DNA of 40,970 bases from Elusimicrobia bacterium RIFOXYD2_FULL_34_15 (GTDB lineage: Bacteria > Elusimicrobiota > UBA8919): positions 1 through 40,970 of the forward strand of contig MGVS01000023.1 of the NCBI GenBank assembly GCA_001800605.1. Reading direction: 5' to 3'. The notes under the pieces were generated by a model. It saw only the letters and a list, made by a program, of their open reading frames with translations. It did no database searches and was not told where the DNA came from. A program made the translations under genes and the position numbers. Of the stretch, positions 1 to 40,970 are shown piece after piece (positions within the stretch are counted from its first letter, which is position 1; each line of letters starts with the position of its first letter).

Positions 1-50
1 CATTATTATACCACTTTTTTCCTCAAAATTGCTTTGCCGCTCTGATCCCC

Positions 51-89
51 CGATGCCAAGCATCGGGGCTTGGCGCGTTTTCAGTCAAG
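51..89. repeat. 39-bp palindromic repeat, copy 1
   Basis: This segment matches 39444-39482 over 39 bp with three differences, all G in this copy and A in the other. It contains GCCAAGC and GCTTGGC as inverted arms around a six-base loop, and an alternative GATGC/GCATC pairing. It overlaps the stop codon of the AAA ATPase gene, so read on the minus strand it is a hairpin right at the gene's 3' end. The second copy also lies just downstream of a minus-strand gene. A REP-like or terminator-like element is the likely identity. Confidence 0.7.
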
Positions 90-1173
90 GCCTGCCTCCA
101 ATAATATTCTTTTCCCATAAATCGCCCAATCCATATTCTTCTATCCACGATTTTGTATCTTCTTCTTTCAAATGTTTAAAAGTTGATTGTCTTTCTTTTT
201 CATTTCTATCTACTACAATGATATCCTCGGGTTTAAATTGATTAACAAGAGTTACTGACTGCGTGGAAACAATCACCTGTGTCTTGGCTGCTGCGCTTTT
301 TAAAAGATTTGCTAAAAGTGTAATTGCATATGGATGTAATCCTAACTCTGGTTCATCAAGTAAAATTGTCGAAGGTAGATGAGGTTGCATTAATAATGTC
401 ACTAAACATATAAATCTTAATGTGCCATCTGAAAAAGAATGTGTGTTGAAATATGCATCAGAATCTTTTTCTTGCCATTCTAACTTGATAAGCCGATTGT
501 TAAGTGGATTATGACGTAAAACAAAATCATTAAAAAAAGGATATACCATATGAATTGTATCTATAATATTTTTATAATTTTGAGAATGTTTTTGTCTAAG
601 AAAAAACAAATAAGAAGCAAGATTGGCGGCATCTGGCCTAAAAATACTATTATCATCAACATCAGCATCTTGTTTCATTTTTGCAGTAGTACTTGTATCA
701 TGAAAATGATATACTTTCCAATTTTTAATAGTATCTAAAACATGGCTGGCAACTTTTTTGGGCTTTATTTTACTTTCTTCATATAATCTTGTTTCCTTAT
801 GTCCAGTGCCTAATTTCTCATCATAAGGTTTAGAATATCCAGGAGCTTGATAAAAACAAACTTCTTCAGAAAATATTAAAGTATTATCTAAAGTAGGAAC
901 AAGAGAAAATTGGTAGATATTACTTTCAAAAGAAAGCTTAACAGACAATTCACTTGTTGTTTTTTGACCATAATATAATAGTGAATCTACACCACCTGAT
1001 TGACCAACAAAAATCTGTAATTTTTGTTCAATTATTTTGTTAATCATATTAAATAAAGAAATAAAATTAGATTTTCCAACACCATTCGGACCAATTAAAA
1101 TATTTAATGCTTTTAAATTTAACGTCATCTCTTTAATTGACTTAAATCCTTTTATTTCAATATTATTAAGCAT
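85..1173 (-). CDS. AAA_21 family ATPase (RecF/SMC-like, single protein)
   Basis: This is a 362-residue ATPase with an SMC/RecF-type split ABC ATPase fold. Walker A is GPNGVGKS at residues 28-35, an ABC-signature-like FSDGTLRF lies near 247-254, and Walker B is ILLDEPELGLHP near 270-281, followed by VSTQS as the switch region. Family members act alone or with nuclease or TOPRIM partners, often in phage defence or DNA repair. No partner gene is visible within the 84 bases left in the window, so one may lie outside. The start at 1173 has a G-rich Shine-Dalgarno (AAGGGGGG) six bases upstream. It lies 47 bases after tatD on the same strand and could be read through from that operon. The substrate is unknown; the ATPase assignment is firm, the role is not. 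Confidence 0.85.
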   Translation of the reverse strand: MLNNIEIKGFKSIKEMTLNLKALNILIGPNGVGKSNFISLFNMINKIIEQKLQIFVGQSGGVDSLLYYGQKTTSELSVKLSFESNIYQFSLVPTLDNTLIFSEEVCFYQAPGYSKPYDEKLGTGHKETRLYEESKIKPKKVASHVLDTIKNWKVYHFHDTSTTAKMKQDADVDDNSIFRPDAANLASYLFFLRQKHSQNYKNIIDTIHMVYPFFNDFVLRHNPLNNRLIKLEWQEKDSDAYFNTHSFSDGTLRFICLVTLLMQPHLPSTILLDEPELGLHPYAITLLANLLKSAAAKTQVIVSTQSVTLVNQFKPEDIIVVDRNEKERQSTFKHLKEEDTKSWIEEYGLGDLWEKNIIGGRP

Positions 1174-1220
1174 TAATCGCCCCCCTTTTAATTATTTTCT
1201 CTTTTTTTGTTTATCTTTAT

Positions 1221-1961
1221 CTATATTCCAAACAGTACTTCTGCGTTATTATCCGTAATTTTTGAAACTTCGTCTATTGATAAATTCTTAATTTTTGCGA
1301 TTTCTTCGGCAATAAATTTTATATATGACGGTTCATTTCTTTTACCCCTGAATTTCTGGGGCGGTAAATATGGCGCATCCGTTTCTAAAAGTATCTTTTC
1401 TAACGGTACATTTTTTACGACATCTCTCAAATTATCGGCTTTTGGATAAGTTACCGGACAATCTATCCCAAGATAATAACCAAGGGCTAAAAACTTTTCA
1501 GCATATTCAAGCGTTGAAGAAAAACAATGAACAACTCCCCGCAGATTTTTATATTGACTCAATATTTTATAACTATCCACTTCTGCTTCGCGCGAGTGAA
1601 TTATTACCGGTTTATTAATTTTTTTTGCAATATCCAACTGTTTTTCAAAAACTTCGGCCTGAATCTTTTTATCAACGTTGTTTCTATGATAATCCAGCCC
1701 AAATTCTCCGACTGCAACGACTTTTTCATCTTTTAACAGATGAGTATAATCAACATATTTTTCCGCATCATGAGGATGTATGCCAAAAGTGCAAAAAATA
1801 TTATTATATCTTCGACATAAATCCAAAGAACCTTGCCATAAAGACGGTTCTACGCTAATTTCTATTATTTTTGTAATTCCTTCTGCAAATGCCCGTTCTA
1901 TAACTTCTTTTCTGTCACTATTGAAAGATTCATCTAAAAGATGGCAGTGTGTATCAATCAT
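1221..1961 (-). CDS. tatD: TatD family metal-dependent hydrolase/DNase
   Basis: TatD proteins are TIM-barrel metallohydrolases with 3'-5' exonuclease or D-aminoacyl-tRNA deacylase activity in the cytoplasm. The 246-residue length is typical. Family motifs are present: MIDTHCHL at the N-terminus (metal-binding HxH), GIHPH near residue 61, the GEFGLDYH block with the metal-bridging Glu, the IIHSRE His, VVHCFS, and the ETDAPYL C-terminal Asp. It follows metG on the same strand after an unusual repeat-filled gap. The metG-tatD pairing is conserved in many bacteria, for example metS-yabD in Bacillus subtilis, which supports the call. The ATG at 1961 gives the canonical N-terminus. Confidence 0.93.
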   Translation of the reverse strand: MIDTHCHLLDESFNSDRKEVIERAFAEGITKIIEISVEPSLWQGSLDLCRRYNNIFCTFGIHPHDAEKYVDYTHLLKDEKVVAVGEFGLDYHRNNVDKKIQAEVFEKQLDIAKKINKPVIIHSREAEVDSYKILSQYKNLRGVVHCFSSTLEYAEKFLALGYYLGIDCPVTYPKADNLRDVVKNVPLEKILLETDAPYLPPQKFRGKRNEPSYIKFIAEEIAKIKNLSIDEVSKITDNNAEVLFGI

Positions 1962-1965
1962 ATAA

Positions 1966-2136
1966 TAAAACGATTAAAACTGATAACGTAACGATTAAGA
2001 CGAGATAAAGACTTGATCTAAACTGATAACGTCCTGATTAAAACAAGATTAAACATCAGTCTAAATCAGTCTTTTCATCTTGTATACATCAGCTTTTCAT
2101 CAGTTTATATCAGTCCTTCATCTGTTTGAATCAATC
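1966..2136. repeat. Intergenic word-repeat element (GATTAAAACTGATAACG type)
   Basis: The whole tatD-metG gap is made of variants of one short word. The left half has direct copies such as CGATTAAAACTGATAACGT and TCTAAACTGATAACGTCC. The right half has inverted variants such as CATCAGTTTATATCAGTCC and CATCAGTCTAAATCAGTC. The two halves can pair imperfectly into a long hairpin. The element runs into the metG stop codon. No coding sequence or promoter stands out. Similar elements with other words fill other gaps in this window. Confidence 0.6.
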
Positions 2137-3561
2137 CTTTCCATCTTTTCTCGGGAATAAAGGTTCCGTTACTTTTCTATCCATAATTATTTTTTTTATT
2201 TTTTCCGATGTCTCCGGCATAAAACATGAAAGTGATTTTGAAACTATTTCTATTGCAGATAAAAGATTCTTCAAAACTTTTTCCAGTTTTACTTTATCTA
2301 TCTTAAAAAGATTCCACGGTTTTTCGGAATCTATTGTCTTGTTTGCTTCGTTTATAACTTCCCATATCAATTCAAGTGCTTTAATAAACTCGATACTCTC
2401 CATAAACTTAGAATACTTCTTATCAAAATCAACTATAAGTTTCCCTAATGAACTTTCTTTGTCTACCTCGGCTTTTATATCCTGTAAAGAAAATTTTTCA
2501 AGCATTGAAAACGTGCGTGAAATAAGATTCCCGAGATTATTTGCCAGATTACTGTTATATTTGTCAAAAAAACTTTTTTCTGAAAAATCACCGTCCTGTC
2601 CGAACGGTATCTGGCTCATAACAAAATATCTGTATGCATCGCATCCGTAATTATCTATAAAAGTATGCGGATTCACAAAGTTGCCTTTTGATTTTGACAT
2701 TTTTTCACCGTTGACTGTCCACCAGCCGTGCGCAAAAACCGTTTTTGGCAGTTTTTCTCCGAGCGCCATTAACATGGCAGACCAGATAACAGCATGAAAC
2801 TTAAAAATTTCCTTACCAATAAAATGAACATCGCAAGGCCAGATATTTTTCCCCTCTGCAGCAGACAAGTAATTCAGCAATGCGTCAAACCATACGTAAA
2901 TCGTATGCGCTTCGTCCCCAGGCACTGTAATGCCCCATTTTACCTTTGTTCTTGAGACAGATAAATCTTTCAAGCCTGATTTAACAAAATTTTTCATCTC
3001 CAAAGCACGCCATGACGGCTGGAGAAATTCCGGATGTTTTTCATAGTATTCAAGAAGTGCATCCTGATATTTAGATAGTTTAAAAAAATAAGATTCTTCT
3101 TCTAACTTCCACACTTCTTTTGCACAATCCGGACAAGCAAAACTAAGAATTTGTGTATCTGTATAATACGACTCGCAGGCAACGCAATACCAGCCGCTGT
3201 ATTTTCCTTTATATATATCTCCGGTCTTTAAAAGTTTACTGAAAACTTCCTGAACTTTTTTTACGTGTTTCTCGCCGGTTGTCCTTATAAAATAGTCGTA
3301 AGATATGTTCAAGCGTTCCCATAACAATTTAAACTCTTCAACGTTTTTATCAACCCATTCCTGCGGTGTAAAACCATTCTTGCTTGCGGCTTCGGCTATT
3401 TTTGAACCGTGCTCATCAGTACCTGTTAAATAAAACACTTCTACATTTTTAGAACGACAGTATCTCGCAAGAATATCGGCAGCAATAGTTGTATATGAAT
3501 GCCCGAGATGCGGCTTATCATTTACATAATATATAGGTGTTGTAATATAAAACTTCTTCAT
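2131..3561 (-). CDS. metG: Methionyl-tRNA synthetase
   Basis: This enzyme charges tRNA-Met in the cytoplasm. The class I signature is PHLGHSYT (HIGH type) near the N-terminus and EKMSKSKGN (KMSKS) in the middle. The connective peptide carries a CVAC...CPDC zinc knuckle, placing it with the MetG type that has a four-Cys zinc site. The anticodon-binding helical domain is present, and the C-terminal tRNA-binding EMAP domain is absent, giving 476 residues. The ORF track starts at 3591, but its first ten residues are encoded by an intergenic repeat; MKKFYITTPIYYVN at 3561 is the conserved family start. No Shine-Dalgarno precedes it because the repeat abuts the start codon. It sits between ricT and tatD as in the tmk-holB-ricT-metG-tatD cluster. 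Confidence 0.95.
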   Translation of the reverse strand: MKKFYITTPIYYVNDKPHLGHSYTTIAADILARYCRSKNVEVFYLTGTDEHGSKIAEAASKNGFTPQEWVDKNVEEFKLLWERLNISYDYFIRTTGEKHVKKVQEVFSKLLKTGDIYKGKYSGWYCVACESYYTDTQILSFACPDCAKEVWKLEEESYFFKLSKYQDALLEYYEKHPEFLQPSWRALEMKNFVKSGLKDLSVSRTKVKWGITVPGDEAHTIYVWFDALLNYLSAAEGKNIWPCDVHFIGKEIFKFHAVIWSAMLMALGEKLPKTVFAHGWWTVNGEKMSKSKGNFVNPHTFIDNYGCDAYRYFVMSQIPFGQDGDFSEKSFFDKYNSNLANNLGNLISRTFSMLEKFSLQDIKAEVDKESSLGKLIVDFDKKYSKFMESIEFIKALELIWEVINEANKTIDSEKPWNLFKIDKVKLEKVLKNLLSAIEIVSKSLSCFMPETSEKIKKIIMDRKVTEPLFPRKDGKD

Positions 3562-3650
3562 AAAATCGATTACACAGATTTTGAAAGACAATTACACAGA
3601 TTAAACCTAATCGCAGCAATCATAAGTTTAAATCACTGTAATCATGACCG
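3562..3650 (-). repeat. TTTAATCTGTGTAATC family repeat, copy A
   Basis: Read on the minus strand this gap carries ATGATTACAGTGATTTAAAC, then GGTTTAATCTGTGTAATTG, then CAAAATCTGTGTAATCG directly at the metG start codon. The same words in the same order occur at about 6950-7047 and 29712-29806. The ends are inverted relative to each other, so a hairpin can form. It provides ten spurious codons to the metG ORF in the track. Confidence 0.7.
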
Positions 3651-3668
3651 TTGGACTTTTCAACGGGA

Positions 3669-4454
3669 TCACTTTAATAATTCTTTTTGCAGAAATTTTT
3701 TCATGTGCCCGTCTTCAAACTGCACATTTATCTCTGATTTAAAAATATTCACTCCTATAACTTTACCTTTACCTTCAGGGGTCTTAACCTCACTTCCAAC
3801 CGCAGGATATTTTTTACCTTCAGAAACATAAAAATCGTGTTCATAAGCAATACAGCACATCAATCTTCCGCAAACACCGGAAATTTTAGCAGGATTTATA
3901 GTCAGATTCTGATCTTTTGCAATTTCGGTTGTTACTGATGTAAAATCCTTTAAAAATCTCTGACAGCAGCATATTTGCCCGCAGTGCCCGAGCGAACCTA
4001 AAATTTTAACTTCGTCCCTAACCCCGATTTGCACCATCTGAATCCTTGTTTTAAGAACAGACCCCAATTCTTTGAGCAATTCGCGGAAATCCACCCTTTC
4101 TTCTGCGGTATAATAAATAAAAAGCTTGGTTCTTTCAAAATTATATTCTATCATTGAAAGATTCATCTTCACTTTAAGCGTTTCCACCTTATCAAGTATC
4201 GCAGAAAGATCTTTCTTGGCATATTCCTTATTTTTTTCTACACGCTTGGCATCTTCTTCCGTGAACAACCGAACAACCTTTTTAAGCGGTTCCTTTGTAT
4301 CTGTCATCTGCTCCGGAATAACTACCATTCCAACTTCTAATCCGTTATCTATTTCAACTAACAGCTGGGTGTTCATAGAAACATCTATGGACCCCGCGTC
4401 GCAAAAAATAATATCCTTAGTTCTTCTTATCTGTACACCAACAGCAAGCGGCAT
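3669..4454 (-). CDS. ricT: PSP1-domain protein, RicT (YaaT) homologue
   Basis: This 261-residue protein belongs to the PSP1/YaaT family. The PSP1 C-terminal domain occupies roughly residues 55-150, followed by the Cys-rich stretch GHCGQICCCQRF and VCGRLMCC typical of RicT. In Bacillus subtilis RicT joins RicA and RicF in an Fe-S-bearing complex that directs RNase Y maturation of mRNA. RicA and RicF are not seen here, so the local function may differ. The start at 4454 is set by GAGGAG five bases upstream. It lies between holB (40 bases) and metG, the same order as holB-yaaT-...-metS in Firmicutes. Confidence 0.88.
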   Translation of the reverse strand: MPLAVGVQIRRTKDIIFCDAGSIDVSMNTQLLVEIDNGLEVGMVVIPEQMTDTKEPLKKVVRLFTEEDAKRVEKNKEYAKKDLSAILDKVETLKVKMNLSMIEYNFERTKLFIYYTAEERVDFRELLKELGSVLKTRIQMVQIGVRDEVKILGSLGHCGQICCCQRFLKDFTSVTTEIAKDQNLTINPAKISGVCGRLMCCIAYEHDFYVSEGKKYPAVGSEVKTPEGKGKVIGVNIFKSEINVQFEDGHMKKFLQKELLK

Positions 4455-4494
4455 AATATCTCCTCAAATTACCCATTTTTTGCATTTACAAAAT

Positions 4495-5340
4495 TTAGGT
4501 TAAATTTTGACGTAAAACTTCTAATGTTAAACCAATGTTTGTATTTCTCATAATGTAATTTCTCATCTTTAAAACCATTCCTAATTTTTCGGGTTCATAG
4601 CATCTAACCTGGCTAGCAAGTAAATTTAAGAATTCTACTGCTTCATTTCTTTCATACTTTGAATTTACAAATTTTCCTTTCTTAAAATCCGTAAAAACAT
4701 TTTTATATTCATCAATCAGTTTTTTATCTTCCGCCCATTGTATAGCCTTGCCCAAAGAACCCATCGCAACTGAAACAACAAAATCCAATTCATCTTTTTC
4801 AAGTCCGTATTTTTCAATTTTGCTCTTAATTTCGGTATCGCTTAACACGCCAAAATATACCGTAACGCACCTTGAAATTATAGTTCTCGGTAAAGAATGC
4901 GGCGACGGAGTAATCAGAATTATAACGGTGTTTTTCGGTGGTTCCTCAAGTATTTTCAAAAGCGAATTTGCAGCTTCTTCTTTAATAAATTGCGCATCAT
5001 TTATTATTCTCACGTTATAACCGTTCATAATTGTATTCATCTGAAGACCTTTAATCATGTCTTTTACCTGTTCAATAGAAATCCATGATTTATCTTCAAG
5101 CACCGAAATGGTCATAACATCCGGATGATTTCCCATCTCTATTTTTTTACATGATGGGCATATTCCGCAAGGTCTTTTATATATCTCTTCACTGCAATTG
5201 AGCATTTGCGCAATTTTTAATGCAAACAATCTTTTACCGACTCCCGACTGACCAACAAACATATATGAAGAATGAATATGCTCATTCTTAATCGCTTTAA
5301 GAAATATCTCGGTTTGTTTGTTATGCCCTATCAATTCCAT
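4495..5340 (-). CDS. holB: DNA polymerase III delta-prime subunit
   Basis: Delta-prime is part of the clamp loader that places the sliding clamp on primed DNA. The 281-residue protein has an AAA+ Walker A GQSGVGKR near residue 30, a four-Cys zinc module (C...CGICPSC) near 49-64, the EEAANSLLKILEEPP box and the sensor-1 SRC motif. The C-terminal domain is short. The Walker A ends in KR rather than KT/KS, in keeping with delta-prime being a stator subunit that often does not hydrolyse ATP. It overlaps the 3' end of tmk by 10 bases, so translational coupling is likely. No Shine-Dalgarno is evident. Confidence 0.9.
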   Translation of the reverse strand: MELIGHNKQTEIFLKAIKNEHIHSSYMFVGQSGVGKRLFALKIAQMLNCSEEIYKRPCGICPSCKKIEMGNHPDVMTISVLEDKSWISIEQVKDMIKGLQMNTIMNGYNVRIINDAQFIKEEAANSLLKILEEPPKNTVIILITPSPHSLPRTIISRCVTVYFGVLSDTEIKSKIEKYGLEKDELDFVVSVAMGSLGKAIQWAEDKKLIDEYKNVFTDFKKGKFVNSKYERNEAVEFLNLLASQVRCYEPEKLGMVLKMRNYIMRNTNIGLTLEVLRQNLT

Positions 5341-5951
5341 AATTTTTTTACTACTATATCAAAAATTTTATTTGCTATCTCTTCAATTGTTCCGTCTGCT
5401 TTAACAGCCTTAATCCTGTTTGGAAATTGTTTGGCAAGCCATTTGTAGCCATAATTGACTTTTTTATGAAAAACAAAACTTTCTCTTTCCAGCCGATCTT
5501 TCCCTCGCAAACAAGTGCGAGCAAGCCCTTTTTTTACGTCCAATTCTAAAAAAATAGTTAAATTTGGTTTCAATTTTGAAGTTGCAATATCATTAAGTTT
5601 GAAAATTATTTTCTTGTCCAATTCTCTTCCAAAACCCTGATATGCCACTGTAGCATCTGCATACCTGTCGCAAATAACAACCTTACCTGATTCAATCGCG
5701 GGTAAAATTATCTCAGCTGTAAGTTGTGCACGGCAAGCTTCATAAAGTAAAAGTTCAGTTAATGGTGAAATTTTACTCTTAGAATCAAGTAAGATTTTTC
5801 TGACTGATTCCGCTACTTTTGTACCGCCCGGTTCGCGGGTATGCACTACATCAAAACCCATTTTCTTAAGCTTCTTGACTAATAGCGCTGATTGCGTGGA
5901 TTTACCGCAACCATCAGACCCTTCCAACGTAACAAAAAAACCCTTTTTCAT
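5331..5951 (-). CDS. tmk: Thymidylate kinase
   Basis: Thymidylate kinase phosphorylates dTMP to dTDP for DNA synthesis. The P-loop GSDGCGKST, the dTMP-binding TREPGGT motif, the DRY motif (CDRYADATVAYQG) and the LID-region residues RGKDRLE are all present. The ORF track begins at a TTG (5969), but MKKGFFVTLEG at 5951 matches the family N-terminus; neither start has a good Shine-Dalgarno. At 206 residues the length is standard. It is the first gene of the tmk-holB-ricT-metG-tatD run and has a strong promoter about 55 bases upstream. Confidence 0.94.
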   Translation of the reverse strand: MKKGFFVTLEGSDGCGKSTQSALLVKKLKKMGFDVVHTREPGGTKVAESVRKILLDSKSKISPLTELLLYEACRAQLTAEIILPAIESGKVVICDRYADATVAYQGFGRELDKKIIFKLNDIATSKLKPNLTIFLELDVKKGLARTCLRGKDRLERESFVFHKKVNYGYKWLAKQFPNRIKAVKADGTIEEIANKIFDIVVKKLWN

Positions 5952-6006
5952 ATTTAGAAACGGTATCAAATTTTAAGATATAATAAATATAATAACTCTA
6001 TGTTAG

Positions 6007-6035
6007 ATTTTATTAAAAAACCCATTAAAAGTCAA
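6007..6035 (-). promoter_or_regulatory. Sigma-70-type promoter for the tmk operon
   Basis: On the minus strand TTGACT (6035-6030) and TAAAAT (6012-6007) are separated by 17 bases. Transcription would begin near 6000, giving a leader of about 50 bases before tmk. Confidence 0.7.
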
Positions 6036-6084
6036 CAAAATAAACCTTTAATTATTGGATTATTTGCGTTATAAAAAGATTCTT

Positions 6085-6816
6085 TTACTTAAATTTTTTC
6101 AATTTCTTCAGATAGGCATGGTCGGTTTGGTCAATTTTGAGCGGAGTTACTGAAATATATTTATTATCCATTGCTATAATATCAGTATTTTTTATAGGAT
6201 AACCGGATACTTGTTTGCTTAAAATCCTGTAGTATTTCCGGCCTTTTTTATCTATTTTTTCATCAATATAATCGTTATAAATACGCTTCCCCATCTTAGT
6301 CAAAATTACACCTTTTATGCTTTTGTAATCCGGGATATTGATATTAAAAAAAGTATGTTTCGGTACTTTATATTTAAACATTTTTTTTATTATTTTATAC
6401 GCATATTCTGCGGCGTACTTGAAACGATTTTTACCGTCATATACCAATGATATAGCAAAAGACGGAAATCCTAAAATAGCACCTTCCCTTGCTGCAGCGA
6501 CAGTCCCTGAATAAATACAATCCTCACCCATATTTGGACCATCATTTATACCGGATACTACCAGGTCAACATTTCCTTTCATTACCCACATAATTCCAAA
6601 CCTGACACAATCTGAAGGCGTTCCTGAAAGCGTGTAAACATTTTTTCCTTTGGGCATGAGCTGCATCGGTCTATTAACAGTTATTGAATGGCTTGATGCA
6701 CTTTTATTTAAATCGGGAACAACGACAACAACGTCGCCCATTTTTTTCATTACAGAAATCAGCGGTTTAAGTCCTGCTCCATATAAACCATCATCATTTG
6801 AAATTAAAATTCGCAT
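6085..6816 (-). CDS. surE: 5'/3'-nucleotidase SurE
   Basis: SurE is a metal-dependent nucleotidase for nucleoside monophosphates, linked to stationary-phase survival. The N-terminal ISNDDG metal motif, the KSASSHSIT loop, SGTPSDCV, VSGINDGPNMG and YSGTVAAAREG are all present, and the 243-residue length is normal. The ORF track starts at 6828, but the codons ATGGAG there form the Shine-Dalgarno (GGAG, six bases before the ATG at 6816), so MRILISNDDG is the better start. An eight-base-pair hairpin sits immediately upstream of that ribosome binding site. It is transcribed away from hypC. Confidence 0.94.
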   Translation of the reverse strand: MRILISNDDGLYGAGLKPLISVMKKMGDVVVVVPDLNKSASSHSITVNRPMQLMPKGKNVYTLSGTPSDCVRFGIMWVMKGNVDLVVSGINDGPNMGEDCIYSGTVAAAREGAILGFPSFAISLVYDGKNRFKYAAEYAYKIIKKMFKYKVPKHTFFNINIPDYKSIKGVILTKMGKRIYNDYIDEKIDKKGRKYYRILSKQVSGYPIKNTDIIAMDNKYISVTPLKIDQTDHAYLKKLKKFK

Positions 6817-6826
6817 ATGAATCTCC

Positions 6827-6846
6827 ATCCCGATAACAATCGGGAT
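6827..6846 (-). promoter_or_regulatory. Hairpin touching the surE ribosome binding site
   Basis: ATCCCGAT and ATCGGGAT form a perfect eight-base stem with a four-base loop. On the surE mRNA the stem ends exactly where the Shine-Dalgarno GGAG begins, so it could influence initiation. It may equally be one of the many dispersed palindromes here. Confidence 0.55.
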
Positions 6847-6949
6847 TATAATATCTACCTTAAAGATTCTAGGCAGGGAATCCTGCTTGCCCGCCGACGA
6901 TTCAGTGGAGGGCCCGTCCCGACTTTATTTGGGACTGGCTGCAGGATAA
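6847..6949. other. Palindrome-rich part of the surE-hypC gap
   Basis: The gap between surE and hypC is about 500 bases, the only gene-free stretch over 300 bases in the window. This part holds small hairpins, including GCAGG/CCTGC and GTCCC/GGGAC, and no convincing coding sequence. The ORF track's plus-strand frame 6817-7104 is made of repeats. The remainder of the gap is listed as the repeat, promoter and leader entries that follow. Confidence 0.5.
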
Positions 6950-7047
6950 AAATGATTACAGTGATTATTAAAACAAGATTACGGGGATTAAAACTTCTGA
7001 TTACTATAATTAGGTTTAATCTGTGTAATCATGTAATCAGATTTATC
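6950..7047 (+). repeat. TTTAATCTGTGTAATC family repeat, copy B
   Basis: This copy reads ATGATTACAGTGATTATTAA, AAGATTACGGGGATTAAAAC and GGTTTAATCTGTGTAATCAT in order. The first and last words are near-perfect inverted repeats of about 16 bases. It shares word order with the repeats at 3562-3650 (opposite strand) and 29712-29806 (same strand). It lies just upstream of the hypC promoter. Confidence 0.7.
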
Positions 7048-7053
7048 ATATTT

Positions 7054-7082
7054 TTGACTTTTTGTCAAGAATATTGTATAAT
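7054..7082 (+). promoter_or_regulatory. Sigma-70-type promoter upstream of hypC
   Basis: TTGACT (7054-7059) and TATAAT (7077-7082) are separated by 17 bases. Transcription would start near 7089, leaving a leader of about 230 bases before hypC. No other plus-strand gene lies between. Confidence 0.75.
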
Positions 7083-7318
7083 GAAATTATTGGATTCTCA
7101 ATAATTTCATCCTGAGTGAAGTCGAAGGATCCACAAGTTCAACGTCTCTATAGGTTGACCCCGAATGTTTTGCCGGTGGCAAAACAAGGCATCGGGGTTG
7201 TAGCCTCGTTCGGTGCAGTAGCTCCGAACTTCAAATGGAGGATCCCGACTTTATTATTTTTTAATGTGGTCGGGATAATATGCTCGTTCGTTCCAGTTGG
7301 TACGAACTCCGCGTAATT
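7081..7318 (+). promoter_or_regulatory. Hairpin-array leader of hypCDE
   Basis: Six inverted repeats follow one another. A perfect 12-bp stem lies at 7081-7110 (ATGAAATTATTG and its complement). A GTCGA-core palindrome lies at 7109-7130. GTTTTGCC/GGCAAAAC lies at 7167-7185 inside an outer CCCCG/CGGGG pair. GTTCGG/CCGAAC lies at 7208-7229, ATCCCGAC/GTCGGGAT at 7242-7276, and GTTCGT/ACGAAC at 7286-7307. The fourth and sixth resemble each other, as if duplicated. It may be a structured regulatory RNA or a cluster of REP-like palindromes. No known riboswitch consensus was recognised. Confidence 0.5.
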
Positions 7319-7534
7319 ATGTGTTTAGCGATTCCTGGAAAAATTATTTCAATAAAAGATAAAATTGCCGATATTGATTTTGGCGGTATTAAAAGGAAAG
7401 CAGGTCTGGATCTTTTACCTGCCGCAAAAATCGGTGATTATGTTATTGTTCACGCAGGTTTTGCTATTCAAATCCTTGATACAAAAGATGCGAAAAAAAC
7501 ACTCAAGATGTTAAAAAATATAAAAATAAAGTAA
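7319..7534 (+). CDS. hypC: Hydrogenase maturation chaperone HypC
   Basis: HypC carries the Fe(CN)2CO moiety with HypD to the large subunit of [NiFe]-hydrogenase. The 71-residue protein opens with MCLAIPGK, whose Cys2 becomes N-terminal and binds iron, and continues with the small OB-fold pattern (ADIDFGG, GDYVIVHAGFAI). The ORF track's extra 13 residues come from the palindromic leader, so 7319 is the start. No Shine-Dalgarno is visible. It is the first gene of hypC-hypD-hypE. No hydrogenase structural gene and no hypA, hypB or hypF occurs in the window. Confidence 0.95.
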   Translation: MCLAIPGKIISIKDKIADIDFGGIKRKAGLDLLPAAKIGDYVIVHAGFAIQILDTKDAKKTLKMLKNIKIK

Positions 7535-7535
7535 T

Positions 7536-7580
7536 AAGTAAAGGGTAATCCCGATGAGTCGGGACAGGCTGGGTAAAAGG
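7536..7580 (+). repeat. GGGTAATCCCGATGAGTCGGG repeat, copy 1
   Basis: The hypC-hypD gap carries GTAAAGGGTAATCCCGATGA then GTCGGGACAGGCTGGGTAA. The reverse complement recurs within 16990-17050 between porG and porD, with minor changes. The flanking words (GTAAT, GGGTAA) also resemble the gap at 37056-37088. Confidence 0.65.
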
Positions 7581-7602
7581 TACGAGTTCTTAGATAAAAA
7601 AT

Positions 7603-8649
7603 ATGTCCAGTAACTTAATTAATAAAATAAAATTATTAGCAAACAAAAAAGTAAACATCATGGAGGTTTGCGGGACACATACGATGGCGATTGCATATTC
7701 GGGACTAAAATCTCTGCTTCCAAAAAATATTAATTTAATTTCCGGCCCGGGTTGTCCGGTTTGCGTAACCCCAACTCCAATTATTGATTCGGCAATTGAG
7801 CTTGCTAAAAAAGGTTTAATAATAACAACTTTCGGCGATATGTTAAAAGTACCGGGGAGTAATTCTTCGCTTGAAAAGGAAAAATCAAATGGTAATGATG
7901 TAAGAATGGTTTACTCATGTTTTGATGCTCTAAAAATAGCACAAAAAAATCCAAAAAAAGAAGTCGTTTTTGTAGGAGTTGGTTTTGAAACTACTTCACC
8001 TACTATAGCTGCAACAATAAAAACTGCAGAAAAAGAAAAAACAAAAAACTTTTCTGTAATTCCTGCTTTTAAAGTAATACCTCCGGCATTAAAAGTAATT
8101 CTAGAACAAAAAAATTTAAAAATTGACGGGTTTTTACTTCCCGGACATGTTTCAGCGATTATTGGGTCAAAACCTTACCAATTTATAACCGAGAAATATA
8201 AAATCTCTTCGGTAATAACCGGCTTTGAACCTTCAGAAATATTGGAAGGGATTTTTATGATACTGAAACAGATAAAAACCAAAAAACCTATTATAGAAAT
8301 TCAATATAAAAAGGTCGTTAAAAAAGAAGGAAACCCTTTTGCAATGAAACTTTTGTATTCTATTTTTGAAGAGTCCGATTCCCAATGGCGCGGATTAGGT
8401 ATAATAAAAAAATCCGGATTAAAGTTTAAGTATAAATACAAAAAATTTGATGCTTTGCAAAAATTTAAGACAAAATTGAAGAATGCTAAAGAACCGGTTG
8501 GTTGCCTGTGCGGAAAAATACTTACCGGCACAGTGAAGCCAATACAATGTCATTTATTTGGTAAAAAATGTAATCCTTCAAATCCGATAGGACCCTGCAT
8601 GGTTTCTTCGGAAGGTACCTGTGCAGCATATTATAAATATGGACAATAA
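7603..8649 (+). CDS. hypD: Hydrogenase formation protein HypD
   Basis: HypD is the Fe-S scaffold on which the Fe(CN)2CO group of [NiFe]-hydrogenase is built with HypC and HypE. At 348 residues it is near the family length. Hallmarks are MEVCGTHTMAI, SGPGCPVCVTP, the GVGFETTSPT and LPGHVSAIIG motifs, and the C-terminal Cys set (CLCGKILTG, QCHLFGKKC, NPIGPCMVSSEGTCAAYY) for the [4Fe-4S] cluster. It overlaps hypE, suggesting coupled translation. No Shine-Dalgarno is clear at the ATG at 7603, which nevertheless gives a normal N-terminus. Confidence 0.96.
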   Translation: MSSNLINKIKLLANKKVNIMEVCGTHTMAIAYSGLKSLLPKNINLISGPGCPVCVTPTPIIDSAIELAKKGLIITTFGDMLKVPGSNSSLEKEKSNGNDVRMVYSCFDALKIAQKNPKKEVVFVGVGFETTSPTIAATIKTAEKEKTKNFSVIPAFKVIPPALKVILEQKNLKIDGFLLPGHVSAIIGSKPYQFITEKYKISSVITGFEPSEILEGIFMILKQIKTKKPIIEIQYKKVVKKEGNPFAMKLLYSIFEESDSQWRGLGIIKKSGLKFKYKYKKFDALQKFKTKLKNAKEPVGCLCGKILTGTVKPIQCHLFGKKCNPSNPIGPCMVSSEGTCAAYYKYGQ

Positions 8650-9649
8650 AAAAATTACATTATCCTACGGTTCCGGCGGAAGATTAACTCATCAGTTAAT
8701 CAAAAATCTTTTTTTGAAAAAATTCGGGAATACCATATCCAAGAAACTTGATGATTCCGCTGTTTTGCCGTCAATAAATTCCAACTTTAAATTGGTATAT
8801 ACTACTGATTCTTATGTTGTAAAACCTATTTTTTTCCCGGGTGGAGATATAGGCAAGCTTTCGATTTGCGGAACAGTAAACGATTTGTCGGTAATGGGCG
8901 CAAAACCGCTTTATATTTCTGTATCCGCAATAATTGAAGAAGGCCTTGAAATAGAAAAACTTGAAAAAATTGTTAGTTCAATCGCTGAAACGTCAAAAAA
9001 AGCAGGTGTTCAAATTGTTTGCGGTGATACAAAGGTTGTCGAAAAAGGCGCTGCTGATGAAATTTTCCTAACAACTTCCGGGATAGGTATTCTAAACAAA
9101 AAATTAAACATTTCTGGGCACAATGCAAAAACCGGAGATGTTATAATTATTTCCGGAACAATTGCCGACCATGGAATTGCAATATTAAATGCCCGCCAAA
9201 ATTTAGAACTGGAAGGAAAACTTTTTAGCGACGTTGCCCCGTTAAATAATCTTGTTGAGAGAATGTTAAAAGCAGGCGAAATACATACAATGCGCGACCC
9301 TACAAGAGGCGGTTTAGCAACAACTCTTAACGAAATTGCCGAACAATCTAATATAGGTATTGAAATAATTGAAGAAAAAATCCCTGTTCAAAAATCCACA
9401 AAATCCGCCTGCAATCTGCTTGGATTGGACCCTCTTTATATAGCAAATGAAGGAAAACTTGTAGCAATTGTAAAAGAAACTGATGCAAAAAAAATACTTT
9501 TTGCTATGAAAAACCATCCGCTTGGCAAAAACGCACAAATTATCGGAAAAGTCATGTCAAAACCTAAAGGCGTGTACCTCAAAACTAAAATCGGCGGTGT
9601 ACGTATCCTTCAAATGCTCGAATCCGACCAACTCCCCCGAATCTGTTAA
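8639..9649 (+). CDS. hypE: Hydrogenase maturation protein HypE
   Basis: HypE dehydrates the carbamoylated C-terminal Cys to a thiocyanate and donates cyanide for the hydrogenase iron. The AIRS/PurM-like fold shows in LSYGSGGR, the ATP-binding region KLDDSAVL, TVNDLSVMGA, CGDTKVVEKG and MRDPTRGGLATTLNE. The chain ends in PRIC, the exact family terminus with the modified Cys. The ATG at 8639 overlaps hypD by 11 bases. A GTG at 8621 preceded by GGAAGG at five bases is an alternative start that would add six residues. Confidence 0.96.
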   Translation: MDNKKITLSYGSGGRLTHQLIKNLFLKKFGNTISKKLDDSAVLPSINSNFKLVYTTDSYVVKPIFFPGGDIGKLSICGTVNDLSVMGAKPLYISVSAIIEEGLEIEKLEKIVSSIAETSKKAGVQIVCGDTKVVEKGAADEIFLTTSGIGILNKKLNISGHNAKTGDVIIISGTIADHGIAILNARQNLELEGKLFSDVAPLNNLVERMLKAGEIHTMRDPTRGGLATTLNEIAEQSNIGIEIIEEKIPVQKSTKSACNLLGLDPLYIANEGKLVAIVKETDAKKILFAMKNHPLGKNAQIIGKVMSKPKGVYLKTKIGGVRILQMLESDQLPRIC

Positions 9650-9737
9650 TTTTATATTCAAATTCTTACTAAACAACTAGAAAATAACATAATCTTTATA
9701 CCACAACTATTTATTTTATTCTAAATCACAATTTACC

Positions 9738-9766
9738 TTGACAAAATTTCAAATTTTCTATATACT
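9738..9766 (+). promoter_or_regulatory. Strong sigma-70-type promoter of the kinase-phosphatase-FHA operon
   Basis: TTGACA (9738-9743), a 17-base spacer and TATACT (9761-9766) form a near-consensus promoter. The ORF track's TTG start for the kinase is the first three bases of this -35 box, so that start is false. Transcription would begin near 9773, about 25 bases before the true ATG. Confidence 0.85.
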
Positions 9767-9797
9767 TTATAATACATTTTGGAGAAAAGTCAAAACT

Positions 9798-12314
9798 ATG
9801 AAAAAACAAAACTGGTTGATAGATTTTGTTATTGGGTTGGTATTGTCTCTGTTAATAATCGTGTTTTATATTCTTAAGGTAGGTTTTTTTGAATCTTTGG
9901 AATACAAATTCTACGATTTAAGAAGTAAATTGAGACAAAATCCCAAACCCGGCGATGATGTTATTATTGTAAGTATTGACGACAACAGTATTTCTAATAT
10001 CGGCAGATGGCCATGGTCAAGAGCAATAATCGCAGCGCTAATAGAAGAGGTTTCAAAAGCAAACCCTAAAGTTATAGGTCTAAATATACTTTTTAGTGAA
10101 CCGGAACAGGCGCTCGGTCTGGAACAATTAAAAGAATTAAAATTAAAATACGCAAATTTACTGATTGAAGCAAGCAAACTGAAGAAAAAATATAGAATAA
10201 AAGATAATGAACTTTTAAATTTCACCAGTTTTATCGGAGATATTGCAAATGCAGAAAATAGTATAGATAATGATACTATTCTTTCTGAAACTATTGCAGA
10301 TTCCGGCAATATTGTCCTTCCGATGTTTTTTTCGCTTGATGAACCTCTCGGCGAAAAACCCGAAGAAGTACCTCTAATATTATCCAGCAATTCTGTTTCC
10401 GGACCTACATTACCATCTACCAACGGATATATACCCCTGCTTCCCATAGATATTTTTTCTGAAGGCACATTGGGTATAGGACATGTTAACGTTATTCCGG
10501 ATATCGACGGAACAAAGAGAAGAGAAATTCTTCTTGTAAGATACCAGGATAAATACTATCCTTCCTTCACATTACAATTAGCGAGAATATATATGAATCT
10601 CGGTCTAAATGACATAAAGATAAACAATGAGAACGAAATCGGTTTAGGAAAAATCCGTATACCTACCGACGGTGCAATGAATATGCTTATAAACTTTAAC
10701 GGGCCATACAAAACTTTTAAGTACTGCGATTCTTTTGATGTATTAACCAAAAAAATCCCACCCGAAGCATTTAAAAATAAAATTGTTTTAATAGGGCTTA
10801 CCGCAACAGGTATTGGTGATTTAAATGTGGTTCCGGTTGCTAATAATTTCCCCGGAGTTGAAATTTCCGCAAACGTAATCCAGAACATTATAAATAAAAG
10901 ATTTATTGTAAAACCCCAGTGGGCAAAGACATTCGAAATGGCTTGCTTGGCAATTTGCGGTCTGTTTGTAATACTTGTTCTCCCAAGATTAAAAGCTAAA
11001 TGGGGTGCCATAGTTACAGTAGTTATTTTAGCTATAATTTTGGGATTTGGAACATACATATTTACCAAAGGTTATTGGTTAAAAATATTTTATCCGTCTA
11101 TCTTACTTGTACTGGGATATACGCTTATTACTACAAGACATTTCCTTTTTACAGAAAAACGTAAGGAACTTGTAGAAGCAGAGGGTATTGAAACAAATAA
11201 AATGTTGGGTTTATCATTCCAGGGGCAGGGAATGCTTGACCTTGCGTTTGAAAAATTTAGAAGATGCCCGCTCGACGACCAGATGAAAGAGTTACTTTAT
11301 AATCTCGCTCTTGATTTTGAAAGGAAACGGCAGATAAATAAATCAGTCGCGGTTTACGAACATATTAAAAAAGTGGATCCAAAATATAAGGATATTGAAG
11401 AAAAAATAACAACACTCAAAACAGCAGGTGAAACCGGTTTTCTCGGTTCATCGTCTAAGGAATCAACTGTAATTATCAAGGGTTCAAAACAAACGCCTAC
11501 CTTAGGCAGATATGAAATAATTAAAGAATTGGGCAAAGGTGCTATGGGTATCGTCTATCTCGGAAAAGACCCGAAGATAAACAGGCAAGTCGCTATAAAG
11601 ACTGTCCGCTTTGAAGAGGATGTCCCAGAAGACCAGATGAAAGCGTTAAAAGAGCGGTTTTTCCGTGAAGCGGAATCGGCAGGCAATCTTTCTCACCCGA
11701 ATATTATTAGAATTTTTGACGCAGGTGAAGATATGGATTTATCATATATAGCAATGGAACTTCTTGATGGTGAAGATTTAAAATCCAGATGCGAAAAAAG
11801 CAAACTTATGCCTATGAAAGATTTATTAGATCTTGTTGCTAAGGTTGCAAGCGCACTTGATTATGCACACCAACAGGGTGTTGTTCACAGAGATATAAAA
11901 CCGGCAAATATAATGCTGCTTAAAGACGGTTCAGTCCGTGTAACCGACTTTGGTATAGCACGAATTCTATCGTCTTCCAAAACACAGACAGGTACCGTGC
12001 TTGGAACACCGAGTTACATGTCGCCTGAATCTGTTGCAGGTAAAAAAGTTGACGGCAGGGCTGACATTTTCTCGCTCGGAGTATTATTATATGAAATGTT
12101 AACCGGAGAAAAACCGTTCCAGGGCGAAAGCATTGCAACACTGTTATTCCAGATAGGTAATGAGCATCAGCTTTCACCTAAAAAATATAACGATAAAATC
12201 CCGGATTCTCTCGTAGCAGTAATTGATAAAGCTATGCAAAAAGATGTTGAAAAACGTTACCAGAGAGCCGGAGAAATGGAAAAAGATATAAGGACAGTTT
12301 TGGCAACTCTGTAA
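9798..12314 (+). CDS. CHASE2-sensor serine/threonine protein kinase
   Basis: This 838-residue membrane kinase has, in order, TM1 at about 8-28, an extracytoplasmic CHASE2 sensor to about 370 (IIVSIDDNSI, GRWPWSRAI, IVLIGLTATG, PGVEISANV), three membrane segments at about 379-445, a helical TPR-like linker at about 470-535, and a C-terminal Hanks kinase at about 570-838. The kinase is complete: GKGAMGIVYLG glycine loop, Lys601 in VAIK, HRD at 697-699 with KPAN, DFG at 717-719, and SPE. The kinase sits after the sensor, the reverse of PknB-type receptors. The start is ATG 9798; GGAG lies 13 bases upstream, a long spacing. The PP2C phosphatase follows six bases later. The stimulus and substrates are unknown; the FHA protein in the operon is a likely partner. 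Confidence 0.92.
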   Translation: MKKQNWLIDFVIGLVLSLLIIVFYILKVGFFESLEYKFYDLRSKLRQNPKPGDDVIIVSIDDNSISNIGRWPWSRAIIAALIEEVSKANPKVIGLNILFSEPEQALGLEQLKELKLKYANLLIEASKLKKKYRIKDNELLNFTSFIGDIANAENSIDNDTILSETIADSGNIVLPMFFSLDEPLGEKPEEVPLILSSNSVSGPTLPSTNGYIPLLPIDIFSEGTLGIGHVNVIPDIDGTKRREILLVRYQDKYYPSFTLQLARIYMNLGLNDIKINNENEIGLGKIRIPTDGAMNMLINFNGPYKTFKYCDSFDVLTKKIPPEAFKNKIVLIGLTATGIGDLNVVPVANNFPGVEISANVIQNIINKRFIVKPQWAKTFEMACLAICGLFVILVLPRLKAKWGAIVTVVILAIILGFGTYIFTKGYWLKIFYPSILLVLGYTLITTRHFLFTEKRKELVEAEGIETNKMLGLSFQGQGMLDLAFEKFRRCPLDDQMKELLYNLALDFERKRQINKSVAVYEHIKKVDPKYKDIEEKITTLKTAGETGFLGSSSKESTVIIKGSKQTPTLGRYEIIKELGKGAMGIVYLGKDPKINRQVAIKTVRFEEDVPEDQMKALKERFFREAESAGNLSHPNIIRIFDAGEDMDLSYIAMELLDGEDLKSRCEKSKLMPMKDLLDLVAKVASALDYAHQQGVVHRDIKPANIMLLKDGSVRVTDFGIARILSSSKTQTGTVLGTPSYMSPESVAGKKVDGRADIFSLGVLLYEMLTGEKPFQGESIATLLFQIGNEHQLSPKKYNDKIPDSLVAVIDKAMQKDVEKRYQRAGEMEKDIRTVLATL

Positions 12315-12320
12315 AAATTT

Positions 12321-13145
12321 ATGAAATTAATTATAACCTCATATGGTAAAACCGACCAGGGCCTTGTAAGAGAAAACAACGAAGACAATTTTTCTGTTTC
12401 GGAAATTATCAATCTTTTTCTGGTTGCAGACGGAATGGGTGGGCATGCTTCAGGACAGGTCGCAAGTAAAATGGCAGTTGATATTATTAAGGAACAGATG
12501 GAACATGGTTTTAAAAGTAACATTATTGAAAATTATCCTGTTTCAATGCTCCCCACCAAATCAAAATATGCAAATTATCTGGTAAATTGCCTTAATATAG
12601 CAAACAATGCCATATTTGAAGCAAGTCAGAAATATCCTCAAAATAGCGGGATGGGAACAACTATTGTTGCCGCGCTGATAGCAGAAGATAATTTAATTGT
12701 AGCGCATGTGGGCGACAGCCGGCTGTATCTAATACGTGACAACGATATTAATCCGTTAACCACCGACCATTCAGTAGTCATGGAACAGGTTCGCAAGGGA
12801 TTGATAACAATGGAACAAGCAAGTAAATCTGATATTCAAAACATTTTAACAAGAGCTCTGGGTATTGATAAAACCGTTAATGCGGATGTTACAGAAATGC
12901 CGTTGAATAATAATGATTATGTTTTATTATGTTCCGACGGTTTATTAAGAATGATTCCAGACAGTCAGATTTTAAAAACTATAGAAGAATACAAAGAACC
13001 AAATTTAATATGTGAAAAGCTAGTTTCTTTGGCAAATGATGCAGGCGGTAAAGATAATATCACCGTAGTAGTTGCTAATATTAAAAAGGGATTCCCAGTT
13101 TTTAAAAATAAAATAGCAAATTTCTTAAAGGGTATTTTAAGATAG
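12321..13145 (+). CDS. PP2C-family serine/threonine phosphatase (Stp1/PrpC type)
   Basis: This soluble 274-residue PPM phosphatase should reverse the action of the kinase upstream. The metal-binding motifs are intact: ENNEDNF at 18-24 with Glu21/Asp22, VADGMGGHASG with Asp37, GMGTT, AHVGDSRLYLI, TTDHS, LLCSDGL and GGKDNITVVVA. It begins six bases after the kinase stop without a clear Shine-Dalgarno, so re-initiation is likely. A basic tail (residues about 255-274) follows the catalytic core. Kinase-phosphatase-FHA sets are a recurrent bacterial Ser/Thr signalling arrangement. Confidence 0.94.
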   Translation: MKLIITSYGKTDQGLVRENNEDNFSVSEIINLFLVADGMGGHASGQVASKMAVDIIKEQMEHGFKSNIIENYPVSMLPTKSKYANYLVNCLNIANNAIFEASQKYPQNSGMGTTIVAALIAEDNLIVAHVGDSRLYLIRDNDINPLTTDHSVVMEQVRKGLITMEQASKSDIQNILTRALGIDKTVNADVTEMPLNNNDYVLLCSDGLLRMIPDSQILKTIEEYKEPNLICEKLVSLANDAGGKDNITVVVANIKKGFPVFKNKIANFLKGILR

Positions 13146-13154
13146 GAGGATTTT

Positions 13155-13868
13155 ATGCCAAAGATTATTTTAAAGTTTGGAGCAGCCGTAATTAAGGAGA
13201 TACCTGTTGAAAAAGACGTCTTTACCATTGGGCGAAAGGATGATAATGATGTAGTTATTGATAACCCTGCCGTATCCGGCCATCATGCAAAAATATTTAA
13301 ACAAGGTGATGTGTATTTTCTTGAAGATTTAAACAGCACAAACGGAACCTTTCTTAATGAAACCAAAATACTTAAAGCAGGCATTCACAATAAAGACCAA
13401 GTAGGTTTGGCGAAACATACACTTGTATTTATTAATGAAGAAGAAGCCGATGCGGCTCAAAAACCTTCAGAACAAAAGAGTATGGGCGGCAGTGAAACCG
13501 TAATTATAGACGCAACAAAATTACGCGAAATGTTAAGCGATCAACCGAAAGGACAAGGCCAAGGTGAAAAAACCGGTTTTCTTAAAATAATAGAAGGTGG
13601 TGTTGACCAAAACACTGAAATTGAAATTTCAGGACTTCTTGTTTATGTCGGAACAGGAGAACAGGCACAAATAAAAATTAAAGGAATGTTTGCCCCAAGT
13701 GTTGCGGCAGCAATTTCTCACAGACCTGAAGGATACACATTAAAAGCTGTAAAAGAAGGATATCCTAAAGTAAACGGGGATGCTATTACTGATATAAGAC
13801 AATTGCACGACGGTGATATGCTTGAGTTCGGCAAGACAAAAATGGTATTCCTTTTAAGGCAAAAATAA
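13155..13868 (+). CDS. FHA-domain protein with a second degenerate FHA domain
   Basis: FHA domains bind phosphothreonine peptides. In this 237-residue protein the N-terminal FHA (about 20-95) keeps the key residues: GR at 26-27, SGHH at 41-44 and NSTNGTFLN at 60-68. A low-complexity linker rich in Lys and Gln follows. Residues about 135-237 look like a second FHA fold (VYVGTGEQAQIKI, ISHRPEGYTL, KVNGDAI, LHDGDMLEFG) but lack the GR and SxxH phosphopeptide-binding residues. AGGAGG lies five bases before the ATG. It closes the operon before a terminator and is a plausible substrate or adaptor of the upstream kinase. Confidence 0.9.
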   Translation: MPKIILKFGAAVIKEIPVEKDVFTIGRKDDNDVVIDNPAVSGHHAKIFKQGDVYFLEDLNSTNGTFLNETKILKAGIHNKDQVGLAKHTLVFINEEEADAAQKPSEQKSMGGSETVIIDATKLREMLSDQPKGQGQGEKTGFLKIIEGGVDQNTEIEISGLLVYVGTGEQAQIKIKGMFAPSVAAAISHRPEGYTLKAVKEGYPKVNGDAITDIRQLHDGDMLEFGKTKMVFLLRQK

Positions 13869-13893
13869 TAATTGCAGATAATTTCACAAATTT

Positions 13894-13920
13894 AAAACCC
13901 ATCTTATTGATGGGTTTTTT
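13894..13920 (+). terminator. Rho-independent terminator after the FHA gene
   Basis: AAAACCCATC and GATGGGTTTT form a stem around TTATT, followed by a T run. It lies between convergent genes and has A/T runs on both sides, so it may serve the minus-strand cNMP gene too, whose stop codon touches it. Confidence 0.9.
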
Positions 13921-14365
13921 ATTGTGGTTTTTTTCTTTCTTCGATTTTCTTATGGATTGTTTCTAATGCGGCAGGATTATTTTTGAAAACATCGTCAAGT
14001 ACTTCCTTTTCTAAAATGAGAATTTCACAATCATTTTCTGCAACAACCGTAGCAGATGCGGGAACCGGATGAACCAGCGAGACCTCGCCAAAATAACTGT
14101 TTTCTTTTAGTTCCGCAACTTTTTCCTTTTTACCTTCTTTAGAAATGAATATTCCAACCTGACCACTTTTCACTATAAAAAGCCGGTTAGAAAATTCACC
14201 TTTAAAAAGTATTGTTTTACCTTTTTGAAAAGTAATTTTATTTATTTTGTATATAAGGGAGGTAATTTCCTGGTCTGTAAGTTGGGATAGAAAATCTGTT
14301 TTTTTTAGAAACTCTTTAGCCCATTTTATATCAGTAACATCAAGTTCTAATTCCATAGCTAACAT
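13919..14365 (-). CDS. Cyclic nucleotide-binding (cNMP) domain protein
   Basis: This is a stand-alone cNMP-binding beta-roll of about 148 residues without a DNA-binding domain. The family pattern is clear: LSQLTDQEI, FQKGKTILFKGEFSNRLFIVKSGQVGIF, the phosphate-binding FGEVSLVHPVPASATVVA (FGExxL...xRxAxV type with Ala-Ser where Arg is usual), and a C-terminal helix. The missing Arg in that cassette leaves ligand binding uncertain. The ORF track start (14413) overlaps porB by 40 bases; an ATG at 14365, nine bases after the porB stop, is preferred but lacks a Shine-Dalgarno. It is the last gene of the por run, and a CHASE2 adenylate cyclase is encoded 6 kb away. Confidence 0.8.
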   Translation of the reverse strand: MLAMELELDVTDIKWAKEFLKKTDFLSQLTDQEITSLIYKINKITFQKGKTILFKGEFSNRLFIVKSGQVGIFISKEGKKEKVAELKENSYFGEVSLVHPVPASATVVAENDCEILILEKEVLDDVFKNNPAALETIHKKIEERKKPQ

Positions 14366-14373
14366 TATTAAAC

Positions 14374-15300
14374 TTAAATCTTTTCGCCGCAAAGTGAAAG
14401 TAATTTTTCCCAATTTTTATCAACGTCTGCCTGAAGCTGTTTTATTACTTCTTCATTACCGGCAGAAAAGAGGTGTTTAAACCTGCCCTGTATTTTAAGC
14501 CAATCAGTAATGGGTTTCTTTTCTTTCGGTTTATAATTAAGTTTATATACGCCATTTGTAACTTCATAAATAGGCCAAACGCAAGTATCTGCTGCCAGGC
14601 GTCCCATACGGACAGTATCTTCCGGGGGATAAATCCAGCCAAGACGGCACGGCTGCATAACATTCATAAATGCAGGCCCGTTAATTGATAATGCTTTCTG
14701 CACTTTTGACATTAAATCACTTTGAAAACTCAAAGTTGTCTGTGCAACATACGGAATATTGTGCGCAACCATAATTGCTGTTAAGTCTTTTCTCATTTGC
14801 ATCTTACCGGTAGATTGCTTTCCGGATGGTGCTGTTGTTGTATTTGCGCCTCTTGGTGTTGCAGAAGAACGCTGAACACCCGTATTCATATATGCTTCAT
14901 TATTATAACAAATATAAAGAATCCTATGCCCTCTCTCCATTGCACCGGATAACGCCTGCAGGCCTATATCATAAGTTCCGCCATCACCGCCAAATGCAAT
15001 AAAATTTACATCTTCTTTAACTTTTCCCTTCTTTTTGAGAGCGTTATATGCTGTTTCTATTCCTGAAATTGAAGCTGCCGCATTTTCAAATGCCGAATGA
15101 AACCATGGTACCCGCCACGCAGTATAAGGAAATATTGTGCTTGCAACTTCAAGGCATCCTGTTGCATTTGCAACAACAACCGGTTTCTCGCAAGCAATCA
15201 TTACCTGCCTTGCAATAATTCCAGCACCGCAACCTGAACATAACCTGTGTCCGCCTGTAAACAATTCTTCTTTTTTTGAAAGTTCTTTTAAACTAGCCAT
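14374..15300 (-). CDS. porB: 2-oxoacid (pyruvate):ferredoxin oxidoreductase, beta subunit
   Basis: PorB binds thiamine pyrophosphate and helps oxidise pyruvate to acetyl-CoA, passing electrons to ferredoxin. The 308-residue chain shows GHRLCSGCGAG (cluster Cys), the TPP motif GGDGGTYDIGLQALSGAMERGH, and YNNEAYMNTGVQRSSATPRGA, typical of PorB rather than KorB. GAGGAG lies five bases before the ATG at 15300. Partner subunits porG, porD and porA lie upstream on the same strand. A 158-base palindromic gap separates it from porA, unusual inside an operon whose products are needed in equal amounts. Confidence 0.93.
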   Translation of the reverse strand: MASLKELSKKEELFTGGHRLCSGCGAGIIARQVMIACEKPVVVANATGCLEVASTIFPYTAWRVPWFHSAFENAAASISGIETAYNALKKKGKVKEDVNFIAFGGDGGTYDIGLQALSGAMERGHRILYICYNNEAYMNTGVQRSSATPRGANTTTAPSGKQSTGKMQMRKDLTAIMVAHNIPYVAQTTLSFQSDLMSKVQKALSINGPAFMNVMQPCRLGWIYPPEDTVRMGRLAADTCVWPIYEVTNGVYKLNYKPKEKKPITDWLKIQGRFKHLFSAGNEEVIKQLQADVDKNWEKLLSLCGEKI

Positions 15301-15324
15301 AACTTCTCCTCTTACCCTATTCTT

Positions 15325-15455
15325 TGTTAATAGTAACGCGAAGCAGAAATTTGCTCGGACCTTAAAGTAGCGACTAAAACCCTACAGGAGCTACGCTACG
15401 AGCGAAGCTGGCAGGGTGGCCAGCTGAGCGTGTCCGACAAATTTGCTGCGAGCGT
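15325..15455. repeat. Large imperfect palindrome between porA and porB
   Basis: The outer arms AGCAGAAATTTGCTCGGAC and GTCCGACAAATTTGCTGCG are near-complementary across about 130 bases. Inner segments GCTACGCTACGAGCGAAGC and CTGGCAGGGTGGCCAGC add further stems. No reading frame or promoter was identified. It lies inside the por operon and could affect readthrough or mRNA stability of porB. Confidence 0.6.
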
Positions 15456-15458
15456 TTT

Positions 15459-16628
15459 TTATTCCCTGACTCCGATGTACCCTATCAACTTCTCAACCTT
15501 TTTTGTTTTTGCAATAGTTACCAATTCTTCAAAAACATTCTTTATCTCTTCTTTACCAATATCCCTTCCGCCTAAACCATAAATATAATTATTAACCGGA
15601 ATCTGCATATTTGAAGAATATAATGCTGATGTAATTTCAGTAAATACCGGGCCGGCATAAGCAGAGTACGTATCCGAACGGTCAAGTATAGATATGGCCT
15701 TAACTTTTGAAAGCTCTTTTGCAATTTCCTGGTATGGAAAAGGCCTAAAAACTCTGGGTTTTAAAAGTCCTGCCTTAATACCTTTTGCCCTCAGTTCATC
15801 CACAACAACTTTTGTCGTTCCTGCTGCAGAACCAAGACACACTATTGCAACCTCAGCATCGTCCAATTTATATTTTTCATAAAATCCGTATTCACGCCCG
15901 AATTTTTTATTAAATTCTGATGCAACATCCAATATTATTTTCTTTGAATCCTTCATTGCTTCGGCTTCCTGCATCTTATGTTCAAAATAATAATCCTGCA
16001 AGTCAATGGCTCCTAATGTAAACGGTCTTTTAATATCTAATAAATATCTTTCAGGGTTATATTCACCGACAAATTTCTTTACATCTCCGTCACTTATCGT
16101 ATCGATAACTTCAAGGCAATGGCTGATGATAAAACCATCCGTAGTAACCATTACCGGCAGTTTTGAACGTTCTGCAATTAAAATTGCCTGTATCATACTG
16201 TCATATGCTTCCTGGGAATTTTCGGAAAATATTTGTATCCATCCGGCATCGCGTGCGCCCATTGTATCTGAATGATCGCCATGAATATTTATCGGTGCTG
16301 AAAGTGCACGATTTACTTCACCAATCACTATCGGAAGTCTTAAACCTGCTGCAATATAAAGCATTTCATACATTAATGCCAAACCCTGCGAGGAAGTGGA
16401 TGTCATAACCCTTGCGCCCGCCGCAGATGCGCCAATACATGCAGACATAGCAGAGTGTTCGGATTCAACCGCAACATATTCGGTATCAACTAAACCATCT
16501 GCAACAAATTGTGAAAAAATCATAACTATTTCTGTCGCCGGTGTAATAGGATATGCTGCGACAACATCCGGATTTATCTGTCTCATTGCTTCTGCCATTG
16601 CTTCATTACCAGTTTTAGCTACTCTCAT
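15459..16628 (-). CDS. porA: 2-oxoacid (pyruvate):ferredoxin oxidoreductase, alpha subunit
   Basis: The alpha subunit carries the pyrimidine-binding and transketolase C-terminal domains of the oxidoreductase. Typical blocks are GNEAMAEAMRQINPDVVAAYPITPATEI, VAVESEHSAMSACIGASAAGAR, TSSQGLALMYEMLYIAAGLRLPIV and DHSDTMGARDAGWIQ. The C-terminal region (VAIVCLGSAAGTTK, RVFRPFP) is complete and the 389-residue length is standard. The ORF track uses a GTG at 16637, but that codon lies inside the Shine-Dalgarno AGGGGTG; ATG 16628 is preferred. It follows porD by 21 bases. Confidence 0.94.
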   Translation of the reverse strand: MRVAKTGNEAMAEAMRQINPDVVAAYPITPATEIVMIFSQFVADGLVDTEYVAVESEHSAMSACIGASAAGARVMTSTSSQGLALMYEMLYIAAGLRLPIVIGEVNRALSAPINIHGDHSDTMGARDAGWIQIFSENSQEAYDSMIQAILIAERSKLPVMVTTDGFIISHCLEVIDTISDGDVKKFVGEYNPERYLLDIKRPFTLGAIDLQDYYFEHKMQEAEAMKDSKKIILDVASEFNKKFGREYGFYEKYKLDDAEVAIVCLGSAAGTTKVVVDELRAKGIKAGLLKPRVFRPFPYQEIAKELSKVKAISILDRSDTYSAYAGPVFTEITSALYSSNMQIPVNNYIYGLGGRDIGKEEIKNVFEELVTIAKTKKVEKLIGYIGVRE

Positions 16629-16649
16629 AAAATACACCCCTAATCTTTC

Positions 16650-16937
16650 TTATTTTTTTTCTTTTTCCATTGTTATAGCCACAGCCTTTGGCGGACATTC
16701 TCTTGCACAAATACCGCAACCTTTACAATAATCGTAATTTATACCCGTAACTTTTCCGTCCTTAACTATTATTGCTGTATCAGGACAATTTATCCAGCAG
16801 AAAAAACATTGAATACATTTCTCCGGATGATATACTGGCTTATCACTTCTCCAATCTCCGGTCTTAAAATTTCTGGCTGTTCCTTCTTCCAAAATATCAC
16901 ATTGTGGTAATTCTTTCCAACCTTGTTTTTTTTCCAT
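16650..16937 (-). CDS. porD: 2-oxoacid (pyruvate):ferredoxin oxidoreductase, delta subunit (2[4Fe-4S])
   Basis: PorD is the ferredoxin-like electron-transfer subunit. Two classical 4Fe-4S motifs are visible in 95 residues: CIQCFFCWINCP and CKGCGICARECP, preceded by an N-terminal extension containing GTARNFKTGDWRSDKPVYHPEKC, characteristic of PorD. AAGG lies about ten bases before the start. It sits between porG, across a repeat-filled gap, and porA, as in archaeal and Thermotoga por operons. Confidence 0.94.
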   Translation of the reverse strand: MEKKQGWKELPQCDILEEGTARNFKTGDWRSDKPVYHPEKCIQCFFCWINCPDTAIIVKDGKVTGINYDYCKGCGICARECPPKAVAITMEKEKK

Positions 16938-16959
16938 GTTAATAATCCTTATTTTACCA

Positions 16960-17050
16960 AGCCGTCGTTCGAAAAAACGATGGCGGGTTCCTTTTACTCA
17001 TTACTCATTACCCAGCTTGTCCCCGACTCATCGGGATTACCCGTTACTAT
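16960..17050 (-). repeat. Repeat block between porG and porD (GGGTAATCCCGATGAGTCGGG copy 2)
   Basis: Read on the minus strand it has GGGTAATCCCGATGAGTCGG followed by ACAAGCTGGGTAATGAGTAA, matching the plus-strand repeat at 7536-7580. Next to it GCCGTCGTT and AACGATGGC form a nine-base hairpin. Tandem TTACTCA words flank it. It is a non-coding insertion between two genes of one operon. Confidence 0.65.
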
Positions 17051-17052
17051 TT

Positions 17053-17625
17053 TTATCCGCTTATTTCATCAAATGCCCGTTTTATTGATTTTATGTTTCC
17101 ATCAATAATTTCGGGTTTGTGCGAAAATTTCTTTTCGAGTTTCTTTTTAGTATCTTCCAAAACACCGTTGATGTCAAGAAAATTTGTAACTTTAACAAGC
17201 GCTCCCAACATTGGTGTATTAGGAATTTCTTTTCCAAAACATTCCTTTGCTATCTTTGATGCATTAATAACATAAACTTTACCGCTGAAATTCAGCTCTT
17301 TTTTCATTTCGGCAGCGTTTTTTTCAGTATTTACTATTATTGCGCCGGTGTCAGAAAGTCCTGCTATGACATCAACAGACTTTATTAGTGTCGGATCAAG
17401 TACAACCACAAAATCAGGATTTATTATACCGCAATGAAGTGTTATAGGTTTATCCGATAAGCGGTTGAACGCCTGAACCGGTGCTCCCATTCTTTCCGGG
17501 CCATATTCCGGAAATCCCTGAACATATTTACCTGTAGCAAGTGCTGCTTCAGCAAAAAGAAGCGCAGCCGTTTTTGCACCTTGCCCGCCTCTTCCATGCC
17601 ATCTGATTTCAATTATATCTTTCAT
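17053..17625 (-). CDS. porG: 2-oxoacid (pyruvate):ferredoxin oxidoreductase, gamma subunit
   Basis: PorG is the gamma subunit that contributes to the coenzyme A and TPP environment of the enzyme. The N-terminal EIRWHGRGGQGAKTAA, then YVQGFPEYGPERMGAPVQAFNR and the VVLDPTL block are diagnostic, and 190 residues is normal. GGAG lies seven bases before ATG 17625, four codons inside the ORF track start. It follows the ferredoxin gene by 36 bases, giving ferredoxin-porG-porD-porA-porB in transcription order. Confidence 0.94.
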   Translation of the reverse strand: MKDIIEIRWHGRGGQGAKTAALLFAEAALATGKYVQGFPEYGPERMGAPVQAFNRLSDKPITLHCGIINPDFVVVLDPTLIKSVDVIAGLSDTGAIIVNTEKNAAEMKKELNFSGKVYVINASKIAKECFGKEIPNTPMLGALVKVTNFLDINGVLEDTKKKLEKKFSHKPEIIDGNIKSIKRAFDEISG

Positions 17626-17661
17626 TAGATACTCCAATCGTTATTTAATACTTTTGTTTTT

Positions 17662-17847
17662 TTATTCAACTTTTATTGCTTCTACCGGACAATCCGATGC
17701 GGCCTGTTTTGCGCATTCTTCCGCGCCCGCGGGTATTGGAGAAACTTTAACTACTGCTACAACATCCTGCATTTCAAAAACATCGGGGCAGGAATCAACG
17801 CATAATCCACAACCGGTACATAAATCTTTGTCAACAACTGCTTTCAT
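17662..17847 (-). CDS. Single-cluster [4Fe-4S] ferredoxin
   Basis: This 61-residue ferredoxin resembles the Thermotoga type: one cluster bound by Cys in DLCTGCGLCVDSCPDVF plus the Cys in SDCPVEAI near the C-terminus. Two further Cys (C20 and the Cys of EECAKQA) are placed to form the disulfide that replaces the second cluster. It is the likely electron acceptor of the Por complex. AAGGAGG lies seven bases upstream, the best ribosome binding site in this operon, fitting a highly expressed carrier. It overlaps the flavodoxin-like gene by ATGA. Confidence 0.94.
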   Translation of the reverse strand: MKAVVDKDLCTGCGLCVDSCPDVFEMQDVVAVVKVSPIPAGAEECAKQAASDCPVEAIKVE

Positions 17848-18410
17848 TTTAAAACCTCCTTAATTAAATTTTTGACTTCTTTTATTGATTCTAAAAAAAT
17901 GTTTTCATTAATTGTATCTGTATTCGGAAGATAATATTTTCCGGCTAATTTTATATTAAAAACACTAAAAAATGCTCTTATAATCGTTTCTGCATGATTA
18001 AAATCCGGATTTCGCCCTGCAATTGAAATAAATAAACCTTTTTTAGGTTCCAAATTAAAATTCTTCAAAATATTTTTCCTGGCCCAATAAACTTGACACC
18101 TGTCAATTATTGCTTTTAAATTGGCGGGTATTGACGTAAAATAAATAGGCGAGGATACAACAACAACATCTGCTTCTATAATTTTCCTTTCAATGAGCTG
18201 CATATCATCTTTCCACTTGCAGGTTCCTGTTTTTTCACAGCCCCGGAAACCATCACAGAAAGATATTTTTAAATCTCTAATTGCTATTTTTTTTATTTTA
18301 CAATTAACTTGTGAGAATTCATCTAAGAGAGAGTTTAAAAGAAGTTCACTTCTGCTTTTGGAAGTTGCTCCTGCAGATATTCCTACCACTATTATTTCTT
18401 TTTCCCTCAT
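17844..18410 (-). CDS. Flavodoxin-fold NAD(P)H-dependent FMN reductase family protein
   Basis: This 188-residue protein has the NADPH-dependent FMN reductase fold: a phosphate-binding loop ISAGATSKSRSELLL near the N-terminus, DDMQLIERKIIEADVVVVSSPIYFTSIPANLKAIIDR (flavin-binding and dimer motif), and FISIAGR. Cys residues in SFCDGFRGCEKTGTCKWKDD recall iron-sulfur flavoproteins, but the spacing is not the archetypal Isf motif. It overlaps tlpA (ATGA, 5') and ferredoxin (ATGA, 3'), so it is probably co-translated with the ferredoxin, suggesting a redox link with it. Confidence 0.85.
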   Translation of the reverse strand: MREKEIIVVGISAGATSKSRSELLLNSLLDEFSQVNCKIKKIAIRDLKISFCDGFRGCEKTGTCKWKDDMQLIERKIIEADVVVVSSPIYFTSIPANLKAIIDRCQVYWARKNILKNFNLEPKKGLFISIAGRNPDFNHAETIIRAFFSVFNIKLAGKYYLPNTDTINENIFLESIKEVKNLIKEVLK

Positions 18411-19075
18411 TTTTTCTTTTTCGAAGATAAAATTTTCTCGATGTCTTCTTTAGAAGGCATGTTATTTCCGCGAAAAACTATTACGCCTTTTGAATTAATT
18501 AATATATTGGTCGGTAAACCAAAAACTTTAAATTTTTTAGATACCTCTCCGTTAGAATCTAAAAGAATTTTATAAAGCACTTTCTTTTTCTTGATAAAAC
18601 TTGCAACTTTTTCATTTTTTTCCTGGACGTTTACAGCCGCAACAATCAGTCCTTTTTTGTTATATTCGGTATATACTTTATTTAACTCAGGAATTTCTTG
18701 CACACAGTAAGGACACCATGTGGCAAAAAAATTAATTAAAACCGGGTTTTTGCCGTTATACTTAGAAAGTTTAAAGGTAGTTGTTGACGATATCTCATTA
18801 AGAGAAAAATCAATAGATTTATTCCCTACATCTATGCCTGAGTCAGCGGAAAAAAGGCAGGTAAGTCCCGTTAGAAAATACATAGCAATAACAATTTTTG
18901 CAAAACAATACATATTATTATTTATATATTTTATAATATTATTAATCACATTTTTGCATTTTTCTAACGGGATAAAAGGTGCCCGCCACTGCTGCTTTGG
19001 CGGATCCGCCAACTCCGCCAGCTGGCGGATTGTGGCGGAAAAGGTAAAAATAAAAAATATATTTTTATATTTCAT
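18407..19075 (-). CDS. TlpA/ResA-like thioredoxin-fold protein with an embedded palindrome at the N-terminus
   Basis: The C-terminal 145 residues form a membrane-anchored or exported thiol-disulfide protein of the TlpA/ResA type: FSLNEISSTTTFKLSKYNGK, FFATWCPYCVQEIPEL with the WCPYC active site, and FGLPTNILINSKG with the cis-Pro. ATG 19075 has AAGGAG eight bases upstream and overlaps tadA by ATGA. From it the frame reads MKYKNIFFIFTF, then about 20 residues encoded by a GC-rich palindrome (18981-19039), then a second hydrophobic stretch. An internal ATG at 18913 gives a clean signal peptide (KIVIAMYFLTGLTCLFSA) but has no Shine-Dalgarno. Either the palindrome inserted in frame and the gene is still read, or initiation moved inward. 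Confidence 0.8.
   Translation of the reverse strand: MKYKNIFFIFTFSATIRQLAELADPPKQQWRAPFIPLEKCKNVINNIIKYINNNMYCFAKIVIAMYFLTGLTCLFSADSGIDVGNKSIDFSLNEISSTTTFKLSKYNGKNPVLINFFATWCPYCVQEIPELNKVYTEYNKKGLIVAAVNVQEKNEKVASFIKKKKVLYKILLDSNGEVSKKFKVFGLPTNILINSKGVIVFRGNNMPSKEDIEKILSSKKKK
18981..19039. repeat. TGGCGGA palindromic element inside the tlpA-like reading frame
   Basis: It contains TGGCGGATCCGCCA, a perfect 14-base palindrome, then TCCGCCAGCTGGCGGA, a perfect 16-base palindrome, flanked by GCCCGCCACT and TTGTGGCGGA. It has no stop codon in the tlpA frame and is far more GC-rich than its surroundings. Related TGGCGGA words occur at 19701-19776 and 23305-23335. Confidence 0.8.
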
Positions 19076-19524
19076 TTGCGCTTCTCCTTAAAAAAATTTT
19101 TAATTAGTTTGGAACATCTTTTTTGAAGTATACCACTTTCTATTTTGATGGTATGATTGAATTTATTGTTATTTGTAATGTTAATTACACTTCCGCAGGC
19201 GCCGGCTTTTTTATCACAAGCACCATAAAAAACCCTATCGATGCGAGCCCAAATAAGTGCACCCGCACACATAGGGCATGGTTCAATTGTAACATACATA
19301 TCACAATTTGTCAAGCGGTAATTATTAGTTTTTTTTGCTGCTTTTTTTATTGCTAAAATTTCTGCGTGTGCGGTTGGATCATTTGTTCTTATAGTCAGAT
19401 TATGTGCTCTTGATATTATTTTATCATTTTTTACTATCACACAGCCAACCGGAACTTCATCTTTTTCTTTTGCTTTTTCTGCTTCTTTTATCGCTTCCTG
19501 CATGAAAAAATTTTTGGATTTCAT
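19072..19524 (-). CDS. tadA: tRNA-specific adenosine deaminase
   Basis: TadA converts the wobble adenosine of tRNA-Arg(ACG) to inosine. The zinc deaminase site is complete: HAE at 53-55 (His ligand and Glu proton shuttle) and PCPMC at 82-86 (two Cys ligands). VPVGCVIV, GALIWARIDRVFYG and KKAGACGS match TadA rather than cytidine deaminases, and 150 residues is typical. The gene begins 51 bases downstream of the tRNA-Arg(ACG) gene on the same strand, so the enzyme lies beside its canonical substrate. It overlaps the tlpA-like gene by four bases. Confidence 0.94.
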   Translation of the reverse strand: MKSKNFFMQEAIKEAEKAKEKDEVPVGCVIVKNDKIISRAHNLTIRTNDPTAHAEILAIKKAAKKTNNYRLTNCDMYVTIEPCPMCAGALIWARIDRVFYGACDKKAGACGSVINITNNNKFNHTIKIESGILQKRCSKLIKNFFKEKRK

Positions 19525-19575
19525 TTAAAATGAATGGACTTTTTTGGAAAAAGCGGTTTGTCTAAATTTTTTTCA

Positions 19576-19649
<74 letters not shown>

Positions 19650-19700
19650 AAATTTTTACCCCGTAAGAGATTAGCGTAAAGCGCGTACAGAGGATAGTTC

Positions 19701-19736
19701 CCGCCACTTCCACCACTTCCGCCACTTCCGCCACTG
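19701..19736 (+). repeat. Four 9-bp tandem repeats (CCGCCACTT)
   Basis: CCGCCACTT, CCACCACTT, CCGCCACTT and CCGCCACTG follow without spacing. They are part of the TGGCGGA/TCCGCCA repeat cluster that lies 5' of tRNA-Arg(ACG) on the minus strand. Each unit could encode a three-residue repeat, but no gene covers it. Confidence 0.85.
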
Positions 19737-19740
19737 AATC

Positions 19741-19776
19741 TTTGGCGGACAAGAAATCTTTGGCGGACAAGAAACC
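19741..19776 (+). repeat. Two 18-bp tandem repeats (TTTGGCGGACAAGAAATC)
   Basis: TTTGGCGGACAAGAAATC is followed directly by TTTGGCGGACAAGAAACC. The TGGCGG words are inverted relative to the CCGCCA words of the neighbouring 9-bp array, so the two arrays can pair. Confidence 0.85.
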
Positions 19777-19785
19777 GTAGGCGGG

Positions 19786-19870
19786 CAGGCATAGTTAATA
19801 GCTCATGGTTCATAGTTGTTGCTTTATCTATGAACTACGAACCTGCCACCGGCAGGCAGGCTAAAAACAA
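19786..19870. repeat. Word-repeat element (CATAGTT / AACTATG type)
   Basis: CATAGTTAATAGCTCATGGT and TCATAGTTG face CTATGAACTACGAACC, all variants of one word in both orientations. A CCTGCC/GGCAGG hairpin follows. With the two tandem arrays this fills most of the 248-base gap between DUF3307 and the tRNA; no gene is seen. Confidence 0.6.
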
Positions 19871-19897
19871 TGAACGTAAAACTCTATCTCTAGGGGG

Positions 19898-20581
19898 CTA
19901 ATACCAAACTATGCGCGCTGTGATACTTAATATTACTGCAATACCATTTGATATTAATACATTTAAAGCAGAATAATCCAGTTTTGTTGCTGATTTCTTC
20001 ATTGAAAAACGTTCGATTATTACCATTACAACTACAGCGGGCAATATCAGCCAGTACCACTTACCCGGAATTATAAAACAACCGACGATAGTAAGCCGTT
20101 CAACAATTCCATGATATTTTTCCTGATTAATTATACTGCTGTCTGAAAAAAATGTTTTTTTTGAAAAATAAATAAATATTGTTGAAAAATGTGTCGCAAG
20201 TATAAATATAATAGTAAGTATTACCCATTTTTCTGTATCAATTGCTATAGGGTTTTTCGGAGCCAATACAAATATAAGAAGTACGTGTACAAACTGATCC
20301 CATAAAAAGAAACCAAAATTATCAGGAGAATTATATTTTGTAATACTATAAACACGCCACTGATCTTCAATTACATGTGATATGGCAAGAAGTAGTAATG
20401 CTAAGGCAAAATCTCGTTGCGGTAAATACTGATAGTTTATAGCAACTGCAAAAAACAAAAATATCAAAACGTGGAAAAGAACACCGGAGATACTTTCCCT
20501 TTTCCATTTTGCAATTCTATTTGTCTGAAATGTAAAATCGGCTAAAAGATGCGCTAAAAGGAGCCGCCAGAAAAAATACAT
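19898..20581 (-). CDS. DUF3307 integral membrane protein
   Basis: The protein starts MYFFWRLLLAHLLADFTFQTNRIAKWK, the conserved opening of DUF3307 with polar Asp and Gln in the first membrane helix, and has further His-rich membrane segments (LFHVLIFLFF, AISHVIEDQWR, WDQFVHVLLIFVL). About seven hydrophobic helices span 227 residues. Function is unknown. The ATG at 20581 shares its A with the cyclase stop (TAATG), so it is translationally coupled to the CHASE2 cyclase; the ORF track start lies seven codons further inside the cyclase gene. The coupling suggests a role linked to the cyclase or its membrane sensing. Confidence 0.8.
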   Translation of the reverse strand: MYFFWRLLLAHLLADFTFQTNRIAKWKRESISGVLFHVLIFLFFAVAINYQYLPQRDFALALLLLAISHVIEDQWRVYSITKYNSPDNFGFFLWDQFVHVLLIFVLAPKNPIAIDTEKWVILTIIFILATHFSTIFIYFSKKTFFSDSSIINQEKYHGIVERLTIVGCFIIPGKWYWLILPAVVVMVIIERFSMKKSATKLDYSALNVLISNGIAVILSITARIVWY

Positions 20582-22329
20582 TATATTTTTCCTTCGACAC
20601 AATAAATTTCAACTGGCTTTTCTTTACCTTTGACTTTTGTAGTTCCGAGGGGTTTTACTTTTACAATGTCTTTTACAATTTGATATGCCGACTCAGATAT
20701 GATTATATGTGTTCTGAATTCTTTATTTAAACCTTCAAGGCGTGCTCCGAGATTCACATTGTCGCCGATAACCGTATAATCCATTCTTTCAATAGAACCC
20801 ATATTACCGACAACCATATCGCCCCTGTTTATACCTATGCCAATATCTATAATCGGTTTCTTTTCAGCACGCCATTTTTCTTGTAATTTTTTTAATTCTT
20901 CTATCATTTCAATGGCACAAAAAACCGCTCTTTGAGTATGGTCTTTCTGCGGTATCGGAGCATTCCAAAAAGCCATTACAGCATCGCCAATAAATTTATC
21001 AAGCGTACCCTCATATTTGAAAACTATTTCTGTCATTTTTGTCAGATATTCATTTAAAAGTGCAACTATACCCTCAGGTGTTGAAGCTTCTGAAATTGTA
21101 GTAAAACCCCTGATATCGGAAAAAAGTACCGTCATTTCCAGTCTCTTACCGCCAAGTGCAAGCGCATCGGGATTTTTCATGATTTCATTAATAACAAGCG
21201 GAGAAAGATACTGTCCAAATGCTTTTTTCAGCCATCGTTTTTCCTTTTCCTCAGTAATAAAACGCCATGAAGTTATTGAAAGATATGTTAAGAAAATCAA
21301 AAAAGTTACAGGCACGTATTCAATCCAGATTTTCTTTTCAACAAAATAATATTTACAAATCAATGACCAGATTACAAAAATAAATATCACTAAAAATGTA
21401 GATTTCCAGGAAGAAAGCCGCGGTAAAAAGAAAGTAAGAATACTTCCAATAAAAACTATTGTCAAAAATCCGAAAAATCCGCTAGCAAAGGATATATAAT
21501 CCGAATTGATAAACGCATTCACATTATTGGCTATTGTTTCTATTCCCGGCATTACCGGCGAAAGCGGTGTTACGTGCCTGTCGCCAAGGCCTGCTGCAGC
21601 ATAACCAACTAATACTATTTTACCTTTGAGTAGTTTACTATCTATTTCACCGTTTAATATATTGTAATAAGATATGTATTTGAATGTCTCAAAACCACCG
21701 GAATAGTTAATAAGTATTTCGCCGTTATAATCCAGTGGTAACCCTTTCATCAATTCTTCTATGGGTTTACCGGTAAATGCAGATGCAATTGCAAGAGATA
21801 TATGCGGATACAACTTTTTATTATATTCCATAACAGGTCTTACTTTTCTAACCACTCCATCGGTTTCCGGAAATACGTTCGGAAAACCAATTTTTACGGA
21901 ATTTCTTTCAATACCCGAAATAGGCGGTTTTGCCTTAGCAATGGCACCCCTATCAATCTCGAAAAGAATTTCATTAACAGATCTGTTAGAATTTCTTATT
22001 GCATCTATAAGTAATTCGTCGCTTTGTTCACTACTTTTTTCAATGAAGAGTATATCCATGCCGATAGTCTTTACCCCTGCCTGAGTTAACTTATCAATCA
22101 ATTTCGCATGAACGCTTCTGTCCCATGGCCATCTGCCGAGATGTTCCAAACTATTTTCATCTATAGCAGCAATTATTATTTTATCGGAAGGCGGATTAAC
22201 ATTGCGGTGACGTAACCTATAATCGTATGATTTATATTCGAGAAGCTGAAATACGCCGAAAAAATTGAGTACCAGTATTAATGAAATCGCAAATATACCC
22301 AATAAATAAGCTACCGTTTTCTGTTTCAT
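20581..22329 (-). CDS. CHASE2-domain class III adenylate cyclase
   Basis: This 582-residue membrane cyclase has TM1 at about 5-27, an extracytoplasmic CHASE2 sensor at about 30-275 (IIIAAIDENSLEHLGRWPWDR, IVLVGYAAAGLGD, PGIETIANN), three membrane helices at about 280-355, and a class III cyclase domain at about 370-582. Catalytic residues are intact: Asp405 (FSDIRGFT) and Asp449 (FIGDAVMAFWNAP) for metal, Lys445 and Asp517 for adenine, and Asn526 and Arg530 for the transition state. It should make cAMP. GAGG lies eight bases upstream. It shares the CHASE2-plus-three-TM scaffold with the kinase at 9798, so the two sensors are paralogous with different outputs. Confidence 0.93.
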   Translation of the reverse strand: MKQKTVAYLLGIFAISLILVLNFFGVFQLLEYKSYDYRLRHRNVNPPSDKIIIAAIDENSLEHLGRWPWDRSVHAKLIDKLTQAGVKTIGMDILFIEKSSEQSDELLIDAIRNSNRSVNEILFEIDRGAIAKAKPPISGIERNSVKIGFPNVFPETDGVVRKVRPVMEYNKKLYPHISLAIASAFTGKPIEELMKGLPLDYNGEILINYSGGFETFKYISYYNILNGEIDSKLLKGKIVLVGYAAAGLGDRHVTPLSPVMPGIETIANNVNAFINSDYISFASGFFGFLTIVFIGSILTFFLPRLSSWKSTFLVIFIFVIWSLICKYYFVEKKIWIEYVPVTFLIFLTYLSITSWRFITEEKEKRWLKKAFGQYLSPLVINEIMKNPDALALGGKRLEMTVLFSDIRGFTTISEASTPEGIVALLNEYLTKMTEIVFKYEGTLDKFIGDAVMAFWNAPIPQKDHTQRAVFCAIEMIEELKKLQEKWRAEKKPIIDIGIGINRGDMVVGNMGSIERMDYTVIGDNVNLGARLEGLNKEFRTHIIISESAYQIVKDIVKVKPLGTTKVKGKEKPVEIYCVEGKI

Positions 22330-22330
22330 A

Positions 22331-22480
22331 TTAGATACCTCGCAAAAAAACTTGAAGCTCCACAGGTTTATACTTAAGGAATCTTCGTATATTCTCAGGA
22401 GCTGAAATCCCTGCCTGTGTGGTAGACACCGAAATTATCCCGATGGAAGACCGGGATGCTAAGGTGGAATATAACTGCAT
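22331..22480 (-). CDS. Possible small ORF (49 aa) filling the rpsI-cyclase gap
   Basis: An ATG at 22480, just after the rpsI stop, opens a 49-codon frame that stops one base before the cyclase ATG. The N-terminal half is encoded by palindromic DNA (ATCCCG/CGGGAT at 22437-22457), which argues that the frame is accidental. The C-terminal half (ENIRRFLKYKPVELQVFLRG) looks more protein-like. No Shine-Dalgarno is clear and no family is recognised. It may instead be a structured leader for the cyclase or a degraded gene end. Confidence 0.25.
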   Translation of the reverse strand: MQLYSTLASRSSIGIISVSTTQAGISAPENIRRFLKYKPVELQVFLRGI

Positions 22481-22484
22481 TTCT

Positions 22485-22889
22485 TTATCTTTTAGTCCAC
22501 TGAAAACTCTTTCTTGCTTTAGCACGTCCGCATTTTTTTCTTTCAACCATTCTGTCGTCACGAGTTAAAAATCCTTCCTTTTTCATCATAGCTTTCATAT
22601 TTAAATCTACAGTGGAAAGCGCTCTTGCAATACCATGACGAATCGCTTCCGCTTGCGACATTACTCCCCCGCCTGTAACTGAAACACTTATGTTATACTG
22701 TGTTGCGGTGTTTGTCGAATTTAAGGGAGATATTACTTCTGCCTGAAACCGCGGTAATCCGTCAAAATATTTATCCAATGACTTCCCATTAACGGTAATT
22801 TTCCCCTGTCCTAAAGAAAGTATAACTTTTGCAGCTGACGTTTTTCTTCTTCCCGTCGCTATAATCAAATTGCTTTTATCTTTTGGCAT
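22485..22889 (-). CDS. rpsI: Ribosomal protein S9
   Basis: S9 is a small-subunit protein whose C-terminal tail touches the P-site tRNA. IATGRRKTSAAKV, GKITVNGKSLDKYF, VTGGGVMSQAEAIRHGIARAL and LTRDDRMVERKKCGRAKARKSFQWTKR are conserved, ending in the standard KR. GGAGG lies four bases before the ATG. It overlaps the 3' end of rplM by 25 bases, an unusually long overlap for this pair. Confidence 0.97.
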   Translation of the reverse strand: MPKDKSNLIIATGRRKTSAAKVILSLGQGKITVNGKSLDKYFDGLPRFQAEVISPLNSTNTATQYNISVSVTGGGVMSQAEAIRHGIARALSTVDLNMKAMMKKEGFLTRDDRMVERKKCGRAKARKSFQWTKR

Positions 22890-23266
22890 TTACCCTCCAA
22901 TTGTTTAGCATCTTTTTTAAATATTTTTAATCTTTTTAGCATTGGTTTTCTTAGCCTATTTTTAGGCAACATTCCGCTTATTGAAAGTTTAATAATTCTT
23001 TCCGGTTCCCTTTCAATTAATTCTTTGTAAATTATATATTTGTCTCCGCCAGGATAACCTGAATGCCTATATTCAAGTTTTTGATCTAATTTTTTACCTG
23101 TAAGTTTTATTTTACCGGCATTTGTAACAACTACATAATCTCCTATATCCTTATTAGGAGCATATTCAACTTTACCTTTGCCTTGAAGAATTTTTACCGC
23201 TGCAGTGGATAAACGGCCGAGCGGAATTTCTGTTGCATCAATTAGATACCAACTTCTCGTATTCAT
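22865..23266 (-). CDS. rplM: Ribosomal protein L13
   Basis: L13 is an early-assembling large-subunit protein. The N-terminus WYLIDATEIPLGRLST, KDIGDYVVVTNAGKIKLTGKK, YRHSGYPGG and MLPKNRLRKPMLKRLKIF are conserved. At 133 residues it is about ten shorter than Escherichia coli L13. GGAAGG lies eight bases before the ATG. It forms the usual rplM-rpsI operon and has its own promoter with a leader of about 138 bases. Confidence 0.97.
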   Translation of the reverse strand: MNTRSWYLIDATEIPLGRLSTAAVKILQGKGKVEYAPNKDIGDYVVVTNAGKIKLTGKKLDQKLEYRHSGYPGGDKYIIYKELIEREPERIIKLSISGMLPKNRLRKPMLKRLKIFKKDAKQLEGKCQKIKAI

Positions 23267-23404
23267 AATTTTACCTTCCCTTTTTCATCACGATTCATCA
23301 GGATGAACCCGCCAACGACTCAGTGGCAGGTAACGACTTCTACCATAGATTACACAGGTTTAGAAATCCCTGTACTCAAGACCAGTTAATGATTTTCTTA
23401 ACGG
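23267..23404 (-). promoter_or_regulatory. Leader of rplM-rpsI
   Basis: From the predicted start the transcript carries AACCTGTGTAATC (a fragment of the dispersed TTTAATCTGTGTAATC family), a CCTGCCA/TGGCGGG hairpin, and TTCATC/GATGAA just before the ribosome binding site. L13 leaders that bind their own protein are known in other bacteria, but no match to those consensus structures was recognised. Confidence 0.45.
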
Positions 23405-23410
23405 TCTAAT

Positions 23411-23438
23411 ATTATACTAAAATGACGTGTTTTGTCAA
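23411..23438 (-). promoter_or_regulatory. Sigma-70-type promoter of rplM-rpsI
   Basis: TTGACA (23438-23433), a 16-base spacer and TATAAT (23416-23411) form a consensus promoter on the minus strand, directly after the asd stop codon. Confidence 0.85.
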
Positions 23439-23441
23439 TTA

Positions 23442-24479
23442 TTAGCAAAAACCTTTTGCAATAAGGATTTCTGCAATTTGAACTGCGTTCAACGCCGCAC
23501 CTTTCAGTAAATTATCGGAAACGATCCACATTACCAATCCATTTTCGGTTGTAATATCTTCCCGGATACGGCCTACATATGTGACTTGTTGTCCTGCTGC
23601 GTCAATCGGCAGAGGATATTTCTTCTGTGAAGGTTCATCAACGACAATTACCCCTTCTGCATTTTTCAATAGATCTCTTGCTTCGGATGCGGTCATTTTC
23701 TGTTCCGTTTCAATCCAAACTGATTCCGAATGACTTAAAAAAACAGGTACTCTTACGCAAGTTGCTGAGACTTTTATTGAAGAATCGCCCATTATTTTCT
23801 GGGTTTCGTCTAACATTTTAATTTCTTCTTTTGTATAAGCATTATCTAAAAAAATATCTATCTGCGGTATTACGTTAAACGCGATTTGATAAGGCAATTT
23901 TACTGCCTGGGGAATTTTTTCTCCTTTAGCCCAACACAAAGTTTGATTTTTCAATTCTTCCAGCGCTTTTCCGCCGGCACCTGAAACCGCCTGATAAGTA
24001 GAAACTATTATCCTTTTTATCTTAACAGCATCGTGAATAGGTTTTAATACAACAACCATTTGAATCGTTGAACAATTGGGATTTGCAATTATTTTCTTGT
24101 CCTTTGAAAGGTCGTGCGGATTTACTTCCGGAACAACTAGCGGGACGTCCTTTTCCATTCTAAAACAAGAAGAATTATCTACTACGAATACGCCCTGTTC
24201 GGCAAATCTCGGCGCCCATTCTTTTGATACTGATGCTCCTGCTGAAAAAAGTGCTATATTTAATTGATATTTGGTTTTAAAAATTGAATAATCGTTAATT
24301 TTATTTATATCTTCAACTGTTATTTCTCTATTTTTGAATTTCATCTTTTGTCCTGCAGTTCTAGAAGATGCAAAAAGATAAAGATGATCCACAGGAAAAT
24401 CTCTTGTTTCTAACATTTTCAACATTTCTATGCCTACCGCTCCGGTTGCACCAACTACAGCTATGTTATATTTTTTCAT
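23442..24479 (-). CDS. asd: Aspartate-semialdehyde dehydrogenase
   Basis: Asd reduces aspartyl phosphate to aspartate semialdehyde, the branch point to lysine, diaminopimelate, threonine and methionine. VVGATGAVG binds NADP, NPNCSTIQ carries the catalytic Cys, STYQAVSGAGG and RVPVFLSHSESVWIE hold the substrate Arg and active-site His, and the 345-residue length is typical. It follows the SDR gene by 27 bases on the same strand. The upstream GGTG is only a weak ribosome binding site. Confidence 0.96.
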   Translation of the reverse strand: MKKYNIAVVGATGAVGIEMLKMLETRDFPVDHLYLFASSRTAGQKMKFKNREITVEDINKINDYSIFKTKYQLNIALFSAGASVSKEWAPRFAEQGVFVVDNSSCFRMEKDVPLVVPEVNPHDLSKDKKIIANPNCSTIQMVVVLKPIHDAVKIKRIIVSTYQAVSGAGGKALEELKNQTLCWAKGEKIPQAVKLPYQIAFNVIPQIDIFLDNAYTKEEIKMLDETQKIMGDSSIKVSATCVRVPVFLSHSESVWIETEQKMTASEARDLLKNAEGVIVVDEPSQKKYPLPIDAAGQQVTYVGRIREDITTENGLVMWIVSDNLLKGAALNAVQIAEILIAKGFC

Positions 24480-24506
24480 TTATTTCACCATCTAATTATT
24501 TTTAAC

Positions 24507-25484
24507 CTATAACCAATTATTGTAAAGATACCAATTATATGTAATTTTTATTCCTTCTTCAAGCGAAATCTTTGGATTATATTTAAAATCTTTTTTTGCT
24601 TTTTCAGTAGAAAAAAGCCAACTGTCTTGTTTTATTTCGTTCAATTTGTCAAAAGAAATAAGCGCAGGTTCATTTTTAATTTTTGAAAAAATTTCAGAAA
24701 AAAATGCCGAAACGTAAAAAACAAATTTTGGCAATTTTAATACTTTTGTTTTAGGATTTATTATTTTTATTAAAATCTCGCCTAGATTCTGCCAAGAATA
24801 AATTGTATCATCACCGATAAAATATGTCTGGCCTTTTGTATTCTCCGACTCGGCTGCAGAAATTATTCCGTCAACTATATCTGATACATAACATATATTT
24901 ATCAGTTTTTCTTTTTGGGGCAAGAAAAAAAGGCCTTTTTTTACCTGTTCAAAAAAAACAAAAACATCTTTATCGCGAGGTCCGTAAATTGCAGGTGGCC
25001 TTAAAATAACTACCGGCAGTTTGTCCTTGAATTTTAATGTTTCTATTTCACCAAAAAGTTTGGATCTGCCATATTCAGATACAGGGTTCGGTGTTTCAGA
25101 TTCTATTTTTGGTTTTTTATTTACCGAAGGCCCTGCAGCTGCCTGAGATGAAACATAAACAAATTTTTTTACATTCCGATTTTTTTCAAAGACCGCTTCT
25201 ATTAAATTTTTAGTTCCGTCAGCATTTGTTTTAGCAAGTTCTTTAGTATTTTTTGCCCTGACTAATCCCGCTAAATGAAAAACATAATCAACATCTGATA
25301 CAATATTATAAAGACATTCTTTAGATACGCAATCGCCTTTGACAACTTCGCATTTAATATTATTTAGCCATCTGGGATTATTTGGATTTCTTACAAGACA
25401 TTTTACGGAATAACTTTTTTTTATTAACGCATCTACCAGATGGCTTCCTAAAAATCCGGTACCGCCAGTAACAAGCACTTTCAT
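24507..25484 (-). CDS. Extended SDR: NAD-dependent epimerase/dehydratase family
   Basis: This 325-residue protein is an extended short-chain dehydrogenase. TGGTGFLGSH binds the dinucleotide, DVDYVFHLAG is the family block, VYVSSQAAAGP leads to the catalytic YGRSK (YxxxK), and LRPPAIYGPRD follows. The C-terminal half is substrate-specific and not diagnostic; relatives act on nucleotide sugars, flavonoids or sterols. GAGGAG lies about 12 bases before the ATG, a long spacing. It lies upstream of asd, but a functional link is not obvious. Confidence 0.88.
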   Translation of the reverse strand: MKVLVTGGTGFLGSHLVDALIKKSYSVKCLVRNPNNPRWLNNIKCEVVKGDCVSKECLYNIVSDVDYVFHLAGLVRAKNTKELAKTNADGTKNLIEAVFEKNRNVKKFVYVSSQAAAGPSVNKKPKIESETPNPVSEYGRSKLFGEIETLKFKDKLPVVILRPPAIYGPRDKDVFVFFEQVKKGLFFLPQKEKLINICYVSDIVDGIISAAESENTKGQTYFIGDDTIYSWQNLGEILIKIINPKTKVLKLPKFVFYVSAFFSEIFSKIKNEPALISFDKLNEIKQDSWLFSTEKAKKDFKYNPKISLEEGIKITYNWYLYNNWL

Positions 25485-25597
25485 ATTTTAATCATTCTCC
25501 TCTGCCAAGTGCCCGTGGATTACTGCCGGGATGAAGTTATATATTATCTTGTCTACATCAAAACTATACAGAGCGGCTTCGGAAGATTTTAGCTTTG

Positions 25598-25627
25598 ATA
25601 TCTCACATTTTCATGTGATAAGCTTCA
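25598..25627 (-). other. Hairpin at the 3' end of the HAMP-like gene
   Basis: On the minus strand AGCTTATCACAT and ATGTGAGATATCAAAGCT pair around a GAAA loop, right at the stop codon. No T run follows, so it is not a standard intrinsic terminator; it may stabilise the transcript end. Confidence 0.4.
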
Positions 25628-26038
25628 TTTTTTTATGGTAGATTTACTAATATATTCATTTATTACTTCCACCAAATCAGCCAGTTCATCACCTTTTCTT
25701 AAAAATATTTTTTTACTAGTATCTCCGGTCTCTAAAATTTCTTTCAGCTGTTTTTTAATCTTGAAGATTGGCCCTGCAATTTTATGAGAGATATAGATAG
25801 AAACAACCCCAATAAACAACGCGTAAACTGTTCCATTAACAATCAGCCAAAAATGTATTTGTTTTATTTGTTCTCCAACAGCAGAGGTTAATAAATTAGG
25901 TATCGCGAGATTGATAGTTAAATATGTATGATATTCCACTAAAAGAAGCATGAATATTAAAACCCCGCTTATGATAAACGCATATTTTAATTGCAATTTT
26001 TTGTTAACGAGAATTATCCTTCTTCTGAATTCAGCCAT
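25625..26038 (-). CDS. Small two-TM membrane protein with a HAMP-like segment
   Basis: From ATG 26038, set by AAAGGAGG six bases upstream, the protein has 137 residues. A basic N-terminus (MAEFRRRIILVNKKLQLKY) precedes TM1 (AFIISGVLIFMLLLVEYH). A short outside loop is followed by TM2 (WLIVNGTVYALFIGVVSIYIS), and SHKIAGPIFKIKKQLKEI continues into a HAMP-like amphipathic region ending DELADLVEVINEYI. There is no output domain. The ORF track extends upstream into the pilZ gene without support. It follows the PilZ gene by 31 bases and may relay a membrane signal with it. Similar small HAMP proteins occur in anaerobes, but no named function is known to me. Confidence 0.7.
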   Translation of the reverse strand: MAEFRRRIILVNKKLQLKYAFIISGVLIFMLLLVEYHTYLTINLAIPNLLTSAVGEQIKQIHFWLIVNGTVYALFIGVVSIYISHKIAGPIFKIKKQLKEILETGDTSKKIFLRKGDELADLVEVINEYISKSTIKK

Positions 26039-26069
26039 ATTAAGCCTCCTTTTCCAATTAAAAAATAAT

Positions 26070-26426
26070 TTAATGCTTAATTGCGGTTTTTTCTTCTTCT
26101 TCCAACTTATTTTCAATAAAATGTTTCAATATAAACTTGCTTATAAAACCTATTTTAGAGAATTGCACTCCGTAAAAATATGAATTTTTATCTTTATATT
26201 CCCATACAATATGTCCAACAGCTTTAATATTTTTTTTGCTTGGCAGAAGAAACGAAAATTTGCATTCATCGCCTATTCCTATCGCTGCTTCGGTTTCAAC
26301 GGCCAATCCGCCAAGACTTATATTTTTAATTAACCCTTTATACAAAGTTCTCTGTATCGTTATTACTAAAATATCAACACCTGCATTATAGGAAACTCTT
26401 TGATGCTTCCTTTGCTCAGCAAACAT
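26070..26426 (-). CDS. PilZ-domain protein (candidate c-di-GMP receptor)
   Basis: This 118-residue protein is a stand-alone PilZ domain. RKHQRVSY at about 6-13 is the RxxxR motif and NISLGGLAVE at about 35-44 is the D/NxSxxG motif, the two c-di-GMP-binding elements. GHIVWEYKDKNSYFYGVQFSKI is the typical last strand pair. A strong promoter places its -10 only six bases before the ATG and no Shine-Dalgarno exists, so the mRNA is probably leaderless. It is followed by the small HAMP-like gene. The type IV pilin gene nearby makes a motility or adhesion target possible, which is inference. Confidence 0.88.
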   Translation of the reverse strand: MFAEQRKHQRVSYNAGVDILVITIQRTLYKGLIKNISLGGLAVETEAAIGIGDECKFSFLLPSKKNIKAVGHIVWEYKDKNSYFYGVQFSKIGFISKFILKHFIENKLEEEEKTAIKH

Positions 26427-26432
26427 ATAAAT

Positions 26433-26460
26433 ATTATAAGAAAAAAATCGAATAAGTCAA
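26433..26460 (-). promoter_or_regulatory. Promoter for leaderless pilZ mRNA
   Basis: TTGACT (26460-26455), a 16-base spacer and TATAAT (26438-26433) lie just upstream; six bases separate the -10 from the ATG at 26426. Transcription would start at or next to the start codon. Confidence 0.75.
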
Positions 26461-26492
26461 TAAAAAAAGGCGGTTAAATATAACCAACCTTG

Positions 26493-26524
26493 TACTATCC
26501 CGCTATCTCACTATTGCACTATTT
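26493..26524 (+). repeat. Word-repeat element (CACTAT/CTATC type)
   Basis: TACTATCCCGCTATCTCACT followed by ATTGCACTATT is a run of CTAT-containing words with small changes. It lies between pilZ and tRNA-Arg(TCG). Confidence 0.5.
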
Positions 26525-26527
26525 TTC

Positions 26528-26601
26528 AGGGTTCGAGGGGAATTGAACCCCTAACCTAACGGTTCGAAGCCGTTCGCTCTATCCAGTTGAGCTACGAACC
26601 C
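26528..26601 (-). tRNA. tRNA-Arg (anticodon TCG)
   Basis: The 74-base cloverleaf has acceptor GGGTTCG/CGAACCC, D stem GCTC/GAGC, anticodon stem AACGG/CCGTT with loop CTTCGAA (anticodon TCG), and T stem AGGGG/CCCCT with loop TTCAATT. The discriminator reads T, which is unusual for tRNA-Arg. CCA is not encoded. Confidence 0.95.
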
Positions 26602-26606
26602 AGATT

Positions 26607-26735
26607 TTATGAGTTATAGCGTTTTAGTGTTATTGGGTTATAGCGTTTTTCCGAAATTAAGTCATCGGCGAGCCTACCCAAATATCAGTAGTTGAAACTC
26701 TAAGAACTCTATGAACGCTAAAACTCTATAAACGC
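26607..26735. repeat. Word-repeat element (TATAGCGTTTTAG type)
   Basis: TGAGTTATAGCGTTTTAGTG and GGGTTATAGCGTTTTTCC on the left face AACTCTATGAACGCTAAAAC and TCTATAAACGC on the right. The same word appears in direct and inverted orientation, so a long imperfect hairpin can form between the fusion gene and the tRNA. Confidence 0.65.
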
Positions 26736-26740
26736 AACTT

Positions 26741-27793
26741 CTACCAGCCACTTATTAATTCGCCTTTTGTATCGGTATGAATACAATTTACAAAAGCCTT
26801 TCCTTGACTTGTTATGTAACCCCAATTTCCTAAATCAGTCGATGTGTCTCCATCATTAAAGTCATCCATATCTGCAGTATCAGTATGCCCCGATATGCCT
26901 AATTTTACCGTTGGCATCGAATTTACATATTTAGTTTGAAAAGGCCCGCTAATATTCATTATAGCGGCCGCATTTTGCGGATATTGAAATCCTTCGAAAT
27001 CACTATAATATAATGTTATAGCGCTTCTTAAATTACCGAGAGCTCCTTTAGTTGCTCCTTCTTTTGATTTTCTTATCATGTTTGCAAACTTAGGGATGGC
27101 TATTGCAGCAAGAAGTCCGATTATTGCAACAACTATCATTAACTCAATAAGGGTAAAACCTCTCTTTAAAGATAAAATCATTCTGCCAGGTAAAATAGCC
27201 GATGGCGGTATAAATTTTTCCATAATTTCTCCTTTTATTTCTTTAAAATCAGTCTTTGAGCTTATTTGTAAAATTAAAATACCGTCTTTTTTAAGAAAAG
27301 GCGAACATAGTTTTTCTATTCCAAATATTTTTGTTACCGCTCTTGCTGTTACTATATCCTGAGTCTTGGTATATTCCGGTTTATTGCTAATTTCCTCTGC
27401 TCGTCCGCATACTATTTTCGCTTCTATTTCAAGCCGCTTGCATAAATACCTTAAAAATTCCGTTTTCTTTTTTGAAGAATCTAACAGTGTCAAAGATATT
27501 TCAGGTAATACAATTTTTAAAGGTATACCCGGAAACCCCGCTCCAGTACCAATATCCGTTAAAACACATTGTTTTGTTATTTTCGATTTAATAACCGGCA
27601 CTATGCTCAGCGAATCTAAAAAATGTTTTTGAATTATTTCTTCGTCGGCCGCAGGGCCAATAAGATTAAATTTCGAATTCCATTCCTTTAACTCTTTAAG
27701 ATAAATTGAAAATTGTTCAAGCTGTTTTTGATTTAGTTCTATTTTTAAAATCTGTAACCCTTGCAAAAATATTTCTAACAATTTTGAATTCAT
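26741..27793 (-). CDS. rsmG: RsmG (16S rRNA m7G527 methyltransferase) fused in frame to a type IV prepilin
   Basis: Residues 1 to about 210 are a full RsmG: FNLIGPAADEEIIQKHFLDSL, the SAM site DIGTGAGFPGIPLKI, LLDSSKKKTEFL, CGRAEE, VTARAV, and a C-terminal LPGRMILSLKR in the place where RsmG normally ends. Without a stop the frame continues as a complete prepilin: GFTLIELMIVVAIIGLLAAI with cleavage expected after Gly212 and Glu at mature position 5, then a GspG/PilA-like helix (KEGATKGALGNLRSAITLYYSD) and a 138-residue mature pilin. An internal ATG at 27223 (residue 191, MEKFIPPSA) has a near-perfect AAAAGGAG five bases upstream and would yield a separate prepilin with a 22-residue leader. 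The fused chain may be cut by prepilin peptidase. The gene overlaps DUF2723 by ATGA. An assembly join between similar sequences is a possible artefact. Confidence 0.9.
   Translation of the reverse strand: MNSKLLEIFLQGLQILKIELNQKQLEQFSIYLKELKEWNSKFNLIGPAADEEIIQKHFLDSLSIVPVIKSKITKQCVLTDIGTGAGFPGIPLKIVLPEISLTLLDSSKKKTEFLRYLCKRLEIEAKIVCGRAEEISNKPEYTKTQDIVTARAVTKIFGIEKLCSPFLKKDGILILQISSKTDFKEIKGEIMEKFIPPSAILPGRMILSLKRGFTLIELMIVVAIIGLLAAIAIPKFANMIRKSKEGATKGALGNLRSAITLYYSDFEGFQYPQNAAAIMNISGPFQTKYVNSMPTVKLGISGHTDTADMDDFNDGDTSTDLGNWGYITSQGKAFVNCIHTDTKGELISGW
27229..27236 (-). promoter_or_regulatory. Internal ribosome binding site for the prepilin part of rsmG
   Basis: On the minus strand AAAAGGAG is followed by AAATT and ATG (27223-27221), inside the rsmG coding sequence. 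It is among the best Shine-Dalgarno sites in the window and is in frame with the prepilin domain. Confidence 0.7.
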
Positions 27794-29697
27794 TTTATTC
27801 CGCTTCCAGGTTTATTCAGTGATTTCATAGATTTAGATCTTTGGAGCTCCAATTTTTCTTGGGACATTTGAAGATTTTGTTTGATACCCTCATCATTAGG
27901 AGCATAATTAAGTGCATTTTGAAAATATTCGGCTGCTCTATTAAAATTACCTTGTTCCCAATACACAACCCCTAAATTGTTATATGCCTGGGAAAGCTCC
28001 GGATCTATTGAAATTGCCTTTTCAAAGAGCTTAATACTTCGATTATATATTTTTTTACCGCTAAACACAAGTCCCAGATTATTATAACCTGCAGAATAAT
28101 AATTAATAATTTGATGGGTAAAAAATCTTTTTTTTCCTGAAATACGAGGTTCAACATACAAATCAAATATTGTTTCATCTACCGCAGAATTACCATATAA
28201 AAGCCCTTTTGGCGAGACATTATAATTTCTAGGGATTTTACCTATATTATCCGAGTAAAACGGAAAACGATTGAAGTTGTATGATATAAGTGTATTTTCT
28301 AATTCCATACCTGATTTTATCTCATATTTTGGTAATATTTCCGGATGTTTCTCTTTTAATTGTTCGTAACCCCAAAATGTTTTATAAAATACGGCAAGTT
28401 TTATGTCTTTTCTTTTATTCAAGCATTCCTGCTGATATTTTAGCGTAAATGTTGTTGTGTCGTCCGGATTGTATAATATCGAATTAAATGGAAGTGTTTT
28501 TAATAAATCTTTTGAATAATCATATGCAATAAATTCATATCTTTTATCAAGATTTTTAATATTGAAACTAATCACTAAAACTAAGATTAAAAAAGCCAGG
28601 GCAATTGTATTTTTTAAACCTGCATGTTCACCTAATTTCAATAAAAAATTATAAATGCCTATTCCTATCCAAACTACGAAAATAATCAAAGGCATAATTA
28701 GATATGGTTCTAAAATGGGAAGTGATGTCTTGTCTTCCAACGGTAGATTTGATACTATAAAAAATATTGGCCCTGAAAAAAGCCAAAATAAAAAAAACAA
28801 CATAAAATTTTTCTTTTTAACGGTCCAGTAAATTCCAAAAATAAGGAATGGTATAACCCAAAAATCAAACTGTTGTACGGAAACTTTTAAAAAATTAAAT
28901 AAATTATTTACTATTGCGGAAATATCGGTAGTGGGGCTTTGTTCCGGGTGCAGCCGGATACTTCCATAGTCGGCCCGAGTTACTATTCTAACAAAATTTC
29001 TTAAGGACTTTGCCGGTTCGTCCCAATTTGCAACCGGATTTTGAGCCGACCTGACCGGCAGAAAAATATATACTGAAAAACCAAGAACAAAAAACAGCAT
29101 TAATTTTTTTATTAAGCTAAAATTTAGATGTATTTTCTTTTTTAAAATAAAATACAAAATCCCAGGTAAAAAAAGTATTAATGTTTGATGATTGCATAAA
29201 CCTAACCCAAAAACAAAAACAATAAACAATAAATTGTTTGTTAAAAATAAAAGACTGATCATCAAAATTGCAAAAAATGCATTCATTGAGTACATTTCTG
29301 AGACAATGCTCAATGACCACATTGACGAGGTAAATGCAAATATAAAAACACAAAGTGTGGAACATACTAAAATTAATAACCTTTTAGATTTATTAATTTG
29401 TTGTATTTGTTTTTCTCCTTCTGATAATAAATAGTTTAAAACATAAAACAATAAACTGCATGCCATTGCACCAAATACCGCACTCATTAAATTTATACGA
29501 TATGCAATATTTCCGAAAGGAATCACCAATGTGAAAATCTTTCCGAGCAGAACATATAGGGGATAACCTGAAGGATGTGATATTCCGAGTGTAAAAGCAG
29601 AAACTATCATATCCCCGCTATCGCGATACGGTGATATCGTGGGATACATTGAAAAAAGGTATACTAAAAATGTCAGATTATAGATTATGAAAAACAT
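27790..29697 (-). CDS. DUF2723 multi-pass membrane protein with C-terminal TPR repeats
   Basis: The 635-residue protein opens with YRDSGDMIVSAFTLGISHPSGYPLYVLLGKIF, the DUF2723 signature (an acidic loop motif like that of C-type glycosyltransferases), followed by about ten hydrophobic helices to about residue 400. A soluble region and two TPR units (YNNLGLVFSGKKIYNRSIKLFEKAISIDPE, AYNNLGVVYWEQGNFNRAAEYF) close the protein. DUF2723 proteins are thought to be lipid-linked-sugar glycosyltransferases, but no activity is established to my knowledge. Overlap with the RsmG-pilin gene raises the idea that it glycosylates pilin; that is inference. Confidence 0.85.
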   Translation of the reverse strand: MFFIIYNLTFLVYLFSMYPTISPYRDSGDMIVSAFTLGISHPSGYPLYVLLGKIFTLVIPFGNIAYRINLMSAVFGAMACSLLFYVLNYLLSEGEKQIQQINKSKRLLILVCSTLCVFIFAFTSSMWSLSIVSEMYSMNAFFAILMISLLFLTNNLLFIVFVFGLGLCNHQTLILFLPGILYFILKKKIHLNFSLIKKLMLFFVLGFSVYIFLPVRSAQNPVANWDEPAKSLRNFVRIVTRADYGSIRLHPEQSPTTDISAIVNNLFNFLKVSVQQFDFWVIPFLIFGIYWTVKKKNFMLFFLFWLFSGPIFFIVSNLPLEDKTSLPILEPYLIMPLIIFVVWIGIGIYNFLLKLGEHAGLKNTIALAFLILVLVISFNIKNLDKRYEFIAYDYSKDLLKTLPFNSILYNPDDTTTFTLKYQQECLNKRKDIKLAVFYKTFWGYEQLKEKHPEILPKYEIKSGMELENTLISYNFNRFPFYSDNIGKIPRNYNVSPKGLLYGNSAVDETIFDLYVEPRISGKKRFFTHQIINYYSAGYNNLGLVFSGKKIYNRSIKLFEKAISIDPELSQAYNNLGVVYWEQGNFNRAAEYFQNALNYAPNDEGIKQNLQMSQEKLELQRSKSMKSLNKPGSGIK

Positions 29698-29711
29698 TTT
29701 AATTATCTGCT

Positions 29712-29806
29712 GTTAATGATTACGAAAATTTTCCAAACAGATTCCGGGGATTAAAAGATAGGCTTTAATCTGTGTAATCACCTTTCAAAATCTGTGTAAT
29801 CGTTGT
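29712..29806 (+). repeat. TTTAATCTGTGTAATC family repeat, copy C
   Basis: ATGATTACGAAAATTTTCC, AGATTCCGGGGATTAAAAGA, GCTTTAATCTGTGTAATCAC and CAAAATCTGTGTAATCG occur in order, as in the copies at 3562-3650 and 6950-7047. It occupies the gap between mnmG and the DUF2723 gene. Confidence 0.7.
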
Positions 29807-29828
29807 TAACTATTATACAAAAAAAATA

Positions 29829-31586
29829 TTAATTTGTCGATTTGGCTTTTTGATAATGTTTCTTATCAAGCCAAACCATTAGTATACTAATATCGGCGGG
29901 AGTTACTCCTGAAATTCTTGATGCCTGTCCTATGGAAACAGGGAAAATCTGTTTCAACTTATACCTGCTCTCTGCTAAAAGGCCAGGAATTTTATCGTAA
30001 TCAATATTTATTGGGATTTTTTTATTTTCTATTTTTTTAAATTTCTCTACGTCAGAAATTTGCCTTTTTATGTATCCTGCATATTTTGTTTCTATCTCAA
30101 CTTCGCCTCTAACTTTTTCTAATGTCCAGGGTGATAAATCTTCGTTAAAATCTAAATTTTTAATTTGCACACATTCACGATATTTAACAAAATTTTTGTA
30201 AGTATTTTCATTAATCAACCCGTATTTATATCCATAATCCATTAAACGCAGGTCGGCATTATCCGCCCGTAAAATCAACCGGTATTCTGCACGGGAAGTA
30301 AACATTCTGTAAGGATCAAGAACACCTTTTGTTACTAAATCATCAATTAAAACTCCGATATATGCCTCGTCCCTGCCAAGGATAAGCGGCTCGATATTCT
30401 TTATTTTACTTACAGCGTTTATACTTGCAATTAATCCCTGCCCGGCCGCCTCTTCATAACCGGATGTACCGTTAATCTGTCCGGCAAAAAAAAGATTTCC
30501 GATTAGTTTTGTTTCGAGAGTCGGGTTTAATTGCGTTGGCTGACAAAAATCATATTCTATAGCGTAACCCGGTCTTATCATTTCACAATTTTCAAGACCT
30601 GAAATTGTCCTAAGCATTTCAACCTGAACATCATAAGGCAGGCTTGTGGCCAGTCCGTTACAATATACTTCTTCGGTATCATACCCTTCGGGTTCAAGAA
30701 AAATCTGATGTCTGCCTTTCTCAGGAAATTTTTTTACTTTATCTTCAATGGATGGACAGTATCGCGGACCTATGCCCTTAATCTGACCTGAAAACAAAGG
30801 TGCTCTGTGAAAATTTTTTGCTATTAATTGATGGGTTTTTTCATTTGTATAAGTAAGCCAGCAGGGAAGCTGTTGTTGATCAATTTTTTCTGTAAAATGT
30901 GAAAATGGTATTGGAGGATCATCGCTTGGCTGGGAAGAACATTTTGTATAATCAATACTTTTTCCATTTATTCTGGGTGGTGTTCCGGTTTTTAGACGTT
31001 TTATCTCAAATCCAAGTTTTTCCAGCGACCCGGAAAGATGCATCGCTGAGAATTCGCCTGAACGGCCCGAGTTGAACGTGGTTTCACCAATATGTATAAG
31101 TCCTTTGAGAAATGTTCCGGTAGTTACAATGATTGTTTTTCCGAAAAATTTTGTTGATGGTTTTGCTAATACACCGATTGCTTTATTATCATCTGTTAAA
31201 ATCTCGGTTACTTCTGCTTGTTTCAAAGAAAGATTATCCTGTTTTTCAATTGTATGTTTAATTGTAAATTGATATAGTTTCTTATCACATTGCGCGCGGG
31301 GCGATTGAACCGCAGGTCCTCTTGAACGGTTTAAAATTCTAAATTGCAGGCCTGTTCTATCGGCGTTTTTTGCCATCTCACCACCTAATGCATCAATTTC
31401 CCGGACAATCTGTCCCTTTGCAACACCGCCAATTGCTGTATTACAGGACATCTGAGCAATTGTGTCTGCATTTATAGTTAATAATAAAGTTTTAAGACCT
31501 ATACGCGCCGATGCCAAGGCAGCTTCGCAGCCTGCATGGCCTGCTCCAACAACAATAACATCAAATTTTTCGGGATATGTATACAT
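29829..31586 (-). CDS. mnmG: tRNA uridine 5-carboxymethylaminomethyl modification enzyme MnmG
   Basis: MnmG is the FAD enzyme that with MnmE modifies U34 of tRNAs. VIVVGAGHAGCEAALASAR binds FAD. The family blocks CNTAIGGVAKGQIVREIDALGGEM, RILNRSRGPAVQSPRAQCDK, TGTFLKGLIHIG and LKTGTPPRI are present, as is the C-terminal PADISILMVWLDK. ATG 31586 gives MYTYPEKFDVIVVG; the ORF track's TTG is three codons earlier. At 585 residues it is about 35 shorter than Escherichia coli MnmG, mostly in the C-terminal helical part. mnmE lies 3.4 kb upstream, separated by an envelope gene block. Confidence 0.96.
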   Translation of the reverse strand: MYTYPEKFDVIVVGAGHAGCEAALASARIGLKTLLLTINADTIAQMSCNTAIGGVAKGQIVREIDALGGEMAKNADRTGLQFRILNRSRGPAVQSPRAQCDKKLYQFTIKHTIEKQDNLSLKQAEVTEILTDDNKAIGVLAKPSTKFFGKTIIVTTGTFLKGLIHIGETTFNSGRSGEFSAMHLSGSLEKLGFEIKRLKTGTPPRINGKSIDYTKCSSQPSDDPPIPFSHFTEKIDQQQLPCWLTYTNEKTHQLIAKNFHRAPLFSGQIKGIGPRYCPSIEDKVKKFPEKGRHQIFLEPEGYDTEEVYCNGLATSLPYDVQVEMLRTISGLENCEMIRPGYAIEYDFCQPTQLNPTLETKLIGNLFFAGQINGTSGYEEAAGQGLIASINAVSKIKNIEPLILGRDEAYIGVLIDDLVTKGVLDPYRMFTSRAEYRLILRADNADLRLMDYGYKYGLINENTYKNFVKYRECVQIKNLDFNEDLSPWTLEKVRGEVEIETKYAGYIKRQISDVEKFKKIENKKIPINIDYDKIPGLLAESRYKLKQIFPVSIGQASRISGVTPADISILMVWLDKKHYQKAKSTN

Positions 31587-31592
31587 AAAGGG

Positions 31593-31627
31593 CAATTAAA
31601 AATTAAAAATGCAAAATTAAAAATTGT
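31593..31627. repeat. Word-repeat element (AATTAAAAATT type)
   Basis: CAATTAAAAATTAAAAATGC and AAAATTAAAAATTG are repeats of one AT word, partly palindromic, in the short gap upstream of mnmG. It may simply be AT-rich spacer. Confidence 0.4.
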
Positions 31628-31636
31628 TGTACAAAT

Positions 31637-32308
31637 TTATTTAACTTGAGTTTGTTTTTCTTCAAAATATATATTTAGGCCTTTAACGATTGCATCGGAA
31701 AGTTTTTTTATATATTCTTTATTCTTTAATAGTTTTTCGTCTTCCTGATTTGATAAATATCCAAATTCAACTAAAATTGTAGGTACTTTTGCAAATCTAA
31801 ATCCTACAAGTTCTTTTTTTTCAATACCATCAATAATTGCACCTGTTTTTCTTATTTCTTTTAAAACTATTTCGGCTAATTTCTTTGAATCTTCCTTGAA
31901 CCATAAAACTGAAATACCTCTTTTTTTACTGCTTACCGACCAATTACAATGTACACGAAGAAAAACATCGGCATTTTTCAAATTTGCGAATTCCGCCCGC
32001 GACTGATTATCATCACTCTGAGTTTCAGCTCTTCGCCAAAAATGATTTCGATCGCGTGTGAAATATGTTATCATATTATTTTTAATCAATTCTTTATTTA
32101 GAATTTCAGAAATATCAATTACTAGATCCAATTCTCTTGTCCCTAATTTGCTTTTACAGCCATAATTTACTATATCAGCTTGTGAATTCTTTGTAGCATG
32201 GCCGGGATCTAAAACAATTATCTTTTTTTGCAAGCCATCCGCATATAGAAAAATGCAGGAATTTATATAAAAAATTAAGGCAATGTATTTACGATTTTTA
32301 ATGCACAT
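31637..32308 (-). CDS. N-acetylmuramoyl-L-alanine amidase (Amidase_3)
   Basis: This zinc amidase cleaves the bond between muramic acid and the peptide stem in the periplasm. After a signal peptide (KYIALIFYINSCIFLYADG) the domain shows IIVLDPGH (His ligand), TRELDLVIDI (Glu ligand), FLRVHCNWS (His ligand) and PTILVEFGYLSNQED (catalytic Glu). The length of 223 residues is that of a bare catalytic domain without AMIN or SPOR modules. It overlaps the upstream lipoprotein gene by 34 bases, so the two are probably translated together, and the lipoprotein may anchor or activate it. Confidence 0.9.
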   Translation of the reverse strand: MCIKNRKYIALIFYINSCIFLYADGLQKKIIVLDPGHATKNSQADIVNYGCKSKLGTRELDLVIDISEILNKELIKNNMITYFTRDRNHFWRRAETQSDDNQSRAEFANLKNADVFLRVHCNWSVSSKKRGISVLWFKEDSKKLAEIVLKEIRKTGAIIDGIEKKELVGFRFAKVPTILVEFGYLSNQEDEKLLKNKEYIKKLSDAIVKGLNIYFEEKQTQVK

Positions 32309-33114
32309 TGATACTCCGGTTCTTCGTTTAGTACTTTTTCTATAATAAATTTCTTAAAAAACTTTTCAAGTTTATTTGTTACAAGGGCCACAAGTAAATC
32401 TTGATCGCGATTGGATGTCCTGTTTGATTTTGCTACCCGGCTTTCGCCAATCCAAACAATCTTTTTTTCATTTGCACTAAAAATGCCGGTTTCAAGTTCA
32501 AACACGTATGAATAACTCATGCTATTTTGAGATTCACCAAAATCTTTTCTTCCTGTAGATATTAGATTCCTAAAAACAATGTTTGTTTCACACTTTTTTA
32601 TAATACTAATTAACAAGCTATCCACTTTGGATATATCAGCAATCCTGGATAATTTTTCTAAAATATCTTCTTTGCTTAAATCAACTATTTTTCTTGAATC
32701 ATTAAAATTAAATTTTTCATTACTTATTATATTTTTTATGCTATCAGAGTTAACTACGCGCGATAACTTTTTCTCTTTTAATAAAATACTATAAAAATGC
32801 TCTGAAGTTACCGCACTTATTTTTTCTGCTGTCTCTCTGTCTACTAGCATTGTTTCTTGCTTATAGCTTTGCCATTTTTTTGAATCATCAATTATTGTAA
32901 AAGGGGATTTTAAAATAGGTACAAAATTATCCGAATTAACCGTATCAAATCCTATAATAACAGGAATAATACCAAGACTTTTTAAAGGTGTCTTTAATTT
33001 TTTTGAATATATAACATTACATAACTCTTTTTTTTCTTTAATATGATATAAAGAACATCCTAAAAAAGTAAAAAATAAAAGAAAAATGAAATTGATTAAA
33101 TATATTTTTTTTAT
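32275..33114 (-). CDS. Lipoprotein of unknown function with a probable AUA start codon
   Basis: The ORF track gives only the last 191 residues (from 32850). The same frame stays open 88 codons further upstream to an ATA at 33114-33112, preceded by GAGGGG about eight bases away; a TGA lies five codons before it and no ATG, GTG or TTG occurs in between. Read from there the protein starts (M)KKIYLINFIFLLFFTFLGCS, a lipoprotein signal with a lipobox-like FLGC, and totals 279 residues. The middle (ISKVDSLLISIIKK, YSYVFELETGIFSANEKKIVWIGES) faintly recalls LpoB/CsgG-type secreted lipoproteins, which is a weak inference. It lies between the amidase and the beta-barrel gene. A sequencing error of ATG to ATA is the main alternative. 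Confidence 0.75.
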   Translation of the reverse strand: MKKIYLINFIFLLFFTFLGCSLYHIKEKKELCNVIYSKKLKTPLKSLGIIPVIIGFDTVNSDNFVPILKSPFTIIDDSKKWQSYKQETMLVDRETAEKISAVTSEHFYSILLKEKKLSRVVNSDSIKNIISNEKFNFNDSRKIVDLSKEDILEKLSRIADISKVDSLLISIIKKCETNIVFRNLISTGRKDFGESQNSMSYSYVFELETGIFSANEKKIVWIGESRVAKSNRTSNRDQDLLVALVTNKLEKFFKKFIIEKVLNEEPEYQCALKIVNTLP

Positions 33115-33176
33115 AAAATTAACCCCTCAAGAAAATACTGTAAATAATTATTATGATTCTTAATTCTCATATGGGA

Positions 33177-34403
33177 CTAAAATATTGCCTGAAACTGAAC
33201 ATGCCCGCCGTCAAAAAAAGCAAATTTTCCCCAATCTTGCCTGTCCAAGTCCCAGCCGGTAATAAATTTTATACTGGATTTTTCATTAAACTTATATTCG
33301 TATCCAAATTTCAGGCGATTTTCCTTACTATTACCATTTACACCATTTTTATCCCAATCAATATTATCGTGTAAATATCCAAATTCAATCAAGGATTTTT
33401 GGGGTAAATTCAAATAAAATAGTGTAAATCCGCCCATATTATCTTTATCATAATTATAACTATTAATAATATTATTAGGATACGTGATGTCATAAATATG
33501 TTTTATGAATGAAAATCCTGAAAAAATAGTTAAATTTTCTAAAATACTTTTTTCAAAATAAGGTCTTAAGATATATTTTTTTTCTACCGACGAAAAATTT
33601 TCATTTAAACTCGATGAAATTGATACAAAATCCTTTTTGTCATTGTTTTTTCTTAAATTCAAATCAAATCCGAGTTTCCAGTCCGAATAAATTTTTGTAT
33701 TTATGTTTGTATCTATTCTGTAATTTTTATTTTCTACATCATAATTTTGCGTCACATCGGTCAAATCTTCATAATCATAAACTGTTTTTGTATTATATTC
33801 AACAAACACATAACTTTTTAGAACATTTATATCTCTCTTGATTTCTAAACGCCACTTTTTAGGTACATTTTTGTAAAATTTTTTAAAACCCAGAACGGTT
33901 GAATCATTATGAAAAGCATAATTATTATCAAAGTCGGTAAGAATATAACTTAATTTTAAACCGTTACCTTCGTCTTTTGCGTAACGAACCGCCCAACCGA
34001 TATCTATTTCATATTTTTTAAATTCAGGAGTTCCTAAAAAAGATAAATATAAATCATTCAACGGTGAATATTCAAATTCAATTTCATTTAAAAAATCTTT
34101 ATTATCTATAGTTTCTATTCTTTTATGATAAAACCTTGCCCATAATTTATTATTAATAAGCAAAGTTCGAAGTTTTAACTCCTCATTTAAATTTAAATGT
34201 TTTATATTCAAACTTCCAGCCGTAATTCTTAAACCATTTTCACTAAATAAATATTGAAAATTCCATTCGGGTAAAAAATACTCCATAAATACATCCATTT
34301 CAAACTCTTTGTCAATTAGTTTTGGATCCGGAAAATCTGAAAAACATAAACTAACTAGAGGAAATATAAAATATAATAGGTTAAGTAATATTTTTTGTTT
34401 CAT
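33177..34403 (-). CDS. Predicted outer-membrane beta-barrel protein
   Basis: A 408-residue protein begins with a signal peptide (MKQKILLNLLYFIFPLVSLCFS) and continues as alternating aromatic and polar strands throughout (YLSFLGTPEFKKYEIDIGWAVRY, KLGFDLNLRKN, SLIEFGYLHDN, NRLKFGYEYKF), ending in the outer-membrane signature VQFQAIF with C-terminal Phe. Roughly 16 strands are plausible. No family is recognised. AAGGA lies about 12 bases before the ATG. It is 62 bases upstream of the lipoprotein and is probably in the same operon as the lipoprotein and amidase. Confidence 0.75.
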   Translation of the reverse strand: MKQKILLNLLYFIFPLVSLCFSDFPDPKLIDKEFEMDVFMEYFLPEWNFQYLFSENGLRITAGSLNIKHLNLNEELKLRTLLINNKLWARFYHKRIETIDNKDFLNEIEFEYSPLNDLYLSFLGTPEFKKYEIDIGWAVRYAKDEGNGLKLSYILTDFDNNYAFHNDSTVLGFKKFYKNVPKKWRLEIKRDINVLKSYVFVEYNTKTVYDYEDLTDVTQNYDVENKNYRIDTNINTKIYSDWKLGFDLNLRKNNDKKDFVSISSSLNENFSSVEKKYILRPYFEKSILENLTIFSGFSFIKHIYDITYPNNIINSYNYDKDNMGGFTLFYLNLPQKSLIEFGYLHDNIDWDKNGVNGNSKENRLKFGYEYKFNEKSSIKFITGWDLDRQDWGKFAFFDGGHVQFQAIF

Positions 34404-34429
34404 ATTTACATCAGTTTTTCCTTCGACTT

Positions 34430-34500
34430 TTAACTGGCTCCCGCCCCAAAGGGGCGAGGCTCGCCATAGGCGGCAGGATGGTGAGCCTGTCGAACCATTA
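34430..34500. repeat. GC-rich palindrome cluster with a GTCGA-core unit
   Basis: CGCCCC/GGGGCG at the left and GGCTCGCC/GGTGAGCC form hairpins. The right end (34478-34498) is ATGGT, then GAGCCTGTCGAA, then ACCAT; the same plan with other arms (ATCCT ... AGGAT) occurs at 7109-7130. It lies between the beta-barrel and TauE-like genes. Confidence 0.7.
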
Positions 34501-34517
34501 TCGTATCAATCGTTTTA

Positions 34518-34871
34518 CTAGAATAAATATTTTACTCCAATAATTATCAAATAAATTCCAAAAAGTTTTTTTAGATTCGCGTCTGCTATTGGTTGCGCAA
34601 AAAAACCTCCAAAAAAGCCACCTATAAAAAATCCTAAAGCTATAAAACCTGCAATTTTTAAATTAACATGTCCTGCTTTATAATAAGTTAATGCGGCTAA
34701 CAAGCCTACCGGCGGAATCATTGCGGCAAGTGATGTCCCTTGTGCCTGGTGTTGAGTAAAATGAAAAAAAAATACAAGAGCTGGTATCATAATAGTCGCC
34801 CCGCCGATGCCAAAAAGGCCGCTCACAATACCGGTCATTAAACCAATACTAAGATACGCAATATTAATCAT
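34518..34871 (-). CDS. Half-size TauE/SafE (TSUP) family membrane protein
   Basis: TSUP proteins export sulfite or organosulfonates, normally with two repeats of about 120 residues. This protein has one repeat of 117 residues: GIVSGLFGIGGATIMIPALVFF with the conserved glycine-rich loop, QAQGTSLAAMIPPVGLLAALTYYKAGHVN, and LKKLFGIYLIIIGVKYL. About four membrane helices are visible. GGGGG lies five bases before the ATG. Single-repeat forms may act as homodimers. The gene ends cleanly, with no second half or frameshift remnant seen downstream. Confidence 0.85.
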   Translation of the reverse strand: MINIAYLSIGLMTGIVSGLFGIGGATIMIPALVFFFHFTQHQAQGTSLAAMIPPVGLLAALTYYKAGHVNLKIAGFIALGFFIGGFFGGFFAQPIADANLKKLFGIYLIIIGVKYLF

Positions 34872-34895
34872 TTTTGCCCCCTAATAGCTTTCAGG

Positions 34896-34981
34896 ATACA
34901 GGATACAGTATACAGTACACAGTTAAAATCGAAAGAAGCAATTTTTTTATCTGTATCCTGTGCTCTGTATTCTGTGTACTC
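34896..34981. repeat. Word-repeat element (GGATACAG / CTGTATCC type)
   Basis: AGGATACAGGATACAGTATA and CAGTACACAG on the left face CTGTATCCTGTGCTCTGTAT and TCTGTGTACT on the right: one word repeated in direct and inverted orientation around an AT spacer. It fills the gap between mnmE and the TauE-like gene. Confidence 0.7.
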
Positions 34982-34987
34982 GCCATA

Positions 34988-36367
34988 TCACTTGCCGACG
35001 CAAAAGTTTGAAAATATTCTGTTTAATATTTCTTCGGTCGGAACCTCGCCGGTTATCTCACCTAAGAAATTTAATGCTGCTTTTAAATCCAACGCAATGA
35101 ATTCTTCAGATACTCCGTTTTCAAATGACAGTTTAGTATTCTCAAGCGAACCGATAGAATTTTCTATCAGTATTTTATGTCTCATATTTGTTAAAAAGAA
35201 TTCGCTTGTATTTACTTTACCCTCAATAAATAATTCATAAATAGCTTTTTTTAGTTTTTCTATCCCCTCATTTTCTTTTGCGGATACCGGCATTAAAGTT
35301 GCGTGAAGTTTTAACGAAGATATTTCGTCCAATTTCTTTGGTAAATCGGATTTATTTAATACTAAAATTACTTTTTTTAAATTGAGTAATTCTGCAATAT
35401 GAAAATCTTCTGCAGATAATTCGTTCGAAGAGTCCAGCACAAATAATACTAAATCTGCGTTTTGTATTTCTTCCCTTGTTTTTTCTATACCGATTTTTTC
35501 AACAACATCGTAACTATGTTTTCTTATCCCGGCCGTATCCATCAAAATTAGCGGTATACCAAATATATTAATCGTTTCTTCAATTACATCTCTTGTTGTT
35601 CCAGGCACTTCGGTAACTATTGCTTTGTCCTGACCAATCAAGGCATTTAATAATGACGATTTTCCTACATTTGGCTTGCCTATAATGGCGGTCCTTACAC
35701 CTTCTTTAAATATTTTTCCTGTCTGAAATGTCGATAAAATTTTCTTTAGTTCTTTATCAACTCCATTTATTTTCTTAATCATTTCTATTTTATCAATATT
35801 GGGTATTTCTTCTTCTGTGTAATCGATAGTCACTTCTATTAATGCTAAAATATCCGTGATTACATTTTTTTGTTTATTGATTATTTTTGTCAATGAACCA
35901 TTTAACTGACTAACTGCACATGATAAAGCCAAATCTGTTTTTGCTTTAATTATATCGCAAACAGCTTCAGCTTGTGATAAATCAATTCTTCCATTTAAAA
36001 AAGCTCTTTTTGTAAATTCACCCGGGTCCGCAAGGCGGGCGCCGTTTTTGACACAGAGTTCAAGTGTTTTTTTGAGAGGGACAATTCCCCCGTGACATGA
36101 AATTTCAACAACATCTTCGCATGTATAAGACTTTGGCGCCCTCATTGTCATAAGAAGCACTTCGTCTATAAAATTATTATTATCAGTTACCTTGCCAAGA
36201 TTAATTTTGAAGGTTGGAAAATCTTTTACTAATTTTTTAGATTTTGGTTGGAAGATTTTAGAGGCTATACTTATTGCATCCGGTCCGCTTAAACGAACAA
36301 TTCCTATCCCGGCTTCACCAATTAGAGTGGAAATCGCAACAATTGTATCATCAGAATTTATTTTCAC
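34988..36367 (-). CDS. mnmE: tRNA modification GTPase MnmE
   Basis: MnmE works with MnmG on tRNA U34. The N-terminal formyl-THF-binding domain (IVAISTLIGEAGIGIVRLSG, SYTCEDVVEISCHGG, GEFTKRAFLNGRIDLSQAEAVCDII) is followed by helices and an inserted G domain: GKPNVGKSS (G1), PGTTRD (G2), DTAGIR (G3) and NKSD (G4). The C-terminus FCVGK matches the catalytic C(I/V/L)GK motif. At 459 residues it is full length. It overlaps jag by ATGA. Confidence 0.97.
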   Translation of the reverse strand: MKINSDDTIVAISTLIGEAGIGIVRLSGPDAISIASKIFQPKSKKLVKDFPTFKINLGKVTDNNNFIDEVLLMTMRAPKSYTCEDVVEISCHGGIVPLKKTLELCVKNGARLADPGEFTKRAFLNGRIDLSQAEAVCDIIKAKTDLALSCAVSQLNGSLTKIINKQKNVITDILALIEVTIDYTEEEIPNIDKIEMIKKINGVDKELKKILSTFQTGKIFKEGVRTAIIGKPNVGKSSLLNALIGQDKAIVTEVPGTTRDVIEETINIFGIPLILMDTAGIRKHSYDVVEKIGIEKTREEIQNADLVLFVLDSSNELSAEDFHIAELLNLKKVILVLNKSDLPKKLDEISSLKLHATLMPVSAKENEGIEKLKKAIYELFIEGKVNTSEFFLTNMRHKILIENSIGSLENTKLSFENGVSEEFIALDLKAALNFLGEITGEVPTEEILNRIFSNFCVGK

Positions 36368-37038
36368 GCTTTCTTAGGCTTAATTATCAGTTTTCTGTCT
36401 TCGCCTTCACCCTCAGATACAGTTTCTACACAATCACTACTTTCGAGGGTTATATGAATTATTTTTCGCTCACTTGAAGGAAGTTTTAAAGTAATCGGTT
36501 CGCCGGTAGTTTTTACTTTTTCTTCAAGCTCTTTTGCTTTTTTTATAACTTTTTCGTTTCTTCTATCCAAATAACCGTCAATATTTAATGAAACCTTTAT
36601 ACTCTTACTTTCTTTTTTACTAAGAATCAATTTCAATAAATATTCAAATGCATCCATCGTTTGGCCTTGTCCGCCGATTAGAATAGCACTGTCTTGACAA
36701 GAAACATTTATATATGCTCCGGCTATTGTATTACTTGTTGATACTTCTGCTTTGAATCCTGCTAAATCAAGAATTTTAGATAGTGTTTCAACCGCACCTT
36801 TTTGTTCTTCGGTAACTTCTGCTGAACTTTTTGTTTCTATAGATTCGGATGAAGAACTTTCTTTTTTACTTGATATTTTTATTAAGGCCGGGGTTGAACC
36901 CATTAAACCAAATAGTCCGGATTTTCCTTCATCTAAAATTTTAATTTCAGCATCTTTTCTTTCTATTTTTAATTTTTTTAAACCTTTTTCGACTGCTTCA
37001 TCTACTGTTTTACCGGTTACTTCTATTTCATTTTTCAT
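36364..37038 (-). CDS. jag: Jag/KhpB RNA-binding protein
   Basis: The 224-residue protein has a Jag-N domain (EVTGKTVDEAVEKGLKKL ... EGKSGLFGLMGS), a Ser/Glu/Lys-rich linker, a KH domain with GGQGQTMDAFEYLLKLI (GxxG loop) and an R3H domain (RNEKVIKKAKELEEKVKTTGEPITLKLPSSERKIIH). It binds RNA and in Gram-positives affects cell elongation and division. GGAGG precedes the ATG by about ten bases. It lies between yidC and mnmE as usual. Confidence 0.93.
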   Translation of the reverse strand: MKNEIEVTGKTVDEAVEKGLKKLKIERKDAEIKILDEGKSGLFGLMGSTPALIKISSKKESSSSESIETKSSAEVTEEQKGAVETLSKILDLAGFKAEVSTSNTIAGAYINVSCQDSAILIGGQGQTMDAFEYLLKLILSKKESKSIKVSLNIDGYLDRRNEKVIKKAKELEEKVKTTGEPITLKLPSSERKIIHITLESSDCVETVSEGEGEDRKLIIKPKKA

Positions 37039-37055
37039 ACAAAAAAACCCTCCAT

Positions 37056-37088
37056 TACTTTTTACCCATTACTCGTTACTCGTTACTT
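37056..37088. repeat. Word-repeat element (TTACTCG / TTACCC type)
   Basis: TTTTTACCCATTACTCGTTA followed by CTCGTTACTTTTAA repeats one word in the yidC-jag gap. It resembles the TTACTCATTACCC words at 16994-17050. Confidence 0.5.
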
Positions 37089-37092
37089 TTAA

Positions 37093-38625
37093 TTATTTGC
37101 TTTTCTTTAAAACTAACCACTGTATTAAAACAGTTAAAATATTATTTGTAAGCCAATAAATTACCAATCCCGACGGGAATCCCAAAAACATTATCGTAAA
37201 AATAACCGGCATTAATATCATCATCTGTTTTTGAGTCGGATCAGACGCTGATGTTGTCATTTTTTGCTGCAAAAACATTCCTGCGCCCATTATAATCGGC
37301 AAAACATAATAAGGGTCTTTTGCAGATAAATCTGTAACCCAAAACATGAAATGGGCGCCCCTAAGTTCGTAAGCATTTCTTAACATTGTAAAAAGCGCCC
37401 AAAAGATGGGTAGCTGAACCAGCATCGGGAGACACCCGCTAAACGGATTAACACCTTTTGATTTGTAAAGCGCCCATACCTCTGTATTCATTTTTTTTGG
37501 ATCACTTTTATATTTTGCCTGTATGATTTTCACGTCTTCCTGAATTGCTTTCATAGCATTAGCTGACTGAAAAGATTTTTTTGAAAGCGGAAAGAATACT
37601 ATATTTAAAATTACAGAAATAATAACAATTGCCCAGCCATAATTACCGGTAATCTTGTATAAGTAATTCAATGCCGAAAGTGCCAGTTCGCCAAGGTCGC
37701 CAAAAAAACCAAAATCGACTGCTTTCTGAAGTTGTACATTCGTACCATCAACTTTTATCAATTTTAAATGTGTATATCCCTTTGGACCAACATATGCATG
37801 TATCTTTAAATTCTTTTTTTCGTTTGGTAAGAAATTAATTTTATCCGTATAGATCTTCATTTCGGGTATTTTTTCTTCTTGTTCAACTTTTATATTATTA
37901 AAACCATCACCTGTCTTAAAAAACACTGAAAGAAAATATCGATTATCTATTCCTACCCATTTTTGCGGAAACAAATAATTTCCGACTTTTAATTTTTCAA
38001 CTTTTTTTTCGGAATATGAAATTGCTCTTAAAAGCCCTTTATTTTCTTTCATTTCTTTAGCATCAGTTCCTAAGCCCGGGCCTATAGATAACATTAATCC
38101 TTCAAAAACTTTATTTGAAGAAGTTTTATTTTTCAAAATATATTCTACATCAATTAAATAAGCATTATTATCAAAATAAAAAGTTTTTTCAATATTAAAA
38201 TTGTCGAGCGTTTTTACAAATTTTGCTTGATATTGCTGGTCTTTTGTTTTAACATATGCCCAACCGTTACTGCCGTAATCATTTAATAATTTTCCCCCTA
38301 AAACCAGATCAACAGTTGTCTTTTCATTTAAAGCATTTTCTTTTAAATAACAGTGAACTATTGAAGCCTCATCTTCGCTTAATACATAAGACATTTTACT
38401 TGTTTCAATATTAATTGTTTCAACAAATTCCTTAGAAACAGGAATTGCTTTTTCAGTAACAAAGCCTTTTCTTATCTGCTCTTTTCCTTTAATTATTGGG
38501 CCTTTCTCAGTTATTGTAGGAACGCTATCAACCCTTGGTTTAGACGGTTTGGGTCCATAAAACCATTGCCATAAAACAAGTATGGTTATTGATAAAATTA
38601 TTGCTAAGAATGTTCTTTTTTCCAT
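37093..38625 (-). CDS. yidC: Membrane protein insertase YidC
   Basis: YidC inserts and folds inner-membrane proteins. The 510-residue form has TM1 (FLAIILSITILVLWQWFYG), a large periplasmic beta-supersandwich domain to about residue 310, and the conserved core of five helices with the cytoplasmic hairpin (GWAIVIISVILNIVFFPLSKKS, MKAIQEDVKIIQAKYKSDPKKMNTEVWALYKSKGVNPFSGCLPMLVQLPIFWALF, FPSGLVIYWLTNNIL). The periplasmic domain marks it as a diderm-type YidC. GGAG lies about eight bases before the ATG. Confidence 0.97.
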   Translation of the reverse strand: MEKRTFLAIILSITILVLWQWFYGPKPSKPRVDSVPTITEKGPIIKGKEQIRKGFVTEKAIPVSKEFVETINIETSKMSYVLSEDEASIVHCYLKENALNEKTTVDLVLGGKLLNDYGSNGWAYVKTKDQQYQAKFVKTLDNFNIEKTFYFDNNAYLIDVEYILKNKTSSNKVFEGLMLSIGPGLGTDAKEMKENKGLLRAISYSEKKVEKLKVGNYLFPQKWVGIDNRYFLSVFFKTGDGFNNIKVEQEEKIPEMKIYTDKINFLPNEKKNLKIHAYVGPKGYTHLKLIKVDGTNVQLQKAVDFGFFGDLGELALSALNYLYKITGNYGWAIVIISVILNIVFFPLSKKSFQSANAMKAIQEDVKIIQAKYKSDPKKMNTEVWALYKSKGVNPFSGCLPMLVQLPIFWALFTMLRNAYELRGAHFMFWVTDLSAKDPYYVLPIIMGAGMFLQQKMTTSASDPTQKQMMILMPVIFTIMFLGFPSGLVIYWLTNNILTVLIQWLVLKKSK

Positions 38626-38679
38626 TTTTTATCTCCAAAATTCTACCCGCTAAAAGCTACGAAGTTGCGGGCAGGTATT

Positions 38680-38889
38680 CTAAGGAACCGGATCATAACC
38701 TCCGGGGTGCCATGGCCCGCATTTTAAAATTCTTTTTATTGTAAGTGCCAAACCTTTAAAAAAACCAAATTTTTCAATTACGCCGACTGCATATTGTGAA
38801 CAACTTGGATGAAATCTGCAATGGTGCGGAAAATACATAAAAACTTTCTGATATAACTTTATTATTATTAACGCTAATTTTTTTAACAT
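38680..38889 (-). CDS. yidD: Membrane protein insertion efficiency factor YidD
   Basis: This 69-residue protein has the complete YidD signature: [31 protein letters not shown] ... [17 protein letters not shown], including the three conserved Cys. It assists YidC at the inner membrane face. It begins seven bases after the rnpA stop. A longer gap of about 55 bases separates it from yidC. Confidence 0.96.
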
Positions 38890-38895
38890 CCAAGA

Positions 38896-39243
38896 TTAAA
38901 TTACTTTAGATTTTACTAACGCACTCAGAAAATGTTTCTCAATTGAAATATACACTAAATGGCATTTTCTCAACATTTCTTTTTGCGGAATTATTATAAC
39001 ATCAAAAAATTCATTAAACTCTTTTGAATGATTACGAAAAGCTTCTCTGAACAATCTTTTAACTCTGTTTCTTAAAACCGCATTCCCAAACTTTCTTGAG
39101 ACAACTACAGCCAGACGTGAAATATTTTTGTTATTTCTGTAGATATAATATACTATTCCTTCAGAAATAACCTTTTTCCCACATTTTTTTATGATAGAAA
39201 AATCGTCATGGCGAGTTAAACGGCTTTTTAGAGGAAGCTTCAT
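38896..39243 (-). CDS. rnpA: Ribonuclease P protein component
   Basis: RnpA assists the RNase P RNA in removing tRNA leaders. The 115-residue basic protein shows KSRLTRHDDFSIIKKCGKK, LAVVVSRKFGNAVLRNRVKRLFREAFR (the RNR signature) and DVIIIPQKEM. It begins ten bases downstream of the rpmH stop, in the standard rpmH-rnpA order. Confidence 0.96.
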   Translation of the reverse strand: MKLPLKSRLTRHDDFSIIKKCGKKVISEGIVYYIYRNNKNISRLAVVVSRKFGNAVLRNRVKRLFREAFRNHSKEFNEFFDVIIIPQKEMLRKCHLVYISIEKHFLSALVKSKVI

Positions 39244-39253
39244 GTGTTAAACG

Positions 39254-39388
39254 TTAGGGAATTAAAGATTCTCTTCCCTTACGTCTACGACTTGATAAAA
39301 CTCTTCTACCACCGGAAGTTTTCATTCTTGCCCTAAATCCGATGTGTTTTTTCCGTCTTCTTACATTAGGATTAAATGCTGGTTTCAT
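39254..39388 (-). CDS. rpmH: Ribosomal protein L34
   Basis: This gene is too short for the ORF track. Translation on the minus strand gives a 44-residue basic protein beginning [20 protein letters not shown], with [19 protein letters not shown] following, which is L34. It is the first gene of the origin-proximal rpmH-rnpA-yidD-yidC-jag-mnmE run. A consensus promoter has its -10 only nine bases before the ATG and no Shine-Dalgarno is present, so its mRNA is probably leaderless. Confidence 0.97.
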
Positions 39389-39397
39389 AGTTTGTTA

Positions 39398-39426
39398 ATT
39401 TTATTTTATTTTCTATCTTTTGTCAA
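39398..39426 (-). promoter_or_regulatory. Consensus promoter for rpmH (leaderless geometry)
   Basis: TTGACA (39426-39421), a 17-base spacer and TAAAAT (39403-39398) lie on the minus strand. Transcription is expected about two or three bases before the rpmH ATG. Confidence 0.85.
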
Positions 39427-39443
39427 GGAAAAAAGGTGTTCTA

Positions 39444-39482
39444 CGATGCCAAGCATCGAGGCTTGGCACGTTTTCAATCAAG
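39444..39482. repeat. 39-bp palindromic repeat, copy 2
   Basis: This is the second copy of the sequence at 51-89, with three A-for-G differences. The arms GCCAAGC/GCTTGGC flank a six-base loop. It lies about 50 bases downstream of the recombinase stop and upstream of the rpmH promoter. On the minus strand a T run follows some ten bases after the hairpin, so it may end the recombinase operon. Confidence 0.7.
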
Positions 39483-39530
39483 TGTTTTAAAAAGATTTTT
39501 TCTAGGCAGTGACAATACGTTTATAAAAAA

Positions 39531-40055
39531 TCAAAACTTATTTACAAACTCCCGGCAAGCGTCTTCGGGTGAAAGGTTTAAATATATTTCTGTTGTAGTT
39601 AAATGGTCGTGTCCTAAAAGATGCTGTAATGTGCGTGTTGATATATTTCTTTTAATGCAGTTTACGGCAAATGTATGCCGTAAGACGTGCGCTGATACGG
39701 GTTTTGTTATTCCGGCTCTGTTCGCTACTTTTGTTATATGCCATTGCATAGTTCGTTTTTTTAAGTCAATAGTATCTTGCAAAGCAAACCACGCCGAAAG
39801 AATTGTATAAGCCCTTTCAGTCATCGGGATTATCCGCATTTTGTTTTTTTTCCCGTATGGTCCGCCTTTCCCGTAAATGCGGATTCTTTTTTCTTGCCAT
39901 AAGATATTATCTTTTTTTAGGCCGGCAAGTTCGGATACTCTCATTCCGGTATCGAATAATATGTAAATTATAAGTTTTTCGGTAGGTGTCTTGCAGGCAT
40001 TTATAAGTTTGTTTGTGTCTTCGGCTGATAATGGTTCTCGTTTATATTGATACAT
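39531..40055 (-). CDS. Minimal tyrosine recombinase (catalytic domain only)
   Basis: This 174-residue protein is the catalytic half of a Xer/integrase-family recombinase with all active-site residues: Arg39 (DTGMRVSEL), Lys63 (YGKGG), His123 and Arg126 (HVLRHTF), His149 (LLGHD) and Tyr158 (TEIYLNL). The usual N-terminal SAM-like core-binding domain is missing; only a short AEDTNKLINACKTPTEKL segment precedes the fold. Its ATG shares a base with the HepT stop (TAATG), so it is translationally coupled to the toxin-antitoxin pair. It could be a mobile-element integrase or a reduced Xer. The flanking 39-bp repeat is a weak candidate site. Confidence 0.88.
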   Translation of the reverse strand: MYQYKREPLSAEDTNKLINACKTPTEKLIIYILFDTGMRVSELAGLKKDNILWQEKRIRIYGKGGPYGKKNKMRIIPMTERAYTILSAWFALQDTIDLKKRTMQWHITKVANRAGITKPVSAHVLRHTFAVNCIKRNISTRTLQHLLGHDHLTTTEIYLNLSPEDACREFVNKF

Positions 40056-40441
40056 TATCGGTCGAACCCTCTATCTTTTACTTTATACATGTGTTTATAT
40101 ACTGTTTCGAAACTTATTCTGTCCTTAGGAATGTCTTTTTTAACAACATCCCATATTACTTCTTTATTTATACCAAGATAATGATGCCCGACAAAATCTC
40201 TAAATCTATATATATTCTTCCATTCTATATAAGGATATTTAGCTTCTATATCTTTTTCCCTTCGTGTTATTTCTTTTACACTATCGCTTATCATGAATAA
40301 GCTCCATACTACTGCTTTTTGTTTTTCTTCATTTTTTATAAAATCCTCAAATGTCATATCTTTAGCGGTGTTTTCTAAAAATTTCATTTCTTTAATAATA
40401 TGTTCTAGATATTGTTTTGATGTATATTTCTTTTCATTCAT
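40055..40441 (-). CDS. HepT-like toxin (DUF86, HEPN ribonuclease family)
   Basis: This 128-residue helical HEPN protein has the RX4HXY motif as RDFVGHHY, preceded by IEWKNIYRF, and SLFMISDSVKEI in the first helical pair, the DUF86/HepT pattern. In known pairs HepT is an RNase toxin silenced by AMPylation from the MNT partner. The MNT gene precedes it with a four-base ATGA overlap, the standard order for MntA-HepT. The recombinase follows with a one-base overlap. Confidence 0.9.
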   Translation of the reverse strand: MNEKKYTSKQYLEHIIKEMKFLENTAKDMTFEDFIKNEEKQKAVVWSLFMISDSVKEITRREKDIEAKYPYIEWKNIYRFRDFVGHHYLGINKEVIWDVVKKDIPKDRISFETVYKHMYKVKDRGFDR

Positions 40442-40767
40442 AAATAAACAACCTCCTTAAGAATATATTTTTTATATACCGGATAAAGGTCTTTTTTAAA
40501 AACAGCATCTACTTTTCTTTTTATTTTATTTTCGTGAAGCAAATCCTGTATATATATCAATGGTTCATAATAAGAGAATCCTCTCAAATAACCATTTCGC
40601 TTAATGTCTACTAAAACATCGATATCGCTTTTTTTAGTATAGTGTCCGGTTACTAATGATCCGAATATCCCTATTTTTTTTATATTATATTTTTTTGCTA
40701 GTTCCTTTTTGTGGTCGCGTAAAGTGTTTTTCACTTTATTTAATGTTCTTGTCCCGGTGATTTTCAT
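40438..40767 (-). CDS. MntA-like minimal nucleotidyltransferase antitoxin
   Basis: This 109-residue protein has the polymerase-beta-type minimal nucleotidyltransferase motif GSLVTGHYTKKSDIDVLVD (GSx10DxD) and a third acidic residue in KVDAVFKK. MntA antitoxins AMPylate HepT toxin on Tyr of the RX4HXY motif, which is present in the neighbour. GGAG lies five bases before the ATG. A perfect 12-base palindrome overlaps the leader next to that site, and a consensus promoter lies 60 bases upstream. Confidence 0.91.
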   Translation of the reverse strand: MKITGTRTLNKVKNTLRDHKKELAKKYNIKKIGIFGSLVTGHYTKKSDIDVLVDIKRNGYLRGFSYYEPLIYIQDLLHENKIKRKVDAVFKKDLYPVYKKYILKEVVYL

Positions 40768-40776
40768 AAGTTCTCC

Positions 40777-40788
40777 ATTGCTAGCAAT
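40777..40788. promoter_or_regulatory. Palindrome ATTGCTAGCAAT beside the mntA ribosome binding site
   Basis: A perfect 12-base inverted repeat lies between the promoter and the Shine-Dalgarno GGAG of mntA, overlapping a second palindrome GCAATTGC. Its position suits an operator for autoregulation of the toxin-antitoxin operon. Confidence 0.5.
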
Positions 40789-40825
40789 TGCACGATATTT
40801 AAGTAAGATGTAGTATGTTACGCTT

Positions 40826-40855
40826 ATTATAATAAATTGATTGACGAGCTGTCAA
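40826..40855 (-). promoter_or_regulatory. Consensus promoter of the mntA-hepT-recombinase operon
   Basis: TTGACA (40855-40850), an 18-base spacer and TATAAT (40831-40826) on the minus strand. Transcription would begin near 40819, about 50 bases before mntA. Confidence 0.85.
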
Positions 40856-40898
40856 GTAGTTTTTTTATGTTCTTGCACTTATATTGTGAATTGTAATT

Positions 40899-40970
40899 GA
40901 ATATTTACCCCCAGTTGCATTCGAATATTTACCCTACCCTGATGTTAATGAACTTTTCAAATTATAACGA
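40899..40970. mobile_element. Possible terminus of an IS21-like element (direct repeats GAATATTTACCC)
   Basis: GAATATTTACCC occurs at 40899-40910 and 40923-40934, a 24-base period. On the minus strand it reads GGGTAAATATTC twice, resembling the multiple terminal repeats of IS21-family ends. No transposase frame is in the window, so an element would have to continue beyond 40970. The call rests on recall of pattern only. Confidence 0.3.

Follow-up and report, generated by a model that had tools for sequence, protein, structure and literature searches.

An open frame joining RsmG to a type IV prepilin

We analysed a window of 40,970 nucleotides (contig MGVS01000023.1) of Elusimicrobia bacterium RIFOXYD2_FULL_34_15, in which a single gene encodes both an RsmG-type methyltransferase and a type IV prepilin (Table 1). 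Read on the minus strand, from 27793 to 26741, the gene comprises 350 codons without a stop; the plus-strand translation of the same interval is full of stops. The interval given in the initial annotation is correct, and its strand, which had been left unstated, is minus. That annotation had also described RsmG fused in frame to a complete prepilin, and indeed both halves of the frame score above their family cut-offs. GidB (Pfam) covers residues 24-187 (E 2e-45) and the NCBIfam RsmG model TIGR00138 reaches 148.5 bits, against a curated equivalog cut-off of 99.5. On the second half, N_methyl (Pfam, PF07963) covers residues 210-233 (E 6.6e-8, 32.3 bits against a cut-off of 21.2), and TIGR02532 (NCBIfam, IV_pilin_GFxxxE) likewise scores over its cut-off. 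This half displays the features that define a prepilin, the cleavage motif G/F-T-L-I-E followed by a hydrophobic helix.

Table 1 Features of the fused locus and its surroundings (window coordinates; / marks the scissile bond)
Feature	Position	Strand	Remarks
Upstream gene, TMEM260-like membrane protein with TPR	27790..29697	-	its stop overlaps the rsmG start (ATGA)
Fused gene rsmG-prepilin	26741..27793	-	350 aa in a single open frame from ATG to TAG
RsmG domain, residues 1-211	27161..27793	-	SAM motif GTGAGFPGIP; C-terminal strand ILPGRMILSLKR; GidB, TIGR00138, Foldseek
Internal Shine-Dalgarno AAAAGGAG	27229..27236	-	duplex energy -8.9 kcal/mol
Internal start codon ATG, codon 191	27221..27223	-	only internal start column common to 8 genomes
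Predicted leader of free prepilin MEKFIPPSAILPGRMILSLKRG, 22 aa	27158..27223	-	
Predicted prepilin peptidase cleavage site KRG/FTLIE, codons G212 + F213	27155..27160	-	N_methyl, TIGR02532
Mature pilin, residues 213-350, 138 aa	26744..27157	-	predicted after G212 cut
tRNA-Arg (TCG), downstream of fused gene	26528..26601	-	

In an AlphaFold model built on a 47-sequence alignment (mean pLDDT 91.5), the RsmG fold is complete, with strands reaching residue 210 and the last of them spanning residues 204-210, and the pilin helix, which constitutes the membrane segment, starts at residue 215. RsmG structures ranked first in Foldseek searches, with B. subtilis GidB (1xdz) as the best match (E 6.7e-18, TM-score 0.77 by target length), and the closest solved chains to the pilin part are pilins. 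The protein therefore shares its full fold, sequence family and last strand with RsmG/GidB, the 16S rRNA m7G527 methyltransferase (TIGR00138; PDB 1xdz, 3g88), and the GFTLIEL motif with Glu5 and the long N-terminal helix with type IV prepilins (PF07963; Geobacter and Neisseria pilins). However, in the known RsmG proteins that we sampled, the chain terminates at the last strand or extends by a short tail only, whereas the RsmG of this family continues into the pilin. The join lies at the normal RsmG end, as had been proposed: in the sister-family genome G008, a stand-alone RsmG ends with LLPGRSVIIMRKADIV and a stop, followed by a different gene, while in the window ILPGRMILSLKR runs directly into the cleavage glycine and FTLIE.

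Downstream, an Arg-tRNA-like sequence also follows the pilin in several relatives. In the window, a PilZ-domain protein is encoded on the minus strand just past the tRNA-Arg (26070-26426), and the segment between this tRNA and the pilin stop (26605-26740) contains short imperfect repeats like TTATAGCGTTTTAG, in both orientations.

Distribution and origin of the fusion

The same in-frame join was found in all eight genomes examined of this Elusimicrobiota family (G000-G007), a recurrence that exceeds chance; these genomes represent five genera and are related to each other, hence not independent, and over the fusion, six relatives are 56-74% identical to the window protein. Related genomes had been suggested as the place to look for RsmG proteins ending in a pilin, and the finding of separate genes in relatives, with a frameshift only in the window assembly, as grounds to abandon the fusion. 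Each family relative is fused, which excludes that outcome. The fusion is carried by independent assemblies from different projects (UBA9627, CG06_land_8_20_14_3_00_38_11, NC_groundwater_1671, Zod_Metabat.39 and UBA4817), so that an assembly or frameshift artefact of the MAG is already refuted by the relatives, and we rejected this explanation, whose probability is negligible. A programmed frameshift at the join was discarded as well, the slippery-like TTTAAAG being present in G000 and absent from its relatives.

Two of the matches came in pieces. G002 has an insertion within an RsmG loop, and in G004 (UBA4817) the RsmG part is split where a 7-base tandem repeat of the same loop shifts the frame, the later part and the pilin being joined as in the other genomes; this frameshift is either an assembly error or the mark of a broken full-length product. 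Differing 7-base tandem repeats (e.g. CTACCGT, CTTCCAA, ACTGTCA) occur in this loop in four relatives (L084 at ~2671-2740, L003, L004, L005). No second confident RsmG was detected in any of the eight genomes, the sole other match, in G005, falling below the family cut-off; on this gene content, RsmG is obtainable only as the fusion, which must be the family's only source of the enzyme.

Simple counts gave dN/dS of about 0.08-0.22 for both halves, and by this measure RsmG and pilin are each under strong purifying selection. From family membership and this selection, we infer that the RsmG half methylates G527 of 16S rRNA. At the cleavage site, GFTLIE is invariant across the family. The linker that connects RsmG with the pilin has no conserved sequence and varies from about 0 to 34 residues; the distance from LPG to the cleavage glycine is 11 residues in G000, 14 in G002-G005, 24 in G007, 25 in G006 and 45 in G001. 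The linkers are rich in indels, of which three or four at minimum must have occurred, every one in frame, and no genome has a stop.

To trace the fusion, a tree of 40 pilins was computed, which unites the eight fused pilins in a single clade (97/86), with a stand-alone pilin of G008 as its sister (86/91). This unfused copy shares a contig with rsmG, at a distance of ~14 kb. The simplest history would be a single fusion event at the base of the family, a proposal that rests on the pilin tree since the RsmG-only tree is poorly resolved. Outside the family, the pilin was absent from 75 of the 75 nearest GTDB relatives of this RsmG, which are stand-alone, and a survey of 341 genomes of the phylum revealed no other C-terminal pilin on RsmG among the long frames inspected. 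In high-GC genomes of the phylum, the RsmG frames inspected, 470-800 aa long, owe their length to open sequence ahead of RsmG and have normal C-termini, and the long frame L053 is likewise an upstream extension rather than a fusion. In the phylum, 23 of 192 good-quality genomes have no detectable RsmG.

These data bear on whether the join is incidental, a stop between two genes having been lost once and the fused form tolerated with no regulatory gain. A single origin and linkers of unconserved, indel-rich sequence are what such an accident would leave, but the frame has been kept, and stops have stayed absent, through several linker indels in five genera, and we consider this reading very unlikely. 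It is partly compatible with the production of two proteins, since a pilin start at codon 191 requires that the RsmG stop be lost.

The putative internal start at codon 191

As the initial annotation stated, the internal ATG is codon 191 and is preceded at five bases by AAAAGGAG; conservation of both the start codon and the Shine-Dalgarno sequence in all eight genomes strengthens the case for the internal ribosome-binding site that it had suggested. In a codon alignment of the eight genomes, a start codon is found in every genome at two columns only, 1 and 191, G004 having no residue in column 1 owing to its frameshift. Seven genomes have ATG as codon 191 and G002 has GTG, and in G002, G005 and G006 this codon is the sole start codon ahead of the pilin. 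A start at M205 (ATG 27181) was rejected, as it exists in G000 only.

In the window, the Shine-Dalgarno energy at codon 191 is the best among in-frame start codons, against -4.4 kcal/mol at the rsmG start. Across the family it ranges from -6.6 to -9.3 kcal/mol, ranking first in frame in six of the eight genomes and third or better in the other two, and it is stronger than that of the rsmG start in every genome compared (-1.0 to -5.9 kcal/mol at the latter, seven genomes measured). The mean at codon 191, about -8.0, compares with means of +1.5 to -6.8 for internal methionines that are conserved in two neighbouring genes, taken as a control. The value of -6.8 stems from an invariant GGEM in MnmG, which has no known internal start, so a Shine-Dalgarno-like sequence alone is no proof of initiation, because protein sequence can force such sites. 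In RsmG, the motif is not forced by the protein, since the sister-family RsmG lacks GEIM at this site. Moreover, Gly188, which supplies the GGA of the Shine-Dalgarno sequence, is the only codon-fixed column among 21 conserved glycines: its codon is GGA in seven genomes and GGG in G002, the GTG-start genome, where by our own pairing count GGGGGT can retain six Shine-Dalgarno pairs without a shift of register.

Predicted mRNA openness at the internal site spans the 20th to the 97th percentile and is unremarkable in several genomes, and counts of internal promoters and terminators are close to the shuffled expectation. In the long linker of G001 (L009), codon 235 is a GTG with a Shine-Dalgarno-like sequence (-7.0), possibly an extra pilin start that would provide a 12-residue leader.

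Leaders counted from codon 191 span 22-56 residues across the family, approximately the type IVb range, for which 15-30 residues are quoted (PMC6201914), and are longer in three genomes. The fused pilin differs from the principal stand-alone pilins that these genomes encode (L159, L162, L163, L166, L168-L170): their leaders measure ~6-9 residues, and their Shine-Dalgarno sequences, AAAGGAGGTGA or AAAGGGGGTGA, are strong. Several of these pilins lie beside the prepilin peptidase.

Probable products of the fused gene

Taken together, the sequence data make it likely that the gene yields two products, an RsmG-prepilin fusion serving as the only source of RsmG and a free prepilin initiated at codon 191. 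Initiation at codon 1, with its weak Shine-Dalgarno sequence and overlapping upstream stop, would produce the 350-residue chain, and initiation at codon 191, behind a good Shine-Dalgarno sequence located in the rsmG part, would produce the free prepilin, whose leader would consist of the last two strands of RsmG and the variable linker. We infer initiation at each of the two starts, cleavage of the full-length chain by the peptidase and assembly of the pilin into a filament. The greater strength of the internal Shine-Dalgarno sequence relative to that of rsmG suggests that most of the pilin would be made separately, which would loosen any tie of pilin output to RsmG such as the initial annotation had envisaged.

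An A24 peptidase domain is encoded in all eight family genomes and A24_N in seven. For prepilin peptidases, cleavage takes place at the cytoplasmic face of the membrane, and leaders vary in length (PMC10191384). Splitting of the long fusion is plausible, and we regard it as about evenly balanced. According to the AlphaFold model, the scissile bond of G000 lies two residues beyond the folded RsmG domain, close enough that cleavage of the long form could be hindered; with no linker in G000 and the bond so placed, the free prepilin is expected to be the better substrate.

A stricter version takes up the polyprotein splitting put forward in the initial annotation: the full-length chain alone is made and the peptidase splits it one to one into RsmG and pilin. 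The peptidase with its A24 and A24_N domains, the cytoplasmic site of cutting, the variability of leader length, the invariant cleavage motif and the absence of a stop between the halves in any genome would all suit it. Yet it leaves the codon-191 start in eight of eight genomes, the strong Shine-Dalgarno sequence and the fixed glycine codon unexplained, and the site in G000, two residues after the last RsmG strand, is awkward for it; we judge it unlikely. Alternatively, RsmG might stay uncleaved, with the pilin as its membrane anchor. The obligatory fusion and the membrane-spanning pilin helix agree with this possibility, but an anchor needs neither the full cleavage motif nor a secreted domain better conserved than RsmG (81% against 72% identity between G000 and G001), and we give it a very slim chance. 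Under the two-product proposal, RsmG itself may obligatorily be made as a prepilin 'leader', its release from the membrane depending on the peptidase cut, with the internal start adding further pilin, a proposition that we hold tentatively, at slightly below an even chance.

Our literature search yielded nothing relevant on an RsmG-prepilin fusion, and a prepilin with a whole housekeeping enzyme as its leader was not found in the literature searched either; the initial annotation, too, knew of no described case. In-frame internal starts are a known principle, and what was not found described is the pairing of RsmG with a pilin and its conservation throughout a family. In Bradyrhizobium, the FbcH polyprotein of cytochrome b-c1 is split by signal peptidase, so that a leader-cleaving peptidase separates two proteins, as proposed for the fusion, but the peptidase is a different one and both FbcH parts belong to one complex. 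The fused pilin also departs from type IV prepilins in its leader, which has 212 residues in the fusion and otherwise 22-56 residues that also belong to an rRNA methyltransferase. According to Richter 2012, as cited in PMC6201914, the single pilA gene of Geobacter sulfurreducens gives two prepilins, with leaders of 10 and 29 aa, and PilD cleaves the one as well as the other. This reported long- and short-leader pair resembles our proposal, except that the long leader there is a short peptide and here a whole enzyme. Phage endolysins, as presented in PMC9430671, provide single genes in which an in-frame internal start gives two polypeptides with a common stop, but both products serve one enzyme; here one would be an rRNA methyltransferase and the other a secreted subunit of a filament.

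The fusion thus unites, family-wide, an enzyme of translation maintenance with a secreted filament subunit, and appears to be a clean case in which the start site of one protein sits, in frame, within the final strands of another. As a natural prepilin with a whole folded enzyme as leader, it would test the amount of cytoplasmic cargo that is tolerated both by prepilin peptidase and by the membrane-insertion route. If RsmG is indeed freed only by the peptidase, a pilus-processing enzyme would be a maturation step for an rRNA modification enzyme throughout a bacterial family.
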